NCBI GenBank assembly: GCA_017540585.1
Contig: JAFYAT010000145.1
Span: 1-60,449, forward strand
DNA length: 60,449 nt
DNA from: Bacteroidaceae bacterium
GTDB lineage: Bacteria; Bacteroidota; Bacteroidia; Bacteroidales; Bacteroidaceae
Direction: 5' to 3'
Part shown: positions 1 to 60,449 of the stretch, piece after piece
Layout of the letters: the number at the start of each line of letters is the position of its first letter
How positions within the stretch are numbered: the stretch's first letter is position 1
The notes under the pieces: model-generated
Seen by the model: only the letters and a program-made list of their open reading frames with translations
What the model was told of the DNA's origin: nothing
Database searches by the model: none
Position numbers and translations under genes: made by a program

Positions 1-497
1 CACATGGCAGTCCTAACTTCGTAGCGGTAAGGAGTGGACGGGTCAAGATACATGGCAAGGTTAACACAAAACATCTTTTGTCTGCGGAGCTTCTTCTCCC
101 ACGACTTGTACTTCGTAGGAAGCTTAGACATCGTGTAGCGAATACTGTTGGCAACCTTCTTTGCCTCACGCTTTGACTGATAGCCAAGACTCTGTAGCAT
201 ACGTGCGTAGTCAATATAGTCGCACCTGTCCTTCAAAAGACCGTGGTCGTCAAGTACTGCCATTAAGCACGCAAAGTGCCACGGCTTGAAACATTGCTTA
301 GACATCTTAACAATCTTTTCTCTAACAAAAGGAGAATTGAACACCAATGCCTTGCTAAAGCTATTAGCTACTACCTTATTAGACTTACTACCAGCAGAAA
401 TCTCATCTGCCATGTTACCCTCATAAATGTCAGATATTCCTGACATTGTTGCGCCAAGGGCTTCTGCGCTTTCATTTTCTCCTGTTGCTAAAATCAT
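1..497 (-). CDS. Partial hypothetical protein, C-terminus beyond window edge
   Basis: An open frame runs leftward from ATG at 495-497 to the window edge without a stop, giving 165 complete codons. The N-terminus reads MILATGENESAEALGATM and the visible part is basic, with a segment rich in Lys and Arg (SKREAKKVANSIRYTMSKL) that could contact nucleic acid. I do not recognise the family. It lies upstream of, and divergent from, the broken restriction locus and shares its accessory neighbourhood. No signal peptide or membrane segment is visible. The start is the first ATG of the frame; the AT-rich DNA at 498-560 could hold its promoter. The real stop, and so the full length, cannot be seen. Confidence 0.6.
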   Translation of the reverse strand, partial: MILATGENESAEALGATMSGISDIYEGNMADEISAGSKSNKVVANSFSKALVFNSPFVREKIVKMSKQCFKPWHFACLMAVLDDHGLLKDRCDYIDYARMLQSLGYQSKREAKKVANSIRYTMSKLPTKYKSWEKKLRRQKMFCVNLAMYLDPSTPYRYEVRTAM

Positions 498-1078
498 ATT
501 TCAATTAATTTTTACATTACGGGTAGTCATTGTTATCTACCCAACTTAATTTCTTTTATTTAGTATATTGTTTTGTATAACACAAAAATACTGTGGATAA
601 ATGAATTGACCAAATCACACACACAACTTTTTTACGAAAAATGAGAGAAAAACGCAGATTTCCTAAATATATAAGATATAAATAAGATTTTGGATGAAAA
701 ATTGAGGCTTGCTTATCGTTTTACTTACACTTTAAAACTATATAAAATCTTAAGTTGAAAAACATATCAATAAAAACGCATCACGATGTAAATATTTTTT
801 GTACGCGTACAAAAATTTTTTTGTGCGCGTACGAAATATATTTTGTTCCTCGTACTTGAAAACGCTTACTTTCATTTGAGTCCAGAACGATATGTGACAT
901 CCGTTCATTTATGTACAGAAATAAAGAAATATAAACTTCAATCGCTTTTGATTTTAAAACACCAGTCGTACATATAAGCTAACACTCAAATTTATCATGC
1001 ATATTACGTTGTAGTTTGGTGGAATTTGAGTAACATTTGCAATATGTACACATAATAAACACTTATTGGAAGTTGAAT
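498..1078. other. AT-rich intergenic region between divergent genes
   Basis: I see no gene in these 580 bases. They separate the leftward partial gene from the rightward hsdR remnant. The one structured stretch is the GTAC-containing repeat cluster at 797-855, described separately. The rest is AT-rich and could hold promoters for both flanking genes, but I find no clean TAnnTTTG box with a partner. Confidence 0.5.
797..855. repeat. Three-copy, 22-bp-spaced GTAC palindrome cluster
   Basis: The first copy is a perfect 20-bp palindrome at 796-815 with core GTACGCGTAC flanked by T5 and A5. Related copies follow: TTTTGTGCGCGTAC at 819-832 and TTTTGTTCCTCGTAC at 841-855. The TTTTG starts are at 797, 819 and 841, exactly 22 bp apart, about two helical turns, so bound proteins would sit on one face of the DNA. 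This looks like an operator or iteron cluster for a dimeric regulator controlling one of the divergent genes. The protein is not identified. Confidence 0.6.
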
Positions 1079-1325
1079 ATGAATATACAGGCTCTGTCAG
1101 AGGAAGACATAAAACTGCGCTACATAACTCCTTCCATCCTGCAGAAAGGATGGGCTGTGGATGACATCACGATGGAGACGAAGGTTAAATTTACTGATGG
1201 TAAGATTAACCTTAGGGGCAATATCGTGGCTCGTGGCAAGGCAAAGTATGTCGACTATGTGCTTTACTACAACCGTGCAACACCCATTGCCATTGTTGAA
1301 GCCAAGGACGCAAAGCATACCGTAT
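1079..1325 (+). pseudogene. hsdR: Type I restriction endonuclease HsdR, N-terminal remnant
   Basis: The frame starting at ATG 1079 reads MNIQALSEEDIKLRYITPSI, the typical start of type I HsdR subunits. It continues to PIAIVEAKD, the E-x-K part of the nuclease motif in the HsdR N-terminal domain. Homology stops after about 82 residues, near 1322, where the sequence passes directly into hsdM sequence in another frame. The remaining several hundred residues, including all helicase motifs, are absent, so no restriction activity can come from this fragment. A slightly earlier in-frame ATG at 1037 exists, but 1079 matches the family start. The order hsdR then hsdM suggests the ancestral operon was hsdR-hsdM-hsdS and lost an internal segment. 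Confidence 0.8.
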
Positions 1326-2483
1326 ATGAAGGATGGCGTTCTGCTTCGTCAGGTAATCAACGTCATCGACCAGCTTAACCTTGGCGACTATGAGGAAAGC
1401 CATGCTTTCGGCGAGATATACGAGTCAATTCTGAAGGAGATGCAGTCGGCAGGCTCAGCGGGTGAGTTCTACACACCTCGTGCACTGACTGATTTTATGG
1501 CTGAAATTATCAATCCTAAGATTGGTGACAAGATGGCTGACTTTGCTTGTGGTACAGGTGGCTTCATTGCAAGTTGGCTGAAGGCTCTCGACAAGAAGGT
1601 GCAGACAGCAGAAGACAAGGAGGAATATGTAAAGTCTATCTATGGCATAGAGAAGAAGCAGTTCCCTTACATGCTGTGTGTCACTAATATGCTCCTGCAT
1701 GACATCGATTCGCCTAAGGTGATGCACGACAACTCCCTGACAAAGGACGTGCTCAATTATACTGACGATGATAAGTTTGATGTAGTCCTGATGAATCCAC
1801 CATACGGAGGAAGCGAAAAGAACGATATCAAGCAGCACTTTCCTTCCGACTTGAGTTCAAGTGAGACAGCCGACCTCTTCATGGTACTTATCATGTACAG
1901 ACTGGCAGAGAATGGACGTGCAGCTGTCATACTGCCAGACGGATTCTTGTTCGGTACAGACAATGCAAAGCTTGCTATAAAGGAGAAACTCCTACGTGAG
2001 TTCAACCTACACACTATTATCCGCTTGCCTGGCAGCATCTTCTCTCCTTATACCAGCATTGCAACGAATATCATTTTCTTCGACAATGATAAGGCAGAAG
2101 GAGCAGAAGAGGGATTCTGTACAAAAGATACATGGTTCTATCGTCTTGACATGCCAGAGGGCTATAAGCACTTCTCCAAGACAAAACCAATGAAGCAGGA
2201 ACACTGTCAGCCTATCATCGACTGGTGGAACAACCGTCAGGAAATAGTGGATGCAGACAACAACGACGAGAAGTCACGATGCTTCACAGCACAGCAGCTT
2301 CTTGACATGGACTGCAACTTTGACCAGTGTAAGTTCCCTAAAGAAGAGGAAGAGATTCTGCCTCCAGCCGAATTGCTTGCCGATTACTACAAGAAGCGTG
2401 CAGCACTCGACCACGAGATAGACAAAACGCTTTCGGAGATTCAGCGTATATTGGGAATTGAGATAAAGAAGGATGAAGAATGA
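1326..2483 (+). pseudogene. hsdM: Type I DNA methyltransferase HsdM, N-terminally truncated
   Basis: From ATG 1326 the frame encodes 385 residues of a type I N6-adenine methyltransferase. Motif I is visible (DFACGTGGFIASW) and so is catalytic motif IV (VVLMNPPYGG); the preceding segment GSAGEFYTPRALTDFM is also typical. The usual N-terminal helical HsdM domain, about 120-150 residues, is missing and is replaced upstream by hsdR sequence in a different frame. The C-terminus appears complete. The catalytic domain could still be translated from ATG 1326, but without the N-terminal domain and an intact HsdS it is unlikely to methylate specifically. The frame is open further upstream to 1161, but that part is out-of-frame hsdR sequence. 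It is followed with a short overlap by a broken DUF1016 gene. Confidence 0.8.
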
Positions 2484-2840
2484 ATAAATTACAGATAAGG
2501 GAAGATGCTCTCTTTGAGCATATATCCGCCCTGATAGACATTGCCCACAAGAGGGTTAAAAACAGTCATTGACACGACAATGGTTTACACCTATTATGGC
2601 ATTGGACAATATATTGTGGAGGATGAACAGCAAGGAGAACAACGTGCTCAATATGGGCAGGCTGTTCTGAAGAATCTGTCTGTAAGATTGACTGATAAAT
2701 ATGGAGAAGGCTGGTCGGTAGAAAATTTAAAGCTATGTAGGCGCTTCTACGTGGTCTTTTCGAAAAGGGTAAACAGTGTTTACCCAATCCACTCTACAAT
2801 GTGGACCCAATTCAAAGCGAAAATGCAGCACACAGTGTAG
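2480..2840 (+). pseudogene. DUF1016 N-terminal (YhcG-like nuclease) remnant, frameshifted
   Basis: ATG 2480, overlapping the hsdM stop, begins MNKLQIREDALFEHISALI and stops after 30 codons at 2572. The adjacent frame from 2541 continues as TVIDTTMVYTYYGIGQYIVE and EQRAQYGQAVLKNLSVRLTD, then GWSVENLKLCRRFYVVF. Joined through a frameshift near 2555-2570 these match the N-terminal domain of DUF1016 (YhcG family), in which a helical domain precedes a PD-(D/E)xK nuclease. The nuclease half is missing: the frame ends at 2840, where inverted hsdS sequence begins. DUF1016 genes often sit inside type I restriction operons, which fits the neighbours. It is broken twice, by frameshift and by truncation. 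Confidence 0.65.
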
Positions 2841-3058
2841 CCAATCCTTTCGCTTTTGGGAACAAACATAGATTTGGTCAGACTGCTTCCGAATGGGCCT
2901 TTTCGATATATTCCTAATTCATTAAGTCTACACCAAGTCCATCCATGAGGCAAACTATATGGAAGTTCGTCATCTATACATTTTACCTCGCCTGTAGCAA
3001 GTATATTCTCATAATAGGAACTAACAGAATCATGATATATTCTATATGAGGAATATTC
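2841..3058 (-). pseudogene. hsdS: Inverted HsdS specificity-subunit fragment
   Basis: The minus strand reads, without a stop, SYYENILATGEVKCIDDELP then YSLPHGWTWCRLNELGIYRK and GPFGSSLTKSMFVPKSERI. The IDDELP...LP.GW.WCRL block is the conserved lead-in to a target-recognition domain of type I HsdS subunits in Bacteroidetes. Only about 70 residues remain, opposite in orientation to hsdM and directly beside a tyrosine recombinase. Silent inverted hsdS pieces next to such a recombinase are the hallmark of phase-variable type I systems. There is no start codon or full recognition domain, so it is a relic or one edge of a former cassette. The boundary with the DUF1016 remnant near 2840 is approximate. 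Confidence 0.75.
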
Positions 3059-3062
3059 CTCA
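3047..3062. repeat. 16-bp perfect palindrome at edge of hsdS fragment
   Basis: TGAGGAATATTCCTCA is a perfect palindrome that sits at the 5' edge of the inverted hsdS fragment, 23 bp before the chosen start of the recombinase. It could be a recombinase core or arm site, or an operator for the recombinase gene. No second copy was seen elsewhere in the window. Confidence 0.4.
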
Positions 3063-3084
3063 CATTACGAATAAAACATATATC

Positions 3085-3888
3085 ATGGTAGAAAAATTTG
3101 AAGAATATCTTATTGCGTCTAACATGGCAAAGAACACGGTTTCAGCATATATCTATGCAGTGAACGACTTTCATTCCAACTACAAGGAATTGAACAAGAA
3201 GAACCTATTGCTGTACAAAACGTATCTTCTTGAAACGTTCAAGCCAAAGACCGTAAATCTACGAATTCAGTCTCTGAACAAGTACCTTGAGTATCTGAAC
3301 AAGCCTCGTTTGCGCCTGAAGTCTGTGAAGGTACAGCAGCGTTCCTACTTGGAGAATGTCATCAGCAATGCTGATTACACCTTCCTGAAGAACAAGTTGA
3401 AGAAGGAGGATAATAAGGAATGGTACTTCGTTGTACGCTTCCTCGCTGCAACAGGCGCAAGAGTAAGTGAACTGGTACAACTGAAAGTGGAGCATGTGGA
3501 TGTGGGGTATTACGACATTTATACCAAGGGTGGAAAGATTCGTCGCCTGTTCATCCCAAAGACACTCCGTGATGAGGCACAGGCATGGCTCAAAACGGTT
3601 AATAGGGAAAGTGGTTATCTGTTTCTCAACCGCTTCGGTGAACGCATTACCACACGTGGCATCTCACAGCAGTTGAAGAACTATGCCATGAAGTACGGAT
3701 TGAATCCTAAGGTAGTCTATCCACATTCCTTCCGTCATCGTTACGCCAAGAACTTTCTCGAAAAGTTCAATGACATAGCATTGCTTGCTGATCTCATGGG
3801 ACACGAGAGCATAGAGACTACACGTATCTACCTTCGTCGTACTGCCAGCGAGCAACAGTCAATAGTAGATAAGGTCATCACATGGTAG
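3085..3888 (+). CDS. Tyrosine site-specific recombinase (phase-variation type)
   Basis: A 267-residue tyrosine recombinase of XerC/XerD size. The N-terminal SAM-like core-binding domain (FEEYLIASNMAKNTVSAY) is followed by the catalytic domain. Residues numbered from the chosen start are Arg126 in TGARVSEL, Lys148 in TKGGKIRR, His214 and Arg217 in PHSFRHRYA, His240 in MGHESIETT, and the Tyr249 nucleophile in TRIYLRR, so the full catalytic set is present. Unlike chromosomal XerC/D it lies next to broken hsdM and an inverted hsdS piece. The likely job is DNA inversion of hsdS cassettes rather than dimer resolution. An ATG at 3046 would add 13 residues, but it overlaps the 3047-3062 palindrome and hsdS sequence. 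The gene looks intact although its substrate locus is decayed. Confidence 0.85.
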   Translation: MVEKFEEYLIASNMAKNTVSAYIYAVNDFHSNYKELNKKNLLLYKTYLLETFKPKTVNLRIQSLNKYLEYLNKPRLRLKSVKVQQRSYLENVISNADYTFLKNKLKKEDNKEWYFVVRFLAATGARVSELVQLKVEHVDVGYYDIYTKGGKIRRLFIPKTLRDEAQAWLKTVNRESGYLFLNRFGERITTRGISQQLKNYAMKYGLNPKVVYPHSFRHRYAKNFLEKFNDIALLADLMGHESIETTRIYLRRTASEQQSIVDKVITW

Positions 3889-3991
3889 GTCATTATATAC
3901 ATATATAATATAGGTGTCTTTCGAGATAAATACTTTAAATAGGGTGCTGAATGTTATTCGTGACAACGCACCCATGATGTTGTGACAACCA

Positions 3992-4022
3992 TTGCAAGGG
4001 TATGGAATAAGCCATATCTTTG
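3992..4022 (+). promoter_or_regulatory. Bacteroidetes-type promoter for HU-like gene
   Basis: TTG at 3992-3994 and TATCTTTG at 4015-4022 are separated by 20 bp, matching the -33/-7 architecture of the Bacteroidetes primary sigma factor. Transcription would begin near 4029 and leave a leader of about 100 nt before ATG 4130. The rest of 3889-4129 holds nothing else I can identify. Confidence 0.6.
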
Positions 4023-4129
4023 CAGTGTCAAAATCAGAAAGCAAATGCTGAAGGTTTGACACAGAGATAATTAACCGTGCTTCTCTTAGGAGGGCACACA
4101 ATAGTCACAACTCAAACACAAGTTTTATT

Positions 4130-4657
4130 ATGGGTATCAAAGTTAAAGCAGTAGAACGTAACATTTCGTTCGAGAAGAATGTAGAGAAGTGGGCATACGT
4201 ATTGAAGCCTGAACTTTACAACAAGTTGTCAGCAACAAAGGTTATCAACGAGGCTTCACTCCGTTCTGGAATCAGCAAGGGCAGCATGACTGCTGCATGG
4301 GATGCCATCGGCGAGGTTATCAAGGCATGGGCTACCGAAGGTCACTCTGTTGCCATCCCTGGACTCGGTACAACACGCTTCGGACTCCGTTCAACATCTG
4401 TGGACGATGTGAACAAGGTAAGTTCCGACCTCATCACTTCACGCAAGATTATCTTCACTCCAAGTGTGGATATCAAGTCAGAGTTGAAGTCCACATCCAT
4501 CAGCATCACTTGCTACGACCGTAACGGCAAGGTGGTCAAGCAGGTTCTCTCAAGCGATGATGGCAACATCGATGAGGATGAGAACAACAACCAGTCTGAT
4601 GACAATGGCGGTACGAACAACGGCAATGGTGGCGGTTCAAACGAAAGTGGATTTTAG
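4130..4657 (+). CDS. HU-like (HU-HIG) DNA-binding protein
   Basis: A 175-residue protein. Residues 1-125 match the HU-HIG type of histone-like protein that is common in Bacteroides and Prevotella (MGIKVKAVERNISFEKNVEK, then ASLRSGISKGSMTAAWDAIG and the beta-arm region VAIPGLGTTRFGLRS). Residues 140-175 are a low-complexity acidic and Asn/Gly tail. HU folds bend and wrap DNA as dimers; these variants often sit beside mobile or capsule loci. The gene has its own promoter (3992-4022) and a hairpin terminator (4682-4716), so it is monocistronic. The start is the only ATG that keeps the conserved N-terminus. The DNA target is unknown. Confidence 0.8.
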   Translation: MGIKVKAVERNISFEKNVEKWAYVLKPELYNKLSATKVINEASLRSGISKGSMTAAWDAIGEVIKAWATEGHSVAIPGLGTTRFGLRSTSVDDVNKVSSDLITSRKIIFTPSVDIKSELKSTSISITCYDRNGKVVKQVLSSDDGNIDEDENNNQSDDNGGTNNGNGGGSNESGF

Positions 4658-4681
4658 TCAACACTAACCACCATGACAACG

Positions 4682-4716
4682 ACTCCATTCACTCGCAAGG
4701 GTGAATGGAGTTTCTT
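4682..4716 (+). terminator. Intrinsic terminator of HU-like gene
   Basis: ACTCCATTCAC (4682-4692) and GTGAATGGAGT (4701-4711) form an 11-bp perfect stem with an 8-nt loop, followed by TTCTTG and a T run. It lies 25 nt after the HU-like stop. Confidence 0.75.
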
Positions 4717-5028
4717 GTTTTTCAGAATGACACAAGTCATTTACCCAAGTTTTGCAGGTTTTTAACTTGCTCATTTTACTTCTTTTTACTCCTCTTTACT
4801 ACAATAGTGTCAATACCTTCACAAATGGCTTTTTCATCCGTGTTCATCTTAAATGTTCACCGTTTTTCATTCATCTTCATCCTGTTTCATTATTTGCTCA
4901 GTTACGAATTTACGAAGTGTGACAAGTCCGCCAAGTACCATATATAATAAGTAGATTTGTAGTGTCAGAGAGATAAGGCTATTCTTATTCAACATGACAT
5001 GTTTTGTTTTAATTTAAAATGTTAATGT
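4717..5028 (+). promoter_or_regulatory. Intergenic region with -7 box for 5029 gene
   Basis: TAGATTTG at 4952-4959 fits the TAnnTTTG box and would give a leader of about 60 nt before ATG 5029. Around 4775-4803 a pyrimidine-rich stretch (CTCCTCTTTACTAC) resembles half of the dispersed repeat seen at 35778, 51006 and 52610. An open frame at 4705-4947 is low-complexity and not a convincing gene. Confidence 0.45.
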
Positions 5029-5577
5029 ATGGTAATTACGTTTTTTGTTAAAAGAAGAAATGAAAAGTTTATTGAAGGTTCACTAATGATAAATGGTGAA
5101 CACGTCTGCGATGCAGTAGAATCAACAGAAAACTGTCTGAGCACAGGCGAATATGCCTTGAGTATAGACAAGTGCCCGCTACAGAAGCATCAGATTATCA
5201 TGGTTGGTTCAATGTCTCATACCGATTGTGATAGATGCACGGCATCGGATTGTGCTATCAAAAAAGTGTGGGATAAAGAAAATGACTTAATAGCCAATGC
5301 TACAGACAACGACGAGACCTCACATGATGACTTGGTAAAGTATGAGCAATCAGTAAGAGCAGACAGCCAGAAGTCTCTCTCAGAATTGTCACGTCACGTT
5401 TGTCACCGTATAGTAACGGGAAACGGAGTGAATGGTAAGAACGACGGTCGCATAGTAGTAGGCAAACGCATCGCACCAGGCATAGTGATTAACAGCAAGG
5501 ATGTTCACCACAAACTATTCAAACGTATAGAGAAATCCATTGCTCGTGGTCACACCCCAATATTGGAGATTTTATAG
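5029..5577 (+). CDS. DUF5675-like protein
   Basis: A 182-residue protein. The N-terminal part GSLMINGEHVCDAVESTENC with a following LSTGEYALS, and the C-terminal part GRIVVGKRIAPGIVINSKD, resemble the DUF5675 fold found in phages and mobile elements of Bacteroidetes. In those proteins a C(D/E).(E/T)D-type strand is followed by a Gly-rich GRI(V/I)VG segment. The middle (residues 65-110) is a polar Asp/Glu/Lys-rich insert and contains a CDRCTASDC cysteine cluster. There is no signal peptide. Function is unknown; in related elements the gene sits beside HU-like and amidase genes, consistent with the HU-like neighbour here. The promoter is at 4952-4959 and the terminator at 5621-5653. Confidence 0.5.
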   Translation: MVITFFVKRRNEKFIEGSLMINGEHVCDAVESTENCLSTGEYALSIDKCPLQKHQIIMVGSMSHTDCDRCTASDCAIKKVWDKENDLIANATDNDETSHDDLVKYEQSVRADSQKSLSELSRHVCHRIVTGNGVNGKNDGRIVVGKRIAPGIVINSKDVHHKLFKRIEKSIARGHTPILEIL

Positions 5578-5620
5578 ACTGGGTACATTAATTAATTGTG
5601 GGACTCACGTTAAATAGAAA

Positions 5621-5653
5621 TAGTCCAGCTTGACAAGATGTCAAACTGGACTA
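5621..5653 (+). terminator. Hairpin terminator, copy A
   Basis: TAGTCCAG (5621-5628) and CTGGACTA (5646-5653), extended by TTGACA/TGTCAA around an AGA loop, form a 14-bp stem with one mismatch. It could end both the rightward 5029 gene and the leftward HEPN transcript. It is a paralogue of the purF terminator at 6783-6811. Confidence 0.7.
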
Positions 5654-5873
5654 TCATTTATATTGTTTGTCTTTAATAGGTGTGCAAAATTATTTTTATA
5701 ATGATTGTATTGATTAATGATGTAGGTTCAGCGCATAAAATAAATGAGTGTAGTGACTCCTACTCGATTGTTTTTAGGCGTTGAAGATGCGCAGTAGGCG
5801 GTGCAAGAATTGTAAAAAATAATTATGCACACCTACTTATCCTTTACTTTTAGCAGCAACAACCGTTGCAGGT
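5622..5873 (-). repeat. Duplicated purF 3' end and terminator, copy A (att-like)
   Basis: With the 161-bp insert 5676-5836 removed, this stretch aligns over 88 bp to 6783-6870 with seven mismatches and in the same orientation. The shared block contains the terminator hairpin and the last codons of purF (Cys-Asn-Gly-Cys-Cys-Cys and stop). Similarity ends abruptly at 5873. The two copies flank the HEPN/MNT pair, as expected for an element that inserted at a gene 3' end and restored it. Confidence 0.75.
5676..5836. mobile_element. 161-bp MITE-like insertion with about 22-bp terminal inverted repeats
   Basis: The ends are inverted copies: ATAGGTGTGCAAAATTATTT at the left and AATAATTATGCACACCTAC at the right, about 21-22 bp with one or two mismatches. 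The paralogous uninterrupted site at 6831-6843 shows that the insert is flanked by a duplicated TTA (5673-5675 and 5837-5839). No transposase frame fits inside, so it is non-autonomous. A second copy of the terminus lies at 52573-52597. The parent element is not in this window. Confidence 0.7.
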
Positions 5874-5917
5874 GCAATCTCGTATTTGGAGACGCTATAG
5901 AATAATCGTACGTTAAT

Positions 5918-6313
5918 TTATTTGTCTTTTGCCAAAGCAATCAACCTGTTTACGAGGTTACGAGTTGGCTCTATTTTTGATTTGACCTCTTCTTCTGTAA
6001 TCTGAATCATGCAATTATAGTCACTTCTTTCGCGAAGCCCCTGCATTCTGCCATAGAACTTTCCTTCTTCTCTCGTAAGTAGTCCTGACGTTACATAATA
6101 CTGTCCAATGGACATGCTGACACCTTGATGACTCTTTACCGGATGCAAATCCTTAATCAGCAAAGCACATGCAGCATGAAACAAAGCATAATAGAGTCTG
6201 TTTGCCGTTGTTGACCAAAGCTTATTGGCTACTAGAATATCAATTTCTGCCATTATGCTCTGTGCTCTTTCTATCTGAAGTTTTATGATGTCAAATCTGT
6301 TTTCTTCTTCCAT
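5918..6313 (-). CDS. HEPN domain protein (toxin half of HEPN/MNT pair)
   Basis: A 131-residue all-helical protein of the HEPN superfamily, closest in look to the PF05168/UPF0332 type. The signature ANRLYYALFHAACALL spans residues 37-52 and the later GLRERSDYN is also family-typical; R-x6-H is present in RLYYALFH. HEPN proteins paired with a minimal nucleotidyltransferase act as RNase-like toxins that the partner neutralises, in characterised cases by adenylylation. The start lies 1 nt after the MNT stop, so the two are translationally coupled. Whether this protein is an active RNase cannot be told from sequence. The pair sits between two copies of the purF 3' end and is probably imported. Confidence 0.8.
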   Translation of the reverse strand: MEEENRFDIIKLQIERAQSIMAEIDILVANKLWSTTANRLYYALFHAACALLIKDLHPVKSHQGVSMSIGQYYVTSGLLTREEGKFYGRMQGLRERSDYNCMIQITEEEVKSKIEPTRNLVNRLIALAKDK

Positions 6314-6314
6314 G

Positions 6315-6635
6315 TTAAACTAAAATATGTTTATCGTGTTCAACATTTTCATAAAAAGGAGTTGATTTCATCTTGTTCCACTCGTCTATGGTGTATAGTT
6401 GAGGACTTATAGGTTCACCTATCTCCCAACTGAGTTCTGTAAATGAATCAAAGCAGTTGGCATAGTCAGATTCTTCTATTTTAGGTTTGTTGAACAAGAG
6501 CAACAAATCCCAGTCTGAGTCATTATGCCAGTCACCACGTGCTCTTGAGCCATATAAAAGTATATGACTTCCTGATGGCATATTGTTCTTCCACAATGTT
6601 GATGCCAGATTGACTATTCTTTCTCTACTATTCAT
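6315..6635 (-). CDS. Minimal nucleotidyltransferase (MNT antitoxin)
   Basis: A 106-residue nucleotidyltransferase-fold protein. The active-site motif GSRARGDWHNDSDWDLLLL at residues 28-46 is an exact GS-x10-DxD, with the metal-binding aspartates in SDWD. Such proteins pair with HEPN toxins and can modify them with AMP. The start MNSRERIVNLAS at 6635 is preferred over an upstream ATG at 6707 because the -7 box at 6655-6662 lies between them. The gene precedes the HEPN gene with a 1-nt gap in a two-gene operon, antitoxin first. It is complete by comparison with the family, which is usually about 95-150 residues. Confidence 0.82.
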   Translation of the reverse strand: MNSRERIVNLASTLWKNNMPSGSHILLYGSRARGDWHNDSDWDLLLLFNKPKIEESDYANCFDSFTELSWEIGEPISPQLYTIDEWNKMKSTPFYENVEHDKHILV

Positions 6636-6654
6636 ATTAAATCCATTTACGTTA

Positions 6655-6662
6655 CAAAAATA
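6655..6662 (-). promoter_or_regulatory. -7 box for MNT/HEPN operon
   Basis: On the minus strand TATTTTTG fits TAnnTTTG and lies about 20 nt upstream of the MNT start at 6635. This gives a very short leader and supports the shorter start. Confidence 0.5.
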
Positions 6663-6782
6663 TGACTTTCTATTGACATCACCAAAATATCCGCTATGTT
6701 TTAACAAATCAGCTTTTTCAAGATATCTTTTCTGCCGTTATTGTTTTTTGATTGTAAAGAATTATTCATGTGACATATAAAA

Positions 6783-6811
6783 AGTCCAGCTTGACAAGAT
6801 GCCAAGCTGGA
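6783..6811 (-). terminator. purF terminator, copy B of the duplicated block
   Basis: AAAGTCCAGCTTG and CAAGCTGGACTTT form a perfect 13-bp stem around the loop ACAAGATGC. On the minus strand it is followed by the run TTTTTATATG. The block 6783-6870 is the intact partner of the duplicated segment at 5622-5873. Confidence 0.75.
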
Positions 6812-6840
6812 CTTTCATTTATTCTGTTTGTCTTTATCCT

Positions 6841-8328
6841 TTACTTTTCGCAGCAACAACCATTGCAGGTATGGAACGAGCTGCCGTCGAAGCAGTGAGT
6901 ACATATCTTGTCCTTTGGAAGACCGATAGCCTCGATGATGGTCTCAAGCTTTGAGAACTTGAGGCTGTCAAGACCGAGACGCTTCGCAATCTCTGCAACC
7001 ATTGCCTTGTACTCAGGAGAGTCCGTAGTGGCGTATGCCTTGATTCTCTCATCAGCAATCTTGACGTTCTCCGTACTATGGGCATCCTTGAGGAGAGTAG
7101 CTTTTGTGTTACCTGTCTCGAAGTCTTGAATCACACGGCGAGTGATGAGTTCAAGCTCATTCTTGCTCGCTGAGAAGTTGATGAACGGACAAGCGTAGAT
7201 AAGTGGCGGACAAGCGATACGCATGTGTACCTCCTTTGCACCAAGCTTCTTGAGAGCCTTTGATGAGTCGCGCAACTGAGTACCACGGACGATGGAATCG
7301 TCGCAGAAGAGGCAGCGCTTGCCGTTGAGCACGTCCTTGTTTGGGATAAGCTTCATCTTAGCTACGAGGTTGCGCATCTCCTGGTTGGCTGGCATGAACG
7401 AACGAGGCCAAGTTGGAGTGTACTTTGATATTCCTCTCTGATATGGAACTTTGCTTCCTGCAGCATAACCGATAGCCATGCCCACACCTGAGTCAGGAAT
7501 ACCGCCTACGCTGTCAATCTCTACACCATCGGTCTCGCCCATCTTGAAACCTGTTGTATATCGTACGTCCTCCACATTCTTGCCTTCATAGCATGAAGTT
7601 GGGAAGCCATAGTAAATCCAAAGGAACGAGCACACCTGCATCTTTGTCTCTGCCTTGCGGAGCACCTCCATGCCATCAGCCTTGAGCTTGACAATCTCGC
7701 CAGGACCTACGAAGTATGAAGTCTCGTAACCAAGGTTAGGGAAAGCAGTTGACTCGCTTGTAGCAGCGAACGCACCATCCTTCTTACCGATGACGATAGG
7801 AGTACGTCCCCAGAAGTCACGGGCAGCGATGATTCCGTCCTCAGTGAGGAGAAGCATTGAACACGAACCCTTGACTGTACGATACACGTTCTCGATACCA
7901 TCCACGAAGGTCTTACCTTTTATAATAAGAAGACCCACTAACTCGGTCGGATTTATCTTACCTGAACTGAATTCGGACAGGTGCATATTCTCCTTGAGTA
8001 GTGAGTCTGCAATTTCCTCCATGTTGTTAATCTTGGCAACCGTAACGAGTGCGAAACGTCCAAGATGCGAATTCATCAACATTGGCTGGGCATCCGTATC
8101 GCTGATGATGCCAATACCACTGTTTCCCTTGAACTTCTCCAACTCGCTTTCAAAACGCGTGCGGAAATACGTGCTCTCAAGATTGTGGATAGCACGATAG
8201 AAACCACCCTCGCGGTCATACGTAGCCATACCTCCGCGTTTAGTACCGAGGTGCGACTGATAGTCTGTTCCATAAAACAGGTCTGCTACGACTGGCTCGA
8301 GTGACACTGCTCCAAAAAAGCCTCCCAT
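6841..8328 (-). CDS. Amidophosphoribosyltransferase-like protein lacking the Cys nucleophile
   Basis: A 495-residue protein with the two-domain PurF layout: an N-terminal Ntn-type glutamine amidotransferase domain (to about residue 230) and a C-terminal phosphoribosyltransferase domain with the PRPP loop CLFCDDSIVRGTQL at 340-353. PurF makes phosphoribosylamine from PRPP and glutamine. Here the N-terminus is MGGFFGAVSLEP, not MCGI(F/V)G, so the catalytic N-terminal cysteine is a glycine. Related sequences from Bacteroides, as I recall them, also begin MGGFFG, so this may be a subfamily trait. The last 20 residues are Cys-rich (CTHCFDGSSFHTCNGCCCEK), perhaps metal or cluster ligands. It may use free ammonia or do another job; another PurF elsewhere in the genome is likely. 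Confidence 0.8.
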   Translation of the reverse strand: MGGFFGAVSLEPVVADLFYGTDYQSHLGTKRGGMATYDREGGFYRAIHNLESTYFRTRFESELEKFKGNSGIGIISDTDAQPMLMNSHLGRFALVTVAKINNMEEIADSLLKENMHLSEFSSGKINPTELVGLLIIKGKTFVDGIENVYRTVKGSCSMLLLTEDGIIAARDFWGRTPIVIGKKDGAFAATSESTAFPNLGYETSYFVGPGEIVKLKADGMEVLRKAETKMQVCSFLWIYYGFPTSCYEGKNVEDVRYTTGFKMGETDGVEIDSVGGIPDSGVGMAIGYAAGSKVPYQRGISKYTPTWPRSFMPANQEMRNLVAKMKLIPNKDVLNGKRCLFCDDSIVRGTQLRDSSKALKKLGAKEVHMRIACPPLIYACPFINFSASKNELELITRRVIQDFETGNTKATLLKDAHSTENVKIADERIKAYATTDSPEYKAMVAEIAKRLGLDSLKFSKLETIIEAIGLPKDKICTHCFDGSSFHTCNGCCCEK

Positions 8329-8487
8329 AAATTGTAGATGTTACTTTGTTTATGTTAAAATGATGTTCAATACTTATACTTTCCGTCCACACCACTTGCG
8401 CCATATGTTCCGACACAAACTGAAACGGACATCCTAAAACCAAAGGCGTAAGGGGAATACAATTCGCCCTTCCATCAAAAAACCGAG

Positions 8488-8495
8488 CAAAGTTA
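8488..8495 (-). promoter_or_regulatory. -7 box for purF homologue
   Basis: On the minus strand TAACTTTG matches TAnnTTTG. It would give a leader of about 155 nt before the start at 8328. Nothing else is evident in 8329-8487. Confidence 0.45.
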
Positions 8496-8518
8496 ATCAT
8501 TCTTCACAAAAATTTCCG

Positions 8519-8526
8519 TACTTTTG
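8519..8526 (+). promoter_or_regulatory. -7 box for DUF486 gene
   Basis: TACTTTTG matches TAnnTTTG 66 nt before ATG 8592. It is divergent from the purF-homologue box 24 bp away, so the two genes share a short control region. Confidence 0.5.
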
Positions 8527-8591
8527 CAGTAAAAAATAACGCAGAAGCGTAAAAAAACAATAGTATTATTTTTTAAGATATATTTTTCAAA

Positions 8592-8963
8592 GTGAATTAT
8601 TGCATCACAATTGGATTACTCATAATATCCAACATCTTCATGACCTTCGCTTGGTATGGTCACCTCAAACTTACTGAGATGAAGATTTTGCCAGCGAATG
8701 CTCCACTCTACGTTGTTATTCTCCTCTCATGGGCAATGGCATTGATGGAATACATGTTCATGGTTCCAGCCAACCGCTATGGTTTTCGTGGCAACGGAGG
8801 CGCATTCTCACTTATGCAGCTAAAGATTATTCAGGAAGTAATATCGCTCACGGTATTCACTGTATTTACCGTTGTCTGCTTCAAGGGCGAACCTCTCGAA
8901 TGGAATCACTTGGCAGCATTCTTTTGTCTCATCTTGGCTGTATTCTTTGTATTCATGAAATGA
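8592..8963 (+). CDS. DUF486 small multidrug-transporter-like membrane protein
   Basis: A 123-residue integral membrane protein of the DUF486 family, which is distantly related to drug/metabolite transporters. Four hydrophobic helices are visible, roughly at residues 4-22, 36-58, 77-97 and 102-121. Family-typical segments are TFAWYGHLK, WAMALMEYMFMVPANR and the AFSLMQLKIIQEVI loop. Length matches the family (about 110-125). Its transported substrate, if any, is unknown. It has its own promoter and appears monocistronic. The next 240 bases contain only repeats. Confidence 0.85.
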   Translation: MNYCITIGLLIISNIFMTFAWYGHLKLTEMKILPANAPLYVVILLSWAMALMEYMFMVPANRYGFRGNGGAFSLMQLKIIQEVISLTVFTVFTVVCFKGEPLEWNHLAAFFCLILAVFFVFMK

Positions 8964-9205
8964 TTTCTTTCATTTTCTTGTAGTAAAATGAAGTAAAAAG
9001 AAGTAATTACGCTATGCTTCATGGAGTTAAAGGACGTATGACTGACGGTTCAAAATTAACCAATTCTCTGAGTCCTCTGTGGTCTCTGTGTTTGGATTAC
9101 TGCGAGAACTTAAAAACATAGGAACTCAAAAACTCAAAAACTTAAAAACTCAAAAACTTAAAAACTTAAAAACTCACGAACCTAAAAACTTATAAACTCA
9201 AAAAT
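8964..9205. repeat. Dispersed repeats and an 8-bp AAAAACTY tandem array
   Basis: At 9122-9205 about ten near-identical 8-bp units of the form AAAAACTC or AAAAACTT run up to the ridA start. Looser versions occur at 44177-44230 and 50409-50423. At 8983-9006 lies a partial copy of the CTTGTAGTAAAGAGGAGTAAA repeat (full copies at 51006 and 52610). At 9065-9095 lies a copy of the CTCTGTG-type repeat. No gene is present. Confidence 0.7.
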
Positions 9206-9580
9206 ATGAAAGCAATATCAACAACAAACGCTCCAAGTGCTATAGGTCCATATAGCCAGGGCATCGAGGCTAACGGTACAGTTTACGTTAGCGGTCAGCT
9301 TCCTATCAACCCAGCCACAGGCGCATTTGCTGAAGGTGGCATACAGGCAGAAGCGCGTCAGTCTCTCACCAACATCAAGAATATCCTTGCTGAGGCAGGA
9401 CTCACGATGTCAAACGTAGTAAAGGTGACAGTTCTCCTTGCCGACATCAACGACTTCGCAGCCGTAAACGAGGTATATGCCGAGTTCTTCACAGCACCTT
9501 ACCCAGCACGTTCAGCCTTCGCTGTTGCAGCCCTTCCAAAGAACGCAAACATCGAAATTGAAGCAATCGCTGTAAAGTAA
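9206..9580 (+). CDS. ridA: RidA family enamine/imine deaminase
   Basis: A 124-residue protein of the RidA (YjgF/YER057c/UK114) family, which hydrolyses reactive enamine and imine intermediates made by PLP enzymes and forms a cytosolic trimer. The signature PYPARSAFAVAALPKNA carries the substrate-binding Arg102, and Glu119 in IEIEAIAV matches the catalytic-site glutamate. Length is normal. ATG 9206 follows the 8-bp repeat array directly, so its promoter must lie within or before the repeats. A strong terminator follows at 9652-9692. Confidence 0.93.
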   Translation: MKAISTTNAPSAIGPYSQGIEANGTVYVSGQLPINPATGAFAEGGIQAEARQSLTNIKNILAEAGLTMSNVVKVTVLLADINDFAAVNEVYAEFFTAPYPARSAFAVAALPKNANIEIEAIAVK

Positions 9581-9651
9581 CCATCTTCAGCCATACTTGA
9601 CTGAATAAAAGAACCTATACCATCATTGGTAGTCAAAAGGCAACTAAATGC

Positions 9652-9692
9652 AAAAGGGCTTCAGCCAAAGATGGCTGAAGCCCTTTTTATTT
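9652..9692. terminator. Bidirectional intrinsic terminator, ridA and SGNH operon
   Basis: AAAAGGGCTTCAGCCA and TGGCTGAAGCCCTTTT form a perfect 16-bp stem with loop AAGA. T runs on both sides serve the rightward ridA and the leftward operon, whose last gene ends at 9687 inside the hairpin tail. Confidence 0.85.
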
Positions 9693-10586
9693 CAGTATTT
9701 TCTTCAATTCATGTGCAATCATCTTGCTATATTCTGTAGCTCCTTTCCTGTTCATATGGGATGAATCATAGAAATATATTTTATTTCGAGAAATAGTCTC
9801 CTCGTTCACATGTAAAAGATATGGGATATTGTGTTTATTTGCCAAAGACATTGCTATATCATACTTAGAACTACGATATCCTTTATATATCGGTGATGTT
9901 GCCAACACTAATTGAATACCTTTTTCCTGACACTCCTTTATTAATAATTCAAAATATTTTATTTTAAGAGAGTCAACATTATATGGTGTTTCAACCGATG
10001 TGATTGAAGGCTCATATTTCATCACCTTATCTTTTGGACGATATCCTTTATCCGAGGATTTACTTGGTGCAACCATATCGCTAAAATAAGGTAACAATTT
10101 TGAATTGTATCTATATGCGTTAGACATCATCTTATATGGTTCATACGAATCGACATCCTCAAAAACGTGACGAATTGATTGGTGATTATAAAATGCTCTC
10201 ATTCCGCCTAAATATTTGTTGTCAGGCTCGTTAACAAGTAAATCAAATTTTGGATGTATGTCATATACAATAAGTTTTGGAGAATATCTTTCAGTTATCA
10301 ACTTGAAACGCTGATAAAAATACAAGATTCCCATTCCATCCATTCCACAATTATAACATGACATTTCCAAAGAGTCAGAAATGATATTTGGATCGTAATG
10401 ATGGAAACATCTTGAAGAACCAAAGAACAATACTTCATCTTTCAATTCTTCATGAATATAATTTGCAAGTCCTGTATCCCCGCCTTTTGTATGTACACGC
10501 ATATATGTAAAACCTAATCCAATAAAAAAATCAATAATTATTACGAAAACACAGAACGAAGCTAATTTGACCAAATATTTTTTCAT
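9687..10586 (-). CDS. SGNH-like hydrolase/acetyltransferase partner, membrane-anchored
   Basis: A 299-residue protein with one N-terminal membrane anchor (KLASFCVFVIIIDFFIGLGF), then an SGNH-like domain. Block I is FFGSSRCFHHYDP (residues 54-66) and block V is YDSSHMNRKGATEYS near the C-terminus, which supplies the Asp/His pair. Such proteins accompany MBOAT acyltransferases (AlgI/AlgJ-like) and complete transfer or removal of acetyl groups on extracellular polysaccharides. The preferred start is 10586 (MKKYLVKL), 13 nt after the MBOAT stop; an earlier ATG at 10613 would overlap MBOAT. It is the last gene of a ugd-MBOAT-SGNH operon. Confidence 0.75.
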   Translation of the reverse strand: MKKYLVKLASFCVFVIIIDFFIGLGFTYMRVHTKGGDTGLANYIHEELKDEVLFFGSSRCFHHYDPNIISDSLEMSCYNCGMDGMGILYFYQRFKLITERYSPKLIVYDIHPKFDLLVNEPDNKYLGGMRAFYNHQSIRHVFEDVDSYEPYKMMSNAYRYNSKLLPYFSDMVAPSKSSDKGYRPKDKVMKYEPSITSVETPYNVDSLKIKYFELLIKECQEKGIQLVLATSPIYKGYRSSKYDIAMSLANKHNIPYLLHVNEETISRNKIYFYDSSHMNRKGATEYSKMIAHELKKILK

Positions 10587-10599
10587 AGAAATTGAATAC

Positions 10600-12027
10600 T
10601 TAAAATGACACATAAATAAACTGGCCAGAATCTAAAACACCAAAAAGCAATAAAGAAAAGAATAATAACAAATATGTAAACCATCGTACATATCTATAGT
10701 GATTATTCATCATGGTTACTTGTGAATACTCGCTCAACATATCTTTTCCTATCACAACAATAAGCACGCTAACATTAGTTGTTATCATTGTTTTTGTGTC
10801 GTAAAAGAAATCAAGACTCCTATCTAAACATATTCTCTCAATCACCCCTACGGCATCTCCTATGGTTGGCATCCTAAAAAATATCCAAGCAAGGTTCACA
10901 AGTAAGAATGTAACAAGAATGCGCAAAGGTTTAAGTCTATTCAAAAGCATAGACTCTGCATACCTACCCTTCGGATCAAGTCCAAGTGCCTTTTCTGCAA
11001 TCTGAAATACACCATGCAAAGCACCCCATACCACAAATGTCCAGTTCGCCCCATGCCATAATCCACTCACAAGGAAAGTAACCATTATATTCATATATTG
11101 ACGAACAGTAGAACATCTACTACCACCAAGAGGGATATACACATAGCTTGTCAGCCAACGAGTGAGAGAAATATGCCACCTACGCCAGAAGTTGGTTATG
11201 GATGTCGCAAGATAAGGACGTTCAAAGTTATTGACAAGGTCAAAGCCCAATGTCTTTGCTATACCTACTGCCATCAACGAATATCCTGCAAAGTCGCCAT
11301 ATATCTGGAATGTGTAAAATATACTTGCCACAAAGCATGTTATACCACTATAATGCTCATAGTGCTCATAAACAGTATCCACATATATACCCAACCTATC
11401 AGCCACAACGACCTTCAGGAACATACCCCATAACAGTATCTGCAATCCTTCCCGGGCCTGTTCATAGCTAAATGGCTTGGGAGACTTTATCTGTGGCATA
11501 AGCTCAGAATACCGACTAATCGGACCGCTTGCTGTCTGAGGAAAGAAAGAACAGAACAAGAGATAGTCTGTAAAGTTTTTCTCTGGTGATATTTTACCAT
11601 AATATACATCAAGCATATAGCCAACAGCCTGAAATGTATAGAATGATATTCCGACTGGCACAGCCCAATTCAAGCCGGGAAGCGAGAAATGAAAGCCGCA
11701 TAATTCCAGCAAAAGAATACCAGATTCATTTACAAAATCATAATATTTAAAAAGTACAAGAGGCAATAAAGAAAGAATCAAAAAAACAGAAAGTAACAGC
11801 TTCTTCTTTTCTTGCTTACACCCTACAATCTGTTTGCTTCCTACAAAAGTAAGCACACTAACAAAAAGTAGGACACCAGCAAAGAATGGCTTCCAATTCA
11901 TATAAAGAAGATAACTCACGAGTAAGAGTACCCACTTCTTTATCACATAATATTTACTTGGCACAGCCCAATATATCACAAATATGGATGGGAATATTAG
12001 CCAGAAATTAAAACTATTAAAAAGCAT
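10600..12027 (-). CDS. MBOAT family O-acyltransferase (AlgI-like)
   Basis: A 475-residue polytopic membrane protein of the MBOAT family. Family blocks include PVGISFYTFQAVGYMLDVY (124-142), FFPQTASGPISRY and FWRRWHISLTRWLTSYVYIP. The putative catalytic histidine lies in SGLWHGANWTFVVWGALHG. Members such as AlgI and DltB move acyl groups across the membrane for O-acetylation of polysaccharides. About ten hydrophobic segments are visible. It sits between ugd and the SGNH gene on the same strand with short gaps (60 and 13 nt), so the three are probably one unit acting on a uronic-acid-containing polymer. Confidence 0.88.
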   Translation of the reverse strand: MLFNSFNFWLIFPSIFVIYWAVPSKYYVIKKWVLLLVSYLLYMNWKPFFAGVLLFVSVLTFVGSKQIVGCKQEKKKLLLSVFLILSLLPLVLFKYYDFVNESGILLLELCGFHFSLPGLNWAVPVGISFYTFQAVGYMLDVYYGKISPEKNFTDYLLFCSFFPQTASGPISRYSELMPQIKSPKPFSYEQAREGLQILLWGMFLKVVVADRLGIYVDTVYEHYEHYSGITCFVASIFYTFQIYGDFAGYSLMAVGIAKTLGFDLVNNFERPYLATSITNFWRRWHISLTRWLTSYVYIPLGGSRCSTVRQYMNIMVTFLVSGLWHGANWTFVVWGALHGVFQIAEKALGLDPKGRYAESMLLNRLKPLRILVTFLLVNLAWIFFRMPTIGDAVGVIERICLDRSLDFFYDTKTMITTNVSVLIVVIGKDMLSEYSQVTMMNNHYRYVRWFTYLLLFFSLLLFGVLDSGQFIYVSF

Positions 12028-12087
12028 TATGTTATCTACTTTGAAAAATGTATCTGATAGCTTTCTTAAGCCTTGTATTATCTATCT

Positions 12088-13455
12088 TTAATCCCTCCTG
12101 AATATATCCCTCGTATATACCTTTTCCTTTACGTCATCAAGACAAGAGTCGTAGCGATTTGCGATGATGACATTGCTGTCCTTCTTGAATGTAGCAAGGT
12201 CATTAACCACCTTACTACCAAAGAATGCACTTCCATCCTCAAGCGTTGGCTCATAGATGATGACCTCAGCATTACGTGACTTCAGACGCTTCATGATTCC
12301 CTGAATAGCACTCTGACGGAAGTTGTCGCTGTTAGACTTCATCGTGAGTCGATAGATACCGATAGTGATGCCTGTTCCATCGTTCTCACCTTGTATATAT
12401 GTCTGACCGACACTCTGTCCCTGACACTCCTTACCCATGAGAGCTTTAGCCTTGCGAAGAACAGCATCAGCAATGTAATCCTTACGCGTACGGTTACTCT
12501 CAACGATAGCCGACATCATGTTCTGTGGCACATTCTGATAGTTGGCGAGGAGCTGCTTAGTATCTTTTGGCAAGCAATAGCCACCATAGCCGAACGATGG
12601 GTTGTTATAATGAGTACCGATACGAGGGTCAAGTCCCACACCATTGATTATGGCTTGCGTATCGAGTCCCTTAACCTCTGCGTACGTATCAAGCTCATTG
12701 AAGTAACTTACACGAAGAGCGAGGTAAGTGTTCGCAAAGAGCTTCACGGCCTCAGCCTCCGTCATACCCATGATGAGAGTTTCAACGTCCTCCTTTATAG
12801 CACCTTCCTGAAGGAGCGAAGCAAATGTCTTAGCGTATGTCTCTATGTCAGGATTACCGATAGCCTGAATAGCCGCATTCTCTTCATCAAACTCGTTACC
12901 AGTAAGTATCTTTGGATATCCTACGATGATGCGTGAAGGATAAAGGTTGTCGTAAAGAGCCTTTGACTCACGCAAGAACTCTGGAGAGAAAAGCAGATTG
13001 AACTTCTTGCCCTTCAGCTCAGGCTTCAACAAGAACTGAAGCGCATACTTCTTGTAAAGCGAACGACAGTATCCCACTGGAATAGTTGACTTGATAACCA
13101 TCACCGCATCAGGATTAACCGAAAGAACGAGGTCTATCACATCCTCCACGAAGTGCGTATCAAAGAAATTCTTCACCGGGTCATAATTAGTCGGAGCCGC
13201 AATAACCACGAAATCTGCATCCTTATATGCTGCGGCACCGTCCAACGTGGCAGTCAGGTTCAGGTCCTTCTCTGCCAAATACTTTTCAATATACTCATCC
13301 TGAATTGGAGAAATATGATTATTTATTTTCTCAACTTTTTCTGGAATCACATCTACAGCTACCACTTTGTGGTGCTGTGCCAACAATGTTGCAATACTGA
13401 GTCCTACATAACCTGTTCCTGCAACAGCGATATTTAAGTCGTTAAATTGTCTCAT
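12088..13455 (-). CDS. ugd: UDP-glucose 6-dehydrogenase
   Basis: A 455-residue member of the UDP-glucose/GDP-mannose dehydrogenase family. The Rossmann NAD site is [17 protein letters not shown] at residues 10-26. The catalytic cysteine is in [15 protein letters not shown] and the conserved lysine in [18 protein letters not shown]. The enzyme oxidises UDP-glucose to UDP-glucuronate with two NAD+. The C-terminal UDP-binding domain contains an insertion around residues 350-365 ([17 protein letters not shown]). It is first in the ugd-MBOAT-SGNH operon and could supply the uronic acid for the polymer that the next genes acetylate. Length is slightly above the usual 390-440. Confidence 0.92.
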
Positions 13456-13678
13456 ATATTAAATGTTTATTGTTTTCTGTAAAAATCAATTAAATAAATT
13501 TTAGTTTTGTAAGTGCTCAACTTGTTATGTTATCAGGTGTAAGGTTATCGGGTTGCTATGCTTTCAGGTTTGAATGTTTAATACGACAAGTATCAAACCT
13601 GATAACCTGATAACCTAAGACCTAACAACCTCTCAACAGAAACTTGCGGAAGTTGAGTAATTTTGTCTTAATGCAATA
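13456..13678. repeat. Intergenic palindromic repeat with GTTATCAGG / CCTGATAAC arms
   Basis: Copies of GTTATCAGG near 13526 and CCTGATAACCTGATAACC near 13594 are inverted to each other and could pair. The segment AACTTGCGGAAGTT near 13642 recurs, sometimes with one or two changes, near 33722, 50354 (opposite strand), 51167 and 52742. No gene is present. Confidence 0.5.
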
Positions 13679-15580
13679 TTATTTCCTAAATTTATGTGAG
13701 AATTCCTTATCATATAGTTTGCTGAGACCTTGACGGTTGTCTATTGCTTCTCCTACGACAATCATAGTGGTAAGGTTCAGCTTGTTCTTTTTCATTATTG
13801 CTGCAAGGTCGCATAGTTTGCCACGGAATATCTTCTGGTCTTTCCATGTGAGCTTGTAGCAGCATGCAACGGGTGTCTCAGGCGGATAGCCACCAGCGAG
13901 GAGTTCATCCTGTACTTGTTGTGCAATACCTGCGGAGAGGAAGATGCACATGGTACTTTGGCTTTGGGCAAGGAGATGGAGTTTTTCCTTATCTGGCATA
14001 GGAGTACGACCTTCGCCACGAGTGAGGATGATGCTCTGTACCTTCTCTGGTATCGTGAACTGTGAACGTAGCTCGGCTGCAGCTGCAAGGAATGAACTGA
14101 TGCCTGGGGTGATGTGATAATCCATACCGTACTGGTCGAAGAAATTCATTTGCTCCTGAATGGCACCATATATACATGGGTCACCAGTGTGGAGTCGTAC
14201 CACAAGACAGCCTTTGTCGTAGAAACGCTTCATGAGTTCAAACTGTTCCTCAAGATTCATGTTGGCTGAGGAACGTACCGTTGCACCAGGCTTGGCACAA
14301 TGTGTTAGTTCTCGTGGTACAAGGCTGCCTGCATAGAGGATGAGATCTGCTTCTTCGAGGAACTTGCGTCCACGTACACTAACGAGATCTGGGGCGCCTG
14401 GACCTGCTCCAACAATTTCGATATGTCCTTGGCGTTGTATGCCTTCATCGCAAGCAAGAGCGTAGGTGTAGTGTGATATCTTTCCATTCACGTTCATGCT
14501 TCCTTTCTGTTTCTCTATGACAAGAACTGAATGTTTGTTTGGACACTTGGCACTCGACTCAGCCACTCCATAACAACCTGTCACTTCAAACACCTTGTCC
14601 GAAGGGTTAGGTATCTTGACTTTGTTTAGTTCTTCGGCTGTGTATATCTTTAATTCGGCATGAGGCATGAGACGACAAAGTTCGGCAATCAGAGGCTCGT
14701 CTTTCTTGAGTTCTATACTGCCTATTGTTGCTATCGACTCGCTTGCGTAACCAGCCGCTCCAATCTCGCTTATGAGTTGTGGCGCAATCTCAACTGGTGC
14801 CATGAGCTGACATCCTACACCGAGGTGGAGGCACTTTGGATAGTACTGGAGGCAAGGAATGTCCGAAGACGAGTATTTCTTAGGACTTACTATGATGAGT
14901 AACTCAAAAGGATTGCCATTTGCATTCGGTTTGCTCATCTCTCTACGGGTGTAGAGCGAATAGTCATTGTAGCTATGGAACACTTTGACGTGCTCTGGCT
15001 TTGTCTGTTCCATGTATCTTGTTCCGTCATCCTCTGTTTCAAGCACGAGTGCTGTCTTGTGCTTGTTGACAAAGAGCGTGATGACGTTATTCATGCGTTG
15101 TGCGGCAAGTCTCTTGCCACCAGCCATGGCTATCGTCCATCCGTATTCTTGCGCAATGGTGTCGAGTGCCCAGAGTCCTGTGTTGTCGCTCTGTGTAGTC
15201 ACGACTGCTTCGCCACCTGTTATTGTGGCTATGGTTGTGGCAAGCTTGTTTGCCCCACCTATGTGACCGCTCAACACGCTTACCACGAACTTACCTGTGG
15301 AGTCAACACATACTACGGCTGGGTCTTCGTGCTTGTCGTTGATGCAAGGTGCTATACTGCGCACGCATATTCCCATCGCTCCTATGAATATGAGTGCATC
15401 CGACTGTGTGAACAGTTCCTTTGTTGCATCCGTTACCGATGTGATATTTGTGCATCCGTTAAGTTCACCCTTATGGTAAATCGTAACGGTCGCCCCTTCG
15501 TTTATTTCGCTCAACTCAGTCTTGAGTGTTCTTGCGAGCGAAATGGATGTTTCTGATATGAGGATGATGGAATATTTCAT
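13679..15580 (-). CDS. CbiG-CbiF fusion: cobalt-precorrin 5A hydrolase / precorrin-4 C11-methyltransferase
   Basis: A 633-residue bifunctional protein of corrin ring synthesis. Residues 1-360 match CbiG (GAMGICVRSIAPCINDKHED, then VSVLSGHIGGANKLA), which opens the ring lactone. Residues 385-633 match the CbiF/CobM methyltransferase (IEIVGAGPGAPDLVSVRGRK, LILYAGSLVP, LHTGDPCIYGAIQEQ), which methylates C-11 using SAM. Both halves keep their family motifs, so both activities are plausible. No other cobalamin gene is in the window, so it is an isolated member here or the pathway lies elsewhere. Upstream sequence is GC-rich repeat, and no clear promoter was found. Confidence 0.88.
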   Translation of the reverse strand: MKYSIILISETSISLARTLKTELSEINEGATVTIYHKGELNGCTNITSVTDATKELFTQSDALIFIGAMGICVRSIAPCINDKHEDPAVVCVDSTGKFVVSVLSGHIGGANKLATTIATITGGEAVVTTQSDNTGLWALDTIAQEYGWTIAMAGGKRLAAQRMNNVITLFVNKHKTALVLETEDDGTRYMEQTKPEHVKVFHSYNDYSLYTRREMSKPNANGNPFELLIIVSPKKYSSSDIPCLQYYPKCLHLGVGCQLMAPVEIAPQLISEIGAAGYASESIATIGSIELKKDEPLIAELCRLMPHAELKIYTAEELNKVKIPNPSDKVFEVTGCYGVAESSAKCPNKHSVLVIEKQKGSMNVNGKISHYTYALACDEGIQRQGHIEIVGAGPGAPDLVSVRGRKFLEEADLILYAGSLVPRELTHCAKPGATVRSSANMNLEEQFELMKRFYDKGCLVVRLHTGDPCIYGAIQEQMNFFDQYGMDYHITPGISSFLAAAAELRSQFTIPEKVQSIILTRGEGRTPMPDKEKLHLLAQSQSTMCIFLSAGIAQQVQDELLAGGYPPETPVACCYKLTWKDQKIFRGKLCDLAAIMKKNKLNLTTMIVVGEAIDNRQGLSKLYDKEFSHKFRK

Positions 15581-15741
15581 AACTGCCCCCCTCTAACTCC
15601 CCCGTTGGGGGAGGATGCCTCCGGGGCGAGGCTTGGATATGATTTATTTAAAATACAGAAATCTAAATACGAGTAATTGATGATATTCGTTAGTCACCCC
15701 TCCCCATAGAGGGGGAGGGGATGGGGGAGAGAGTCTTCTGT
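15581..15741. repeat. GC-rich CCTCCCC/GGGGAGG palindromic repeat
   Basis: CCCCTCCCCATAGAGGGGGAGG near 15697-15720 is self-complementary, and CCCCCGTTGGGGGAGG near 15599 is a related hairpin. Similar elements occur at 24303-24671, 55950-55982, 56136-56172 and 57150-57255. No gene is present. Confidence 0.65.
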
Positions 15742-17550
15742 TTAACTCATCTCCAAACCGAATGCTTCTTGAAGTTTCCTTAGGGATTCGTATTCTTTGT
15801 ACAATTCCTGTAATTGCTCGAACTTGCTGAGAATCTTCTTTCGTTCTGTTACCTCGCTTAGGCGTACCACCATACGAATGTTAGGATTGCCGAATGCCTG
15901 CTGGATAAATGCCTGTACACGTGGAACGTATTTGTTGTACATCGACTCTATCACAGGGTTTTCTGCGAGAATCTCGAATGTCTCGCCACTCTCAAGAATA
16001 GTTGGCTCTATATTGTTGAACCTGCCTGCCATAGCAGTCTCATCCTTGGAGAGGGTGAGGGAGAATCGTTTCAACTCAATCATGAGTTCCGTCTGCGTGA
16101 GCGGTCTTGATTTGCTGACTGTTGAGTCGTCGTACTGTGGAATCTTCTCCAACTTCTTCTTCGTTTCTTCTTCCTCCTGACGTTTCTTGTCGGGTACGGC
16201 ATTAAGGATGGAGAATCCCGTAAAGCTTCGTCTCAACGGCTGAGCGGTAGTGGTTGGCGCCATGACATGCTCTGTAACTGTCTGTGGCGCTGGTGCTGAT
16301 GCAACTGCTGGGGCACCAGCTACGTTTGTTGCTGGTGCGGGTGAAGCTGCCTGTGGTTTAGGCACGCTTACAGAGGCAGTATTGCTCTGAGCAATCTGCC
16401 TGAATAGTGGTCTAAGAATCTTTCGGGGGCTACGCCCCGAACCAGGTACGTCCTCCCCTTGAGCTGCCTGTGCCACTTGTATGAGTGTTAGCTCCACAAG
16501 GAGACGACGATTTTGGCTCTGTTTGTAGTTTAGGTCGCAGTCGTTGCACAGCTTCATGGCAGAGAAGATAAATTTAGGCTCACACTTCTGTGCCTGAGCA
16601 TGATACTGTTGACGCACGTCATCGCTTGCTTCTATGAGTTTGAGTGTCTGCTCATCGCGACTCATGAGAAGGTTGCGGAAATGTGTTGAAAGACCATTGA
16701 TGAAATGTTGTCCGTCAAATCCCTTGCTGAGAATCTCGTTGAACGTGAGCATACACTCCGTTATCTTGTTTTCGAGACAGAAATTAACTATCTTGAAATA
16801 GTATTCGTGGTCGAGTACGTTAAGTGTCTCGATGGTACGCTGGTATGTGATGTTGCCACCACAGAAACTTGCTACCTGGTCGAAGATACTGAGGGCATCA
16901 CGCATACCACCGTCTGCTTTCTGTGCAATCACGTTGAGTGCTGAAGGCTCGCTCGTGATGCCTTCCTTTGCAGCTACTGAAGCGAGGTGAGCCACGATGT
17001 CCTCTACCTTCATGCGGTTGAAGTCGTATATCTGACAACGGCTAAGGATGGTTGGGAGAAGCTTGTGTTTCTCCGTTGTGGCGAGAATGAATATTGCGTG
17101 ATGAGGTGGTTCCTCAAGAGTCTTCAGGAATGCGTTGAAAGCAGCTGTTGAGAGCATGTGTACCTCGTCGATGATGAACACCTTATACTTTCCTATCTGA
17201 GGCGGTATGCGTACCTGCTCTATGAGTTGGCGGATGTCATCCACGGAGTTGTTGCTGGCAGCATCAAGTTCATGGATGTTGTACGAACGCTGCTCGTTGA
17301 AAGCTTTGCATGACTCACACTCATTACAAGCCTCTCCGTCCTCCTTTGGATTGAGACAGTTGATGGTCTTGGCAAAAATACGTGCACACGTAGTCTTTCC
17401 CACACCACGAGGACCGCAGAAGAGGTAAGCATGAGCCAGTTTGCCGTTCTTGATTGCATTCTTCAAGGTTACGGTAAGCGAAGACTGTCCAACGACAGTA
17501 TCAAATGTCGCTGGACGGTACTTTCGAGCAGAAACTATATAGTCTTCCAT
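15742..17550 (-). CDS. dnaX: DNA polymerase III subunit gamma/tau
   Basis: A 602-residue clamp-loader ATPase. The AAA+ domain has Walker A GPRGVGKTTCARI at about 46-58, a four-cysteine zinc site (CLNPKEDGEACNECESC), Walker B with sensor I (FIIDEVHMLS, LATTEKHKL) and the SRC arginine finger in ILSRCQIYDFNRM. A Pro/Ala-rich linker around 385-425 joins it to a tau-type C-terminal region. It loads the beta clamp in the replisome. No A-rich slippery heptamer for gamma production was seen in the stretch examined (EEEETKKKLEKI). The linker contains an in-frame GC-rich palindrome (16422-16441). The start MEDYIVSARKYRP is family-typical and follows a -7 box at 17575-17582. Confidence 0.95.
   Translation of the reverse strand: MEDYIVSARKYRPATFDTVVGQSSLTVTLKNAIKNGKLAHAYLFCGPRGVGKTTCARIFAKTINCLNPKEDGEACNECESCKAFNEQRSYNIHELDAASNNSVDDIRQLIEQVRIPPQIGKYKVFIIDEVHMLSTAAFNAFLKTLEEPPHHAIFILATTEKHKLLPTILSRCQIYDFNRMKVEDIVAHLASVAAKEGITSEPSALNVIAQKADGGMRDALSIFDQVASFCGGNITYQRTIETLNVLDHEYYFKIVNFCLENKITECMLTFNEILSKGFDGQHFINGLSTHFRNLLMSRDEQTLKLIEASDDVRQQYHAQAQKCEPKFIFSAMKLCNDCDLNYKQSQNRRLLVELTLIQVAQAAQGEDVPGSGRSPRKILRPLFRQIAQSNTASVSVPKPQAASPAPATNVAGAPAVASAPAPQTVTEHVMAPTTTAQPLRRSFTGFSILNAVPDKKRQEEEETKKKLEKIPQYDDSTVSKSRPLTQTELMIELKRFSLTLSKDETAMAGRFNNIEPTILESGETFEILAENPVIESMYNKYVPRVQAFIQQAFGNPNIRMVVRLSEVTERKKILSKFEQLQELYKEYESLRKLQEAFGLEMS
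16422..16441. repeat. In-frame palindrome within dnaX linker
   Basis: TTCGGGG (16422-16428) and CCCCGAA (16435-16441) form a 7-bp perfect stem with a 6-nt loop. It encodes part of GSGRSPRKILRP in the linker between the AAA+ and tau domains. The base composition resembles the window's intergenic GC-rich palindromes, so this may be a repeat that was inserted in frame. Confidence 0.5.
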
Positions 17551-17574
17551 AAATCAAATTACAAATGTTTTCTG

Positions 17575-17582
17575 CAAATATA
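17575..17582 (-). promoter_or_regulatory. -7 box for dnaX
   Basis: On the minus strand TATATTTG matches TAnnTTTG 25 nt upstream of the dnaX start. Confidence 0.55.
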
Positions 17583-18207
17583 GCGAAAAAAGATGATTCG
17601 TTGAACATTCAACAGAAAAAAATATTCTATTTTATTTCACTCTTTCTTTTATTGGCCTTTGTTGTCCTTTATGAATGCTTTATCTTTCGTTTATGTTGCT
17701 ATCGAAATTGTTGCATTCGTTTGCAGACGATGGAAAAATATGAGAGTGCCCAGAAAGTCTTTTTGGGGCGTACTTTTGTGCTCATTTTGGAGTTCTTGTG
17801 AGAGTCAGTACTTAGTCAGTACTTTGTCTCTACTTTAATTTTGATTAAAATTAGAGAATATGTGGTTCATGTTCTATATGTTTTTAACTTTGTGGGTCTG
17901 TTCCGATTATTGTATAATGTTTTGAGGATTTCGGTAAGAAAATAGCTCGGATTAGGTACGGACGAATTACGGACGAATTACGGACGAATAACGGAGGAAT
18001 AACGGACTATGAACTTTAGGACAATAATCGGATAAGTATATGTAATTTCGTCTCTCGATTCTGAATAATACAACAGCTGACTATAGACAGGTTGTTACTT
18101 GAATCATGTAATCTGTTTTTGGGTAAAAGTGATTTAATGAGAAAAAGTGTATAAAATAGTTTAAAACACGTAGAATTGTACAAAAGGAGAAGTTTTTCAT
18201 ACGATGA
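17583..18207. other. Gene-free region with two repeat types
   Basis: At 17811-17831 lies GTCAGTACTTAGTCAGTACT, a reverse-strand copy of the repeat at 26855-26893. At 17949-18012 lies an 11-bp tandem array, listed separately. A 78-codon frame at 17565-17801 is hydrophobic and Cys-rich without a promoter or homologue that I know of, and it overlaps the dnaX promoter. I do not call it a gene. Confidence 0.5.
17949..18012. repeat. 11-bp tandem array, ACGGACGAATT units
   Basis: Units of 11 bp begin at 17958, 17969, 17980, 17991 and 18002 (ACGGACGAATT twice, ACGGACGAATA, ACGGAGGAATA, then a partial ACGGACTATG). A further GGAT stands in phase at 17949. The invariant GGA step recurs every 11 bp, close to one helical turn. 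Confidence 0.8.
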
Positions 18208-18240
18208 TTGAATAAAATAATATGTTTTATATTATATTTG
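18208..18240 (+). promoter_or_regulatory. Promoter for DUF4105/Lnb-like gene
   Basis: TATATTTG at 18233-18240 with TTG at 18208-18210, a spacer of 22 bp. It places transcription start near 18247, which rules out the upstream ATG at 18208 and supports ATG 18259. Confidence 0.55.
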
Positions 18241-18258
18241 CACCCGTTTTATACAACT

Positions 18259-19449
18259 ATGTATTTTATCGATAAAAAATTAACGGTATTGTTCACACGA
18301 TTTATTAAGAGTTTATTCGTAGGATTATTGTTCTTTGTCTGCATGCCTCTTCATGCTGACGAAGAGTTGAATCTTGACAGCATCACGGACGAGAACTTTG
18401 TGATTGCGTCCTTGCTCATATATGATCAGGACACAGCACCCGTTTCGTACCTTGGTCACGCATGTTTCCGTATGCGATGCCCAATGTATGGTCTTGACTA
18501 TTGCTTCGGCTACACGTCGGAGGCTAAGGATAATGAGGAGTTGCACATGATTATGGGTGACCTTCACATGGGCATGTTGCGATGGACAACGGAAGAATGT
18601 CTTAAGACAAACCGTGAAGCAAGGCGAGGAGTGACAGAATATGTCCTTAATCTTCCAGTCAAGGCAAAGCAGAACTTATGGCGTATTCTTGACGAACAGG
18701 TTGAAAGAGGTTTTGAACTCTTGTTTGACTACGAAAAACGTGGTTGTGCTCACAGTTCATTGGGATTTATTAGAGAGTCGCTTGACACCATGCAAATGCA
18801 TACAGAATGGCCAGAAAAACTTGTAGGCACCACAAGACGTCAGGCTTTTCATCGATGTGTGGATATGGATACATGGACGGCTTCGTTAATTGGTTTTATC
18901 TTTAGTGGCTCTGGCAATTTGCCTGCTTTGCCATACGAGAACGCGATTATGCCACAGGAGCTTGTTGATGTTCTTCGTGCTTCAACCGTTGCTGGCAAAC
19001 CTGTGATAAGTGGCGAGGGTGTCCGCGTGGTGGAGGGCAAGAAACTCACGTCCTTTTGGTTTACGCCTAATATGGCTGCTATTGTGTTACTCATACTTAC
19101 GATAATATGTAGCATTTGGCAGAAGCCTTATATGACATACGTACTCCTCGGAATTCAGACTGTACTCGGATTGTTATTATGCTATCTTGTATTCTTTTCT
19201 AATCTTCCTTTTACGGAATGGAATTTGTTGATGTTGCCACTCAATCCTCTTCCACTCCTTTTGTGGAAATGGCGTAAGATGTGGCGTGTGGCATACGCAT
19301 GCGCTATCCTTCTATGGATAATTTTCATGATTATCGTACCTTATCCTCAGACAGAATCATACATGATTATACTCTCATGCGCAATATGTGTTTCGTATAT
19401 AGATATTAACAAGATTGGAGGCAGAATCTTGATCGAACTCAAAAGATAA
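18259..19449 (+). CDS. DUF4105 (Lnb-like) membrane protein
   Basis: A 396-residue protein with an N-terminal signal or anchor (LFVGLLFFVCMPLHA), a periplasmic domain and four or five C-terminal membrane helices (from about residue 275). The periplasmic domain carries a His in VSYLGHACFRMRCPMYGLDY and a Cys in YEKRGCAHSSLGFIRESLD, the positions conserved in DUF4105, now called the Lnb N-terminal domain. Lnb proteins transfer an acyl chain within lipoproteins in some Firmicutes; whether Bacteroidetes homologues do this is not established. Start 18259 is chosen because the promoter -7 box lies at 18233-18240. It appears monocistronic. Confidence 0.7.
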   Translation: MYFIDKKLTVLFTRFIKSLFVGLLFFVCMPLHADEELNLDSITDENFVIASLLIYDQDTAPVSYLGHACFRMRCPMYGLDYCFGYTSEAKDNEELHMIMGDLHMGMLRWTTEECLKTNREARRGVTEYVLNLPVKAKQNLWRILDEQVERGFELLFDYEKRGCAHSSLGFIRESLDTMQMHTEWPEKLVGTTRRQAFHRCVDMDTWTASLIGFIFSGSGNLPALPYENAIMPQELVDVLRASTVAGKPVISGEGVRVVEGKKLTSFWFTPNMAAIVLLILTIICSIWQKPYMTYVLLGIQTVLGLLLCYLVFFSNLPFTEWNLLMLPLNPLPLLLWKWRKMWRVAYACAILLWIIFMIIVPYPQTESYMIILSCAICVSYIDINKIGGRILIELKR

Positions 19450-19689
19450 TCTGTCTTCTGGAGAGAAATACCGTAATATTTGCGCCATTTGTGTATTGGT
19501 TAGAAAAAGAAAGAGTTATTTAATATATTATTTTTGAACAGATTTTATTTGAAAAAATAACTAAATTTGCGCCGTAAAACGTTGTGAAGCAGCTCGCACT
19601 TGGCAATTTAATCAAGTTTGATTGCACTCACTTAATTGCAGCATTGCATAGATAAAACACTCAATATGATTTTTTATTTGAATAGAATC
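19450..19689 (+). promoter_or_regulatory. Intergenic region with -7 box for S41-like gene
   Basis: TAAATTTG at 19562-19569 matches TAnnTTTG and would give a leader of about 110 nt before ATG 19690. No clear terminator for the preceding gene was found. Confidence 0.45.
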
Positions 19690-20817
19690 ATGAACAAGAA
19701 AACCATCTTCTCCGTACTGCTTGCTGTCGTAAGTATTACAGCAAGTGCCTCCGTTCCTGACAGCTTGAAGAAAGACTTGGAGGACTATGACTATTTGGTC
19801 AGTTTTGTGGAAAAAAACTATGCTCCCTTCGATGCAATCATGCAGAAGGGCTATAAGCGGGAATACAAATCCCTGAAGAAGCAGATTCGAACGCAGTTGT
19901 GCAAAGGAAAATCAGATTTGGAAAAAGCAGTCACGGACTATGCCATGTGGTTCTATAGCCAATTTGATAGGCACATAGAAGTTGGAATAACAGCATTCTA
20001 TATGGCACGAGCTAACATGATGAATGAGGCAATCATTAAGTTGGATAGCACAATACTAACCAATACAGAATTCGAATATGCCCCCAAGCCTGTCTCTTGC
20101 AAAGTAGATTCCCTAACATGGCTTATTCGCGTTCCTTCATGCAGTTTTGATTACTATGAATGGACAATAAATGCTTTGCGGCAGTTTGACGAATCTTCCT
20201 GCGAAAACTTGATTATTGATGTTCGTGAAAATGACGGAGGCGGAGATTCTGTATGGAGCAGATATTATGATATGTTGTATGACCATCCAGGCAAGCCTTC
20301 TGTCAGTTGGTTTCGCAATACTCCTGAAAACTTAAAGTTTTGGAAAAGAGTGGTAGCGAGTGTCCAAACTCCTGAAGAGTACGTAAAGAACTTTATCAAA
20401 GAGTGTGAATCTTCAAAGAAGAAATTCTTGAAATGGGGAGAAGATTTTGGTGATACAGGACGTAAGCCAACAACACGCATCAGACGAGCAGCCGTATTAA
20501 TCGACTTTCTGACGGCAAGTGCAGGGGAAAGTATTGTTGATTTTGTCAAAAATCATAGTGACCGCGCCAAAGTATATGGAATATGTAATACCTTGGGGAG
20601 CAATTTAACTGGCAATTGCTGGGATGAGGCAGTATTGCCCAACAGCAAGATTAAGGTAGGTTATGCCACAACCGTAGATTCTGGTTTTTATGAGAAAGAT
20701 TTCTCTGAAGGTATTGGCATTACTCCTGATGTTATTATCCCATTGCCAGTGGCAAGAAAACTTACAGACAACATCGACGAGTGGGTGTTGTGGGTAGCGG
20801 AGGACTTGAAACGATAA
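19690..20817 (+). CDS. Exported S41-like (C-terminal processing peptidase fold) protein
   Basis: A 375-residue exported protein. The signal peptide is MNKKTIFSVLLAVVSITASA. The C-terminal half has the S41 peptidase-like fold: NLIIDVRENDGGGDSVWSR, then AAVLIDFLTASAGESIVDF with the candidate nucleophile Ser in TASAGE, and a final GIGITPDVIIPLP. No PDZ domain is evident, and the N-terminal helical part (about 120 residues) resembles that of Bacteroides secreted S41 proteins. The catalytic lysine is not obvious, so activity is uncertain. The start at 19690 is preferred over 19636 because it begins the signal peptide cleanly. A hairpin terminator lies downstream at 20956-20992. Confidence 0.72.
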   Translation: MNKKTIFSVLLAVVSITASASVPDSLKKDLEDYDYLVSFVEKNYAPFDAIMQKGYKREYKSLKKQIRTQLCKGKSDLEKAVTDYAMWFYSQFDRHIEVGITAFYMARANMMNEAIIKLDSTILTNTEFEYAPKPVSCKVDSLTWLIRVPSCSFDYYEWTINALRQFDESSCENLIIDVRENDGGGDSVWSRYYDMLYDHPGKPSVSWFRNTPENLKFWKRVVASVQTPEEYVKNFIKECESSKKKFLKWGEDFGDTGRKPTTRIRRAAVLIDFLTASAGESIVDFVKNHSDRAKVYGICNTLGSNLTGNCWDEAVLPNSKIKVGYATTVDSGFYEKDFSEGIGITPDVIIPLPVARKLTDNIDEWVLWVAEDLKR

Positions 20818-20992
20818 AAGTCCAAAGTAAATATAATGAAGAGAAGAATCACACACGGAGATTGCAAGGTAACTGTAAGTAAGATGGACAAGCTCATCAA
20901 ACAGTATGTTTTTACATCGTAAGTACCATACCTACAACGTACAAACAAAATTATAGCAGGATATTTCTATACATCGGGAATATCCTGCTTTT
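20818..20992 (+). terminator. Downstream region of S41-like gene with terminator and possible micro-ORF
   Basis: GCAGGATATT (20956-20965) and AATATCCTGC (20979-20988) form a perfect 10-bp stem followed by TTTTG. Before it, 20836-20922 could encode 28 residues starting MKRRITHGDCKVTVSK. It has no known homologue and may be chance. Confidence 0.6.
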
Positions 20993-21086
20993 GTTATCTT
21001 TTTTGTAGCCAACAGCGAAAATCTATTTGCTCCAAAGAAAATACGTTTATAATGAAAACAAAGAAGATGCCAAATGAGTGTTTTGT

Positions 21087-21303
21087 CTCCGTTTCACCTC
21101 CGTCGCTTCTCCGATTTATCTCCGTTGTTTCTCCTATCTTCCTTCGAAGAATCTCCACCGAATGTCCACCGCATCTCCACCGAATGTCCACCGTTTCGGT
21201 GGACATTCGGTGGAGATGCGGTGTGGATGTAGTGGATACAATTTGGACAATCAACGAAGGAACAACGGAGAATCAACGTAGATGGAACGTACCAATAACG
21301 GAG
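21087..21303. repeat. 11-bp-phased CTCC/GGAG array with 27-bp perfect hairpin
   Basis: CTCC (or CTTC/GTCC) recurs at 21087, 21098, 21109, 21120, 21131, 21142, 21153, 21164, 21175 and 21186, exactly 11 bp apart. The phase then turns over at a hairpin: arms 21167-21193 and 21197-21223 are perfectly complementary over 27 bp around a TTT loop. Beyond it GGA-type steps continue on the other strand at 21201, 21212, 21234, 21245, 21267 and 21300, largely on the same 11-bp grid. A 22-bp direct repeat (21151 and 21173) lies within it. No credible coding frame is present despite several overlapping open frames. Confidence 0.85.
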
Positions 21304-21354
21304 AAAGAACTGTGGCAAGAAAATGAGCCAATGAGTCAAATCTGGAAATGGTCA

Positions 21355-21386
21355 TTTGCTCGTTTCAATATTTATGCATACCTTTG
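21355..21386 (+). promoter_or_regulatory. Promoter for FAD-dependent protein
   Basis: TTTG at 21355-21358 and TACCTTTG at 21379-21386, spacing 20 bp. Transcription would start near 21393, so translation begins at ATG 21408 and not at the ATG at 21348. Confidence 0.65.
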
Positions 21387-21407
21387 CGCTTGGATAATAA
21401 TAAAGGT

Positions 21408-23030
21408 ATGATACAGGAATATCAAATTCGCGTTCTGCCAGAGCAGGCAGCAAGCGAACAGAATATAAAGGCTTTCCTTGCCAAGGATAAGGGCATGGAC
21501 GTGAGAACCATCAATGCTGTGCGTGTGTTGAAGCGTAGCGTGGATGCCCGACAGAGAACAATATTCATCAATCTAAAGGTGCGTTGCTACATCAACGAGG
21601 AGCCTCAGGACGACGAATACACGCATACGGAATATAGGAACGTGGAGGGTTGTCCGCAGGCTGTGGTCGTGGGTGCAGGTCCTGGTGGATTGTTCGCCGC
21701 ACTTCGCCTCATAGAGCTTGGTGTGCGTCCAATAGTTGTGGAGCGTGGTAAGTCGGTACATGAACGTCGCAAGGATATTGCAAAAATCAGTCGTGAGCAC
21801 AAGGTAAATCCTGAGAGCAACTACTCCTTTGGTGAGGGTGGTGCAGGTGCATTCTCCGACGGCAAACTATATACGCGAAGCAAGAAGAGGGGCAATGTTG
21901 ACAAGATACTCAACGTGTTCTGCCAGCATGGTGCAAGCACGAGCATCCTTGCAGATGCCCACCCACACCTCGGTACGGACAAGTTGCCACTCATCATCGA
22001 GGCCATGCGTAACACAATCATACGTTGTGGTGGTGAGGTACATTTCGAGACAAAGATGACTGGTTTCCTCATGTCTGGCGGCAAGGTGGAAGGTATCGAG
22101 ACTGTAAGTACAGCAGAGGGAGACGACCAGAAGACAAGGAACTTCCGTGGTCCTGTAATTCTTGCTACAGGTCACTCTGCACGTGACGTATATCGCTACC
22201 TCTACTCTCAGAACATAGAGATTGAAGCAAAGGACATAGCTGTTGGTGTTCGTTTGGAGCACCCAAGCGAACTCATAGATCAGATACAATATCACAACAG
22301 GAATGGACGAGGCAAGTATCTTCCTGCTGCTGAATATTCATTCGTCACTCAGGTGGAGGGACGTGGAGTATATTCTTTCTGTATGTGCCCAGGAGGTACG
22401 GTCGTACCTGCTGCAAGCGGTCCTCACCAGATTGTGGTGAACGGAATGTCAAACTCCCAGCGTAACTCGCCATGGAGCAATAGCGGTATGGTGGTTGAGC
22501 TTCATGTGGAAGACCTTCAGGAGCGTTCGCTTATGGAGTTGCCTCCAGTCGAGGGTGTTGAGACAAAGGGCGGAGCACTTGCCATGATGGAGTTTCAGGA
22601 ACGTCTCGAAAAGACGGCTTGGATTCAGGGTAATATGCGACAGACGGCTCCTGCCCAGCGAATGGCTCACTTCGTGAACCGCAAGGGCAGCTACGACCTT
22701 CCTAAGTCGTCATACACTCCGGGACTCATATCCACTCCTATCCACTTCTGGATGCCTGAGTTCATCACCACTCGTCTGCAGCAAGGTTTCCGCAACTTCG
22801 GCAAGATGAGCCACGGCTTCCTCACAGACGAGGCTGTCCTAATTGGTGTAGAGACACGAACAAGCGCACCTGTGCGCATCATACGTGACCGTGAGACGCT
22901 ACAGCATGTCCGCATGCAAGGCCTCTTCCCTTGTGGCGAAGGTGCCGGATATGCAGGCGGTATCGTTTCAGCAGGAGTAGATGGCGAGCGATGTGCAGAG
23001 ATGCTTGCGCAATATCTTGGAATAAACTAA
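21408..23030 (+). CDS. FAD-dependent oxidoreductase-like protein (COG2509 type)
   Basis: A 540-residue predicted flavoprotein. The dinucleotide-binding motif AVVVGAGPGGLFAALRLIEL is at about residues 84-103, followed by PIVVERGKSVHERR. The family-typical FGEGGAGAFSDGKLYTR and the C-terminal FPCGEGAGYAGGIVSAGVDG complete the FAD site. A short N-terminal domain (residues 1-75) precedes it. Substrate is unknown. The start at 21408 follows from the promoter at 21355-21386. A GH105 gene follows 43 nt later after a hairpin and may be cotranscribed, but no functional link is obvious. Confidence 0.82.
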   Translation: MIQEYQIRVLPEQAASEQNIKAFLAKDKGMDVRTINAVRVLKRSVDARQRTIFINLKVRCYINEEPQDDEYTHTEYRNVEGCPQAVVVGAGPGGLFAALRLIELGVRPIVVERGKSVHERRKDIAKISREHKVNPESNYSFGEGGAGAFSDGKLYTRSKKRGNVDKILNVFCQHGASTSILADAHPHLGTDKLPLIIEAMRNTIIRCGGEVHFETKMTGFLMSGGKVEGIETVSTAEGDDQKTRNFRGPVILATGHSARDVYRYLYSQNIEIEAKDIAVGVRLEHPSELIDQIQYHNRNGRGKYLPAAEYSFVTQVEGRGVYSFCMCPGGTVVPAASGPHQIVVNGMSNSQRNSPWSNSGMVVELHVEDLQERSLMELPPVEGVETKGGALAMMEFQERLEKTAWIQGNMRQTAPAQRMAHFVNRKGSYDLPKSSYTPGLISTPIHFWMPEFITTRLQQGFRNFGKMSHGFLTDEAVLIGVETRTSAPVRIIRDRETLQHVRMQGLFPCGEGAGYAGGIVSAGVDGERCAEMLAQYLGIN

Positions 23031-23033
23031 CTG

Positions 23034-23057
23034 CCTTGTGCCGAGCTTGGCACAAGG
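23034..23057 (+). terminator. Intercistronic hairpin
   Basis: CCTTGTGCC and GGCACAAGG form a perfect 9-bp stem with loop GAGCTT, between the FAD gene and the GH105 gene. There is no T run, so it may be an RNA processing or stability element rather than a terminator. Confidence 0.45.
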
Positions 23058-23073
23058 GCTAAGTATAGAAAGA

Positions 23074-24294
23074 ATGAAACAGCTAATATCACTAATACTC
23101 CTGCTGGTGGTCTCTCTCTCCGCTGGTGCGCAGAGCAAGACGGAGAAGATGATACATAGGATTGTGGCGTCGGAGATGGCACGTTACAGGAAGGCATGGA
23201 TGATAGATACGAAGAAGGGACCTAAGTGGGGTTACACCCAAGGACTGGAACTGAAGGCGATGCTTGACTTTGCTGACGTACAGGGTGATGATGGTTACAG
23301 GCGCATGGTGTATGACTATGTCGAGGGCTATACGGATACTCTTGTGCGTGAGGATGGGTCAATACGTACCTACGACATGCAGACATTCAAGTTGGACGAC
23401 ATAAACAGCGGCAAACTCTTGTTCCGTATGCTTGACTATACAGGCAAGAAGAAATACCGCAAGGCAATGGATACTCTCCGACATCAATTGGAGATACAAC
23501 CCCGCACCTTGGACGGAGGTTTCTGGCACAAGCAGATTTATCCCGAACAGATGTGGCTCGACGGTCTATACATGAGCGCACCTTTCTATGCAGAGTACTC
23601 CCAATGGTTTGAGACAAGGGAGAAGCGTGCCATGAGTATGGACGATGTGGAGCATCAGTTCTGTCTCATCTACAATCGTACATATTGCGACAAATGCAAA
23701 CTCCTTCATCATGCTTGGGATGCTGACTCCATACAGTCGTGGGCAGACAAGAAGACGGGCAGGAGCGCTCACGCTTGGGGACGTGCCGAGGGCTGGTATC
23801 TGATGGCACTTGTGGATTATCTTGAGATTTATCAGAACAACAGTTCTACATATTATGCACAGGATCAAGGAGCGATAGACTCGCTCACATACATACTGCA
23901 GAGCCTGTGCGGAAGGATGCTTGAGCTGCGTGACGAGGAGACGGGTGCATGGCATCAGGTGCTTGACGTGACGGATAAGGCTGACAACTATCTTGAGATG
24001 TCCGTAACACCAATGATGGCATACGTATTCCTGAAGGGCGTACGTCTCGGCTATCTTGATGAGAGCTATCATAAGGAGGCGATGAGGACTCTTCGAGGAA
24101 TCGAACACCACTTTATTGATGAGGACGAGAATGGTCTTGTGGTACTGAAACACGTTTGCAGGGTTGCTGGACTTAGCGATACTCGCAATGGCAGTTACGA
24201 ATATTACATTAAAGAACAACAGGTGGAGAATGACCCTAAAGGACTCGGTCCTTGGATTATGGCGTTGACGGAACTGTATAGGGCGGAGAAGTAA
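23074..24294 (+). CDS. GH105 unsaturated rhamnogalacturonyl hydrolase-like protein
   Basis: A 406-residue secreted glycoside hydrolase. The signal peptide is MKQLISLILLLVVSLSAGAQ. Family 88/105 features are GGFWHKQIYPEQMWLDGLYM, where the Asp of WLDGLYM is the likely catalytic acid, and SAHAWGRAEGWYLMALVDYL. GH105 enzymes remove the unsaturated galacturonyl unit left by pectate or rhamnogalacturonan lyases. The start at 23074 begins the signal peptide; an upstream ATG at 23038 overlaps the hairpin. No other pectin gene is in the window, so it is not part of a visible polysaccharide utilisation locus. Confidence 0.85.
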   Translation: MKQLISLILLLVVSLSAGAQSKTEKMIHRIVASEMARYRKAWMIDTKKGPKWGYTQGLELKAMLDFADVQGDDGYRRMVYDYVEGYTDTLVREDGSIRTYDMQTFKLDDINSGKLLFRMLDYTGKKKYRKAMDTLRHQLEIQPRTLDGGFWHKQIYPEQMWLDGLYMSAPFYAEYSQWFETREKRAMSMDDVEHQFCLIYNRTYCDKCKLLHHAWDADSIQSWADKKTGRSAHAWGRAEGWYLMALVDYLEIYQNNSSTYYAQDQGAIDSLTYILQSLCGRMLELRDEETGAWHQVLDVTDKADNYLEMSVTPMMAYVFLKGVRLGYLDESYHKEAMRTLRGIEHHFIDEDENGLVVLKHVCRVAGLSDTRNGSYEYYIKEQQVENDPKGLGPWIMALTELYRAEK

Positions 24295-24302
24295 GTAAAA
24301 GA

Positions 24303-24671
24303 TGACCTTCCCCCAACCCCGTTCCTCCGTCGAGCAGGGCACTGCTCTTCCCTCATTTCGGGACAGAGAGACATTCAGTCTCTCTTCTGTGCCCTTATTC
24401 GCCTTTCAGGACGGGGAGAAGTCACTCTGTGAATGAATAATTAAGAATGCATAATTCAAAATTGTTTGTTTCTGTAAACACAGAGAACACGGAGGACACA
24501 GAAGGGGAAGGAGAATCCAGAAAACATAATGCAAAGTGGCGATGCCAGCATGCTAATTATTAATTGTTAATTATAATACCTCTGAGTTCTCTGTGCACTC
24601 TGTGTTGAGAACTATGAGCGAACAAATCATTCTTCTCCCCGTCCTGAAAGGAAGGGGTTGGGGGAAGGTCA
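24303..24671. repeat. Composite nested inverted-repeat element
   Basis: The outer arms TGACCTTCCCCCAACCCC (24303-24320) and its exact complement (24654-24671) bound 369 bp. The inner arms CCTTTCAGGACGGGGAGAAG (24402-24421) and its exact complement (24632-24651) lie within. Smaller hairpins (GAGCAGGGCACTGCTC; a GACAGAGAGA...TCTCTCTTCTGT pair) fill 24331-24395, and CACAGAG-type repeats lie near 24479 and 24583. No gene is present. The element ends 13 nt before the tex start. Confidence 0.8.
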
Positions 24672-24684
24672 GTCAATTTATTAT

Positions 24685-26841
24685 ATGAATCAAATATTTT
24701 CAAAACTAATATCTAAGGCTACAGGCATATCTGAGCGACAGGTGACAAATACCGTGAACCTCCTCGAGGAGGGATGTACAATCCCATTCATCAGCCGTTA
24801 CCGTAAGGAGGCAACAGGTTCACTCGACGAAGTGCAGGTGGCAAGCGTAAGTGATAATCTCGACAAACTCAAGGAGGTCGAGAAGCGTAAGGAAACAATC
24901 CTTAAAACCATCGAGGAACAGGGAAAACTGACTCCAGAGCTTAAGATACGTATCGAGGCATCATGGGATGCCACGGAGTTGGAGGATATCTACCTCCCTT
25001 ACAAGCCTAAGCGAAAGACTAAGGCTGAGGTGGCACGACAGAAGGGACTTGAACCTCTTGCTACATTCCTTCTTCTTCAGAACCCTAATGCGGATGTGGA
25101 GAAGAAAGCTAAGGAATTTATTTCCGAGGAAAAGGGCGTTAAGAATGTTGAAGAGGCTCTTCAAGGTGCAAAGGACATCATAGCCGAACAGGTGAGCGAG
25201 AGTGAAGAGGCACGTAACATCGTTCGCTTCAACTTCAAGAAGGATGCCGTCATCACCTCAAAGGTCATCAAGCCAAAGGAGGAGAATGACGAGTGGGTGG
25301 CTAAGTCACAGAAGTTCCGCGACTACTTCGACTTCTCTGAGCGACTTGCCAAGTGTGCATCGCATCGTCTCCTTGCCATGCGTCGTGGCGAGGCAGAGGG
25401 AGTGCTTCGTGTAAGCATAAGCGGTGACGACGAGCGTTGTCTCGACCGTCTTGATCGTCAGTTCCTCCGTAACTCAAGCAAGAGCGCAGAAATGGTGTGG
25501 GATGCCGTGGAGGATGCCTTCAAGCGTCTTATCAAGCCAAGCATCGAGACAGAGTTTGCCAACTCAAGCAAGGAACTTGCCGACCAGGAGGCTATACGCA
25601 TCTTCGTCAAGAATCTTGAGCAACTTCTTATGTCTGCTCCTCTCGGTCAGAAGCGTGTACTTGCCATCGACCCTGGATTCCGTACGGGATGTAAGGTGGT
25701 GTGTCTCGATGCCGAGGGTAACCTTCTGCATAATGAGGCTATCTATCCACATCCACCTAAGAGTGAGAGGGCACAGGCCGAGAACAAGATATGGACTCTC
25801 GTGAAGCAATATAAGATAGAAGCAATCTCAATCGGTAACGGTACGGCAAGCCGTGAGACGGAAGACTTCATCAATGGTCTTCACCTTCCAAGCGACATTC
25901 AAGTGTTCGTCGTGAGTGAGGACGGAGCATCCATCTACTCTGCATCAAAGGTTGCACGTGAGGAGTTCCCTGACTACGATGTGACGGTGAGAGGTGCCGT
26001 GTCTATCGGTCGTCGTCTCATGGATCCATTGGCAGAGCTTGTAAAGATTGACCCTAACTCCATCGGTGTGGGACAGTACCAGAAGGATGTTGACCAGAAG
26101 GCACTCAAGCATTCACTCGACCAGACGGTGGAAATGTGCGTGAACAAGGTAGGCGTGAATGTGAATACGGCATCCAAGCATCTTCTCACATACATTTCTG
26201 GTCTTGGCCCTGCCATCGCACAGAACATCGTGAACTATCGTGCAGAGAACGGAGCGTTCACAAGTCGTAAGGAGTTGTTGAAAGTACCTAAGCTCGGACC
26301 TAAGGCTTTTGAACAGGCAGCAGGTTTCCTCCGTGTGAGCGGTGGCAAGCAGCCTCTTGACAATAGTGCCGTTCACCCTGAGAGCTATCCTGTGGTGGAG
26401 AAGATGGCAAAGGACCAGAAGTGTACCGTGGCTGAGCTTCTTGCTGACAAGACCATACGTGCAAAGATAGACATAAACAACTATGTTACGGACAAGGTGG
26501 GACTTCCGACCCTTCAGGATATCATGGCAGAGCTTGACAAGCCGGGACGTGACCCACGTCAGCAGCTTGAGGCTTTCTCATTCTCTAAGGATGTGAAGGA
26601 ACTGGAAGACGTACAGCCAGGCATGATTCTCCCAGGTATAATTACCAACATCACCAACTTCGGATGTTTCGTTGATGTAGGCGTACATACCAAGGGACTT
26701 GTTCACGTCAGCGAACTTGCAGACCATTTCGTGAAAGACCCTGCAAGCGAGGTACAGCTTCACCAGCATGTACAGGTAAAGGTCATTAGCGTTGACCTTC
26801 AGCGTGACCGCCTCGCCTTGTCTATGAAAGGACTTTGTTAG
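24685..26841 (+). CDS. tex: Tex family RNA-binding transcription accessory protein
   Basis: A 718-residue Tex protein. The N-terminal helical domain includes GCTIPFISRYRKEATGSLDE. The YqgF-like RNase H fold contains VLAIDPGFRTGCKVVCLDA (about residues 326-344) and ISIGNGTASRETE. Helix-hairpin-helix segments are LTYISGLGPAIAQNIV and LLKVPKLGPKAFEQAAGFL. The C-terminal S1 domain is GMILPGIITNITNFGCFVDV...LVHVSELADHFV. Tex binds nucleic acids and affects transcription and stress tolerance. The start at 24685 is the first ATG with family similarity. The leader region carries the strong inverted repeats of 24303-24671. Confidence 0.93.
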   Translation: MNQIFSKLISKATGISERQVTNTVNLLEEGCTIPFISRYRKEATGSLDEVQVASVSDNLDKLKEVEKRKETILKTIEEQGKLTPELKIRIEASWDATELEDIYLPYKPKRKTKAEVARQKGLEPLATFLLLQNPNADVEKKAKEFISEEKGVKNVEEALQGAKDIIAEQVSESEEARNIVRFNFKKDAVITSKVIKPKEENDEWVAKSQKFRDYFDFSERLAKCASHRLLAMRRGEAEGVLRVSISGDDERCLDRLDRQFLRNSSKSAEMVWDAVEDAFKRLIKPSIETEFANSSKELADQEAIRIFVKNLEQLLMSAPLGQKRVLAIDPGFRTGCKVVCLDAEGNLLHNEAIYPHPPKSERAQAENKIWTLVKQYKIEAISIGNGTASRETEDFINGLHLPSDIQVFVVSEDGASIYSASKVAREEFPDYDVTVRGAVSIGRRLMDPLAELVKIDPNSIGVGQYQKDVDQKALKHSLDQTVEMCVNKVGVNVNTASKHLLTYISGLGPAIAQNIVNYRAENGAFTSRKELLKVPKLGPKAFEQAAGFLRVSGGKQPLDNSAVHPESYPVVEKMAKDQKCTVAELLADKTIRAKIDINNYVTDKVGLPTLQDIMAELDKPGRDPRQQLEAFSFSKDVKELEDVQPGMILPGIITNITNFGCFVDVGVHTKGLVHVSELADHFVKDPASEVQLHQHVQVKVISVDLQRDRLALSMKGLC

Positions 26842-27123
26842 ATGTGAGTCAAAGTACTGACTAAGTACTGACTAATATGAGACTAAGTACTGACTCTGAA
26901 TATAAGGCTTTGCCTTCAATTTTTAAGACATGTACGCATGGTTAATTGACTCTGAAATATAAATCCAGAGTTTTAAATTCTGGAGTTTTTAATACATAAT
27001 CGTTATAGATAGGGGAGCGTTCTTCAAAAAAATACGGAAATGTTGTGCTCCTTAATATATAATTGATTAACTTTGCGCAGAATTAAGTAAAATCTCATTA
27101 ACAAAAGATAAACATTTAAATAT
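26842..27123 (+). promoter_or_regulatory. Intergenic region: AAGTACTGACT repeat and promoter
   Basis: At 26855-26893 AAGTACTGACTAAGTACTGA and a further AAGTACTGACT occur in tandem; the same sequence lies inverted at 17811-17831. A promoter with TTG at 27043-27045 and TAACTTTG at 27068-27075 (spacer 22 bp) precedes the nucleotidyltransferase gene by about 50 nt. Confidence 0.6.
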
Positions 27124-28047
27124 ATGAAACCAACTCTTTTCCTCCTCGCTGCAGGTATGGGAAGCCGCTATGGTGGCCTTAAGCAGCTTGATGGTCTTGG
27201 TCCTAACGGCGAGACAATTATGGATTACTCAATCTACGATGCTGTTAAGGCTGGATTCGGTAAGATTGTATGGGTTATCCGTAAGGATTTCGAGGAGCAG
27301 TTCCGCACTCAGATCCTCTCTAAGTACGAGGGTGTTGTTCCTTGCGAACTTTGTTTCCAGAGCATCGATGCTCTTCCAGAGGGCTTCAAGTGCCCAGAAG
27401 GTCGTCAGAAGCCATGGGGTACTAACCATGCTGTACTTATGGGTAAGGACGTTATCAAGGAGCCTTTCTGTGTTATCAACTGTGATGACTTCTACAATCG
27501 TGACGCATTCATGGTAATCGGTAAGTTCCTCTCTGAACTCCCAGAGGGTTCTAAGGGACAGTATGCAATGGTAGGTTTCCGTTGCTGCAACACACTCTCT
27601 GAGAACGGTACAGTTTCTCGTGGTGTATGTTCTAAGGATGCAGAGGGTCACCTCACAACTTGTGTTGAGTGTACTAAGATTGCACGTCTTGAGGATGGTT
27701 CTGTTGCATACCGCAAGGACAACAAGGACGATGGCGAGTGGGTTAAGATTGATCCAAACTCACCAGTAAGTATGAATATGTGGGGATTCACTCCTGACTA
27801 CTTCGAGTACTCTGAGGAATACTTCAAGGAGTTCCTTTCTGACCCTGCAAATATGTCTAACCTCAAGTCTGAGTTCTTCATCCCATTGATGATTAACAAG
27901 CTCATCAATGAAGGAACTGCAACTTGTAAGGTTCTTGACACAACATCTAAGTGGTTCGGTGTAACATACTCAGAGGACCGTCCAGATACAGTTGCTCGTA
28001 TCGCTAAGCTTGTAGAAGAGGGTGTTTATCCAAACAAACTTTTCTAA
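27124..28047 (+). CDS. Sugar-phosphate nucleotidyltransferase
   Basis: A 307-residue protein of the NTP_transferase fold. The nucleotide-binding motif LLAAGMGSRYGGLKQLDGLG is at residues 7-26 and the metal-binding motif FCVINCDDFYNRDAF at about 114-128. Family members activate sugar-1-phosphates to NDP-sugars. The exact sugar is not evident, and the protein has unusual Cys-rich segments (FRCCNTLSEN, TTCVECTKIA). It is monocistronic, with its own promoter and a terminator at 28089-28116. Codon use appears strongly biased, as in a well-expressed housekeeping gene. Confidence 0.8.
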   Translation: MKPTLFLLAAGMGSRYGGLKQLDGLGPNGETIMDYSIYDAVKAGFGKIVWVIRKDFEEQFRTQILSKYEGVVPCELCFQSIDALPEGFKCPEGRQKPWGTNHAVLMGKDVIKEPFCVINCDDFYNRDAFMVIGKFLSELPEGSKGQYAMVGFRCCNTLSENGTVSRGVCSKDAEGHLTTCVECTKIARLEDGSVAYRKDNKDDGEWVKIDPNSPVSMNMWGFTPDYFEYSEEYFKEFLSDPANMSNLKSEFFIPLMINKLINEGTATCKVLDTTSKWFGVTYSEDRPDTVARIAKLVEEGVYPNKLF

Positions 28048-28088
28048 TAAGAAGGACAGAATAGATTCTGCAATAAATCAAAATAATG

Positions 28089-28116
28089 GGCTGTGCGTGT
28101 TTTGCACAGCCTTTTT
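28089..28116 (+). terminator. Intrinsic terminator
   Basis: GGCTGTGC and GCACAGCC form a perfect 8-bp stem with a 7-nt loop, followed by TTTTT. Confidence 0.85.
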
Positions 28117-28171
28117 CTTTGTCTCTCAGCCATTTTTACCAATAAAATGCATTTCGTATTTATTAAAATGT

Positions 28172-28179
28172 TATCTTTG
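28172..28179 (+). promoter_or_regulatory. -7 box for ftsB-like operon
   Basis: TATCTTTG matches TAnnTTTG 27 nt upstream of ATG 28206. Confidence 0.55.
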
Positions 28180-28205
28180 CAGACGAAAATGTTTTTCTCT
28201 AAGAT

Positions 28206-28520
28206 ATGGAATTGAACTATAAACAACTATTCTCCAAGTCAAATGCCAAATGGTGGATTGCTTCTGGCATCTTTCTTTTTGCGATAATGTTTACTGGTGA
28301 GGCGCGTCTTATCGACCGTTATCAGCAGCGCAAGGAGATTAGCCGTTTAAAAGAAGAAATCAACAAATATAATGAAATCTTTGAGAAAGACAAGGCAAGT
28401 CTTGAAAGACTTAAGAATGATCCCGAGGCTATCGTGGAGGTGGCTCGTGAACGTTATTATATGAAGACAGAAGACGAAGATATTTTTATACTTGAGGAAA
28501 AGAAAAATGATGAAGACTAA
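28206..28520 (+). CDS. FtsB/DivIC-like septum formation initiator
   Basis: A 104-residue bitopic membrane protein. A short cytoplasmic N-terminus is followed by one membrane helix (WWIASGIFLFAIMFTG, about residues 16-31) and a coiled coil (ISRLKEEINKYNEIFEKDKA). It ends with the family segment PEAIVEVARERYYMKTEDE. FtsB/DivIC proteins form a trimeric divisome subcomplex with FtsL and FtsQ. The gene overlaps the next by 14 nt, so the two are coupled. Confidence 0.85.
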   Translation: MELNYKQLFSKSNAKWWIASGIFLFAIMFTGEARLIDRYQQRKEISRLKEEINKYNEIFEKDKASLERLKNDPEAIVEVARERYYMKTEDEDIFILEEKKNDED

Positions 28521-28887
28521 ACTTGCAGGTTACCTTGAAGCTGTCGGACTTACAGTGGTTGTAATCTCGTCCTTTGCATGGATATTGCATTTGCAATGGA
28601 TTGCGTATGTCTATTTTGTCGGCACATTATTATTTGCCATAGGACGTTTAGCTGTACAGCAAAAAATTAAGAACGATAGTATAACCGTAAAGCGTCTGCT
28701 TAGACAACGTACATTTGCTGTATTTGTCTTGCTTTTCAGCGCAATGCTTATGTTTACAGAACCTGGATGGTACTTCGGATATAACTTGTATATTACATCG
28801 TTTTCATGGTTCGTACCATTCCTTGTTTTTGTTGTAATTGAAGTCTATACGACTTTTAGACTCTCCTCTGTGCTTAAAAAATGTTAA
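28507..28887 (+). CDS. Small polytopic membrane protein following ftsB
   Basis: A 126-residue protein with four predicted membrane helices, roughly residues 10-27, 30-49, 67-85 and 93-115. It begins MMKTKLAGYLEAVGLTVVVI. The family is conserved in Bacteroidetes next to ftsB-like genes as far as I recall, but no function is known to me. The start at 28507 overlaps the ftsB stop; a start three codons later is equally possible. Position alone suggests a link to envelope or division. Confidence 0.6.
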   Translation: MMKTKLAGYLEAVGLTVVVISSFAWILHLQWIAYVYFVGTLLFAIGRLAVQQKIKNDSITVKRLLRQRTFAVFVLLFSAMLMFTEPGWYFGYNLYITSFSWFVPFLVFVVIEVYTTFRLSSVLKKC

Positions 28888-28946
28888 AAATCGGACGAAA
28901 TGCTTTTTTCTTCGTTAATATAACCAATTGTTTCCTAAATAAATTA

Positions 28947-28954
28947 TATCTTTG
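28947..28954 (+). promoter_or_regulatory. -7 box for purB
   Basis: TATCTTTG fits TAnnTTTG about 145 nt before ATG 29099, giving a long leader. Nothing else stands out in 28888-29098. Confidence 0.5.
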
Positions 28955-29098
28955 TCTCAGCATTTATAAAAAGAAAATACAACGTGTATAAATAGTAGAA
29001 AGAACAGTTGCATTATTCGGAACACAGAATGTAAATAATTTTGAAAGATAAAGAACTTACTTATTAGTTGGAATAGACACATTATTGAATAATATAAA

Positions 29099-30445
29099 AT
29101 GAAACTTGACGCTCTTACGGCTGTTTCACCAATTGATGGCCGCTACCGAAGCAAGACGGATGCCTTGGCTTCTTATTTCTCAGAATACGCGCTTATTAAG
29201 TATCGTGTACGTGTCGAAATTGAGTACTTCATAACACTTTGCGAATTGCCACTTCCTCAGTTGAAGTCGTTCGATCATGCGATGTTCGAGCCACTTCGTG
29301 ATATCTATCGAAATTTTACGGAAGAAGATGCACAACGTGTGAAGGATATCGAAAAGGTAACCAATCATGATGTTAAGGCAGTTGAATATTTTATCAAGGA
29401 ACAACTTGATAAGATTGGCAATTTTGAGGCATATAAGGAATTCATTCACTTCGGACTTACAAGTCAGGATATCAATAACACATCAGTACCACTCTCAATC
29501 AAGAATGCTCTTGAAGAGGTTTACTACCCACAGGTAGAGGAACTCATTGCTCAGCTTTCAGAGTATGCTGAGGAGTGGAAGAATATCTCCATGCTTGCAA
29601 AGACTCATGGACAACCAGCTTCGCCAACGCGTCTTGGCAAGGAGGTGATGGTTTATGTCTATCGTCTTACTGAACAGCTTAACCAGCTCAAGGCTTGTAA
29701 GATTACAGCTAAGTTCGGTGGTGCTACAGGTAATTACAATGCTCATCATGTTGCATACCCAGAGTATGATTGGCGTGAGTTCGGTAACAAGTTCGTTTCT
29801 GAAAAGCTTGGTCTTGAGCGTGAGCAATGGACAACACAGATAAGCAACTATGATAACCTCGGTGGCGTCTTTGATGCCATGAAGCGTATCAACACAATAA
29901 TCATAGACCTTGACCGTGATTTCTGGTTGTATGTATCCATGGAATACTTCAAGCAGAAGATTAAGGCAGGTGAGGTAGGTTCTTCAGCTATGCCTCACAA
30001 GGTAAACCCAATCGACTTCGAGAACTCAGAGGGTAACCTCGGTATGGCTAATGCAATTCTCGCATTCCTCAGCCAGAAACTTCCTATAAGCCGTCTCCAG
30101 CGTGACCTTACAGATTCTACAGTTCTTCGTAACGTGGGCGTGCCAATGGGTCACATGGTCATCTCTATTCAGTCAACTCTTAAGGGTCTTCGCAAGCTCC
30201 TCCTCAATGAGGCTGCTATTAACCGTGACCTTGACGAGTGTTGGGCTGTATGTGCCGAGGGTATCCAGACAATCCTCCGTCGTGAGGCTTATCCACACCC
30301 ATACGAAGCGCTCAAGACACTTACACGTACAAACTCAGCAATCACCGAAGAGTCTATCCGTACATTCATCGACGGACTTAATGTCTCTGACAGCGTAAAG
30401 GCAGAGTTACGTGCCATAACTCCACATTCTTACACAGGAATGTAA
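29099..30445 (+). CDS. purB: Adenylosuccinate lyase
   Basis: A 448-residue enzyme of the fumarase/aspartase superfamily. It cleaves SAICAR to AICAR and adenylosuccinate to AMP, both releasing fumarate. The signature loop GSSAMPHKVNPIDFENSEGN is near residues 295-314. The catalytic His region is MLAKTHGQPASPTRLGKE, and LTSQDINNTSVP is also conserved. Length is normal for the E. coli-like class. It is one of two purine genes in the window, the other being the unusual purF homologue. It has its own promoter and appears monocistronic. Confidence 0.96.
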   Translation: MKLDALTAVSPIDGRYRSKTDALASYFSEYALIKYRVRVEIEYFITLCELPLPQLKSFDHAMFEPLRDIYRNFTEEDAQRVKDIEKVTNHDVKAVEYFIKEQLDKIGNFEAYKEFIHFGLTSQDINNTSVPLSIKNALEEVYYPQVEELIAQLSEYAEEWKNISMLAKTHGQPASPTRLGKEVMVYVYRLTEQLNQLKACKITAKFGGATGNYNAHHVAYPEYDWREFGNKFVSEKLGLEREQWTTQISNYDNLGGVFDAMKRINTIIIDLDRDFWLYVSMEYFKQKIKAGEVGSSAMPHKVNPIDFENSEGNLGMANAILAFLSQKLPISRLQRDLTDSTVLRNVGVPMGHMVISIQSTLKGLRKLLLNEAAINRDLDECWAVCAEGIQTILRREAYPHPYEALKTLTRTNSAITEESIRTFIDGLNVSDSVKAELRAITPHSYTGM

Positions 30446-30621
30446 TGAAATAATAGAAATAAGGTAAAGCTGGTACAGCTTAACTTCATTCTATATTCAA
30501 CACGAATAAGAGATTTATAAACAAATTTTATATCACTATTTTTAACTAAAATTTCATAAGCCCGCTACTTAAGAGTCCTATTTTTATTTCGGGTGAAAAG
30601 AATTTATTATTATTACGTATT

Positions 30622-32046
30622 ATGAGTGAATTAGATGAGTGGCAGGGAACACCTGCTGAAAACAATTCAGAAAGTTCTAACGGTAGCCGTGAGGGCTATC
30701 GTTCATATGGTAACCGTGAGAATGGTTATAGTTCTAATGGTCGTGGAGACCGTCCACAGCGTCCTCGCTTCAATCGCAGCAGCGAACGTGTAACTTACGG
30801 TGGAAACACTGGTGGTGAGCGTGGTTTCCGTCCTGCAGGTTTCGGAGGCCCAGGTGAGGATGGTGGTGCAGAGCGTCGTCCAAGTTACAATGGCGGCGGT
30901 CAGCGTCCTTCATACAATAATCAGGGCGGCTATGGCAACAACCGTGGTGGTGGTTACCAGCAGCGTCCTTCATACAATAATCAGGGCGGCTATGGCAATA
31001 ACCGTGGTGGTGGCTACCAGCAGGGTGGCTACAATCAGGGCGGCTATGGCAACAACCGTGGAGGTGGCAACCAGCGTGGTGGTTACAACCAGCAGGGCGG
31101 CTACAATCAGGGTGGCTATGGTAACAATCGTGGCGGTGGCAACCAGCGTGGTGGCAATAATCGTGGTGGCAACCAGCGTGGTGGATACAACCAGCAAGGT
31201 CGTGGCGGTTACAACCAGCAGGGCCGTGGCGGATTCAACAACAACCGTCAGCGTGGTGGATACGATCCAAATGCTAAGTACAACTTGAAGAAGCGTATCG
31301 AGTACAAGGAGTATATCGAGGATCCAGATGCACCAATCCGTCTTAACAAGTTCCTTGCAAATGCAGGTGTCTGCTCACGTCGTGAGGCTGACCAGTTCAT
31401 CCAGGCAGGTGTCGTTAAGGTAAATGGTAACGTCGTTACAGAACTTGGTTCAAAGGTTCTCCGTACAGACGAAATTCACTTCCACGATCAGCTTGTTTCA
31501 ATTGAGAAGAAGGTTTATGTTCTCCTCAACAAGCCAAAGGATTACGTTACTACATCAGACGATCCACAGCAGCGTAAGACTGTCATGGAGCTTGTAAAGA
31601 ACTGCTGCCGTGAGCGTATCTATCCAGTAGGTCGTCTTGACCGTAATACAACCGGTGTTCTTCTCTTTACTAACGATGGTGACCTCGCTTCTAAGCTTAC
31701 TCACCCTAAGTTCCTCAAGAAGAAGATTTATCACGTTACTCTCGATAAGAGCTGTACAGCAGCAGATATGCAGCAGATAGCTAACGGTATCACACTTGAG
31801 GATGGTGATATCCACGCAGATGCAATCTCTTATGCATCTGACACAGACAAGAAGCAGATTGGTATCGAGATTCACTCTGGAAAGAACCGTACCGTTCGTC
31901 GTATCTTCGAGAGCCTCGGCTACCGAGTATGCAAGCTTGACCGTGTGATGTTTGCAGGTCTCACTAAGAAGGGTCTCAAGCGTGGTGACTGGCGCTTCCT
32001 CACAGAGCAGGAGGTTGCTATGCTTCACATGGGAAGTTTCGAGTAA
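30622..32046 (+). CDS. Pseudouridine synthase (RluB/RsuA type) with long RGG/GYN-rich N-terminus
   Basis: A 474-residue protein. Residues 1-215 are low complexity, with repeats of GGYGNNRGGG and NQRGGYNQQG, and are probably disordered and RNA-binding. From about 230 comes an S4 domain (IRLNKFLANAGVCSRREADQ), then the RsuA/RluB catalytic domain with GRLDRNTTGVLLFTNDGDL carrying the catalytic Asp and KNRTVRRIFESLGYRVCKLD. These enzymes convert a specific uridine of 23S or 16S rRNA to pseudouridine. The Gly/Asn/Arg tail is much longer than in E. coli homologues and is encoded by tandem DNA repeats (30895-31250). Confidence 0.9.
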   Translation: MSELDEWQGTPAENNSESSNGSREGYRSYGNRENGYSSNGRGDRPQRPRFNRSSERVTYGGNTGGERGFRPAGFGGPGEDGGAERRPSYNGGGQRPSYNNQGGYGNNRGGGYQQRPSYNNQGGYGNNRGGGYQQGGYNQGGYGNNRGGGNQRGGYNQQGGYNQGGYGNNRGGGNQRGGNNRGGNQRGGYNQQGRGGYNQQGRGGFNNNRQRGGYDPNAKYNLKKRIEYKEYIEDPDAPIRLNKFLANAGVCSRREADQFIQAGVVKVNGNVVTELGSKVLRTDEIHFHDQLVSIEKKVYVLLNKPKDYVTTSDDPQQRKTVMELVKNCCRERIYPVGRLDRNTTGVLLFTNDGDLASKLTHPKFLKKKIYHVTLDKSCTAADMQQIANGITLEDGDIHADAISYASDTDKKQIGIEIHSGKNRTVRRIFESLGYRVCKLDRVMFAGLTKKGLKRGDWRFLTEQEVAMLHMGSFE

Positions 32047-32071
32047 TCAAGTGTAAAAATGAATACAGAGT

Positions 32072-32113
32072 AAGCTCTAGTTCTTCTAGTATATGCTAGA
32101 TTAACTAGGGCTT
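32072..32113 (+). terminator. CTAG-rich hairpin between pseudouridine synthase and asnS
   Basis: AAGCTCTAGTT (32072-32082) and AACTAGGGCTT (32103-32113) pair with one wobble, with an inner CTAG/CTAG match. There is no T run. It lies 20 nt before asnS and could be an attenuator or a processing site. Confidence 0.45.
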
Positions 32114-32133
32114 CTCAATGAAATAACAAACAC

Positions 32134-33555
32134 ATGAAAAGAACTAAGATTGTTGACCTCCTCCAGAGAAGGGATTTTGGAGCAGAGGTTACTGTAATGG
32201 GTTGGGTTCGTACAAAGCGTGGCAGCAAGGCTGTTAACTTCATTGCATTGAACGATGGCTCAACTATCAACAACGTACAGGTAGTAGCAGATGTCGAGAA
32301 GTTCGATGACGAACTCATCAAGCGTATCACTACTGGTGCGTGCCTTGCTGTTACTGGAACTATGGTTGAGTCTATTGGCTCTGGTCAGGCAGTAGAAGTG
32401 CAGGCAACAGATATCAAACTTTTCGGCGAATGTCCAGCTGACTACCCAATGCAGAAGAAGGGACAGACTTTCGAGTATATGCGTCAGCACGCTCACATGC
32501 GTCTTCGTACCAATACTTTTGGTGCGGTAATGCGTATCCGCCACAACATGGCTCAGGCCATCCACACATATTTCCACAACCACGGATATTTCTATTTCCA
32601 CACTCCACTTATCACAGCATCAGACTGTGAGGGAGCTGGACAGATGTTCCAGGTTACTACAAAGAATCTCTATGATCTCAAGAAGGACGAGAATGGTTCT
32701 ATCATCTATGATGACGACTTCTTTGGCAAGCAGACTTCACTCACAGTATCTGGTCAGCTTGAGGGAGAACTCGGTGCAACAGCACTTGGACAGATTTATA
32801 CATTCGGTCCTACATTCCGTGCTGAGAACAGTAATACTCCTCGTCACCTTGCTGAGTTCTGGATGGTTGAGCCAGAGGCTTGCTTCATCGACCTTGATGA
32901 CCTCATGAACCTTGAGGAAGACTTCATCAAGTTCTGTGTAAAGTGGGCTCTTGACAACTGTAAGGATGACCTTGCATTCCTCAACAAGATGATTGACAAC
33001 GGACTCATCGAGCGTCTCGAAGGAGTACTCAAGGAAGAGTTCGTACGTCTCCCTTACACTAAGGGTATTGAGATTCTTCAGGAAGCAATCAAGAACGGTA
33101 AGAAGTTTGAGTTCCCATGCAACTGGGGTGACGACCTCGCATCAGAGCATGAGCGTTACCTTGTTGAGGAATACTTCAAGAAGCCAGTCATCATGACTAA
33201 TTACCCTAAGGCAATCAAGGCATTCTACATGAAGATTGACGATGAGAAGCCTGTATATAATGGTAAGGTCATGGAAGAGACAGTACAGGGAACAGACGTG
33301 CTCTTCCCACAGATTGGTGAGATTATCGGCGGTTCTGTACGTGAGGAAAATTACGACAAGCTTGTTGGTGAGATTGAGGCACGTAACATCCCAATGAAGG
33401 ATATGTGGTGGTATCTCGACACACGTAAGTTCGGTTCTTGTCCTCACGGAGGATTCGGTCTTGGTTTCGAGCGCCTCATCCTCTTCGTTACAGGTATGCA
33501 GAACATCCGTGATGTTATCCCATTCCCACGTACTCCAAAGAGTGCTGAGTTCTAA
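32134..33555 (+). CDS. asnS: Asparaginyl-tRNA synthetase
   Basis: A 473-residue class IIb aminoacyl-tRNA synthetase. The N-terminal OB-fold anticodon-binding domain includes [20 protein letters not shown]. Motif 2 contains [20 protein letters not shown] and motif 3 is [20 protein letters not shown]. These features, with EFWMVEPE, separate AsnRS from AspRS. It attaches asparagine to tRNA-Asn. It follows the pseudouridine synthase by 87 nt with a hairpin between, and ends at a very strong terminator. Confidence 0.96.
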
Positions 33556-33576
33556 TAGGGACATTTCACGCTATAT

Positions 33577-33618
33577 AAAAAAGGTGTCAAGACACATTTG
33601 TGTCTTGACACCTTTTTT
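33577..33618. terminator. 20-bp perfect-stem terminator after asnS
   Basis: A perfect 20-bp stem (33577-33596 and 33599-33618, core GGTGTCAAGACACA) closes a TT loop with A and T runs on the two sides. It could stop transcription in both directions. Confidence 0.88.
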
Positions 33619-33744
33619 ATTACCATCCAGACTTACAACAATTTGTGTATTTGTGTCAGCTGACAGTGGATGCTGAACAGAATGAAACACTGTTTCTACT
33701 CTTTTGTTCAAGTTTAGCACTTGCGGAACTTGAACATGATATTG

Positions 33745-34356
33745 TTACTTCTTGACAGTAAAGTATGTTACCTTATTCTCATCCCACTTGTCCTTTGGCT
33801 GTGCTGGACGCTCTGGGTTAGGGTAGCCGATGCGTATGGCACACATAGGAATGAGATTGGCAGGTAGATTGAGCTTCTTCTGTACACCCTCAATGCGCTG
33901 TGCAAGTGGATAGATGGTTGTCCATACCGCTCCTAACTGCAAGGCATGGGCAGCGAGAAGAAGATTCTCCGTTGCAGCTGAGATGTCTTGTACCCATATA
34001 TTGCGTACTTCACCGTCCTGCATACGAGTAGTGTCGGCACATACCACGATGATGAGCGGTGTCTTCTTCATGCGCTCTGCATGACGACCTTCACCAGCAT
34101 ACTGTGCGATGGCATCAGGTGTGTTCAGAACTATGAAGTGCCATGGTTGCATATTCTTATCCGTTGGTGCAGCCATTGCAGCACGGAGCATAATGTCAAT
34201 CTTATCCTGTTCAACAGGTTTCTCAACAAAGCCACGTACACTTGCACGTGTCATGATATTGCTGATAACAGCCTGAGCCTCTGTGCTCAGCTGTGCGTGG
34301 CTGGTAAGGCTTGTCAGCATCATAACCAGCATCATTGAAATGATTCGTATATTCAT
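33745..34356 (-). CDS. Exported nitroreductase-family protein
   Basis: A 203-residue nitroreductase-fold flavoprotein with a signal peptide (MLVMMLTSLTSHAQ), which is unusual because most members are cytosolic. The FMN-binding pattern is NIMTRASVRGFVEKPVEQDK near residue 33 and APTDKNMQPWHFIVLN at 62-77; the LPMCAIRIGYPNPERP-like end is present. It probably reduces an unknown substrate in the periplasm. It is third in an operon after the TonB receptor and the DUF4374 lipoprotein, with a 22-nt gap, so a role in releasing or reducing the imported compound, for example ferric iron, is plausible. Confidence 0.8.
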   Translation of the reverse strand: MNIRIISMMLVMMLTSLTSHAQLSTEAQAVISNIMTRASVRGFVEKPVEQDKIDIMLRAAMAAPTDKNMQPWHFIVLNTPDAIAQYAGEGRHAERMKKTPLIIVVCADTTRMQDGEVRNIWVQDISAATENLLLAAHALQLGAVWTTIYPLAQRIEGVQKKLNLPANLIPMCAIRIGYPNPERPAQPKDKWDENKVTYFTVKK

Positions 34357-34378
34357 ATTATGTTTTATTTATCGATGA

Positions 34379-35749
34379 TTACTTTGTTGCAATCAGCTTG
34401 CCAGCATAGCTGATAGTGCCGCACTCAATCTCTACACCCTTCTTGGCTGTGGCAGTCTTGGGGTCGATGCTATATACAGCAGGCTTGTTACCGTCATTAG
34501 TCTGTACTGCTATGTATGTCAATCCATTTGCATCTGTATAAGGACGCTTGCTGAATGCTGTGATTACATCAGTTGAAGGAAGCCCCTGAATCTTCTTGAA
34601 CTCCTTTGTTGAACCCTGATAGATACCGAGTACGTTGGCACTTGTACCCATAGTGTTCATGCCGTTACCATAGAACTGGCAGAGGAAGTAGTCCTCAGAC
34701 ATATTCCAACAACGGAACAGTGGCATGCCTGCAAGTGTCTCAATATCCACAGCACCGTATGACTCGTCAAACTCTTTAGCACCAGCCTTGATGCGCATAA
34801 CCATTGACTTGTACTCTGAACGAAGGCGGGCATCTGTCTGCTGGCGTGTCCAGTTTGGTGAGAATACATATATGTCACCGTTAGCTGCAGGCCAGATACA
34901 CTGGTAGAACTGAGAACGCATACGACCACAAGCATAACTCATCTTGTCGGTGCGGATGATTGTAGGGTTCTCCATATTCTCGTTGTCATATACCACTACG
35001 AAGCATGAGTCTGGGTACTGTGTAGTATTGAGTGTACGAGCTCCATTGTCGGCAACTGCCAACAGGTCATCATTACCTTCCTTAATATACTTGCCTCCAT
35101 CGGCAGCAGCACCATAGGCGCTCAGACCTAATGGAATAACAGCAGAATAGAGTTTACCGTTAGCCTCAACCATACCTGAAAGTGTTACGTACTCTCCTGT
35201 GCCAAGGAAATTCTCAGCATTAATCATCTCACGGTTGCGTGTGATACCCTTTTCAGCATCAAGATATGTCACAGCAATACCATAGGCGGCATTGCCCTGT
35301 GCATCGAGTGTACTGCTTGCTGCAGCTGCTGCTGTGATGACGTAGTCGCCATAGATACCGTATGTTGTGAATCGCTGTATGTCGAATGTATAGTCTGTCT
35401 GCTGAATCTGTCCCTGACTATTTAGGAAGTATGCGGAAGTACCTCCATTGTTACCTTGGTTATACTGAAGACGGAACAGGTACTTGTCCTTATATGTGAA
35501 CCATTCTGTTCCTGTGAATGTCTCAACACCGTTTCCCACGATGCTGCTTTCTCCTTCGTCGAGTGATGCCACTGTGGCGATGTAGTTGGCAGTACCCTCA
35601 CTGTTGGTACCGCTGAAGATGAATGCTGAAGTTGTTTCTGCTACACCATCATTGTTGATGATGTCGTCATCGCTTCCACATGCTGTAAGTGTTACTGCCA
35701 CAGCAAGAGTGGCAAATGCGTTCTTTGAGATAATGTTTTTGTAATTCAT
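34379..35749 (-). CDS. DUF4374 surface lipoprotein (XusB-like)
   Basis: A 456-residue lipoprotein. The signal ends in the lipobox TLTAC followed by GSDDD, acidic residues typical of surface export in Bacteroidetes. The mature part is beta-rich and reads like a beta-propeller. DUF4374 includes XusB of Bacteroides thetaiotaomicron, which binds enterobactin-type siderophores and works with a TonB receptor. Here it sits directly downstream of a TonB receptor (gap 65 nt) and upstream of an exported nitroreductase. The role as a siderophore- or metal-complex-binding lipoprotein is inferred from family and neighbours. Confidence 0.78.
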   Translation of the reverse strand: MNYKNIISKNAFATLAVAVTLTACGSDDDIINNDGVAETTSAFIFSGTNSEGTANYIATVASLDEGESSIVGNGVETFTGTEWFTYKDKYLFRLQYNQGNNGGTSAYFLNSQGQIQQTDYTFDIQRFTTYGIYGDYVITAAAAASSTLDAQGNAAYGIAVTYLDAEKGITRNREMINAENFLGTGEYVTLSGMVEANGKLYSAVIPLGLSAYGAAADGGKYIKEGNDDLLAVADNGARTLNTTQYPDSCFVVVYDNENMENPTIIRTDKMSYACGRMRSQFYQCIWPAANGDIYVFSPNWTRQQTDARLRSEYKSMVMRIKAGAKEFDESYGAVDIETLAGMPLFRCWNMSEDYFLCQFYGNGMNTMGTSANVLGIYQGSTKEFKKIQGLPSTDVITAFSKRPYTDANGLTYIAVQTNDGNKPAVYSIDPKTATAKKGVEIECGTISYAGKLIATK

Positions 35750-35814
35750 ATTATTTTGTTGTTTATTATTTCACATCTTTTTACTCCTCTTTACTACAAG
35801 AGAATTCATGTTTG

Positions 35815-38025
35815 TTATCCTCCGATGTTGATGCGTACCTTGCCATAGAAGGCACGTCCTGCTTTCTGTAGGTTGAAGTTGTCATATAGTTTGGCATCTG
35901 TCAGGTTGTGACACTCAAATGAGAGGTTATACTTACCGCCATTCATTGCATACGTAAGTGTCACGTTGTGTGCAGTCTGTGTCGGTACCTTCATCTTTGA
36001 AGATGCATTGCCATATACCTCAGAGAACAGAGGAAAACTATGTGTGTAGAACATATCGTATGTACATGTAAGCATGTTACCCTTTGCTCCCAGGTTATGC
36101 CAGCGCAGTGTTACATCGGCATTGGCAAACTGATAGGGTAGGTTAGGCATGCGTGCCTCGTAGGTCAGGTTGTTTTGCTTTGAACCTGTCTCCTGTGTTG
36201 GTTCGTCATCACGCACATCCATACGTGTCCAATTACCACCCATGCTTAGCCATCGCTGATAGTCATAACGTACACCTATGTTGTAGCCCTTGGTCTTCAC
36301 CCTGCCGTGGTTGGAGTAGGCACCATAATATGTACCGCTGACATTCTCCGTAGTACGTTTGATATAGTCCTTTGTTAGACGATAGATGAGTCCTCCTTCG
36401 AGGTAAAGGGCATGTTTACGATTGAATGTGTGAGTATAGTTCATGTTGAGGTTGTAGTTGTGACTACGCTCTGGTTTCAATTCAAACTTACCACGTTCAA
36501 GGTCGTTGTCGCCAAACAACTCGTCTGTAGTAGGCAAACGACATGTTCGCTCATAGCTTAACTTCATCTGTAAGTTGCTGATAAGGTACATGGAACCTGC
36601 AGCACCATATCCCAGCATATTTACATTGTTGTGGGTCTTTACATATCCGGTGTTGTCATTACCGCTCAAAGCCAATGGACCTGAGTTGCGCTGGTCATAG
36701 TTCTTCGCAAAGGCTGTTACATTCCAACGTTCTGTTGGTGCCAGCTGATATGACAATCCAGTTATGCGCTTCACTGTCACCTTGTTTATACTGTTTGACA
36801 GATCAACAGTAGCAGTGTTTGTCTTGCGGTCCAATGATTGTACGAGGTGGTTCAACGTGATGGTATGTCCGTGTGCTGGTTGATATGTGGCACGTAGTGT
36901 GGCATTCCAATTGTCGTTATATGTCTTGGTATCTTGATATGACACCTCACCCTTGCGTCCGTTCTTGTAACGGCGGTCGCCAAGCCAGTTGTACTCATAC
37001 GTTGCAGTATCGATATTATTTGTCATGTTACGGTTGTAGTTCACCGTTGCTGCTAAGTCGAGTCCTTCCAAAAAGATGTTACGTTTGCGATATTCGAGTG
37101 CAGGCATCACTGACCATCCCTTGCGATGACGTTCGCCGAAGGCAACAGTCTGACGTGTGTCTGTCTGTATCTCCTTGTATGACTGCGACAGTGTGACAGA
37201 CATCATCAATCTGTCTGCCCATGACTTGTTTAGTACACCTATGCGTCCAATAACAGCCTCGTTGTGATAGGCGTCATGCAAACGCTCAACACGTTCAGTG
37301 GTTTTAGAATTCTGCTGACTACCACCACCTTCAAGGAAGTGCTTCACACCTGTAGCATCAATGCTGTAATTGTTGTCTGAATAGTTCTGGAAGAAATTGA
37401 TTTCGTATGTCAGTCCGTTCTTGAAGTACTGACCGAAATCCACATTTGACTTGTGTGTATTAAACGATCCATAGCTGTATGACGCATCAAGATGCCAGCG
37501 ACGTGCATTCTTCTTTGTTACCACATTGATGACACCACCAATAGCGTCTGTACCGTATTCCACTGGCACCACACCACGATATACTTCAATGCGGTCAGCG
37601 TATGTCACTGGAATGTTGTTCAGTCCGAATGACTGTCCTACGCCATCCTGAGGAACGCCATCAATGAATACCTTGATATGTTTGCCTGAGAAGCCGTCCA
37701 TCATGAGTTGCATATCCGAGCCGACACCACCTGTCTCACGTAACTTGATACCTGGTACCTGTCGGAGAGCCTCGCTCAGATTCTGTGTTGTGTTCTGAAG
37801 AGCTTTTGTATCGACACCTACTGCATTGTAAGCTGAACGATTTACACGGTTTACAGTACTTGTCACTACGTTTACTTCCTGTAGGTCGATAGTACGTGAC
37901 ACACGTTCGTTGTCCTTCTTCTCTTTCTTGTGTTTGTTGTTGTCATTATCTGTCACTGTAGTGGCTGACATATTAAGACTACATGCAACCAGCATACTCA
38001 TGATAAACATCCTATGATTCTTCAT
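35815..38025 (-). CDS. TonB-dependent outer-membrane receptor (XusA-like)
   Basis: A 736-residue TonB-dependent receptor. The signal peptide is MFIMSMLVACSLNMSA. A Lys-rich linker (KHKKEKKDNERV) precedes the TonB-box-like IDLQEVNVVTST. The plug (about 60-170) contains SEALRQVPGIKLRETGG and EVYRGVVPVEYGTDAIGGVI, and a 22-strand barrel follows ending in GKVRINIGG. There is no carboxypeptidase-like N-terminal domain. The size suits siderophore or metal-chelate receptors. It leads the operon with the DUF4374 lipoprotein and nitroreductase. The -7 box lies at 38113-38120 and no Fur-type operator was identified. Confidence 0.88.
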   Translation of the reverse strand: MKNHRMFIMSMLVACSLNMSATTVTDNDNNKHKKEKKDNERVSRTIDLQEVNVVTSTVNRVNRSAYNAVGVDTKALQNTTQNLSEALRQVPGIKLRETGGVGSDMQLMMDGFSGKHIKVFIDGVPQDGVGQSFGLNNIPVTYADRIEVYRGVVPVEYGTDAIGGVINVVTKKNARRWHLDASYSYGSFNTHKSNVDFGQYFKNGLTYEINFFQNYSDNNYSIDATGVKHFLEGGGSQQNSKTTERVERLHDAYHNEAVIGRIGVLNKSWADRLMMSVTLSQSYKEIQTDTRQTVAFGERHRKGWSVMPALEYRKRNIFLEGLDLAATVNYNRNMTNNIDTATYEYNWLGDRRYKNGRKGEVSYQDTKTYNDNWNATLRATYQPAHGHTITLNHLVQSLDRKTNTATVDLSNSINKVTVKRITGLSYQLAPTERWNVTAFAKNYDQRNSGPLALSGNDNTGYVKTHNNVNMLGYGAAGSMYLISNLQMKLSYERTCRLPTTDELFGDNDLERGKFELKPERSHNYNLNMNYTHTFNRKHALYLEGGLIYRLTKDYIKRTTENVSGTYYGAYSNHGRVKTKGYNIGVRYDYQRWLSMGGNWTRMDVRDDEPTQETGSKQNNLTYEARMPNLPYQFANADVTLRWHNLGAKGNMLTCTYDMFYTHSFPLFSEVYGNASSKMKVPTQTAHNVTLTYAMNGGKYNLSFECHNLTDAKLYDNFNLQKAGRAFYGKVRINIGG

Positions 38026-38112
38026 TTAATACTTATTGTTATTTCTTGTTCTTATTATATTTCTTTGTGTTTGCTTTTTACTTTTGCCATCCCGTCTTTT
38101 GTTTTGGCGGTG

Positions 38113-38120
38113 CAAAGGTA
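38113..38120 (-). promoter_or_regulatory. -7 box for TonB receptor operon
   Basis: On the minus strand TACCTTTG matches TAnnTTTG about 90 nt upstream of the receptor start. Confidence 0.55.
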
Positions 38121-38166
38121 CGGCGTTTCACGAAATTGCACAATACCCAAAAATGATTAAAATAGC

Positions 38167-38201
38167 GAGTGGGAGATACCTTCATTAGGTATCTCCCACT
38201 C
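38167..38201. terminator. 15-bp perfect hairpin
   Basis: GAGTGGGAGATACCT and AGGTATCTCCCACTC form a perfect 15-bp stem with loop TCATT. It lies just past the stop of the leftward TPR gene fragment at 38231-38323 and was probably the terminator of the lost gene. Confidence 0.7.
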
Positions 38202-38230
38202 ATTATTGATTAGTATTTGGGGTATAATGA

Positions 38231-38323
38231 CTATTCTTTATTGTTTTCTTTGTTTTTGAGTATATCATTGACTTTTGACATAAGGTAATCAAAGAAATGC
38301 TCTGGTGATATGTTAGACGGTTC
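38231..38323 (-). pseudogene. C-terminal remnant of a TPR protein gene
   Basis: The minus strand encodes PSNISPEHFFDYLMSKV followed by NDILKNKENNKE and a stop at 38231-38233. Its first 17 residues are identical to the C-terminal region of the intact TPR protein encoded at 46476-48041 (PSNISPEHFFDYLMSKV), and the DNA is nearly identical over about 55 bp. Upstream homology ends abruptly near 38323. It is a leftover of a second copy of that gene, deleted except for its tail and terminator. Confidence 0.8.
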
Positions 38324-38606
38324 TGTCACGGTGTAACATGAGCCAAAATGCAATGTAACGAATCGTAAAACATGAGAAGGGGAGGGTTGTGAACATACAG
38401 GATTGTCTCTATATGATAACGCTTGATGATGATAAAAGATGATTGCTGGTATCCCTTGTATTTCATCTGATTATACCCTATGCGTGAAATTTCTGTGAAA
38501 TATTTTTGACGTTCGACATAAAATGTGAAATATTTGTAAACAGTTTTTTAGCAACGGAATTGATAATTATGCCTAAATTTGTGCAAGAAACAAATCAAAT
38601 ATCAAC
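38324..38606 (+). promoter_or_regulatory. Intergenic region with -7 box for alpha-2-macroglobulin gene
   Basis: TAAATTTG at 38574-38581 matches TAnnTTTG about 25 nt before ATG 38607. Repeated GTGAAATATTT words occur at 38494 and 38524. No gene is seen. Confidence 0.5.
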
Positions 38607-41600
38607 ATGAAAAAATATTTATTCATACTCTTTTGGGTTATGCTTTCGTCATCAGTCTTCGCTGATGGATTTGATGAGGAGTATAAAAGAATGGTTGACA
38701 GCATCAGTGTTAAGGTTGAGATTGACAAGCGAACCTTTGCTACTTACCTCAATTATATTGAGACGAAGATTGCCTCTTACGATTCGTTGGAGGTGAATGA
38801 TGCGAATAATGCACAAAAGGCAATATTACATGCGTTGTGCGGTTATCTGTATGATAATGCAAGAAGGGTGTATTATGTGGATATTGATGACTGGCGTGCA
38901 AAGGGACGTAATCATTGGAATCAGATGCTTATGCAGAAGCTTTCGCTTTCGCGTCAAAAGGCAACTGACTATAAGGCGTTGTTCACGATAAATGAGGGAA
39001 GTGAGATTTTTGAGCATGATTTGCTCCATTCTCTTCTTGAGTTTATGGTGGCTAATGCGTCATTGTGGGAAGGCGAAAGGTATGTGAAGGACTCTGTTGT
39101 CGCCAGACAAATAGCCATTTATAAAGAATGTGCCGATTTCTACAAGTTAATCAACAGGAATGCTGCATACGAATATCTTATGCAGAAATGTGACTTCATT
39201 CTTCTGACAAATAGTTGTCCGGAAGAAAGGTCGGATGCCCTTCTGCATTATAGGAATTACGTGAAATCTCATCCAGAGACGATGTTCAAGGATGAAATCA
39301 ATCAGATAGAGAAGAATCTGTTGTGCCCTAAGGTTTTGTTCCGTTCAAAGCCGTTTGGGTATGCTGGTCAGCCAATAACGTGTAATGTCGATTATTGGAA
39401 TAGCGATAGTGCATCTATCCGTGTGTATCAGTATAAAGGAGATGCCGAGTTCGAGACATTGAAGATTAAAAGGGATACACTTGATAGTGATTGCTTTGTG
39501 CCTGTGTATAGTCATGTGTTCGTATTGGGTAGAGATACTGCCAATATCCATCGTCTGGCAATGGGATTGCCCGTTGCCGGCAAGGATTCTGTCACGTTTT
39601 CTCTTCCTGCAGGTGAATATGTCTTTGAATGTATTTCAAGTGCAGGTACTGACATAGAGAAACATGTTGTCAGCTCTATGGCAATGATTGGATTCCCATA
39701 CTCACCCACAAAGTATTGTGCTGTTGTGATGGACCCAAGGACAGGTATGCCGCAGCCGGGTGTAAAGGTGGAGTATGAAATGGATTGGGACGATGATGAT
39801 TCTGACTCTGAAGGAGAGAAATGTGGCGTGAAAAGGACAAACAAGTATGGTGAGGCATTCTTTCATGTGAAAAAAGACTGGGAATTGTATCTTACTGCCA
39901 GTAAGTCAAAGTGTGATTACGTTAATCTTGAACCTGATTCTTATTATAATGAAGACGATGATGAGGACGTATCTTCAAAATGTTTTTTCAATGCATTTAC
40001 GGACAGAAAGATTTATCGCCCTGGGCAGACAATAAAGGTGTCGGGCATTTTCTCCAAGGGTAATTGGCGTGATGATTATAAGGTTATCAAAGGTTTCAAG
40101 ACACGAATCGGACTTTATTCCAATGTGACGGATTCTATTCTTGTTGACAAAGAGATAGTGACAAACGAATACGGCTCTTTTGATGTAGAGCTTCCTGTAC
40201 CTCGTAATGCAAATGTCGGTTCGTATGAAATAAGATGTCTTGATGCTGACATTAAGAGTCCTTGTAACTATTTTGAAATCCGTGTGGAGGAGTATAAACG
40301 TCCTACATGGAAGTTGTCCCTCGAATTTGATTCCTTGTGTAAGGCTCCTGTATTTGGTGACACAATAATGGTGCGTGGTTCTGCCATGACATATACTGAT
40401 GTTCCTGTGCGTAATGCAAAGTTATCGTACGAGATAACTCGTTCATATAATTTTTATTCCAAGAAAACCTGTTTGTGTAGAGACAATGCAACTATACATG
40501 ATGATGGCAGTTTCTCTATTCCTTTTGTCCTTCTCGACTCTATTGACAAGAGGGAGGATTGCTACAGATTGACGGTTGCTGTTTCGGATGAAGCAGGCGA
40601 GGTTCATGAGGAATCTATCGCTCTTAAATTGTTGAGAGATGAGTTTGATATCCGAATGGATAATGATCAGGTCATTGACCTGAACTCGGAGAGATGTCTG
40701 CGTGTCAGGGCGTTTGATGCTTTGAATAGAAGGATGGACGTGGATGTGTATTACGATTTGATGTTCCATGGCAAGACCGTTGGAAAGGGTGTGTTCAACA
40801 CAAACAACAACATTCTTCTGTCCTCTATATATGAAGGCAACAAGGATGATATGCCTATGGGCGATTATGTGCTGAAGATGATGGCTTATGACCGTCTGGG
40901 TAATAGAGTTCATAGGAGAATGAAGCTCAGAGTCTTTGATTCCAACCCTTCTACATGCGACAGGCGTGCCATTGACTTTGATGGAGACTTCCTGTTCATA
41001 CCTAATCGTGCATTCGAGAATGGAGTGCTTAATGTGTATTTCGTACCGAAGAGTGATAGCTGTTATGTGCATCAATTAGTATCTGTTGGTTTGGCACAGA
41101 TTGTAAACAGAAGAGACATATACAACCGAAAGCTTAATCATATACAGATACGCTATGACAGGCTTATGGGTGATGCGGCAGAATACAGGTTGCTCTATTT
41201 CCGTGATTACAAGTTGTATTATCATTGTAAAGATATTGGTTTAGCACGAAAAGACAAGCAACTGAAGCTTGAATTAAAGTCTTTCCGTGACAAGGTTACT
41301 CCTGGTAATAAGGAAAAATGGGTGGTTAATGTTGCCAGTAAAGATGGCAGAAGCTGTGGCGTAGAGTTATTGGCTTCGATGTATGATGCTTCCCTTGATG
41401 GTTTCGGTAAGCATAAATGGTATGTGAACCTGCCATATAAGAATATCTTACATTATTATCACCATTATATCATTAAGGATGAAGCTCTTCATGGTGTGTA
41501 TTCTTATTTAGCTGTAAAATCAAATGATATTGACAGTATATTCAAGAAGCTTGATGTGGCAAATGTGTATGCTCCTGCAAAGGTTAAAAGATACCCAAGA

Positions 41601-44066
41601 GAAGTCAGGGTAGCATGTCAGACTTTTGACATGCCGATAGAAGGGCTTAGTATCTTTGATGAAGTAAACACGCTAAAGGAAGTCGTCATAAACAGGCATG
41701 ACATGAAACCGGGTGATATGCAGGATTCAACGGCTGTAGCATCAGAAGATTCTCCTGCTAACACAGAAGCAATTGTGCGTAATAATTTTGAGGAGACAGC
41801 ATTCTTCTATCCTCATCTTGTTTCTGACGCCAATGGTGATGTCAATATTGAGTTTACCTTGCCAGAATCGCTTACAAGCTGGAACCTCATGTGCCTTGCT
41901 CATGACAAGAGCATGAATTATGGCATCATGTATGATTCTGCTATCGCATCAAAATCATTTATGATTCAGTCGGCTTTGCCTCGTTTTGTCCGCTCGGGTG
42001 ATGAGACTTTGCTTTCTGCCCGTGTGATAAACGAAAATGAAGATAGTGTCTCTGCGTCAGTCACTATGCGATTGTTCCGGGCTTCCGACGATTCGCTTGT
42101 CTATACAGCTTCACAGTCTTGCTCAGTTGCTCCTCATTCCACATACAATGTGCATTTCCCATACACAGCGGCATCTGATGATGATGACCTGATATGCGAG
42201 ATTATTGCCGAGGCCGATGACGTAAATAGGAATACCAATGGCTATAAGGGAAAAGTCTCTCAACTCTCAACAATAAACTCTAAACACTACAGCGATGGCG
42301 AGCGTAACCTTCTTCCAGTTTTGCCGTCACGTATGATGATGAAGGAGAGTGTTCCGTTTATTCTTGACGGAAATGAAGATAAGGACATCAGCCTTGAGTG
42401 TCTTCAGAATTTCCATAGTACTACGGCAGAGGATAAGACGCTGAGCATTGAATACTGTTCTTCTCCTGCATGGATGGCAATAGATGCATTACGTGGTGTG
42501 AGAATGACCGAGTGTGCTTGTGCTACTTGTCTTGCTTCATCTGCTTATGCTTCATACAAGCTTGTTGAGATTGCTAAACAGCTTGAAAAGTTGATGGGCA
42601 AGAAGATATGTGATGTGGATGAGGCAGAGAGAAACTATAGTGAAATGCTGGATAAGCTGAATAACTTGAAGAACTATAACGGTTCGCTCAAGTGGCTGCC
42701 AGGTATGGACGGAGCGTCTTTTGGCGTGACTCTTCTTGTTGCAGAGCAGCTTTCAAAGATATCTTCAAAACCAAGAATCCTTGGCTCTCTATTAGGTTAT
42801 CTGGATAAAGCCCAGCTGAAGAAGTATGAGAATGCCTGTGCCAATGGAAGGCTCACGCTTTCAGAAGCCGATTACCATTATCTGAATGTCTGTGCCTTGA
42901 ACAGGGAACACAATACCGATAAAAATGTTAAGGCTATGCAGGAAGTCATGCTTGATTCCATAGAAACTAATCTGAACAGCCTTTCCATTTATGGTATGGC
43001 AAGTTCTGCCAATATTCTTCGTGCCTTTGGACGAACTCAAAGTGCCGATTACCTTCTTGATATCCTGCGCCAGTATTTAGTGTATGACGAAGGTCTCGGC
43101 AAGCATTTCGAGTCAAACCGTGCACTATACTCATGGTACGACTACCGCATACCTACACAGGTGGCTGCAATGGAGGCTCTCTATACAGCCAATCCGAAGG
43201 ATGAGAACCTTAATGACATGACGCTCTGGTTGCTTCGTCAGAAACAGGTACAGTCATGGGACAACCCTACCAACACGGTCAATGTGTGTGACCTCCTGTT
43301 GAAGATGAACGAGACATCTTTCGACTCGGCACTCATGACTCACGACTCAGCACTCCAACGGATGACTCTCAACGGCAAGCAACTTACGGAAAAGTCATTC
43401 ATCAAGGATAATGTCCGCAAGGATTCCCTCTACTTTGCCGAAGAGATGGGTTACATGAACAAGCAGGTATCGCCTTCGCTTGTCGAAAATGCCAATACTC
43501 TCAAGATACAAAAGAATAAGGGTTCAAAGGTTCAAGGAACAGGTGTCTCCTCAGTATCCTGGGGTGCAGTTACTGTCACATTCACGGAAGAGAGTAACAA
43601 GCTCAATTCCTACACGACAGGCGAGGTAAGGATTTTACGCAGGATAATGGTGGAAGACAACTCTGAACTCATAACTCAAAACTCATCACTCAACAGATGG
43701 CGTGACCTCCGTGAGGGCGAGACACTGAGAGTAGGCCAGAAGGTACGAGTGCGTCACACTCTCCATACTGACCGAGACATGGATTATGTATGTGTCAAGA
43801 CTCTTCATCCAGCATGCTTCGAGCCAGTTGACAAGTTGAGTGGTTATCAGTGGAAGGGTGGTGAAGGCTGTTACCAATCTATCCATGACTCTTACATCGA
43901 GATGTTCTTCCAGACATATCATGAAGGAACAAGTACCCTCGATATTGACTATTATGTCACTCGTCCTGGTACTTACAATATGGGCATCACCTCTGCTGAG
44001 TGTACCTATGCCCCAATGTATGGTGGACACTCTGATGGCATGACGGTGAAAGCAATTAAGAACTAA
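38607..44066 (+). CDS. Bacterial alpha-2-macroglobulin-like protein, thioester motif lost
   Basis: An 1819-residue exported protein; the signal is LFILFWVMLSSSVFA. Macroglobulin domains run through the first 1100 residues, including FTDRKIYRPGQTIKVSGIFS (MG2-like). The A2M core follows (ETAFFYPHLVSDANGDVNIE, LPESLTSWNLMCLAHD), then an all-helical thioester-type domain and a C-terminal MG10-like end (YYVTRPGTYNMGITSAECTY). Bacterial A2Ms trap proteases in the periplasm. In family members the helical domain begins with a CxEQ thioester; here the aligned site reads ECACAT (residues 1302-1307), so Glu and Gln are gone and no thioester can form. Its trapping, if any, must be non-covalent. No penicillin-binding partner gene follows. 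Confidence 0.88.
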   Translation: MKKYLFILFWVMLSSSVFADGFDEEYKRMVDSISVKVEIDKRTFATYLNYIETKIASYDSLEVNDANNAQKAILHALCGYLYDNARRVYYVDIDDWRAKGRNHWNQMLMQKLSLSRQKATDYKALFTINEGSEIFEHDLLHSLLEFMVANASLWEGERYVKDSVVARQIAIYKECADFYKLINRNAAYEYLMQKCDFILLTNSCPEERSDALLHYRNYVKSHPETMFKDEINQIEKNLLCPKVLFRSKPFGYAGQPITCNVDYWNSDSASIRVYQYKGDAEFETLKIKRDTLDSDCFVPVYSHVFVLGRDTANIHRLAMGLPVAGKDSVTFSLPAGEYVFECISSAGTDIEKHVVSSMAMIGFPYSPTKYCAVVMDPRTGMPQPGVKVEYEMDWDDDDSDSEGEKCGVKRTNKYGEAFFHVKKDWELYLTASKSKCDYVNLEPDSYYNEDDDEDVSSKCFFNAFTDRKIYRPGQTIKVSGIFSKGNWRDDYKVIKGFKTRIGLYSNVTDSILVDKEIVTNEYGSFDVELPVPRNANVGSYEIRCLDADIKSPCNYFEIRVEEYKRPTWKLSLEFDSLCKAPVFGDTIMVRGSAMTYTDVPVRNAKLSYEITRSYNFYSKKTCLCRDNATIHDDGSFSIPFVLLDSIDKREDCYRLTVAVSDEAGEVHEESIALKLLRDEFDIRMDNDQVIDLNSERCLRVRAFDALNRRMDVDVYYDLMFHGKTVGKGVFNTNNNILLSSIYEGNKDDMPMGDYVLKMMAYDRLGNRVHRRMKLRVFDSNPSTCDRRAIDFDGDFLFIPNRAFENGVLNVYFVPKSDSCYVHQLVSVGLAQIVNRRDIYNRKLNHIQIRYDRLMGDAAEYRLLYFRDYKLYYHCKDIGLARKDKQLKLELKSFRDKVTPGNKEKWVVNVASKDGRSCGVELLASMYDASLDGFGKHKWYVNLPYKNILHYYHHYIIKDEALHGVYSYLAVKSNDIDSIFKKLDVANVYAPAKVKRYPREVRVACQTFDMPIEGLSIFDEVNTLKEVVINRHDMKPGDMQDSTAVASEDSPANTEAIVRNNFEETAFFYPHLVSDANGDVNIEFTLPESLTSWNLMCLAHDKSMNYGIMYDSAIASKSFMIQSALPRFVRSGDETLLSARVINENEDSVSASVTMRLFRASDDSLVYTASQSCSVAPHSTYNVHFPYTAASDDDDLICEIIAEADDVNRNTNGYKGKVSQLSTINSKHYSDGERNLLPVLPSRMMMKESVPFILDGNEDKDISLECLQNFHSTTAEDKTLSIEYCSSPAWMAIDALRGVRMTECACATCLASSAYASYKLVEIAKQLEKLMGKKICDVDEAERNYSEMLDKLNNLKNYNGSLKWLPGMDGASFGVTLLVAEQLSKISSKPRILGSLLGYLDKAQLKKYENACANGRLTLSEADYHYLNVCALNREHNTDKNVKAMQEVMLDSIETNLNSLSIYGMASSANILRAFGRTQSADYLLDILRQYLVYDEGLGKHFESNRALYSWYDYRIPTQVAAMEALYTANPKDENLNDMTLWLLRQKQVQSWDNPTNTVNVCDLLLKMNETSFDSALMTHDSALQRMTLNGKQLTEKSFIKDNVRKDSLYFAEEMGYMNKQVSPSLVENANTLKIQKNKGSKVQGTGVSSVSWGAVTVTFTEESNKLNSYTTGEVRILRRIMVEDNSELITQNSSLNRWRDLREGETLRVGQKVRVRHTLHTDRDMDYVCVKTLHPACFEPVDKLSGYQWKGGEGCYQSIHDSYIEMFFQTYHEGTSTLDIDYYVTRPGTYNMGITSAECTYAPMYGGHSDGMTVKAIKN

Positions 44067-44241
44067 GCGAAGCGGTCTCACTGACCGCAGGGAAGTAATT
44101 AAGAGTTAAGAATTAAGATTTTATTCAATTAGGAATGAGAAATTAGTAATGAGGAATTAAATGACTCAGAACTCAGGAAGAACTCGTTAGAACTAAAAAA
44201 CTTAAGAACTTACAAACTCAAAAACTTACTATTTATTTAAT
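44067..44241. repeat. Degenerate AACTCAAAAACTT and TTAAGAATTAAG repeats
   Basis: The stretch holds loose copies of the AAAAACTY array (44177-44230; compare 9122-9205) and AATTAAGA words. No promoter box was recognised for the following gene. Confidence 0.45.
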
Positions 44242-44817
44242 ATGAACGTACTTAATCGATTAATAATTTTACTTCTGATTTTCTTGGCTGGAAGTACTCT
44301 TAGCCTTAATGCGAAAAAAGTTAAGGCTGACAGTCCCATCTTGGTTGTAAAGAAAATCCTAAAAAGTAGTAAGAAAAATTCATCATTATACAGGATTGGT
44401 GAGAACATTGATTTGAATGTTATGTCAACTGGTCTTTGGAATGAAGCTGAGAATGATACATTATTCATGTTCATTAATTCTGATTGGTGTGATTTTGTGT
44501 CGATACATACAAAAGATATTTTTTTCGAATTTCATGATTGGCATGAGAAGGGAATAAGAACATGCGTTTCTTCATATAAATTCAAAATTGATTATTCTTT
44601 TGAAAAGATTAAAACGTGGGATAAAAAAATGTTTGAGTCTTGGAAGGAATATCCAAAAGGCTCTTATGATGTTGCCTTAATAACTGCTTATAGGATAATA
44701 CGTAAGAGTCAAAATAAGTATGAGTATTCTTGTTATACATATTATGACCATACTTCCATTGCAGATATAATAAATTCAGGACCAATAATAAGAATTAAAG
44801 ATTACTATTATAAATAA
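44242..44817 (+). CDS. Exported hypothetical protein
   Basis: A 191-residue protein with a clear signal peptide (LIILLLIFLAGSTLSLNA) followed by a basic, Lys-rich segment and a beta-rich domain with many Trp, Tyr and Phe. I do not recognise the family. Composition is more AT-rich than its neighbours. It lies after the alpha-2-macroglobulin gene but 175 nt away, separated by repeats, and ends at a strong hairpin (44828-44880). It is likely periplasmic or surface; nothing indicates activity. Confidence 0.6.
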   Translation: MNVLNRLIILLLIFLAGSTLSLNAKKVKADSPILVVKKILKSSKKNSSLYRIGENIDLNVMSTGLWNEAENDTLFMFINSDWCDFVSIHTKDIFFEFHDWHEKGIRTCVSSYKFKIDYSFEKIKTWDKKMFESWKEYPKGSYDVALITAYRIIRKSQNKYEYSCYTYYDHTSIADIINSGPIIRIKDYYYK

Positions 44818-44827
44818 ACTTAGTCAG

Positions 44828-44880
44828 ACAGCCACTTTTCGTCTCGTAACTATGATGTTTACGAGTCGTAAAGTGGCTGT
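44828..44880 (+). terminator. Long two-part terminator hairpin
   Basis: The outer stem ACAGCCACTTT/AAAGTGGCTGT (11 bp) encloses an inner stem CTCGTAA/TTACGAG. A short T-containing tail follows. It ends the 44242 gene. Confidence 0.75.
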
Positions 44881-44915
44881 TTGTTATGTGTAAACGGCAT
44901 ACTTGTGAATGCTGA

Positions 44916-45179
44916 AAGCGGCTACTCGGGATGGTTGCTGCGGCTGGCAAATTGCGTCAATGCTTCTATTAGACTTCGTAGAAGCTTCTGTTGGGTCTCG
45001 TAGAAGCTTTTATCATTTCCCGTAGAAGCTTTTGGCGATTTCCATAGAAGCGGTTGCCGAATCGGTTAAAAGCTTTCATCATGTATTACCAAAGCTTTGG
45101 TCGAGGCAATCTAAAGCTTTGGTGAATTCTTTCTAAAGCTTTGGAGGAACTGAACGAAAGCTTTGGCGCTTTGGGGGAA
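44916..45179. repeat. 22-bp-phased AAGCTT array with variable spacers
   Basis: AAGCTT stands at 44982, 45004, 45026, 45070, 45092, 45114, 45136 and 45158, with AAGCGG at 45048 and 44916, ATGCTT at 44960 and CTGCGG at 44938. Every one is on an exact 22-bp grid. Spacers are 16 nt and differ, but two sub-families exist: units ending CGTAG or CATAG on the left (44960-45047) and units with AAAGCTTTGG on the right (45092-45179). The period is not a multiple of three, so it is not coding. No CRISPR repeat length or cas genes are present. The array ends 140 bp before tRNA-Val. Confidence 0.9.
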
Positions 45180-45319
45180 ACGTGATGGAGTAGTGGGAAT
45201 ATTGGGAGTACTCGTGCGGGGGGACGCAGGGATTCTGATAAAATAATGCGTAAAACATTTGGAGGTTTGTTGGTAAGTCATTACCTTTGCATCGTATTTG
45301 AGAAGAGGTGGCGTTCTTC

Positions 45320-45394
45320 GGGCGTTTAGCTCAGCTGGTTCAGAGCATCTGCCTTACAAGCAGAGGGTCGGCGGTTCGAATCCGTCAACGCCCA
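45320..45394 (+). tRNA. tRNA-Val (anticodon TAC)
   Basis: A complete cloverleaf: acceptor GGGCGTT/AACGCCC, D arm GCTC...GAGC, anticodon stem TCTGC/GCAGA with loop CTTACAA (anticodon TAC, reading valine GUA codons), and T arm GGCGG-TTCGAAT-CCGTC. The discriminator base is A at 45394 and CCA is not encoded. The gene stands alone. Its 3' end is repeated twice downstream (45434 and 45489). Confidence 0.95.
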
Positions 45395-45510
45395 CTAATA
45401 AACGGTGACGGTTCGTCGCATGACAATAAAGACAATCCGTCAACGCCCACTAATAAACGGTGACGGTTCGGCGCATGATAATAAAGACAATCCGTCATCG
45501 CCAACTGAAA
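45379..45510 (+). repeat. Tandem 55-bp duplication of the tRNA-Val 3' end
   Basis: A 55-bp unit starts at 45379 inside the tRNA T arm (AATCCGTCAACGCCCACTAA), recurs at 45434 with few changes, and a third partial copy starts at 45489 (AATCCGTCATCGCC). The tRNA 3' half is thus copied twice, as left by serial integration and excision at a tRNA attachment site or by slippage. No integrase is adjacent. Confidence 0.85.
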
Positions 45511-45531
45511 AGTAATAAAATACTAACTATC

Positions 45532-46455
45532 GTGAAAAGATTTCTATCAACCGTATTATTTCTTTCCTCATTTTGTCTTGCTAAGGCAAATGTTACAGAT
45601 GATGTTGTTTCTGTAAAAGATACAACATTTTATGAGGGAACAGAGTTACCATCGCAGATTCTTAAAACCCATGCAGAAGGATTGCGTGAATTCAGCAAGC
45701 ATCTTATTGATATAAGCAAGGACGACCAGTCTTATTGGGAAAGAGATTTTGTTGACAGCATTCTGAATGTTGTGGATTATTCGGGAAACGATTTTAGCGC
45801 GAATATTGCCAAGATACATGAAGCATATACTCATGCTTTCTTTGGTGCATCTTATTTGCCTGCAATATCAAAGATGATAGAAAATCCTGAGGAATTCAAA
45901 GCCAATGGTTCTATGGATAGGATGATAAAAGCAAGTTCATACGTCCATAGTGTGGATAGCGGTACGGTAAGTGCTACCGTGGCATTTAACTGGATATACA
46001 AGAGCCTCTACATGATGGATTATTTCAATGAGTTTGTTTTTAGAGCTGACAGTTCTGATGTGTCAAGGCAATTATATAATGAAATGGCGGATATGTACGC
46101 ATATTATAATAAGACTTCTAATATGGAAGATGAAGCGGAGAGCGAAGGCGTATTCTCGGTTTACTATATGCGTGCTCAAAGTGATATGTTTGTGACAATA
46201 TCTGCGATACCGATAGCTTATTATAAATTTGCTCATCCTAATGAAGTGGTGAACGGGAACAATATTCCGAAAGATATGTTGAAGATTTTCCAATATGGAA
46301 CGGACATGGATAATCTTGTTGATGGATTATTTACAGAGAAATACGATTGTTATTCTGTAACATATTTTAATAATCTTTTGAAATCTGCCACGATTATTAA
46401 GGATATGCTCCTTATGACATCTGATTATCTTGATATAATCAACAAGGCGAGATAA
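45532..46455 (+). CDS. Exported hypothetical protein
   Basis: A 307-residue protein when started at GTG 45532, which gives a clean signal peptide (MKRFLSTVLFLSSFCLAKA after Met initiation). An ATG at 45460 is in frame but would translate the tRNA-derived repeat and bury the signal, so it is rejected. The mature protein is helical and acidic (SQILKTHAEGLREFSKHLID, VDYSGNDFSANIAKIHEAYT). I do not recognise the family. It faces the TPR gene and shares a bidirectional terminator with it. Confidence 0.6.
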   Translation: MKRFLSTVLFLSSFCLAKANVTDDVVSVKDTTFYEGTELPSQILKTHAEGLREFSKHLIDISKDDQSYWERDFVDSILNVVDYSGNDFSANIAKIHEAYTHAFFGASYLPAISKMIENPEEFKANGSMDRMIKASSYVHSVDSGTVSATVAFNWIYKSLYMMDYFNEFVFRADSSDVSRQLYNEMADMYAYYNKTSNMEDEAESEGVFSVYYMRAQSDMFVTISAIPIAYYKFAHPNEVVNGNNIPKDMLKIFQYGTDMDNLVDGLFTEKYDCYSVTYFNNLLKSATIIKDMLLMTSDYLDIINKAR

Positions 46456-46514
46456 ACAATGAGGACACAAAGGTGTCAGAGATTGGTCTCTGTATCCTTT
46501 GTGTCCTCATTGTT
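46455..46514. terminator. Bidirectional terminator overlapping TPR gene 3' end
   Basis: AACAATGAGGACACAAAGG (46455-46473) and its perfect complement (46496-46514) make a 19-bp stem, with an inner CAGAGA/TCTCTG stem. The right arm is also the last codons of the leftward TPR gene (stop at 46476). Confidence 0.82.
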
Positions 46515-48041
46515 TTGTCCTTCGTGTGAGTCGATTATTGACTTGACCTTTGACATAAGGTAATCAAAGAAATGCTCTGGTGATATGTTAGACGGTATCT
46601 GGTCAGCAAAAAGGTTGCCAACCATGTCTGGGCATACCTCACATGCTTCGTGGAGGGATGTGAGGAACTCTTCGAGCAGCTTCTTCTTATAATATATGAG
46701 CGAACGGTATGCAGGAATGACACTCTTGCGGTATTCGTCATCTTGATACTGTGCGTCGTATGACTCTGCCTCGTCAAGGTATATGAGTGCCTTGTCAAGT
46801 GAGTTGGTGAAGAGTAGGCGAATGGCTGCACCCAATGTGGCGTCAATCTTGTCTTCTGCAATCTCTATGCACTCTCGTATATATACGTCTGCAAGTTCGG
46901 GGTCTCTGTCATTGTGTGCAAGGATGATGCCTTTTTCTATAAGGTAGTGTGGATCGTCTGGAATGATTTCAAGTACCTTGTCGATGGCAACGAGTGCCTC
47001 ATCATCATGCTCGCACATCAGGTATATGTCCGCTATCTCGCAGAAGAGCTCAGTGTAGAAGTCGGGTATGGTGTCCCTGAACTGCTGGGCATATTCTTCC
47101 GCATTTTTCAGTTGCTGGTATCCTTCCTCTATCCTGTCGTTGAGGATAAGGCATTTGCTGTAAAGGAGGCTCTGTGAGTTGTCGCAAATCTCGTTTGACA
47201 CTTCCTCTATCAGTCTCAGTGCTTCTTCGTGATTGCCACGTACAAAGTGGTTGTGTGCAAGTACAGCTTTGGCTTCCCAGTCGCGCGAATCGATAGCAAG
47301 TGCGAAGTTGCATGATTCTATTGACTCTTCTATTTTGCCGAGTGCATTCTGTGCTGTGGCAAGGATGGTGTAACCCATGTTGTTGTAAGGGTCGGTTTCG
47401 AGTATCTTGAGATACACTTTCTCTACCATGTCGAACATTCGTTCGTCACGTACAATTTCCGAAAGTACTGTGTCGGCATTGCATGAGCCAATGGATGGGA
47501 AAGTAACAAGATATTCCTCTACCCATCGCTTTACGGTCTCTTCGTCATACTGGCGGTTCGTAGGCAGTTCGATGAATGAGGTAATGACGTGTATGTATGA
47601 GTCGCGAATGTATTCGTCGCTCTTCTCACCATTCTTTTTCTCCTCCTCCTTCTGCAGTTCAATCCATTCTCTGAAGAGTTCTTCGGCTGTGTCTGCATCT
47701 CCGTCAAGTGCATATATGAGCTGTGCACGCTGGTAGAACACATCGAGGTTGGAGCGTTTCTCCGGGATGTTGTTGAGGATGTCCCTTGCTTCCTGATAGC
47801 GATGAAAGAAGATGAGCAACCCGCTCTTGACGGATTGCATAAGCACGCTATCGGGGTGAGTGTCCACACCTTCGTTTGCACACTCCATTGCCTGCATAGC
47901 CTTGCCTTTATTCATGTAGTAGTCAGAGATGTCCGCATAGTCGTCTTCGTCGAGGTAGCATGGATAACCCTGTTGCTTTGCTTCCTCGTAGTTGTTCAAC
48001 AACTCCTTGAATTCGTCTGACTCGAAATAATCATCTTTCAT
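46476..48041 (-). CDS. Tetratricopeptide repeat protein
   Basis: A 521-residue acidic cytosolic protein built of TPR helix pairs, about ten in all. Examples are YTILATAQNALGKIEESIES (residues 219-238) and IADIYLMCEHDDEALVAIDK. There is no signal peptide, so it is probably a scaffold or adaptor. Partner unknown. A second, deleted copy of the gene survives as a C-terminal scrap at 38231-38323. The 3' end overlaps a bidirectional terminator. Confidence 0.82.
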   Translation of the reverse strand: MKDDYFESDEFKELLNNYEEAKQQGYPCYLDEDDYADISDYYMNKGKAMQAMECANEGVDTHPDSVLMQSVKSGLLIFFHRYQEARDILNNIPEKRSNLDVFYQRAQLIYALDGDADTAEELFREWIELQKEEEKKNGEKSDEYIRDSYIHVITSFIELPTNRQYDEETVKRWVEEYLVTFPSIGSCNADTVLSEIVRDERMFDMVEKVYLKILETDPYNNMGYTILATAQNALGKIEESIESCNFALAIDSRDWEAKAVLAHNHFVRGNHEEALRLIEEVSNEICDNSQSLLYSKCLILNDRIEEGYQQLKNAEEYAQQFRDTIPDFYTELFCEIADIYLMCEHDDEALVAIDKVLEIIPDDPHYLIEKGIILAHNDRDPELADVYIRECIEIAEDKIDATLGAAIRLLFTNSLDKALIYLDEAESYDAQYQDDEYRKSVIPAYRSLIYYKKKLLEEFLTSLHEACEVCPDMVGNLFADQIPSNISPEHFFDYLMSKVKSIIDSHEGQNNEDTKDTETNL

Positions 48042-48124
48042 TCTTCTATCACTATGGTTTATTGTTGTGAGGAGTTAAGAATAATGGTTCTACAAGAATT
48101 CTTGTGGACAATGATTTTTTTCTA

Positions 48125-48380
48125 ACCACGAACCTTTAGCTCGGCGTAGCCAATTACACGAATGGACACGAACTTTCAAGTCCTCTTGGTAATTTAATTA
48201 CACTAAGACAACTCGTGTTGTCTGCGAATATCACGAATGCTGTCCAGTGGATTAATGGAGTAAAATGATTCGTGTTATTCGTAATTGCACGAGCAATTCT
48301 TCGTGTAATGAAAACATCCATGAACTACAACTTTAGTGTAAATTAGTGTAATTGGCTACGCCGAGCTAAAGGTTCGTGGT
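48125..48380. mobile_element. 256-bp element with 35-bp perfect terminal inverted repeats
   Basis: The left arm 48125-48159 (beginning ACCACGAACCTTTAGCTCGG) and the right arm 48346-48380 are exact reverse complements over 35 bp. The interior is non-coding and full of CACGAAT / ATTCGTG words that pair further. A single related arm, CTACGTCGAGCTAAAGGTTC, lies at 52249-52268. It may be a MITE or a large REP-type hairpin between the TPR gene and the glnS 3' end. The flanks 48042-48124 and 48381-48500 hold nothing else apart from a CTTCTTAAC hairpin near 48430-48490. Confidence 0.85.
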
Positions 48381-48500
48381 AAAAAAATACCCACACAAAA
48401 TCTTGTCGAACAAAAACAATGAAATTAAGAAGTTAAGACGATTCTTAATCAGGATTCGTCATAACTTCTTAACTTCTCACGTCTTAACTTCTCGTAGCAG

Positions 48501-50261
48501 TTACTTGTTTATCTTAGCCCAAGTGTCCTTGAGTCCTACGGTACGGTTGAAGACAAGGTGCTCTGGTGTAGAGTCTGTATCTACATTATAGTAACCGATA
48601 CGCTGGAACTGCAGATAGTCGAGTGGCTTTGCATTCTTGAGCCACTTCTCCACGTAAGCCTTCTTAATTTCAAGGCTTGCAGGATTGAGGAACTTACGCA
48701 TGTCATCAATGTCGATACGCTCCTTGCCCTGCTCCTTGCTGTAGTTGGCAACCTCGTCACGTGGGTTCTCCACCATCCATAGACGGTCGTAGTTGCGTAC
48801 CTCAGCCTCAAGGCAATGCTTGCAACTTACCCAGTGAATAGTCTTACCCTTTATCTTCATGTCTGCATTTGCCTCACCAGTCTTTGTCTCTGGTATTACC
48901 TCAGCATATACCTCGATGATGTTGCCATCGGCATCCTTCTTGCAGCAGTTCTCCTCAGGACAACGTACGATGTATGAATTCTTGAGACGTACCTCCTTAC
49001 CAGGGCCGAGACGGAAGAACTTCTTAGGAGCATCCTCCATGAAGTCGTCACGCTCAATCCAAAGCTCACGGCTGAACTCGATAGTGTGAGTACCGTCCTC
49101 TGGGTTCTCTGGGTTGTTGACAGCCTCGTATTCCTCGACTGCGTCCTCTGGGATATTGGTGAGCACGAGTTTTATTGGGTCAAGTACGGCACTTACACGC
49201 TGTGCACGCTTGTTGAGGTCGTCACGCACGGCACTCTCAAAGAGTGACATCTGGTTGAGTGCATCAAACTTAGTGTAACCAATCTTGTCTATGAAGTTGA
49301 TGATTGACTCAGGACTATAACCACGACGACGGAAACCGCTGATAGTAGGCATACGTGGGTCGTCCCATCCATTTACGACACCTTCCTTCACAAGGATGAG
49401 AAGGTTACGCTTTGAGAGCAGGATGTGTGTAAGGTTGAGTTTGTTGAACTCTGTCTGACGAGGACGGTTGTCGTCAAGTGGCTTGTCGTCACCAGCAACC
49501 TCCTTTGCCCAGTCAACGAACAAGTCGTAGAGTGGACGGTGGCTCACGAACTCAAGTGTACACCATGAATGAGTAACGCCCTCCCAGTAGTCACACTGAC
49601 CATGAGTGTAGTCATACATAGGGTATGCGTTCCACTTGTTGCCTGTACGCCAGTGAGGCATATTGAGCACGCGGTACATGATAGGGTCACGGAAGTGCAT
49701 GTTGTCGCTTGCCATGTCTATCTTTGCACGGAGTACCATCTTGCCTGGTTCCATGTTACCTGAGTTCATCTCCTCAAAGAGACGAAGACTCTCCTCAACA
49801 GGGCGGTTGCGATAAGGAGACTCTATACCTGGCTGTGTAGGTGTTCCCTTCTGCTTGGCAATCTCCTCTGCTGTCTGCTCGTCAACGTATGCCTTGCCAC
49901 GCTTGATGAGTTCTACGGCAAGGTCCCAGAGCTTCTGGAAATAGTCGGAAGCATAGTATATGTTGCCCCACTTGAATCCGAGCCACTCAATATCACGCTT
50001 GATGGCATTGACGTATTCAATATCCTCCTTCTGAGGGTTGGTGTCATCAAGACGAAGGTTGCAGACACCATTATATTTCTTTGCCAATCCGAAGTCGATA
50101 GCGATGGCCTTGGCATGTCCAATGTGCAGATAGCCGTTTGGCTCAGGTGGAAAACGTGTCTGTACTCTTCCACCATTCTTTCCTTCTGCCAAGTCACTCT
50201 TCAGTATCTCTTCTACGAAGCTTACTGACTCCTTTACCTCTTCTGGCTTTTCAATATCCAT
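48501..50261 (-). CDS. glnS: Glutaminyl-tRNA synthetase
   Basis: A 586-residue class I synthetase. The HIGH motif is in PPEPNGYLHIGHAKAIAIDF (residues 38-57) and the KMSKS-equivalent is HILLSKRNLLILV. The GlnRS-specific VEYINAIKRDIEWLGF-like insertion (here DIEYVNAIKRDIEWLGF) and the C-terminal beta-barrel anticodon-binding domain are present. It charges tRNA-Gln. The -7 box lies at 50294-50301. It is monocistronic, and the 1 kb upstream of it has no protein gene. Confidence 0.96.
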   Translation of the reverse strand: MDIEKPEEVKESVSFVEEILKSDLAEGKNGGRVQTRFPPEPNGYLHIGHAKAIAIDFGLAKKYNGVCNLRLDDTNPQKEDIEYVNAIKRDIEWLGFKWGNIYYASDYFQKLWDLAVELIKRGKAYVDEQTAEEIAKQKGTPTQPGIESPYRNRPVEESLRLFEEMNSGNMEPGKMVLRAKIDMASDNMHFRDPIMYRVLNMPHWRTGNKWNAYPMYDYTHGQCDYWEGVTHSWCTLEFVSHRPLYDLFVDWAKEVAGDDKPLDDNRPRQTEFNKLNLTHILLSKRNLLILVKEGVVNGWDDPRMPTISGFRRRGYSPESIINFIDKIGYTKFDALNQMSLFESAVRDDLNKRAQRVSAVLDPIKLVLTNIPEDAVEEYEAVNNPENPEDGTHTIEFSRELWIERDDFMEDAPKKFFRLGPGKEVRLKNSYIVRCPEENCCKKDADGNIIEVYAEVIPETKTGEANADMKIKGKTIHWVSCKHCLEAEVRNYDRLWMVENPRDEVANYSKEQGKERIDIDDMRKFLNPASLEIKKAYVEKWLKNAKPLDYLQFQRIGYYNVDTDSTPEHLVFNRTVGLKDTWAKINK

Positions 50262-50293
50262 AATCTTTTCTTTGTTTTATTGTTAATTTTGTG

Positions 50294-50301
50294 CAAAGAT
50301 A
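50294..50301 (-). promoter_or_regulatory. -7 box for glnS
   Basis: On the minus strand TATCTTTG matches TAnnTTTG 32 nt upstream of the glnS start. Confidence 0.55.
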
Positions 50302-50550
50302 GTTAATTTATGCGAGATGCTATAATAATATGAGAAAAAACAGTAAAGAATAGGACTCAACTTCCGCAAGGTTCATTTGAGAGGTTATCAGGTCCGTATA
50401 TTGGAGTGAAAACTCAAAAACTTAACAATGTTTGCACATGCAAGCATTGAAACTGTACTTGTCTGGTTTTCTAATTATCATATTTTATATTCAATTGTGA
50501 ATAAAACGATTTGATATTTGTTGATTGGGTGAAATATACCTCATTTTAAT
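50302..50550. other. Gene-free region with dispersed repeats
   Basis: It holds an inverted copy of the GTTATCAGG / AACTTGCGGAAGTT repeat near 50354-50395 and an AACTCAAAAACTT word at 50410. No gene is seen. Confidence 0.5.
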
Positions 50551-50581
50551 TTTGTAAAATAAAGGAATAGTCATAAATTTG
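50551..50581 (+). promoter_or_regulatory. Promoter without a downstream ORF
   Basis: TTTG at 50551-50554 and TAAATTTG at 50574-50581, spacing 19 bp, is among the best promoters in the window. The first downstream ATG leads to a three-codon frame, so the product is probably a non-coding RNA. Confidence 0.6.
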
Positions 50582-50587
50582 CATCCG

Positions 50588-50875
50588 TAAAGATTATACT
50601 TTAGGGAATACTAACCAAGTCGGGATACAGAAAGTAAAATTAACGGGGAACAAGAAAAAGTTATCTACAACATTGTTTATTCGTATTTGTACGATTCTGT
50701 ATTATTTGGGTAATCTTGATTATCTGAATAGTTTCCTTTTTGTATATATTTACACAATACAGTTGATTGTTTTTCATGCATAAATAAAAAATTCACCTAG
50801 TAGCGCAAGACGCTACAATTAATCGTTATCTAAACAGAGTAGGCCTGGCAGTGATGCTCGGCCTTCTCACTTTTT
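50588..50875 (+). ncRNA. Candidate non-coding RNA, about 290 nt
   Basis: It runs from the start predicted by the promoter at 50551-50581 to a hairpin-plus-T terminator. The 3' part has GTAGCG/CGCTAC around CAAGA (50801-50817) and GAGTAGGCC/GGCCTTCTC (50837-50868, one mismatch) followed by ACTTTTT. No ORF longer than a few codons was seen. I do not recognise a known family. The terminator loop is complementary to the loop of a second hairpin downstream (50909-50936). Confidence 0.45.
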
Positions 50876-50908
50876 AAAGGGTATATGTGTGTCTTGTAGG
50901 GACAAAAA

Positions 50909-50936
50909 AAGAGTCGAGCATCACTGCCAGACTCTT
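50909..50936. terminator. Second hairpin with loop complementary to the ncRNA terminator loop
   Basis: AAGAGTC/GACTCTT close a 14-nt loop, GAGCATCACTGCCA (50916-50929), the exact reverse complement of the loop at 50846-50859. Including closing bases, 16 nt match (50845-50860 and 50915-50930). It could be a terminator for leftward or rightward transcripts. Confidence 0.6.
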
Positions 50937-50995
50937 GTCGTTTTGTGTTAAACCAAAATCTAATCTTTTTTCAACGGATATTTACATTAAATAAC

Positions 50996-51188
50996 TAACT
51001 TAATTTTCGGAAGTAATTCTCTTGTAGTAAAGAGGAGTAAAGAGAAGTTAAATGGAGTAAAGAGATATTACCCTGTCAGTACAATATGTAGAACAGATAT
51101 CGTCCTTTTACTTCTTTTCAATCCTTTTAACTCCTTTTTTACTACCATTAATGAGCAAGTTAGAAACTTGCGGAACTTAAATGACTTA
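50996..51188 (+). repeat. Dispersed hairpin-forming repeat, copy 1
   Basis: About 190 bp that matches 52598-52762: TTCGGAAGTAATTCTCTTGT, then AGTAAAGAGGAGTAAAGAGA, CCCTGTCAGTACAATATG and ATTAATGAGCAAGTTA. The purine-rich left part and the CTTTTACTTC / CTCCTTTTTTACT right part can pair to form a long stem. Partial copies lie at 4775, 8983 and 35778. Confidence 0.8.
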
Positions 51189-51328
51189 ACTTTTACATGT
51201 GTGACAGATGTCTGCTTTTGTCATGTAAAGTGATGACTTATGTCGGTCTTCTCTTGTGTATGTGTAGTGCCGTATTCCATAATTTATTGTATGAAGGGTA
51301 TAGGTATATTGTGATGTGTTGTGTTGTA

Positions 51329-51742
51329 TTACTTGCAGCACTCTGGAATCTTGATAAGTTCAGGGTATTCGGCTGCATTGTAGCGTACCTGTTGTATGTT
51401 CTGTGAGAACGTCTTTGTGTATGTGTTGTATTTAGCATAGCTGAGTATTGTCTCTGTTGGAGTATAGACTACAGAGTATGCAGATACTGGTGTCCACTCG
51501 TCCTTGTTTGAGTCCCATGTTGAGATGACCTTGTTTACTACTTTTCCTTTGTCATTGAGTATGTAGTCAAACTTTAATGATGAGCCGTCCTCTGATGTCT
51601 GAACTACTGAGCGACAGTTACTCTTCTCTACCTTGACCACTTGTACAGAAGCATTGGTCTTAGTGTTCTTGTTTTCTGCATTTACGTTAGCAGTAACCAT
51701 GAATGTTGCTATTGCAGCAGCGATAATCTTAATCGTTTTCAT
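51329..51742 (-). CDS. DUF3836-like exported protein
   Basis: A 137-residue exported protein. The signal peptide is MKTIKIIAAAIATFMVTANVNA in two pieces (MKTIKIIAAAIATF, MVTANVNA). The mature part, SSLKFDYILNDKGKVVNKVI and SAYSVVYTPTETILSYAKYN, resembles the DUF3836 family of small secreted Bacteroides/Prevotella proteins. Function unknown. Start 51742 is chosen because the -7 box at 51782-51789 lies upstream of it and would overlap an alternative ATG at 51784. A small open frame at 51197-51406 on the other strand is a shadow. Confidence 0.65.
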   Translation of the reverse strand: MKTIKIIAAAIATFMVTANVNAENKNTKTNASVQVVKVEKSNCRSVVQTSEDGSSLKFDYILNDKGKVVNKVISTWDSNKDEWTPVSAYSVVYTPTETILSYAKYNTYTKTFSQNIQQVRYNAAEYPELIKIPECCK

Positions 51743-51781
51743 ATTATGTCTGTTTTTGAGTTTGTTTTTTTTTTGACACTG

Positions 51782-51789
51782 CAAAGATA
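51782..51789 (-). promoter_or_regulatory. -7 box for DUF3836-like gene
   Basis: On the minus strand TATCTTTG matches TAnnTTTG 39 nt upstream of the start at 51742. Confidence 0.55.
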
Positions 51790-52420
51790 TGGAGCTTTCT
51801 GCTATCTGCCTTGGATTTTCATGCAGGCAACATACGTTTGTAAAATTTTTTTACGTACTTGTGTAAAAAATCTTTACACAGTGTACTATTTGTGTGGGAC
51901 ACTATGCTTTTTTGTTATCAGTTATTGCCTCCTGACCCATTACTCATCTTTGTCTCATAAACCTTAAAAAACGTGTTTTTCGCATATTTATTCGCATGTT
52001 TTTTCGCATTATGCGAAAATCCGTATTATTCAGTATTACAATATATTACAACGTGCTTTTTGGTACTTTTTCGCATTTTCGCATGTTTTTGCAAATCCCA
52101 TGCTTTTTTCCGACCTGTACAGGTTGATTTTTTTAACACAGAGGTCACGGAGGGCACAGTTTTCTTTGAGAGACCTCCTCTGTGCCTGTGCTCTCTGGGT
52201 TTTTAGAAGCAATTAGCGAACAGAGTAAAATGTATTTTTTACTTTCGACTACGTCGAGCTAAAGGTTCACTATTCACTTTTCAACATTTGTGAGAGTTTC
52301 GAATTGTTCTACTTTTGTCTTGTTTGTGTACTTCATATTGTGACTAATCAAAAGATGTTGAAAACGTAGTTTGGGTGTGGTGTATATGTAATTATGTATG
52401 CTTTTTTTGCTCTGTTTTTC

Positions 52421-52464
52421 TTCGGGAATGGTTCGGGGATTGTTCGGGAATGGTTCGGGATTGC
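52421..52464 (+). repeat. 11-bp tandem array, TTCGGGAATGG units
   Basis: TTCGGG starts at 52421, 52432, 52443 and 52454, exactly 11 bp apart (TTCGGGAATGG, TTCGGGGATTG, TTCGGGAATGG, TTCGGGATTGC), with TTC again at 52465. Confidence 0.85.
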
Positions 52465-52572
52465 TTCACTTTGTCATTTGTTGAGTGTGTTATGATTGTC
52501 GTAATTGTTGGATATGTTTCGAATTGTCCTACTTTGTTGTTCATTCTATTGTTTTAGGCAGGTTCTATATAA

Positions 52573-52597
52573 GTAGGTGTGCATAATTATTTTATAA
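52573..52597 (+). repeat. Solo terminus of the 5676-5836 MITE family
   Basis: GTAGGTGTGCATAATTATTT and the following bases match the right end (reverse complement) of the element at 5676-5836. No opposite end was found within the surrounding kilobase, so this is a truncated copy, joined directly to copy 2 of the 190-bp repeat. Confidence 0.7.
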
Positions 52598-52762
52598 CTC
52601 AAGTTTCGGAAGTAATTCTCTTGTAGTAAAGAGGAGTAAAGAGAAGTTAAATGGAGTAAAGAAACATTACCCTGTCAGTACAATATGGCGTACAGACTAT
52701 CTCCTTTTACTCCCTTTTACTCCCATTAATGAGCAAGTTAAAAACTTGCGAAACTTAAATTT
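52598..52762 (+). repeat. Dispersed hairpin-forming repeat, copy 2
   Basis: About 165 bp matching 50996-51188 in the same orientation, beginning TTCGGAAGTAATTCTCTTGT and ending AACTTGCGAAACTTAAAT. See copy 1. Confidence 0.8.
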
Positions 52763-53289
52763 TTTAATCCCACAGAGACCACGGAGGTCACTGAATTTTA
52801 TACTTATTCTGTTGATTTTAGTTGAGCTCTCAGAGGTCGCTGGCGCTCCATGGAGCCCACGGAGAAGACCCTCTCCCGACTTCCCCCTCTATGAGGAGGA
52901 GAAATTTACTCTGTTCGCTAATTGCTTCTAAAACCCTGAGAGCACAGGCATAGAGGAGGTCTCTCTATTATCTCATATAATCTTCTGCAAACTTAGAGTG
53001 CCCTCCGTGACCTCTGTGTTAAAAAAATCAACCTGTACAGGTCGAAAAAAGCATGGCATTTGCAAAAACATGCGAAAGTGCGAAAATGTGTCAAAAAATA
53101 CGTTGTAATGCGTTGTCATACAACGTGTTGTAAATTTTCGCATAATGCGAAAAAATATGCGAATAAACATGCGAAAACGTCTCTTTATACACCACCTTTT
53201 TTGCACCTGTACATCGCTTTCTCAACTTGCTTACTTTTGGGTGTGAAAGTAAGCAGGAGGATGAAAAACTGCCTTGTGTTGATGGATGG

Positions 53290-53871
53290 TTATCCTTCTG
53301 GGTCGATGGTCATACCATTGTTGACGGGAAGTGTTTCCCTGTCCTGGAGGATGTTGTATGATATGTCGCCTGATGCGTTGATGCGAACCTCGATAGCGTA
53401 TGAAGAGTCAGCAGATGTGTCAGGGTCACCAATGGTAGCGATGAAATATACAGCATCTGTGGCGTGCTCCTTGTCTGCATTGTAGCAGAAGCCGATGAGA
53501 GCCGATGTCTTGTAGAACGATTCAGGTACGAGCGACTTGAAGTCTGCCTTGGTGAAGGTACGTGTGATGACGGTTTGACCAGCCTTGGTGAGGCGGAATG
53601 TGACCTTGTTGTCGTAGAACTGATAGTCGAGTGCATTCTTGACAACAGGGAGTGTGGAGTCATTCTTGAACTGGAACTTGTATTTGTATGTTGTGCCTCC
53701 TGCAACGTGCTTGCCTGAGTCGCTATATTCGTAGAGTGAGTTTATTCCTATAGGGATGATGCTGTCAGTCGTACTGCTTTCCTCGTCCTGCTGCTGTGTG
53801 GTGTTACCACCTGAGCAGGCAGCAAGTGCAATGAAAAGGAATGTTGCAGTAAGCAAATTGGCTAATTTCAT
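53290..53871 (-). CDS. DUF4738-like lipoprotein
   Basis: A 193-residue lipoprotein. The signal KLANLLTATFLFIALAACSG ends in the lipobox LAAC, followed by a Gln/Glu-rich linker (TTQQQDEESSTTDS). The domain RTFTKADFKSLVP, SALIGFCYNADK and IATIGDPDTSADSSYAIEVR resembles DUF4738 of Bacteroides and Prevotella. Function unknown, outer-membrane or inner-membrane anchored. Start 53871 is preferred over 53907 because the -7 box at 53905-53912 overlaps the latter. It is divergent from map across a short control region. Confidence 0.65.
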   Translation of the reverse strand: MKLANLLTATFLFIALAACSGGNTTQQQDEESSTTDSIIPIGINSLYEYSDSGKHVAGGTTYKYKFQFKNDSTLPVVKNALDYQFYDNKVTFRLTKAGQTVITRTFTKADFKSLVPESFYKTSALIGFCYNADKEHATDAVYFIATIGDPDTSADSSYAIEVRINASGDISYNILQDRETLPVNNGMTIDPEG

Positions 53872-53904
53872 ATCTAAAATGTTTATTGGTTGTTGTTTCG
53901 CTCG

Positions 53905-53943
53905 CAAAGTTAGTACAACTTATTCAAAAAAGAGTTACCTTTG
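53905..53943. promoter_or_regulatory. Divergent promoter region, lipoprotein and map
   Basis: On the minus strand TAACTTTG (53905-53912) serves the lipoprotein gene. On the plus strand TACCTTTG (53936-53943) serves map, 25 nt before its ATG. Confidence 0.6.
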
Positions 53944-53968
53944 TGCGTTTTTTTGAAATAAATACACT

Positions 53969-54829
53969 ATGTTATTTAATAAAAATCCTCGAAATTGGCG
54001 TGTAAAGGGTGGTCAACCCCTTACCGAAATGGATAAAAAGATACTTTCATTCCAGAACAGAGGTTTCCTCGTTCCTACTCGTGAACTCATCAAAACTCCT
54101 GAGCAGATAGAGGGAATACGTCGTTCGGGAGTAATCAATACAGGTGTGCTTGACCTTGTGGCAAGCGAGATTAAGGCTGGTATGTCAACAGCTCAGATTG
54201 ACAAGCTGGTCTATGACTACACACTCGACCATCATGCTACTCCTGCATGCCTCGGTTATGAGGGATTCCCTAAGAGCTGTTGTACGAGCATCAACGAGGT
54301 TGTGTGTCATGGTATTCCTTCAGAAGATGAGATACTGGAGGAAGGCGACATCATCAACGTTGACTGTACTACCATCCTTGACGGCTACTATGCCGATGCA
54401 AGCCGTATGTTCATCATCGGTGAGACGACCCCGGAGAAGAAGAGACTCGTGGACGTAGCCCTTGAGTGTCTTCAGGTAGGTGCAGAGGCATGTAAGCCTT
54501 ACTCTTTCGTTGGAGACCAGGCTGCAGCCATTACAAAGCATGCTCACAAGAATGGTTACACTGTGGTACGTGACCTTTGCGGACATGGTGTCGGTAACGA
54601 GTTCCACGAGGAACCAGATATGGAGCACTATGGAAAGAAGGGTACAGGTATGCTTCTCGTTCCTGGTATGGTGTTCACCATCGAACCTATGATTAACATG
54701 GGAGGATGGGAAGTGTTCGTTGACTCAGAGGATGACTGGACTGTAGTGTCAGAGGACGAGTTGCCTTCTGCTCAGTGGGAACATACTTTCCTCATGACAG
54801 AAACAGGACTGGAAATACTGACACACTAA
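53969..54829 (+). CDS. map: Type I methionine aminopeptidase
   Basis: A 286-residue metallopeptidase that removes N-terminal Met. The pita-bread fold ligands are visible: Asp in IINVDCTTILDGYYADASR (two Asp), His in LCGHGVGNEFHEEP, and two Glu in FTIEPMINMGG and SAQWEHTFLMTE. The substrate His is in EVVCHGIPSE. There is an N-terminal extension of about 40 residues (MLFNKNPRNWRVKGGQPLTE) relative to E. coli Map. The start follows the promoter at 53936-53943. Confidence 0.95.
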   Translation: MLFNKNPRNWRVKGGQPLTEMDKKILSFQNRGFLVPTRELIKTPEQIEGIRRSGVINTGVLDLVASEIKAGMSTAQIDKLVYDYTLDHHATPACLGYEGFPKSCCTSINEVVCHGIPSEDEILEEGDIINVDCTTILDGYYADASRMFIIGETTPEKKRLVDVALECLQVGAEACKPYSFVGDQAAAITKHAHKNGYTVVRDLCGHGVGNEFHEEPDMEHYGKKGTGMLLVPGMVFTIEPMINMGGWEVFVDSEDDWTVVSEDELPSAQWEHTFLMTETGLEILTH

Positions 54830-54941
54830 GTTCATAATGAGTAATTATTAATGAGTAATGAGTAATTGCCATCCGGTTCAGAACACATGGCGGTGTTTGT
54901 CATTACTAATTACTCATTACTAATTCCTAATTATAAAAAAG
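54830..54941. repeat. AT-rich inverted repeat between map and tsaD
   Basis: ATTAATGAGTAATGAGTAATT near 54846-54866 and AATTACTCATTACTAATT near 54907-54925 are inverted copies. A CCATCCGG word like that at 55972 lies between. It forms a long hairpin; no gene is present. Confidence 0.6.
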
Positions 54942-55949
54942 ATGTATATTTTAGCAATCGAATCATCATGTGATGACACAAGTGCTGCGGTACTTCGTGA
55001 CGGCATACTCTTGAGCAACGTGACAGCCAGTCAGGCTGTACACGAGGCTTATGGAGGTGTTGTGCCAGAACTTGCATCACGTGCTCATCAGCAGAATATA
55101 GTGCCTGTGGTAGATCAGGCAATCAAGCGTGCAGGAATAACAAAGGCAGACCTTAATGCAGTAGCCTTCACACGAGGACCAGGCTTGATGGGTTCACTCC
55201 TTGTGGGCGTCAGCTTTGCAAAGGGATTTGCACGTAGCCTTGGCATACCTATGGTTGATGTCAACCATCTTCAAGGTCATGTGCTTGCTCACTTTATCCG
55301 TGAGAGCGAGGACGATCATGACCAGCCGGAGTTCCCTTACCTCTGCCTCCTCGTGAGCGGTGGTAACTCACAGATTGTAAAGGTGAACTCATATAAGGAT
55401 ATGGAGATAATCGGTCAAACGATTGATGATGCTGCCGGAGAGGCAATAGACAAGTGTTCTAAGGTCATGGGACTTGGTTACCCTGGAGGTCCTATCATCG
55501 ACCGCCTTGCCCGTCAAGGTAATCCTGATGCCTACCAGTTCTCTAAGCCTAATATCCCTGGCTATGACTATAGCTTCTCAGGACTGAAGACAAGCTTCCT
55601 CTACAATCTTCGTGACTGGTTGAAGGAAGACCCAGACTTCATTGAGCATCACAAGGAAGACCTTGCAGCATCATTGGAGAAGACCATAGTGGATATCCTT
55701 ATGAAGAAACTGCGTCAGGCAGTTAAGGACACAGGTATCAGGCAGGTTGCCGTGGCAGGAGGTGTGTCAGCTAATAACGGATTGCGCAATGCCTTCAAGT
55801 ACCATGCCAAGCGTTATGGCTGGAAGATATTCATTCCAAAATTCAGCTATACTACAGACAATGCTGCAATGATTGGCATAACAGGCTACTTCAAGTATCT
55901 TGACAAGGACTTTGCAAGCATTGACCTCCCTGCATACGCGAGAGTGTAG
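54942..55949 (+). CDS. tsaD: tRNA N6-threonylcarbamoyladenosine transferase
   Basis: A 335-residue TsaD/Kae1/Qri7 protein with the ASKHA fold: ILAIESSCDDTSAAVLRDG at the N-terminus, the iron/metal-binding motif VNHLQGHVLAH, and ATP-binding segments CLLVSGGNSQIV and VAVAGGVSANNGLR. The substrate-site TTDNAAMIG is near the end. With TsaB and TsaE it transfers threonylcarbamoyl to A37 of ANN-decoding tRNAs. Length is standard. It follows map by 112 nt with a repeat hairpin between them. Confidence 0.96.
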   Translation: MYILAIESSCDDTSAAVLRDGILLSNVTASQAVHEAYGGVVPELASRAHQQNIVPVVDQAIKRAGITKADLNAVAFTRGPGLMGSLLVGVSFAKGFARSLGIPMVDVNHLQGHVLAHFIRESEDDHDQPEFPYLCLLVSGGNSQIVKVNSYKDMEIIGQTIDDAAGEAIDKCSKVMGLGYPGGPIIDRLARQGNPDAYQFSKPNIPGYDYSFSGLKTSFLYNLRDWLKEDPDFIEHHKEDLAASLEKTIVDILMKKLRQAVKDTGIRQVAVAGGVSANNGLRNAFKYHAKRYGWKIFIPKFSYTTDNAAMIGITGYFKYLDKDFASIDLPAYARV

Positions 55950-56202
55950 CCCCCCGACCCCCGAAGGGGGCGGCCATCCGGGGATAGTGAAAAGTGAAGA
56001 GTGAAAAGTGAAAAATCAATTTTACTCTTTGGCTTTACTTTAATTAGTAATTAATAATTAGCAATTAGTAATTGTTTCTAATGAGTAATTATTAATGAGA
56101 AATAATCATTCAGAACGCGTAGTCCCTTGGTAACTTCTCCCTCCCCATAGAGGGGGAGGGCTGGGGAGAGGGTCTGCTTAATAACTTTAAAACTCACTCT
56201 CG
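55950..56202. repeat. Cluster of GC-rich and AT-rich palindromic repeats
   Basis: It contains GCCCCCCGACCCCCGAAGGG with GGGGGC (55948-55970), AGTGAAAAGTGAAGAGTGAA words, AATTAGTAATTAATAATTAG words and CCCTCCCCATAGAGGGGGAG (56139-56158). All have relatives elsewhere in the window. No gene is present. Confidence 0.65.
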
Positions 56203-56949
56203 ATGAAAGAAGTAAGGTTTTTCTATGTTCCCGATGCAGCTACACAGCAGGAACTGCCCGAAGAAGAGGCACAGCATGCTGTGAGAGTATTGCGTATGGA
56301 GTCAGGTGACGAGATGATGCTCATGGATGGCAAGGGCGTGTTTTATCGTGCTCATGTGGCAGAGGCAACCAAGAAGCGTTGTTTCTATACCATTGATGAG
56401 GTAATTCCACAGCCACGCCAGTGGAAGGGTCATCTGCATCTTGCCATGGCTCCTACCAAGAACATGGATAGGACAGAGTGGACATGTGAGAAGGCTACGG
56501 AGATAGGTTTTGATGAACTTACCTTCCTTCGTTGTAAGTTTTCAGAGCGTACAGTCATCAAGAATGAGCGCATAGACAAGATTCTTATCTCAGCTACCAA
56601 GCAGAGCCATAAGGCATGGAAGCCTATTCTCAATGAGATGACTGACTTCAAGACATTCATACAGGAGATAACTAAGGAAGATTCCACTCTTTTCACCCAC
56701 CCTGCAAAGAACAGGTTCATCTGCCATTGCTATGATGAACCTGAACTTGGCAGCAAGCTCTTACTTAAAGACTGCATCAAGGCAGGAGAGGATGCCCTTG
56801 TGCTTGTGGGCCCAGAAGGAGACTTCTCCATTGATGAGGTCAAGATGGCAGAGGCAGCAGGTTTCCTGTCCGTATCACTTGGCGAAAGCCGTCTGCGTAC
56901 AGAGACAGCAGGACTCGTTGCAGTTCATATCATGAACCTGTTTAATTGA
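56203..56949 (+). CDS. rsmE: 16S rRNA (uracil-1498-N3)-methyltransferase
   Basis: A 248-residue SPOUT-class methyltransferase. An N-terminal PUA-like domain (HAVRVLRMESGDEMMLMDGK) is followed by the knotted SAM-binding domain with LVGPEGDFSIDEVKMAEAAG and the C-terminal SLGESRLRTETAGLVAVHIM, both diagnostic of RsmE. It methylates U1498 of 16S rRNA. Length is normal. The start follows a block of repeats and no promoter box was seen; cotranscription with tsaD is possible. Confidence 0.94.
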   Translation: MKEVRFFYVPDAATQQELPEEEAQHAVRVLRMESGDEMMLMDGKGVFYRAHVAEATKKRCFYTIDEVIPQPRQWKGHLHLAMAPTKNMDRTEWTCEKATEIGFDELTFLRCKFSERTVIKNERIDKILISATKQSHKAWKPILNEMTDFKTFIQEITKEDSTLFTHPAKNRFICHCYDEPELGSKLLLKDCIKAGEDALVLVGPEGDFSIDEVKMAEAAGFLSVSLGESRLRTETAGLVAVHIMNLFN

Positions 56950-56992
56950 GACACTTCCACTTTTAGCCATTCTTGACTAAATAAAAGAGATA

Positions 56993-57033
56993 AAAGGTGT
57001 ACCTTCGAAAATGCCGAAGATACACCTTTCTTT
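56993..57033 (+). terminator. Intrinsic terminator of rsmE
   Basis: AAAGGTGTACCTTCG (56993-57007) and CGAAGATACACCTTT (57015-57029) pair over 15 positions with one mismatch, followed by CTTT. Confidence 0.8.
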
Positions 57034-57077
57034 ATTCTGGTTTGCCATTCCTTCCCATAGCAATCGCGTTTAATTAA

Positions 57078-57140
57078 GAGGTAATCATTTCAACGATTAC
57101 CTCGTAATCGTTGAAACGAAATCGAGGTTTCGTTTCAACG
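57078..57140. repeat. Three overlapping, mutually exclusive hairpins
   Basis: GAGGTAATC/GATTACCTC (57078-57103), TTTCAACGATTAC/GTAATCGTTGAAA (57088-57116) and CGTTGAAACGAAA/TTTCGTTTCAACG (57109-57140) are each perfect stems, and neighbours share bases so only some can form at once. The DNA is two short words (GTTGAAACGA, GGTAATCG) repeated in alternating orientation. Confidence 0.75.
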
Positions 57141-57149
57141 AGCCATAGG

Positions 57150-57255
57150 GGAAGACCCCCTCCCCAACCCTCCCCCTATATGGGGAGGGAGTTGCTGCCA
57201 AGCAAGCAAACAGAGTAACTCAGTCCCCTCCCTATAGGGAGGGATAGGGTGGGTC
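57150..57255. repeat. GC-rich CCTCCCC/GGGGAGG repeat downstream of outer-membrane gene
   Basis: CCCTCCCCCTATATGGGGAG, then CAAGCAAGCAAACAGAGTAA, then CCCTCCCTATAGGGAGGG and a final GGTGGGTCCCCC that pairs with an early GACCCCC. It is related to the elements at 15697 and 56139. Confidence 0.65.
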
Positions 57256-57259
57256 CCCC

Positions 57260-60154
57260 TTAGAACTTTACTTGGAGCTTTGCCATATAGTAGTTTGGGA
57301 GGTTGTCGAGCCATACCTCTATCTTGTTGTTGCCATTGAATAGCTCGTACCATGTGTCTCTTCCTTTGAATATGTCGCGGGCAACAAGCGTGAGTATGAC
57401 GTTCTTCTTGCGGGTAAGCGTCTGCGAAATGGATGCGTTGCATATAAACTTGGTGGTGTTCATTGCAGAGGCAGAGTAACCGCGCCTTGTTTCTTGTTTA
57501 ATGTCTGTTGAGAAGCCCATTCTGAAAGGTGTGGTGTAGGTGGCGTCCATTCCTAAGTTGTATGTTACTCGGTTCAGCGTCTCAAAGTCACTAATGTTGC
57601 CTGTGGTGTATCTCCACCTTGCCCTTCCATACATGGATACCGTGAGCTTGTCAAGAGTGTATCTGAGCGTAAGCCTCTGGTCAAGTGACTCTGTGTTTGT
57701 CTTTGCCACGGTTCTCGTCTCCCAGTCGTATGCCATTGCGTATCCGGCATCCCTTGTATATCCCACGTTTGTCCTGCTTGATATGTTAAAGTGCTTCGCC
57801 TTGCCCAGGTCACGGCTTATGGAGAAGTCCAAGTTGCCACTCCAGTTGCCGTCCACGTTATCAGAGATGAAATGTGTGATGCCAGTCTCCCTGTCATATA
57901 TCGACCTTGTGCAGCTCTTGTTCTTTGTTACGTTAAATGTTGCGCTAATGTTCATCTGCTGGTTAATATCAGGCTTACGTGCATAGTAATACATATAGAG
58001 ATAGCCAAATACACGATCCTTCAGGTCCTTGTTGGTGTGGTAGTAGCTCTCTGGGTCGGACATGTCCGTCTCACCAATCATGTCCGTCATGTCGGCTGCG
58101 TTCTTCTCTACATTCGTATAGATGTATATCATCTTGTTTGAGTTGTCCCATCGTCTTTGCAGAGTGTAATTGGCTTGGAAAGTGTAGAGTCCTCGCCTTG
58201 CCACCGTGTCGAGTACGTATCCCTCGTATTCCATCCTGTCATTGCGCCTTGTAGCACTTATGTTGAGAACGTGCTCTACCGTATATGTCTTTCCCTTTGC
58301 CAGCTTGTGCAATCCCAAGTGAGTCGTGTATAACTGTTTGCGGAGTCGGATGTGCCTGTAGTTGGTTGCATCAAGAGCCATCTGTAGTGAGTCTTCTGTG
58401 CAAGGCAGGTCTCCGATTTCGTGGATGCTCAGGTCGTCCCATCCGTTTCTGAGCCATTCGAGATGGTGATACTGGTTGAGGTTGCTGTCATAGCTCTGGT
58501 TGAAGTTTATGGTAGGCGTACACGTCCATCCGTTCAACACAATGCTGTACTTCAACCATGTGCCAATGTAGTAATTCGTCTTCTCCTGATTGTTGTACAG
58601 GTTCTTGTTCTCAGCATCGTCCGATGCCTGTAGCTCTTTCCAGTTCTGTATGAATTCCTCATACGGCTTATTGTTCTGATACTTTCCGTCAATGCCTATG
58701 GTGATGTTGTCGCCATTGCCCAGTTTGCGCTGGTAAAGCATATTGCCATTGAAGGACAAGTCCTTTGTCTTACTCAGGGTTCCGCGTAATGACCTCTCCT
58801 CTAATGGGCGTTCATAGTCGGAAATCTTGTCCAGTTGCATTATGCTGTCAAGTATGCTGCTCACGTTTCCGTACAGGCTTGCATCCCAGTTCATGGATGC
58901 ACGCTTGCCTCCATAGTAATATTTGTTGTTTGTGTATTCCATTGTCAGTACCGAACTGAAGCGGTAAGGCTTGAACGGATTCTCCATCTTGAACCTGTTG
59001 GTTGCACTGATTTCCACATCCTTTTTCATTTGATTTTTGTCACTTATGCCGTACATATCCTTGGTGTCAGAATAGTCATGGGTATAGAATAACTGCTTGT
59101 TATTGTTCTGGAATACGTTCAATGAAGCCTCTGTCTCATTGCTGAATCTTTTCTCCTTGTCGTTAATGAGGTAGTCGAGGTTTGCCTTCTTCCTTATTAT
59201 TTCTCCGTCGGAGTTGCCTTCGGGGCCCCATGAGCCCTCGCTGTCAGGGTCTGAAAGGTCGTTGATGTTGTTTGCTAATCCGAATGCACTCAGCCTTGTG
59301 TGGTCAGTCATGTTCATGCTGAAGAGTCTGCCGAGGTATCGGTCCTCTGTTCCGATGCCTCCTTCTGCATTGCCGAAGAACTTGCTCCGGTACTCCTTCT
59401 TCATGCTTACGTTCATCACGTAGTCCTTCTTTGCTACATCCCTGCCGAGCCACTTGCTCTCGTCCGTCTGCTTCTCATATACGCTGATGTCCTTTACAAC
59501 ATAGTATGGGAGATTGTCCAGCATCACCTTGTTCTTTCCCTTGTAGAAGTGTTCGCCGTTGAGCGTCAACTCGTCTATCTTCCTTCCGTTCACGTATATC
59601 TCGCCGTCTTCCGTTATCTCCGTGTTGGGTAGCTGCTTGATGATGCTGCTCAGCATGCTTCCTTCTGGTACGTTGAAGGCATCGGCATTGAACACTATCG
59701 TGTCACCCTTGTATGTCATCTTCACCTTCGTTGCCTTGACGACGACTTCCTTCAATCCCATCTCCTTGTCGGCCTTTCGGTGGTCGCTACGTTTCATGTA
59801 GTGCCAGGGAGCATTGAAGTTAAGGTTACGTGCAATACGCTTGATAGGCAGGTTCACGTATGTTGTCTCAAAGTCTTCGTGCTCAGCCTTGATAATATAG
59901 TTCTTCGGAGTCCGTTGGATGTAGAATGTATATGTTGCATCATTCACGCTGTTGGTACATGTCATAGTATCAAGCACAATACTATCTTCAGACATCAACG
60001 TGACTTTAGCTGTGATGCCTGCTTTTGTGAAACTATCGAGTACATGACCAGTAAGTGTTATTGTGCGCACGTCCTTGTCCTGTGCAGTTGTAATAGTTGT
60101 TACGAGGGTGAGCAAAGCAAATGTGATGTACCTTGCCATTAAATGGATTTTCAT
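57260..60154 (-). CDS. Outer-membrane beta-barrel protein with N-terminal carboxypeptidase-like domain
   Basis: A 964-residue protein. The signal peptide (ITFALLTLVTTITTAQ) precedes a beta-sandwich regulatory-like domain (TITLTGHVLDSFTKAGITAK, residues 30-110). A short plug-like segment follows (EVVVKATKVKMTYKGDTIVF, IIKQLPNTEITEDGEIYVNG), then a large barrel ending YYMAKLQVKF. The layout matches outer-membrane beta-barrel family 3 (PF14905), relatives of TonB receptors that lack a clear TonB box. The ligand is unknown. No SusD partner or lipoprotein follows. The start could be the second Met (MARYITF) at residue 6. The -7 box is at 60220-60227. Confidence 0.8.
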   Translation of the reverse strand: MKIHLMARYITFALLTLVTTITTAQDKDVRTITLTGHVLDSFTKAGITAKVTLMSEDSIVLDTMTCTNSVNDATYTFYIQRTPKNYIIKAEHEDFETTYVNLPIKRIARNLNFNAPWHYMKRSDHRKADKEMGLKEVVVKATKVKMTYKGDTIVFNADAFNVPEGSMLSSIIKQLPNTEITEDGEIYVNGRKIDELTLNGEHFYKGKNKVMLDNLPYYVVKDISVYEKQTDESKWLGRDVAKKDYVMNVSMKKEYRSKFFGNAEGGIGTEDRYLGRLFSMNMTDHTRLSAFGLANNINDLSDPDSEGSWGPEGNSDGEIIRKKANLDYLINDKEKRFSNETEASLNVFQNNNKQLFYTHDYSDTKDMYGISDKNQMKKDVEISATNRFKMENPFKPYRFSSVLTMEYTNNKYYYGGKRASMNWDASLYGNVSSILDSIMQLDKISDYERPLEERSLRGTLSKTKDLSFNGNMLYQRKLGNGDNITIGIDGKYQNNKPYEEFIQNWKELQASDDAENKNLYNNQEKTNYYIGTWLKYSIVLNGWTCTPTINFNQSYDSNLNQYHHLEWLRNGWDDLSIHEIGDLPCTEDSLQMALDATNYRHIRLRKQLYTTHLGLHKLAKGKTYTVEHVLNISATRRNDRMEYEGYVLDTVARRGLYTFQANYTLQRRWDNSNKMIYIYTNVEKNAADMTDMIGETDMSDPESYYHTNKDLKDRVFGYLYMYYYARKPDINQQMNISATFNVTKNKSCTRSIYDRETGITHFISDNVDGNWSGNLDFSISRDLGKAKHFNISSRTNVGYTRDAGYAMAYDWETRTVAKTNTESLDQRLTLRYTLDKLTVSMYGRARWRYTTGNISDFETLNRVTYNLGMDATYTTPFRMGFSTDIKQETRRGYSASAMNTTKFICNASISQTLTRKKNVILTLVARDIFKGRDTWYELFNGNNKIEVWLDNLPNYYMAKLQVKF

Positions 60155-60219
60155 TTTCTTAATTGTTTATTGTTATCGTACGATTAGTTCGTGTTCAAGA
60201 TTTTCTTGTTTTGTGTCTG

Positions 60220-60227
60220 CAAAGGTA
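60220..60227 (-). promoter_or_regulatory. -7 box for outer-membrane protein gene
   Basis: On the minus strand TACCTTTG matches TAnnTTTG, 66 nt upstream of the start at 60154. Confidence 0.55.
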
Positions 60228-60449
60228 TATAATTTGTGTATTACCGCCAAAAGGTTGTGTCCTAAAATTTGTTAACAGTTTTTCCACCTCTAAGATTGGG
60301 AAATATCTCGACCTGTACGGTTGGAAATGTTTCTATAAAAGACTAAAACAGAACGAACTTGTCGTTTTTAATCCCCCACGGAGTCACGGAGAGCACAGAG
60401 CTTTACTTTTACGCTTATTTTCTGACGAGTCCACGAAGGTCGCAGATGC
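60228..60449. other. Right-edge intergenic sequence with dispersed repeats
   Basis: CGACCTGTACGGTTGG near 60310 and CACGGAGTCACGGAGAGCAC near 60376 are relatives of sequences in the inverted repeat arms at 52118-52160. No gene is seen before the window ends. Confidence 0.5.

Follow-up and report, generated by a model that had tools for sequence, protein, structure and literature searches.

An intergenic minisatellite, dispersed and lineage-specific, with a constrained AAGCTT dyad at 22-bp steps in a Bacteroidaceae genome

The AAGCTT array that lies upstream of a tRNA-Val gene in this Bacteroidaceae genome (G000; 3.62 Mb in 149 contigs, the array being located in C72) belongs to a non-coding intergenic repeat family that is dispersed and lineage-specific, and is not a tRNA-Val element. 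There is good support for identifying it as a minisatellite that is scattered between genes, restricted to its lineage, and endowed with a constrained dyad, and the best reading of the family, with a probability of roughly 0.45, is that of a minisatellite whose dyads are kept by a putative DNA-binding protein. No description of a 22-bp AAGCTT array was found in the open-access literature searched.

In the window (the whole 60,449-nt stretch of DNA that was analysed) AAGCTT occurs 30 times, and eight of these occurrences are the cores of the array, at positions 44982, 45004, 45026, 45070, 45092, 45114, 45136, and 45158, on an exact 22-bp grid spanning 44982-45163. The grid also includes off-consensus points, with AAGCGG at 44916 and 45048, CTGCGG at 44938, and ATGCTT at 44960; upon direct reading of the sequence, all twelve points are as claimed in the preliminary description, whose observation of the array is confirmed. 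Base identity within 44891-45185 is 0.557 at lag 22 and 0.514 at lag 44, while all the remaining lags from 5 to 59 give at most 0.326. The array, to which no strand is assigned, opens with a degenerate left edge (44908-44973; cores AAGCGG, CTGCGG, and ATGCTT), continues in a left half (44974-45061) with AAGCTT at 44982, 45004, and 45026, each preceded by GTAG, and AAGCGG at 45048, and ends in a right half (45062-45171), in which the cores at 45070, 45092, 45114, 45136, and 45158 are all the octamer AAAGCTTT. Hence, among the nine interior grid points from 44982 to 45158, the hexamer is kept at eight and the octamer at five, three cores being AAGCTT outside the octamer and one AAGCGG. The octamer core of the right half, the spacer words shared with other loci, and the further period-11/22 arrays of the window were absent from the preliminary description. 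The array is non-coding, as had been proposed, with no ORF of at least 80 aa overlapping it. The proposal that all cores face one side of the helix holds only roughly, for with 10.5 bp per turn each 22-bp step rotates the core through some 34 degrees, and twelve grid points at such steps correspond arithmetically to about one full rotation.

The array is intergenic, with a small ORF (44242-44817) on one side and tRNA-Val (45320-45395, + strand, anticodon TAC), a neighbour outside the system, on the other. Just 3' of the stop of the small ORF, a 25-nt inverted repeat with a 9-nt loop and 88% complementarity (44825-44883, + strand) probably marks the end of the upstream transcript; a terminator scan with a loop limit of 8 did not list it, its loop being 9 nt. 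A probable tRNA-Val promoter, TTTG-N20-TACCTTTG (45258-45289, + strand), lies outside the array, is homologous in the relative G029, and follows the Bacteroidetes-type promoter consensus. The best matches of the tRNA in a plasmid collection are Bacteroidales records. Neither of the two proteins nearest to the array matches a Pfam family, and the next one is a TPR protein. Directly behind tRNA-Val, a 55-bp tandem repeat (45379-45506; 2.3 copies, 94%) repeats the tRNA 3' end AATCCGTCAACGCCCAC, and the tRNA of G029 is likewise trailed by a partial extra copy of its end; the 55-bp repeat could be either integration scars or a simple duplication. Other intergenic arrays of period 11/22 are found in the window at 778-843 (TTTTGTACGCGTACAAAA), 17782-18030 (AAGTACTGACT), 21072-21317 (TCTCCACCGAATG, followed by its inverted copy), 26846-26904 (TACGGACGAAT), and 52391-52485 (TTCGGGAATGG). 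The AAGTACTGACT and TACGGACGAAT arrays reappear elsewhere in the genome, several times beside ATGAACTTTAGGACAAT or its complement, and another TTCGGGAATGG array is present in C9.

The pattern AAGCTTN16AAGCTT has 10 forward matches in G000, at three loci (C14, C58, and C72), against none for the reversed control pattern. At least one such pair occurs in 20 of the 61 genomes searched, and the pair-rich ones beyond G000 are G029, with 25 pairs in five arrays, G025, with 10 pairs in two arrays, and G031, whose 20 pairs belong mostly to a different dispersed hairpin element; the remaining genomes contain 0-4 pairs, comparable to the control pattern, and most of the same-genus genomes searched contain zero or one. 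The array loci thus number three in G000, five in G029, and two in G025. A second 22-bp dyad array, of the TGACGCTACGTCA type by eye, shares its intergenic stretch with the AAGCTT array of C58 (L012 4990-5180).

All ten arrays of these three genomes are intergenic and flanked by co-directional genes. In samples of G000 and G029, the co-directional background is 50 of 89 for gaps no shorter than 250 bp and 88 of 136 for those no shorter than 150 bp, and the chance of ten out of ten is about 0.003 or 0.013 depending on the background, for a test picked after the data had been seen. Among the neighbours that Pfam recognises are one LytTR and one Lrp regulator, a hybrid sensor kinase, an AMP-ligase, a pantothenate kinase, a rhamnosidase, a tRNA-editing domain, and permeases; the nearest of them are functionally unrelated, and no nearest neighbour is common to the loci. 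On the promoter side of the array, a TAnnTTTG motif was seen by eye at 8 of 10 loci.

The arrays are not conserved in place. At the C58 site, the gap measures 556 bp in G000 and 216 bp, with no array, in the G029 orthologue, whose neighbour protein is 85% identical; both C58 arrays, the TGACGCTACGTCA type and the AAGCTT one, are missing there. In the G029 orthologue of tRNA-Val, the promoter and the tRNA align (82% over 222 bp) and the upstream array is absent, the upstream neighbour being different as well. Conversely, the site of the G029 array beside the tRNA-editing domain has in G000 a different upstream gene and an unrelated 11-bp array. Of the three orthologous sites compared (C58 and the window in G000, and one site of G029), none shares the array, and both G000 sites examined, of the three in that genome, are empty in G029, contrary to the locus conservation by which the preliminary description had proposed to be judged. 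The arrays are therefore dispensable at the orthologous sites examined, since they are absent there. A link to tRNA genes, also envisaged at the outset, is not supported by the array-less G029 tRNA-Val orthologue or by the nine other array loci, eight of which have no tRNA in the 6-8 kb of surrounding DNA, while the ninth has one 3.8 kb away; in 11 relatives, the TPR gene of the window has an orthologue whose adjoining DNA is likewise free of tRNAs. Overall, of the initial interpretation, the much lower variability of core and spacing than of spacers and the non-coding nature of the array stand, whereas the tRNA link, the locus conservation, and a universal 22-bp rule are not supported.

When the gap was allowed to range from 4 to 34 nt, each of the 39 AAAGCTTT pairs found in G000, G029, and G025 had a step of exactly 22 bp, and the 30 grid cores of the five G029 arrays are without exception AAAGCTTT. 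Between neighbouring units of G029, the two edge bases of the octamer, which lay outside the search word, differ in 0 of 50 comparisons, versus 149 of 280 (53%) for spacer bases (Fisher P = 2.6e-15, an approximate and merely indicative value, as are all the P values of this comparison, related units of shared ancestry being treated as independent). With nine arrays pooled, the two-core C14 array being excluded, the differences are 6 of 92 at edge bases and 238 of 518 in spacers. The claim that spacers have diverged while core and spacing have not is thereby upheld in the sense that core and phase vary far less, in several arrays.

The spacers are modular, with words recurring between loci. The set comprises 47 spacers from 10 loci, 37 of which are left once within-locus near-copies are collapsed; cross-locus pairs with at most 3 of 16 mismatches number 15 where column shuffles give 2.5, and the 74 half-words of 5 letters include 33 distinct ones where the shuffles give 47.4. 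The raw spacer columns are near-palindromic, (G/C)GTTGAATT(C/T)AAC(G/C) in 33 spacers, near-copies included, and the commonest half-words of 33 distinct octamer-to-octamer spacers are CGTT (20 of 66), GGTG (12), and AGAT (5), so that the mean unit appears to resemble two inverted 11-bp half-units. The two types of spacer edge of the window array had been taken to suggest two waves of expansion or two binding modes; they are not simply two waves, as CTA, CGA, CCA, and similar edges recur as words in other arrays and species. Two further candidates were dropped: an avoidance of self-complementarity by the spacers (0.316 vs 0.437 at first) vanished when near-duplicates were removed (27 non-redundant spacers, 0.354 vs 0.378), and a collinear paralogy of whole arrays is not claimed, the best pair, L033/L036, being 23% different with an order-shuffle P of 0.12.

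In the preferred reading of a protein-kept minisatellite, each unit would consist of two inverted 11-bp half-units, each formed by CTTT and one of a small common stock of 7-nt words, and the element would act as DNA rather than RNA. A dimeric DNA-binding protein would sit, probably cooperatively, on successive AAAGCTTT dyads two turns apart, and its binding would preserve core and phase, leaving the words to drift or to be swapped between arrays. Core and phase are indeed conserved with variable linkers, as in a binding array, and the odds that the core constraint reflects a DNA-binding protein are put at about even; the cooperative architectural protein proposed at first is putative. The likely role would be to package the chromosome locally or to insulate the next promoter rather than to control a regulon, because the neighbours are functionally unrelated and the arrays lie between co-directional transcription units. 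The arrays would arise and spread through copying and later be lost, as in REP-like and BrickBuilt-like elements. Several counterpoints apply: the arrays are dispensable at the orthologous sites examined; if ready-made spacer modules are swapped and joined at the core, the core could stay invariant without selection; most same-genus genomes searched have at most one pair, and two sampled ones have 23-bp dyad arrays of other sequence; and four of the nine interior cores of the window array lack the octamer.

Several known systems share part of these features. Operator arrays (those of transcription factors, iterons, and parC/sopC-like sites) consist of repeated sites at helical spacing with variable linkers, typically adjoining the gene of the binding protein. 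The AAGCTT arrays have such repeated sites, spacing, and linkers but differ in occupying 2-5 chromosomal loci per genome with no common nearest neighbour by Pfam. CRISPR arrays contain long repeats, about 23-50 bp, with unique spacers. The AAGCTT arrays, in which a repeat of 6-8 bp alternates with spacers of 14-16 nt that recur between loci, do not look like CRISPR, in agreement with the preliminary description. Porphyromonas gingivalis, the host of the BrickBuilt element, belongs to the Bacteroidales. BrickBuilt, a 23-nt minisatellite MITE, is the closest described kind and consists of one 23-nt sequence repeated without spacers, with a leader and a tail, small inverted-repeat ends, and promoter activity (PMC4596501). 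The two elements are alike in being intergenic and dispersed, with a limited host range, a variable unit number, and a similar unit length (23 vs 22 nt), the ten arrays being all intergenic and species-restricted, with empty orthologous sites where these were examined; they differ in that the AAGCTT arrays keep an 8-bp dyad while the rest of the unit varies, the 22-bp units sharing mainly the octamer and the G029 spacers being 53% different. Among the ten arrays, neither shared leader or tail flanks nor terminal inverted repeats were found. The flanks of the ten loci share 35 10-mers, above all ten Markov shuffles (14-30), but these include 13 promoter motifs resembling TACCTTTGCA / TAACTTTGCA; at 1 of 10 loci a 9-mer is shared outwards.

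REPs are palindromes of 20-40 bp with an unpaired GTAG or CGTC tag at one end, the CGTC type being reported in Bacteroidetes (PMC3733652). The AAGCTT arrays differ by a core that is a loop-free palindrome, by the lack of a constant tag, and by their exact spacing; GTAG precedes three left-half cores and is absent from the right half and inside the G029 arrays. As for mobilisation by a RAYT, matches to PF01797 (RAYT-type) show no co-occurrence with the arrays in the eight genomes screened: G000 and G025 have one match each, G031 two weak ones (one over the cut-off), and G029, which has most arrays, has none, like G002, G033, G024, and G016. Finally, the TAACTGA direct repeats of Beggiatoaceae, Cyanobacteria, and five Bacteroidetes are likewise intergenic, patchily distributed, and based on a fixed short word, but their word is a direct heptamer that, in the genome mainly studied, usually lies immediately ahead of start codons (PMC4679880), whereas the AAGCTT arrays are dyads with variable 14-nt spacers.

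The main rival to the protein-binding reading, and a serious one that comes somewhat behind it in probability, is a selfish or neutral minisatellite that expands through slippage or unequal recombination between palindromic cores, is tolerated outside promoters and terminators, has no host function, and needs the core as an annealing site for its copying. The lineage-specific presence, the degenerate array edges, the repeated 44-bp blocks in C16 of G029 and near-identical units in G025, the spacer words common to different loci, and a placement expected of any harmless insertion are all consistent with it, as are the many other intergenic tandem arrays of G000, with periods of 8, 10, 11, 14, and 22. 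However, neighbouring G029 spacers are 53% different with an unchanged octamer edge and no change in length, while free drift should erode core and phase, and slippage alone leaves the words common to several loci unexplained.

Whether the 22-bp step is peculiar to this family was considered through the arrays of other sequence and of other genomes. Across 295 genomes of the order, in which G000 is the sole member of its genus, three consecutive AAGCTT occur at 22 bp in 5 genomes, at 23 bp in 3, and at 21 bp in 7, the last possibly coding in part (a multiple of 3); the three spacings are about equally rare, and an order-wide or universal 22-bp rule is rejected. A scan of named genomes gave at least 119 AAGCTT stretches, which are not evidence, there being no control at other spacings; among the matches listed, many AAGCTT arrays have other arms (for example GCAAAGCTTTGC in Prevotella sp. 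P3-122). Viral carriage was likewise rejected, with 10 stretches at 22 bp, 1 at 23 bp, and 111 at 21 bp, the 22-bp ones being by eye devoid of the pattern of the AAGCTT family. In about 372 kb of G000, the window included, a lag detector registered 172 hits in intergenic DNA at lags 8-60, where Markov shuffling of such DNA gave 4; once merged, the hits form 79 loci. Periods that are multiples of 11 account for 38 of 79 sampled array loci in G000 and 13 of 35 in G029, in 13 sequence clusters (one of 23 chained loci) and 7 clusters, respectively; the corresponding figures are 1 of 19 in G002, 1 of 9 in G033, and 1 of 6 in three more distant genomes together. In samples of the same-genus G002 and G033, the commonest array period is 23 bp (6 of 19 and 6 of 9 loci). 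Dyads of other sequence are repeated at 22 bp in G000 (TGACGCTCCGTCA, GAGTTACCCACTAACTC) and at 23 bp in G002 (CGTACCCNNNGGGTACG). Dyad triplets at exact 23-bp spacing were seen in 4 of 6 sampled arrays both in G002 (CGTACCC-NNN-GGGTACG; L193, L195, L199, L200) and in G033 (CGRWGTC-SSS-GACWYCG; L201-L204). With the AAGCTT arrays masked, 20 further intergenic arrays were found around 31 loci of 8 other genomes of the 295, three at 22 bp and none at 11 bp, so the 11-bp excess is not general.

These periods leave room for an unlikely, broader reading, a genome-wide grammar of 11-bp modules in the intergenic DNA of this clade. A machinery peculiar to the clade, which writes or selects words in 11-bp steps, would arrange them head to tail in direct arrays or, in the 22-bp AAGCTT arrays, in alternating inversion, whereas sister species would use a 23-bp step; the AAGCTT arrays would be the form read by a dyad-binding nucleoid protein. 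A MITE-like element of about 240 bp in G029 (L184 550-800, L185 2885-3060, L189 190-439) has, as read in L184, inverted arrays of GGAGTTAAAAA-like 11-bp units at its two ends, enclosed by the inverted repeats TTCAAGTTT/AAACTTGAA.

Intrinsically curved or helically phased DNA with no dedicated protein, for instance with AA/TT steps at an 11-bp period suiting underwound DNA, would account for the multiples of 11 in G000 and G029 across different sequence clusters, yet it is improbable: 23 bp prevails in G002 and G033, periods of 8, 10, and 14 occur too, the arrays around the 31 loci of other genomes include none at 11 bp, and curvature does not require an exact octamer. Very little weight is given to a transcribed array that acts as a structured RNA or a set of terminators. 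On either strand it folds with lower energy than its dinucleotide shuffles do (z -4.5 and -2.9; -3.8 for a G025 array), and a simple scan places two terminator-like hairpins in it (44962-44985 and 45100-45123) with 0.5 expected in the region, but palindromic cores alone would be expected to yield such z-scores, spacer self-complementarity is not above shuffles in the 27 non-redundant spacers, the sole Rfam match in the window is the tRNA, and, in a scan for sigma-70-like sites, the nearest upstream one on the + strand lies within the upstream ORF, before the hairpin. The different AAGCTTTTG element of G031, which lends the RNA reading some support by resembling a transcribed hairpin unit, was read at two of 19 similar pairs (L039 1350-1500 and L040); it comprises a TAnnTTTG promoter motif, a hairpin AAAGCTTTTG...CAAAAGCTTT, and a second hairpin GAGACAAAAGC...GCTTTTGTCTC, followed in L039 by eight T, and looks (z -6.3) like a repeated small-RNA gene or a promoter-terminator unit. 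Lastly, a regulatory region of tRNA-Val, suggested by a last core ending 95 bp upstream of the probable promoter, is scarcely credible and was rejected, being contradicted by the tRNA-poor other loci and by the G029 orthologue that keeps promoter and tRNA without the array, even if the gene upstream of it is a different one too. A binding protein or a selfish repeat is more likely than any of these last three readings.

An 8-bp dyad and an exact 22-bp step that are kept while the arrays change place between related species would offer a good handle on a new DNA-binding or repeat-copying system in the Bacteroidales. It is odd that two sister genomes have an excess of periods in multiples of 11 bp when two others of their genus have 23 bp, and the step may be set by the copying machinery or by a nucleoid protein.
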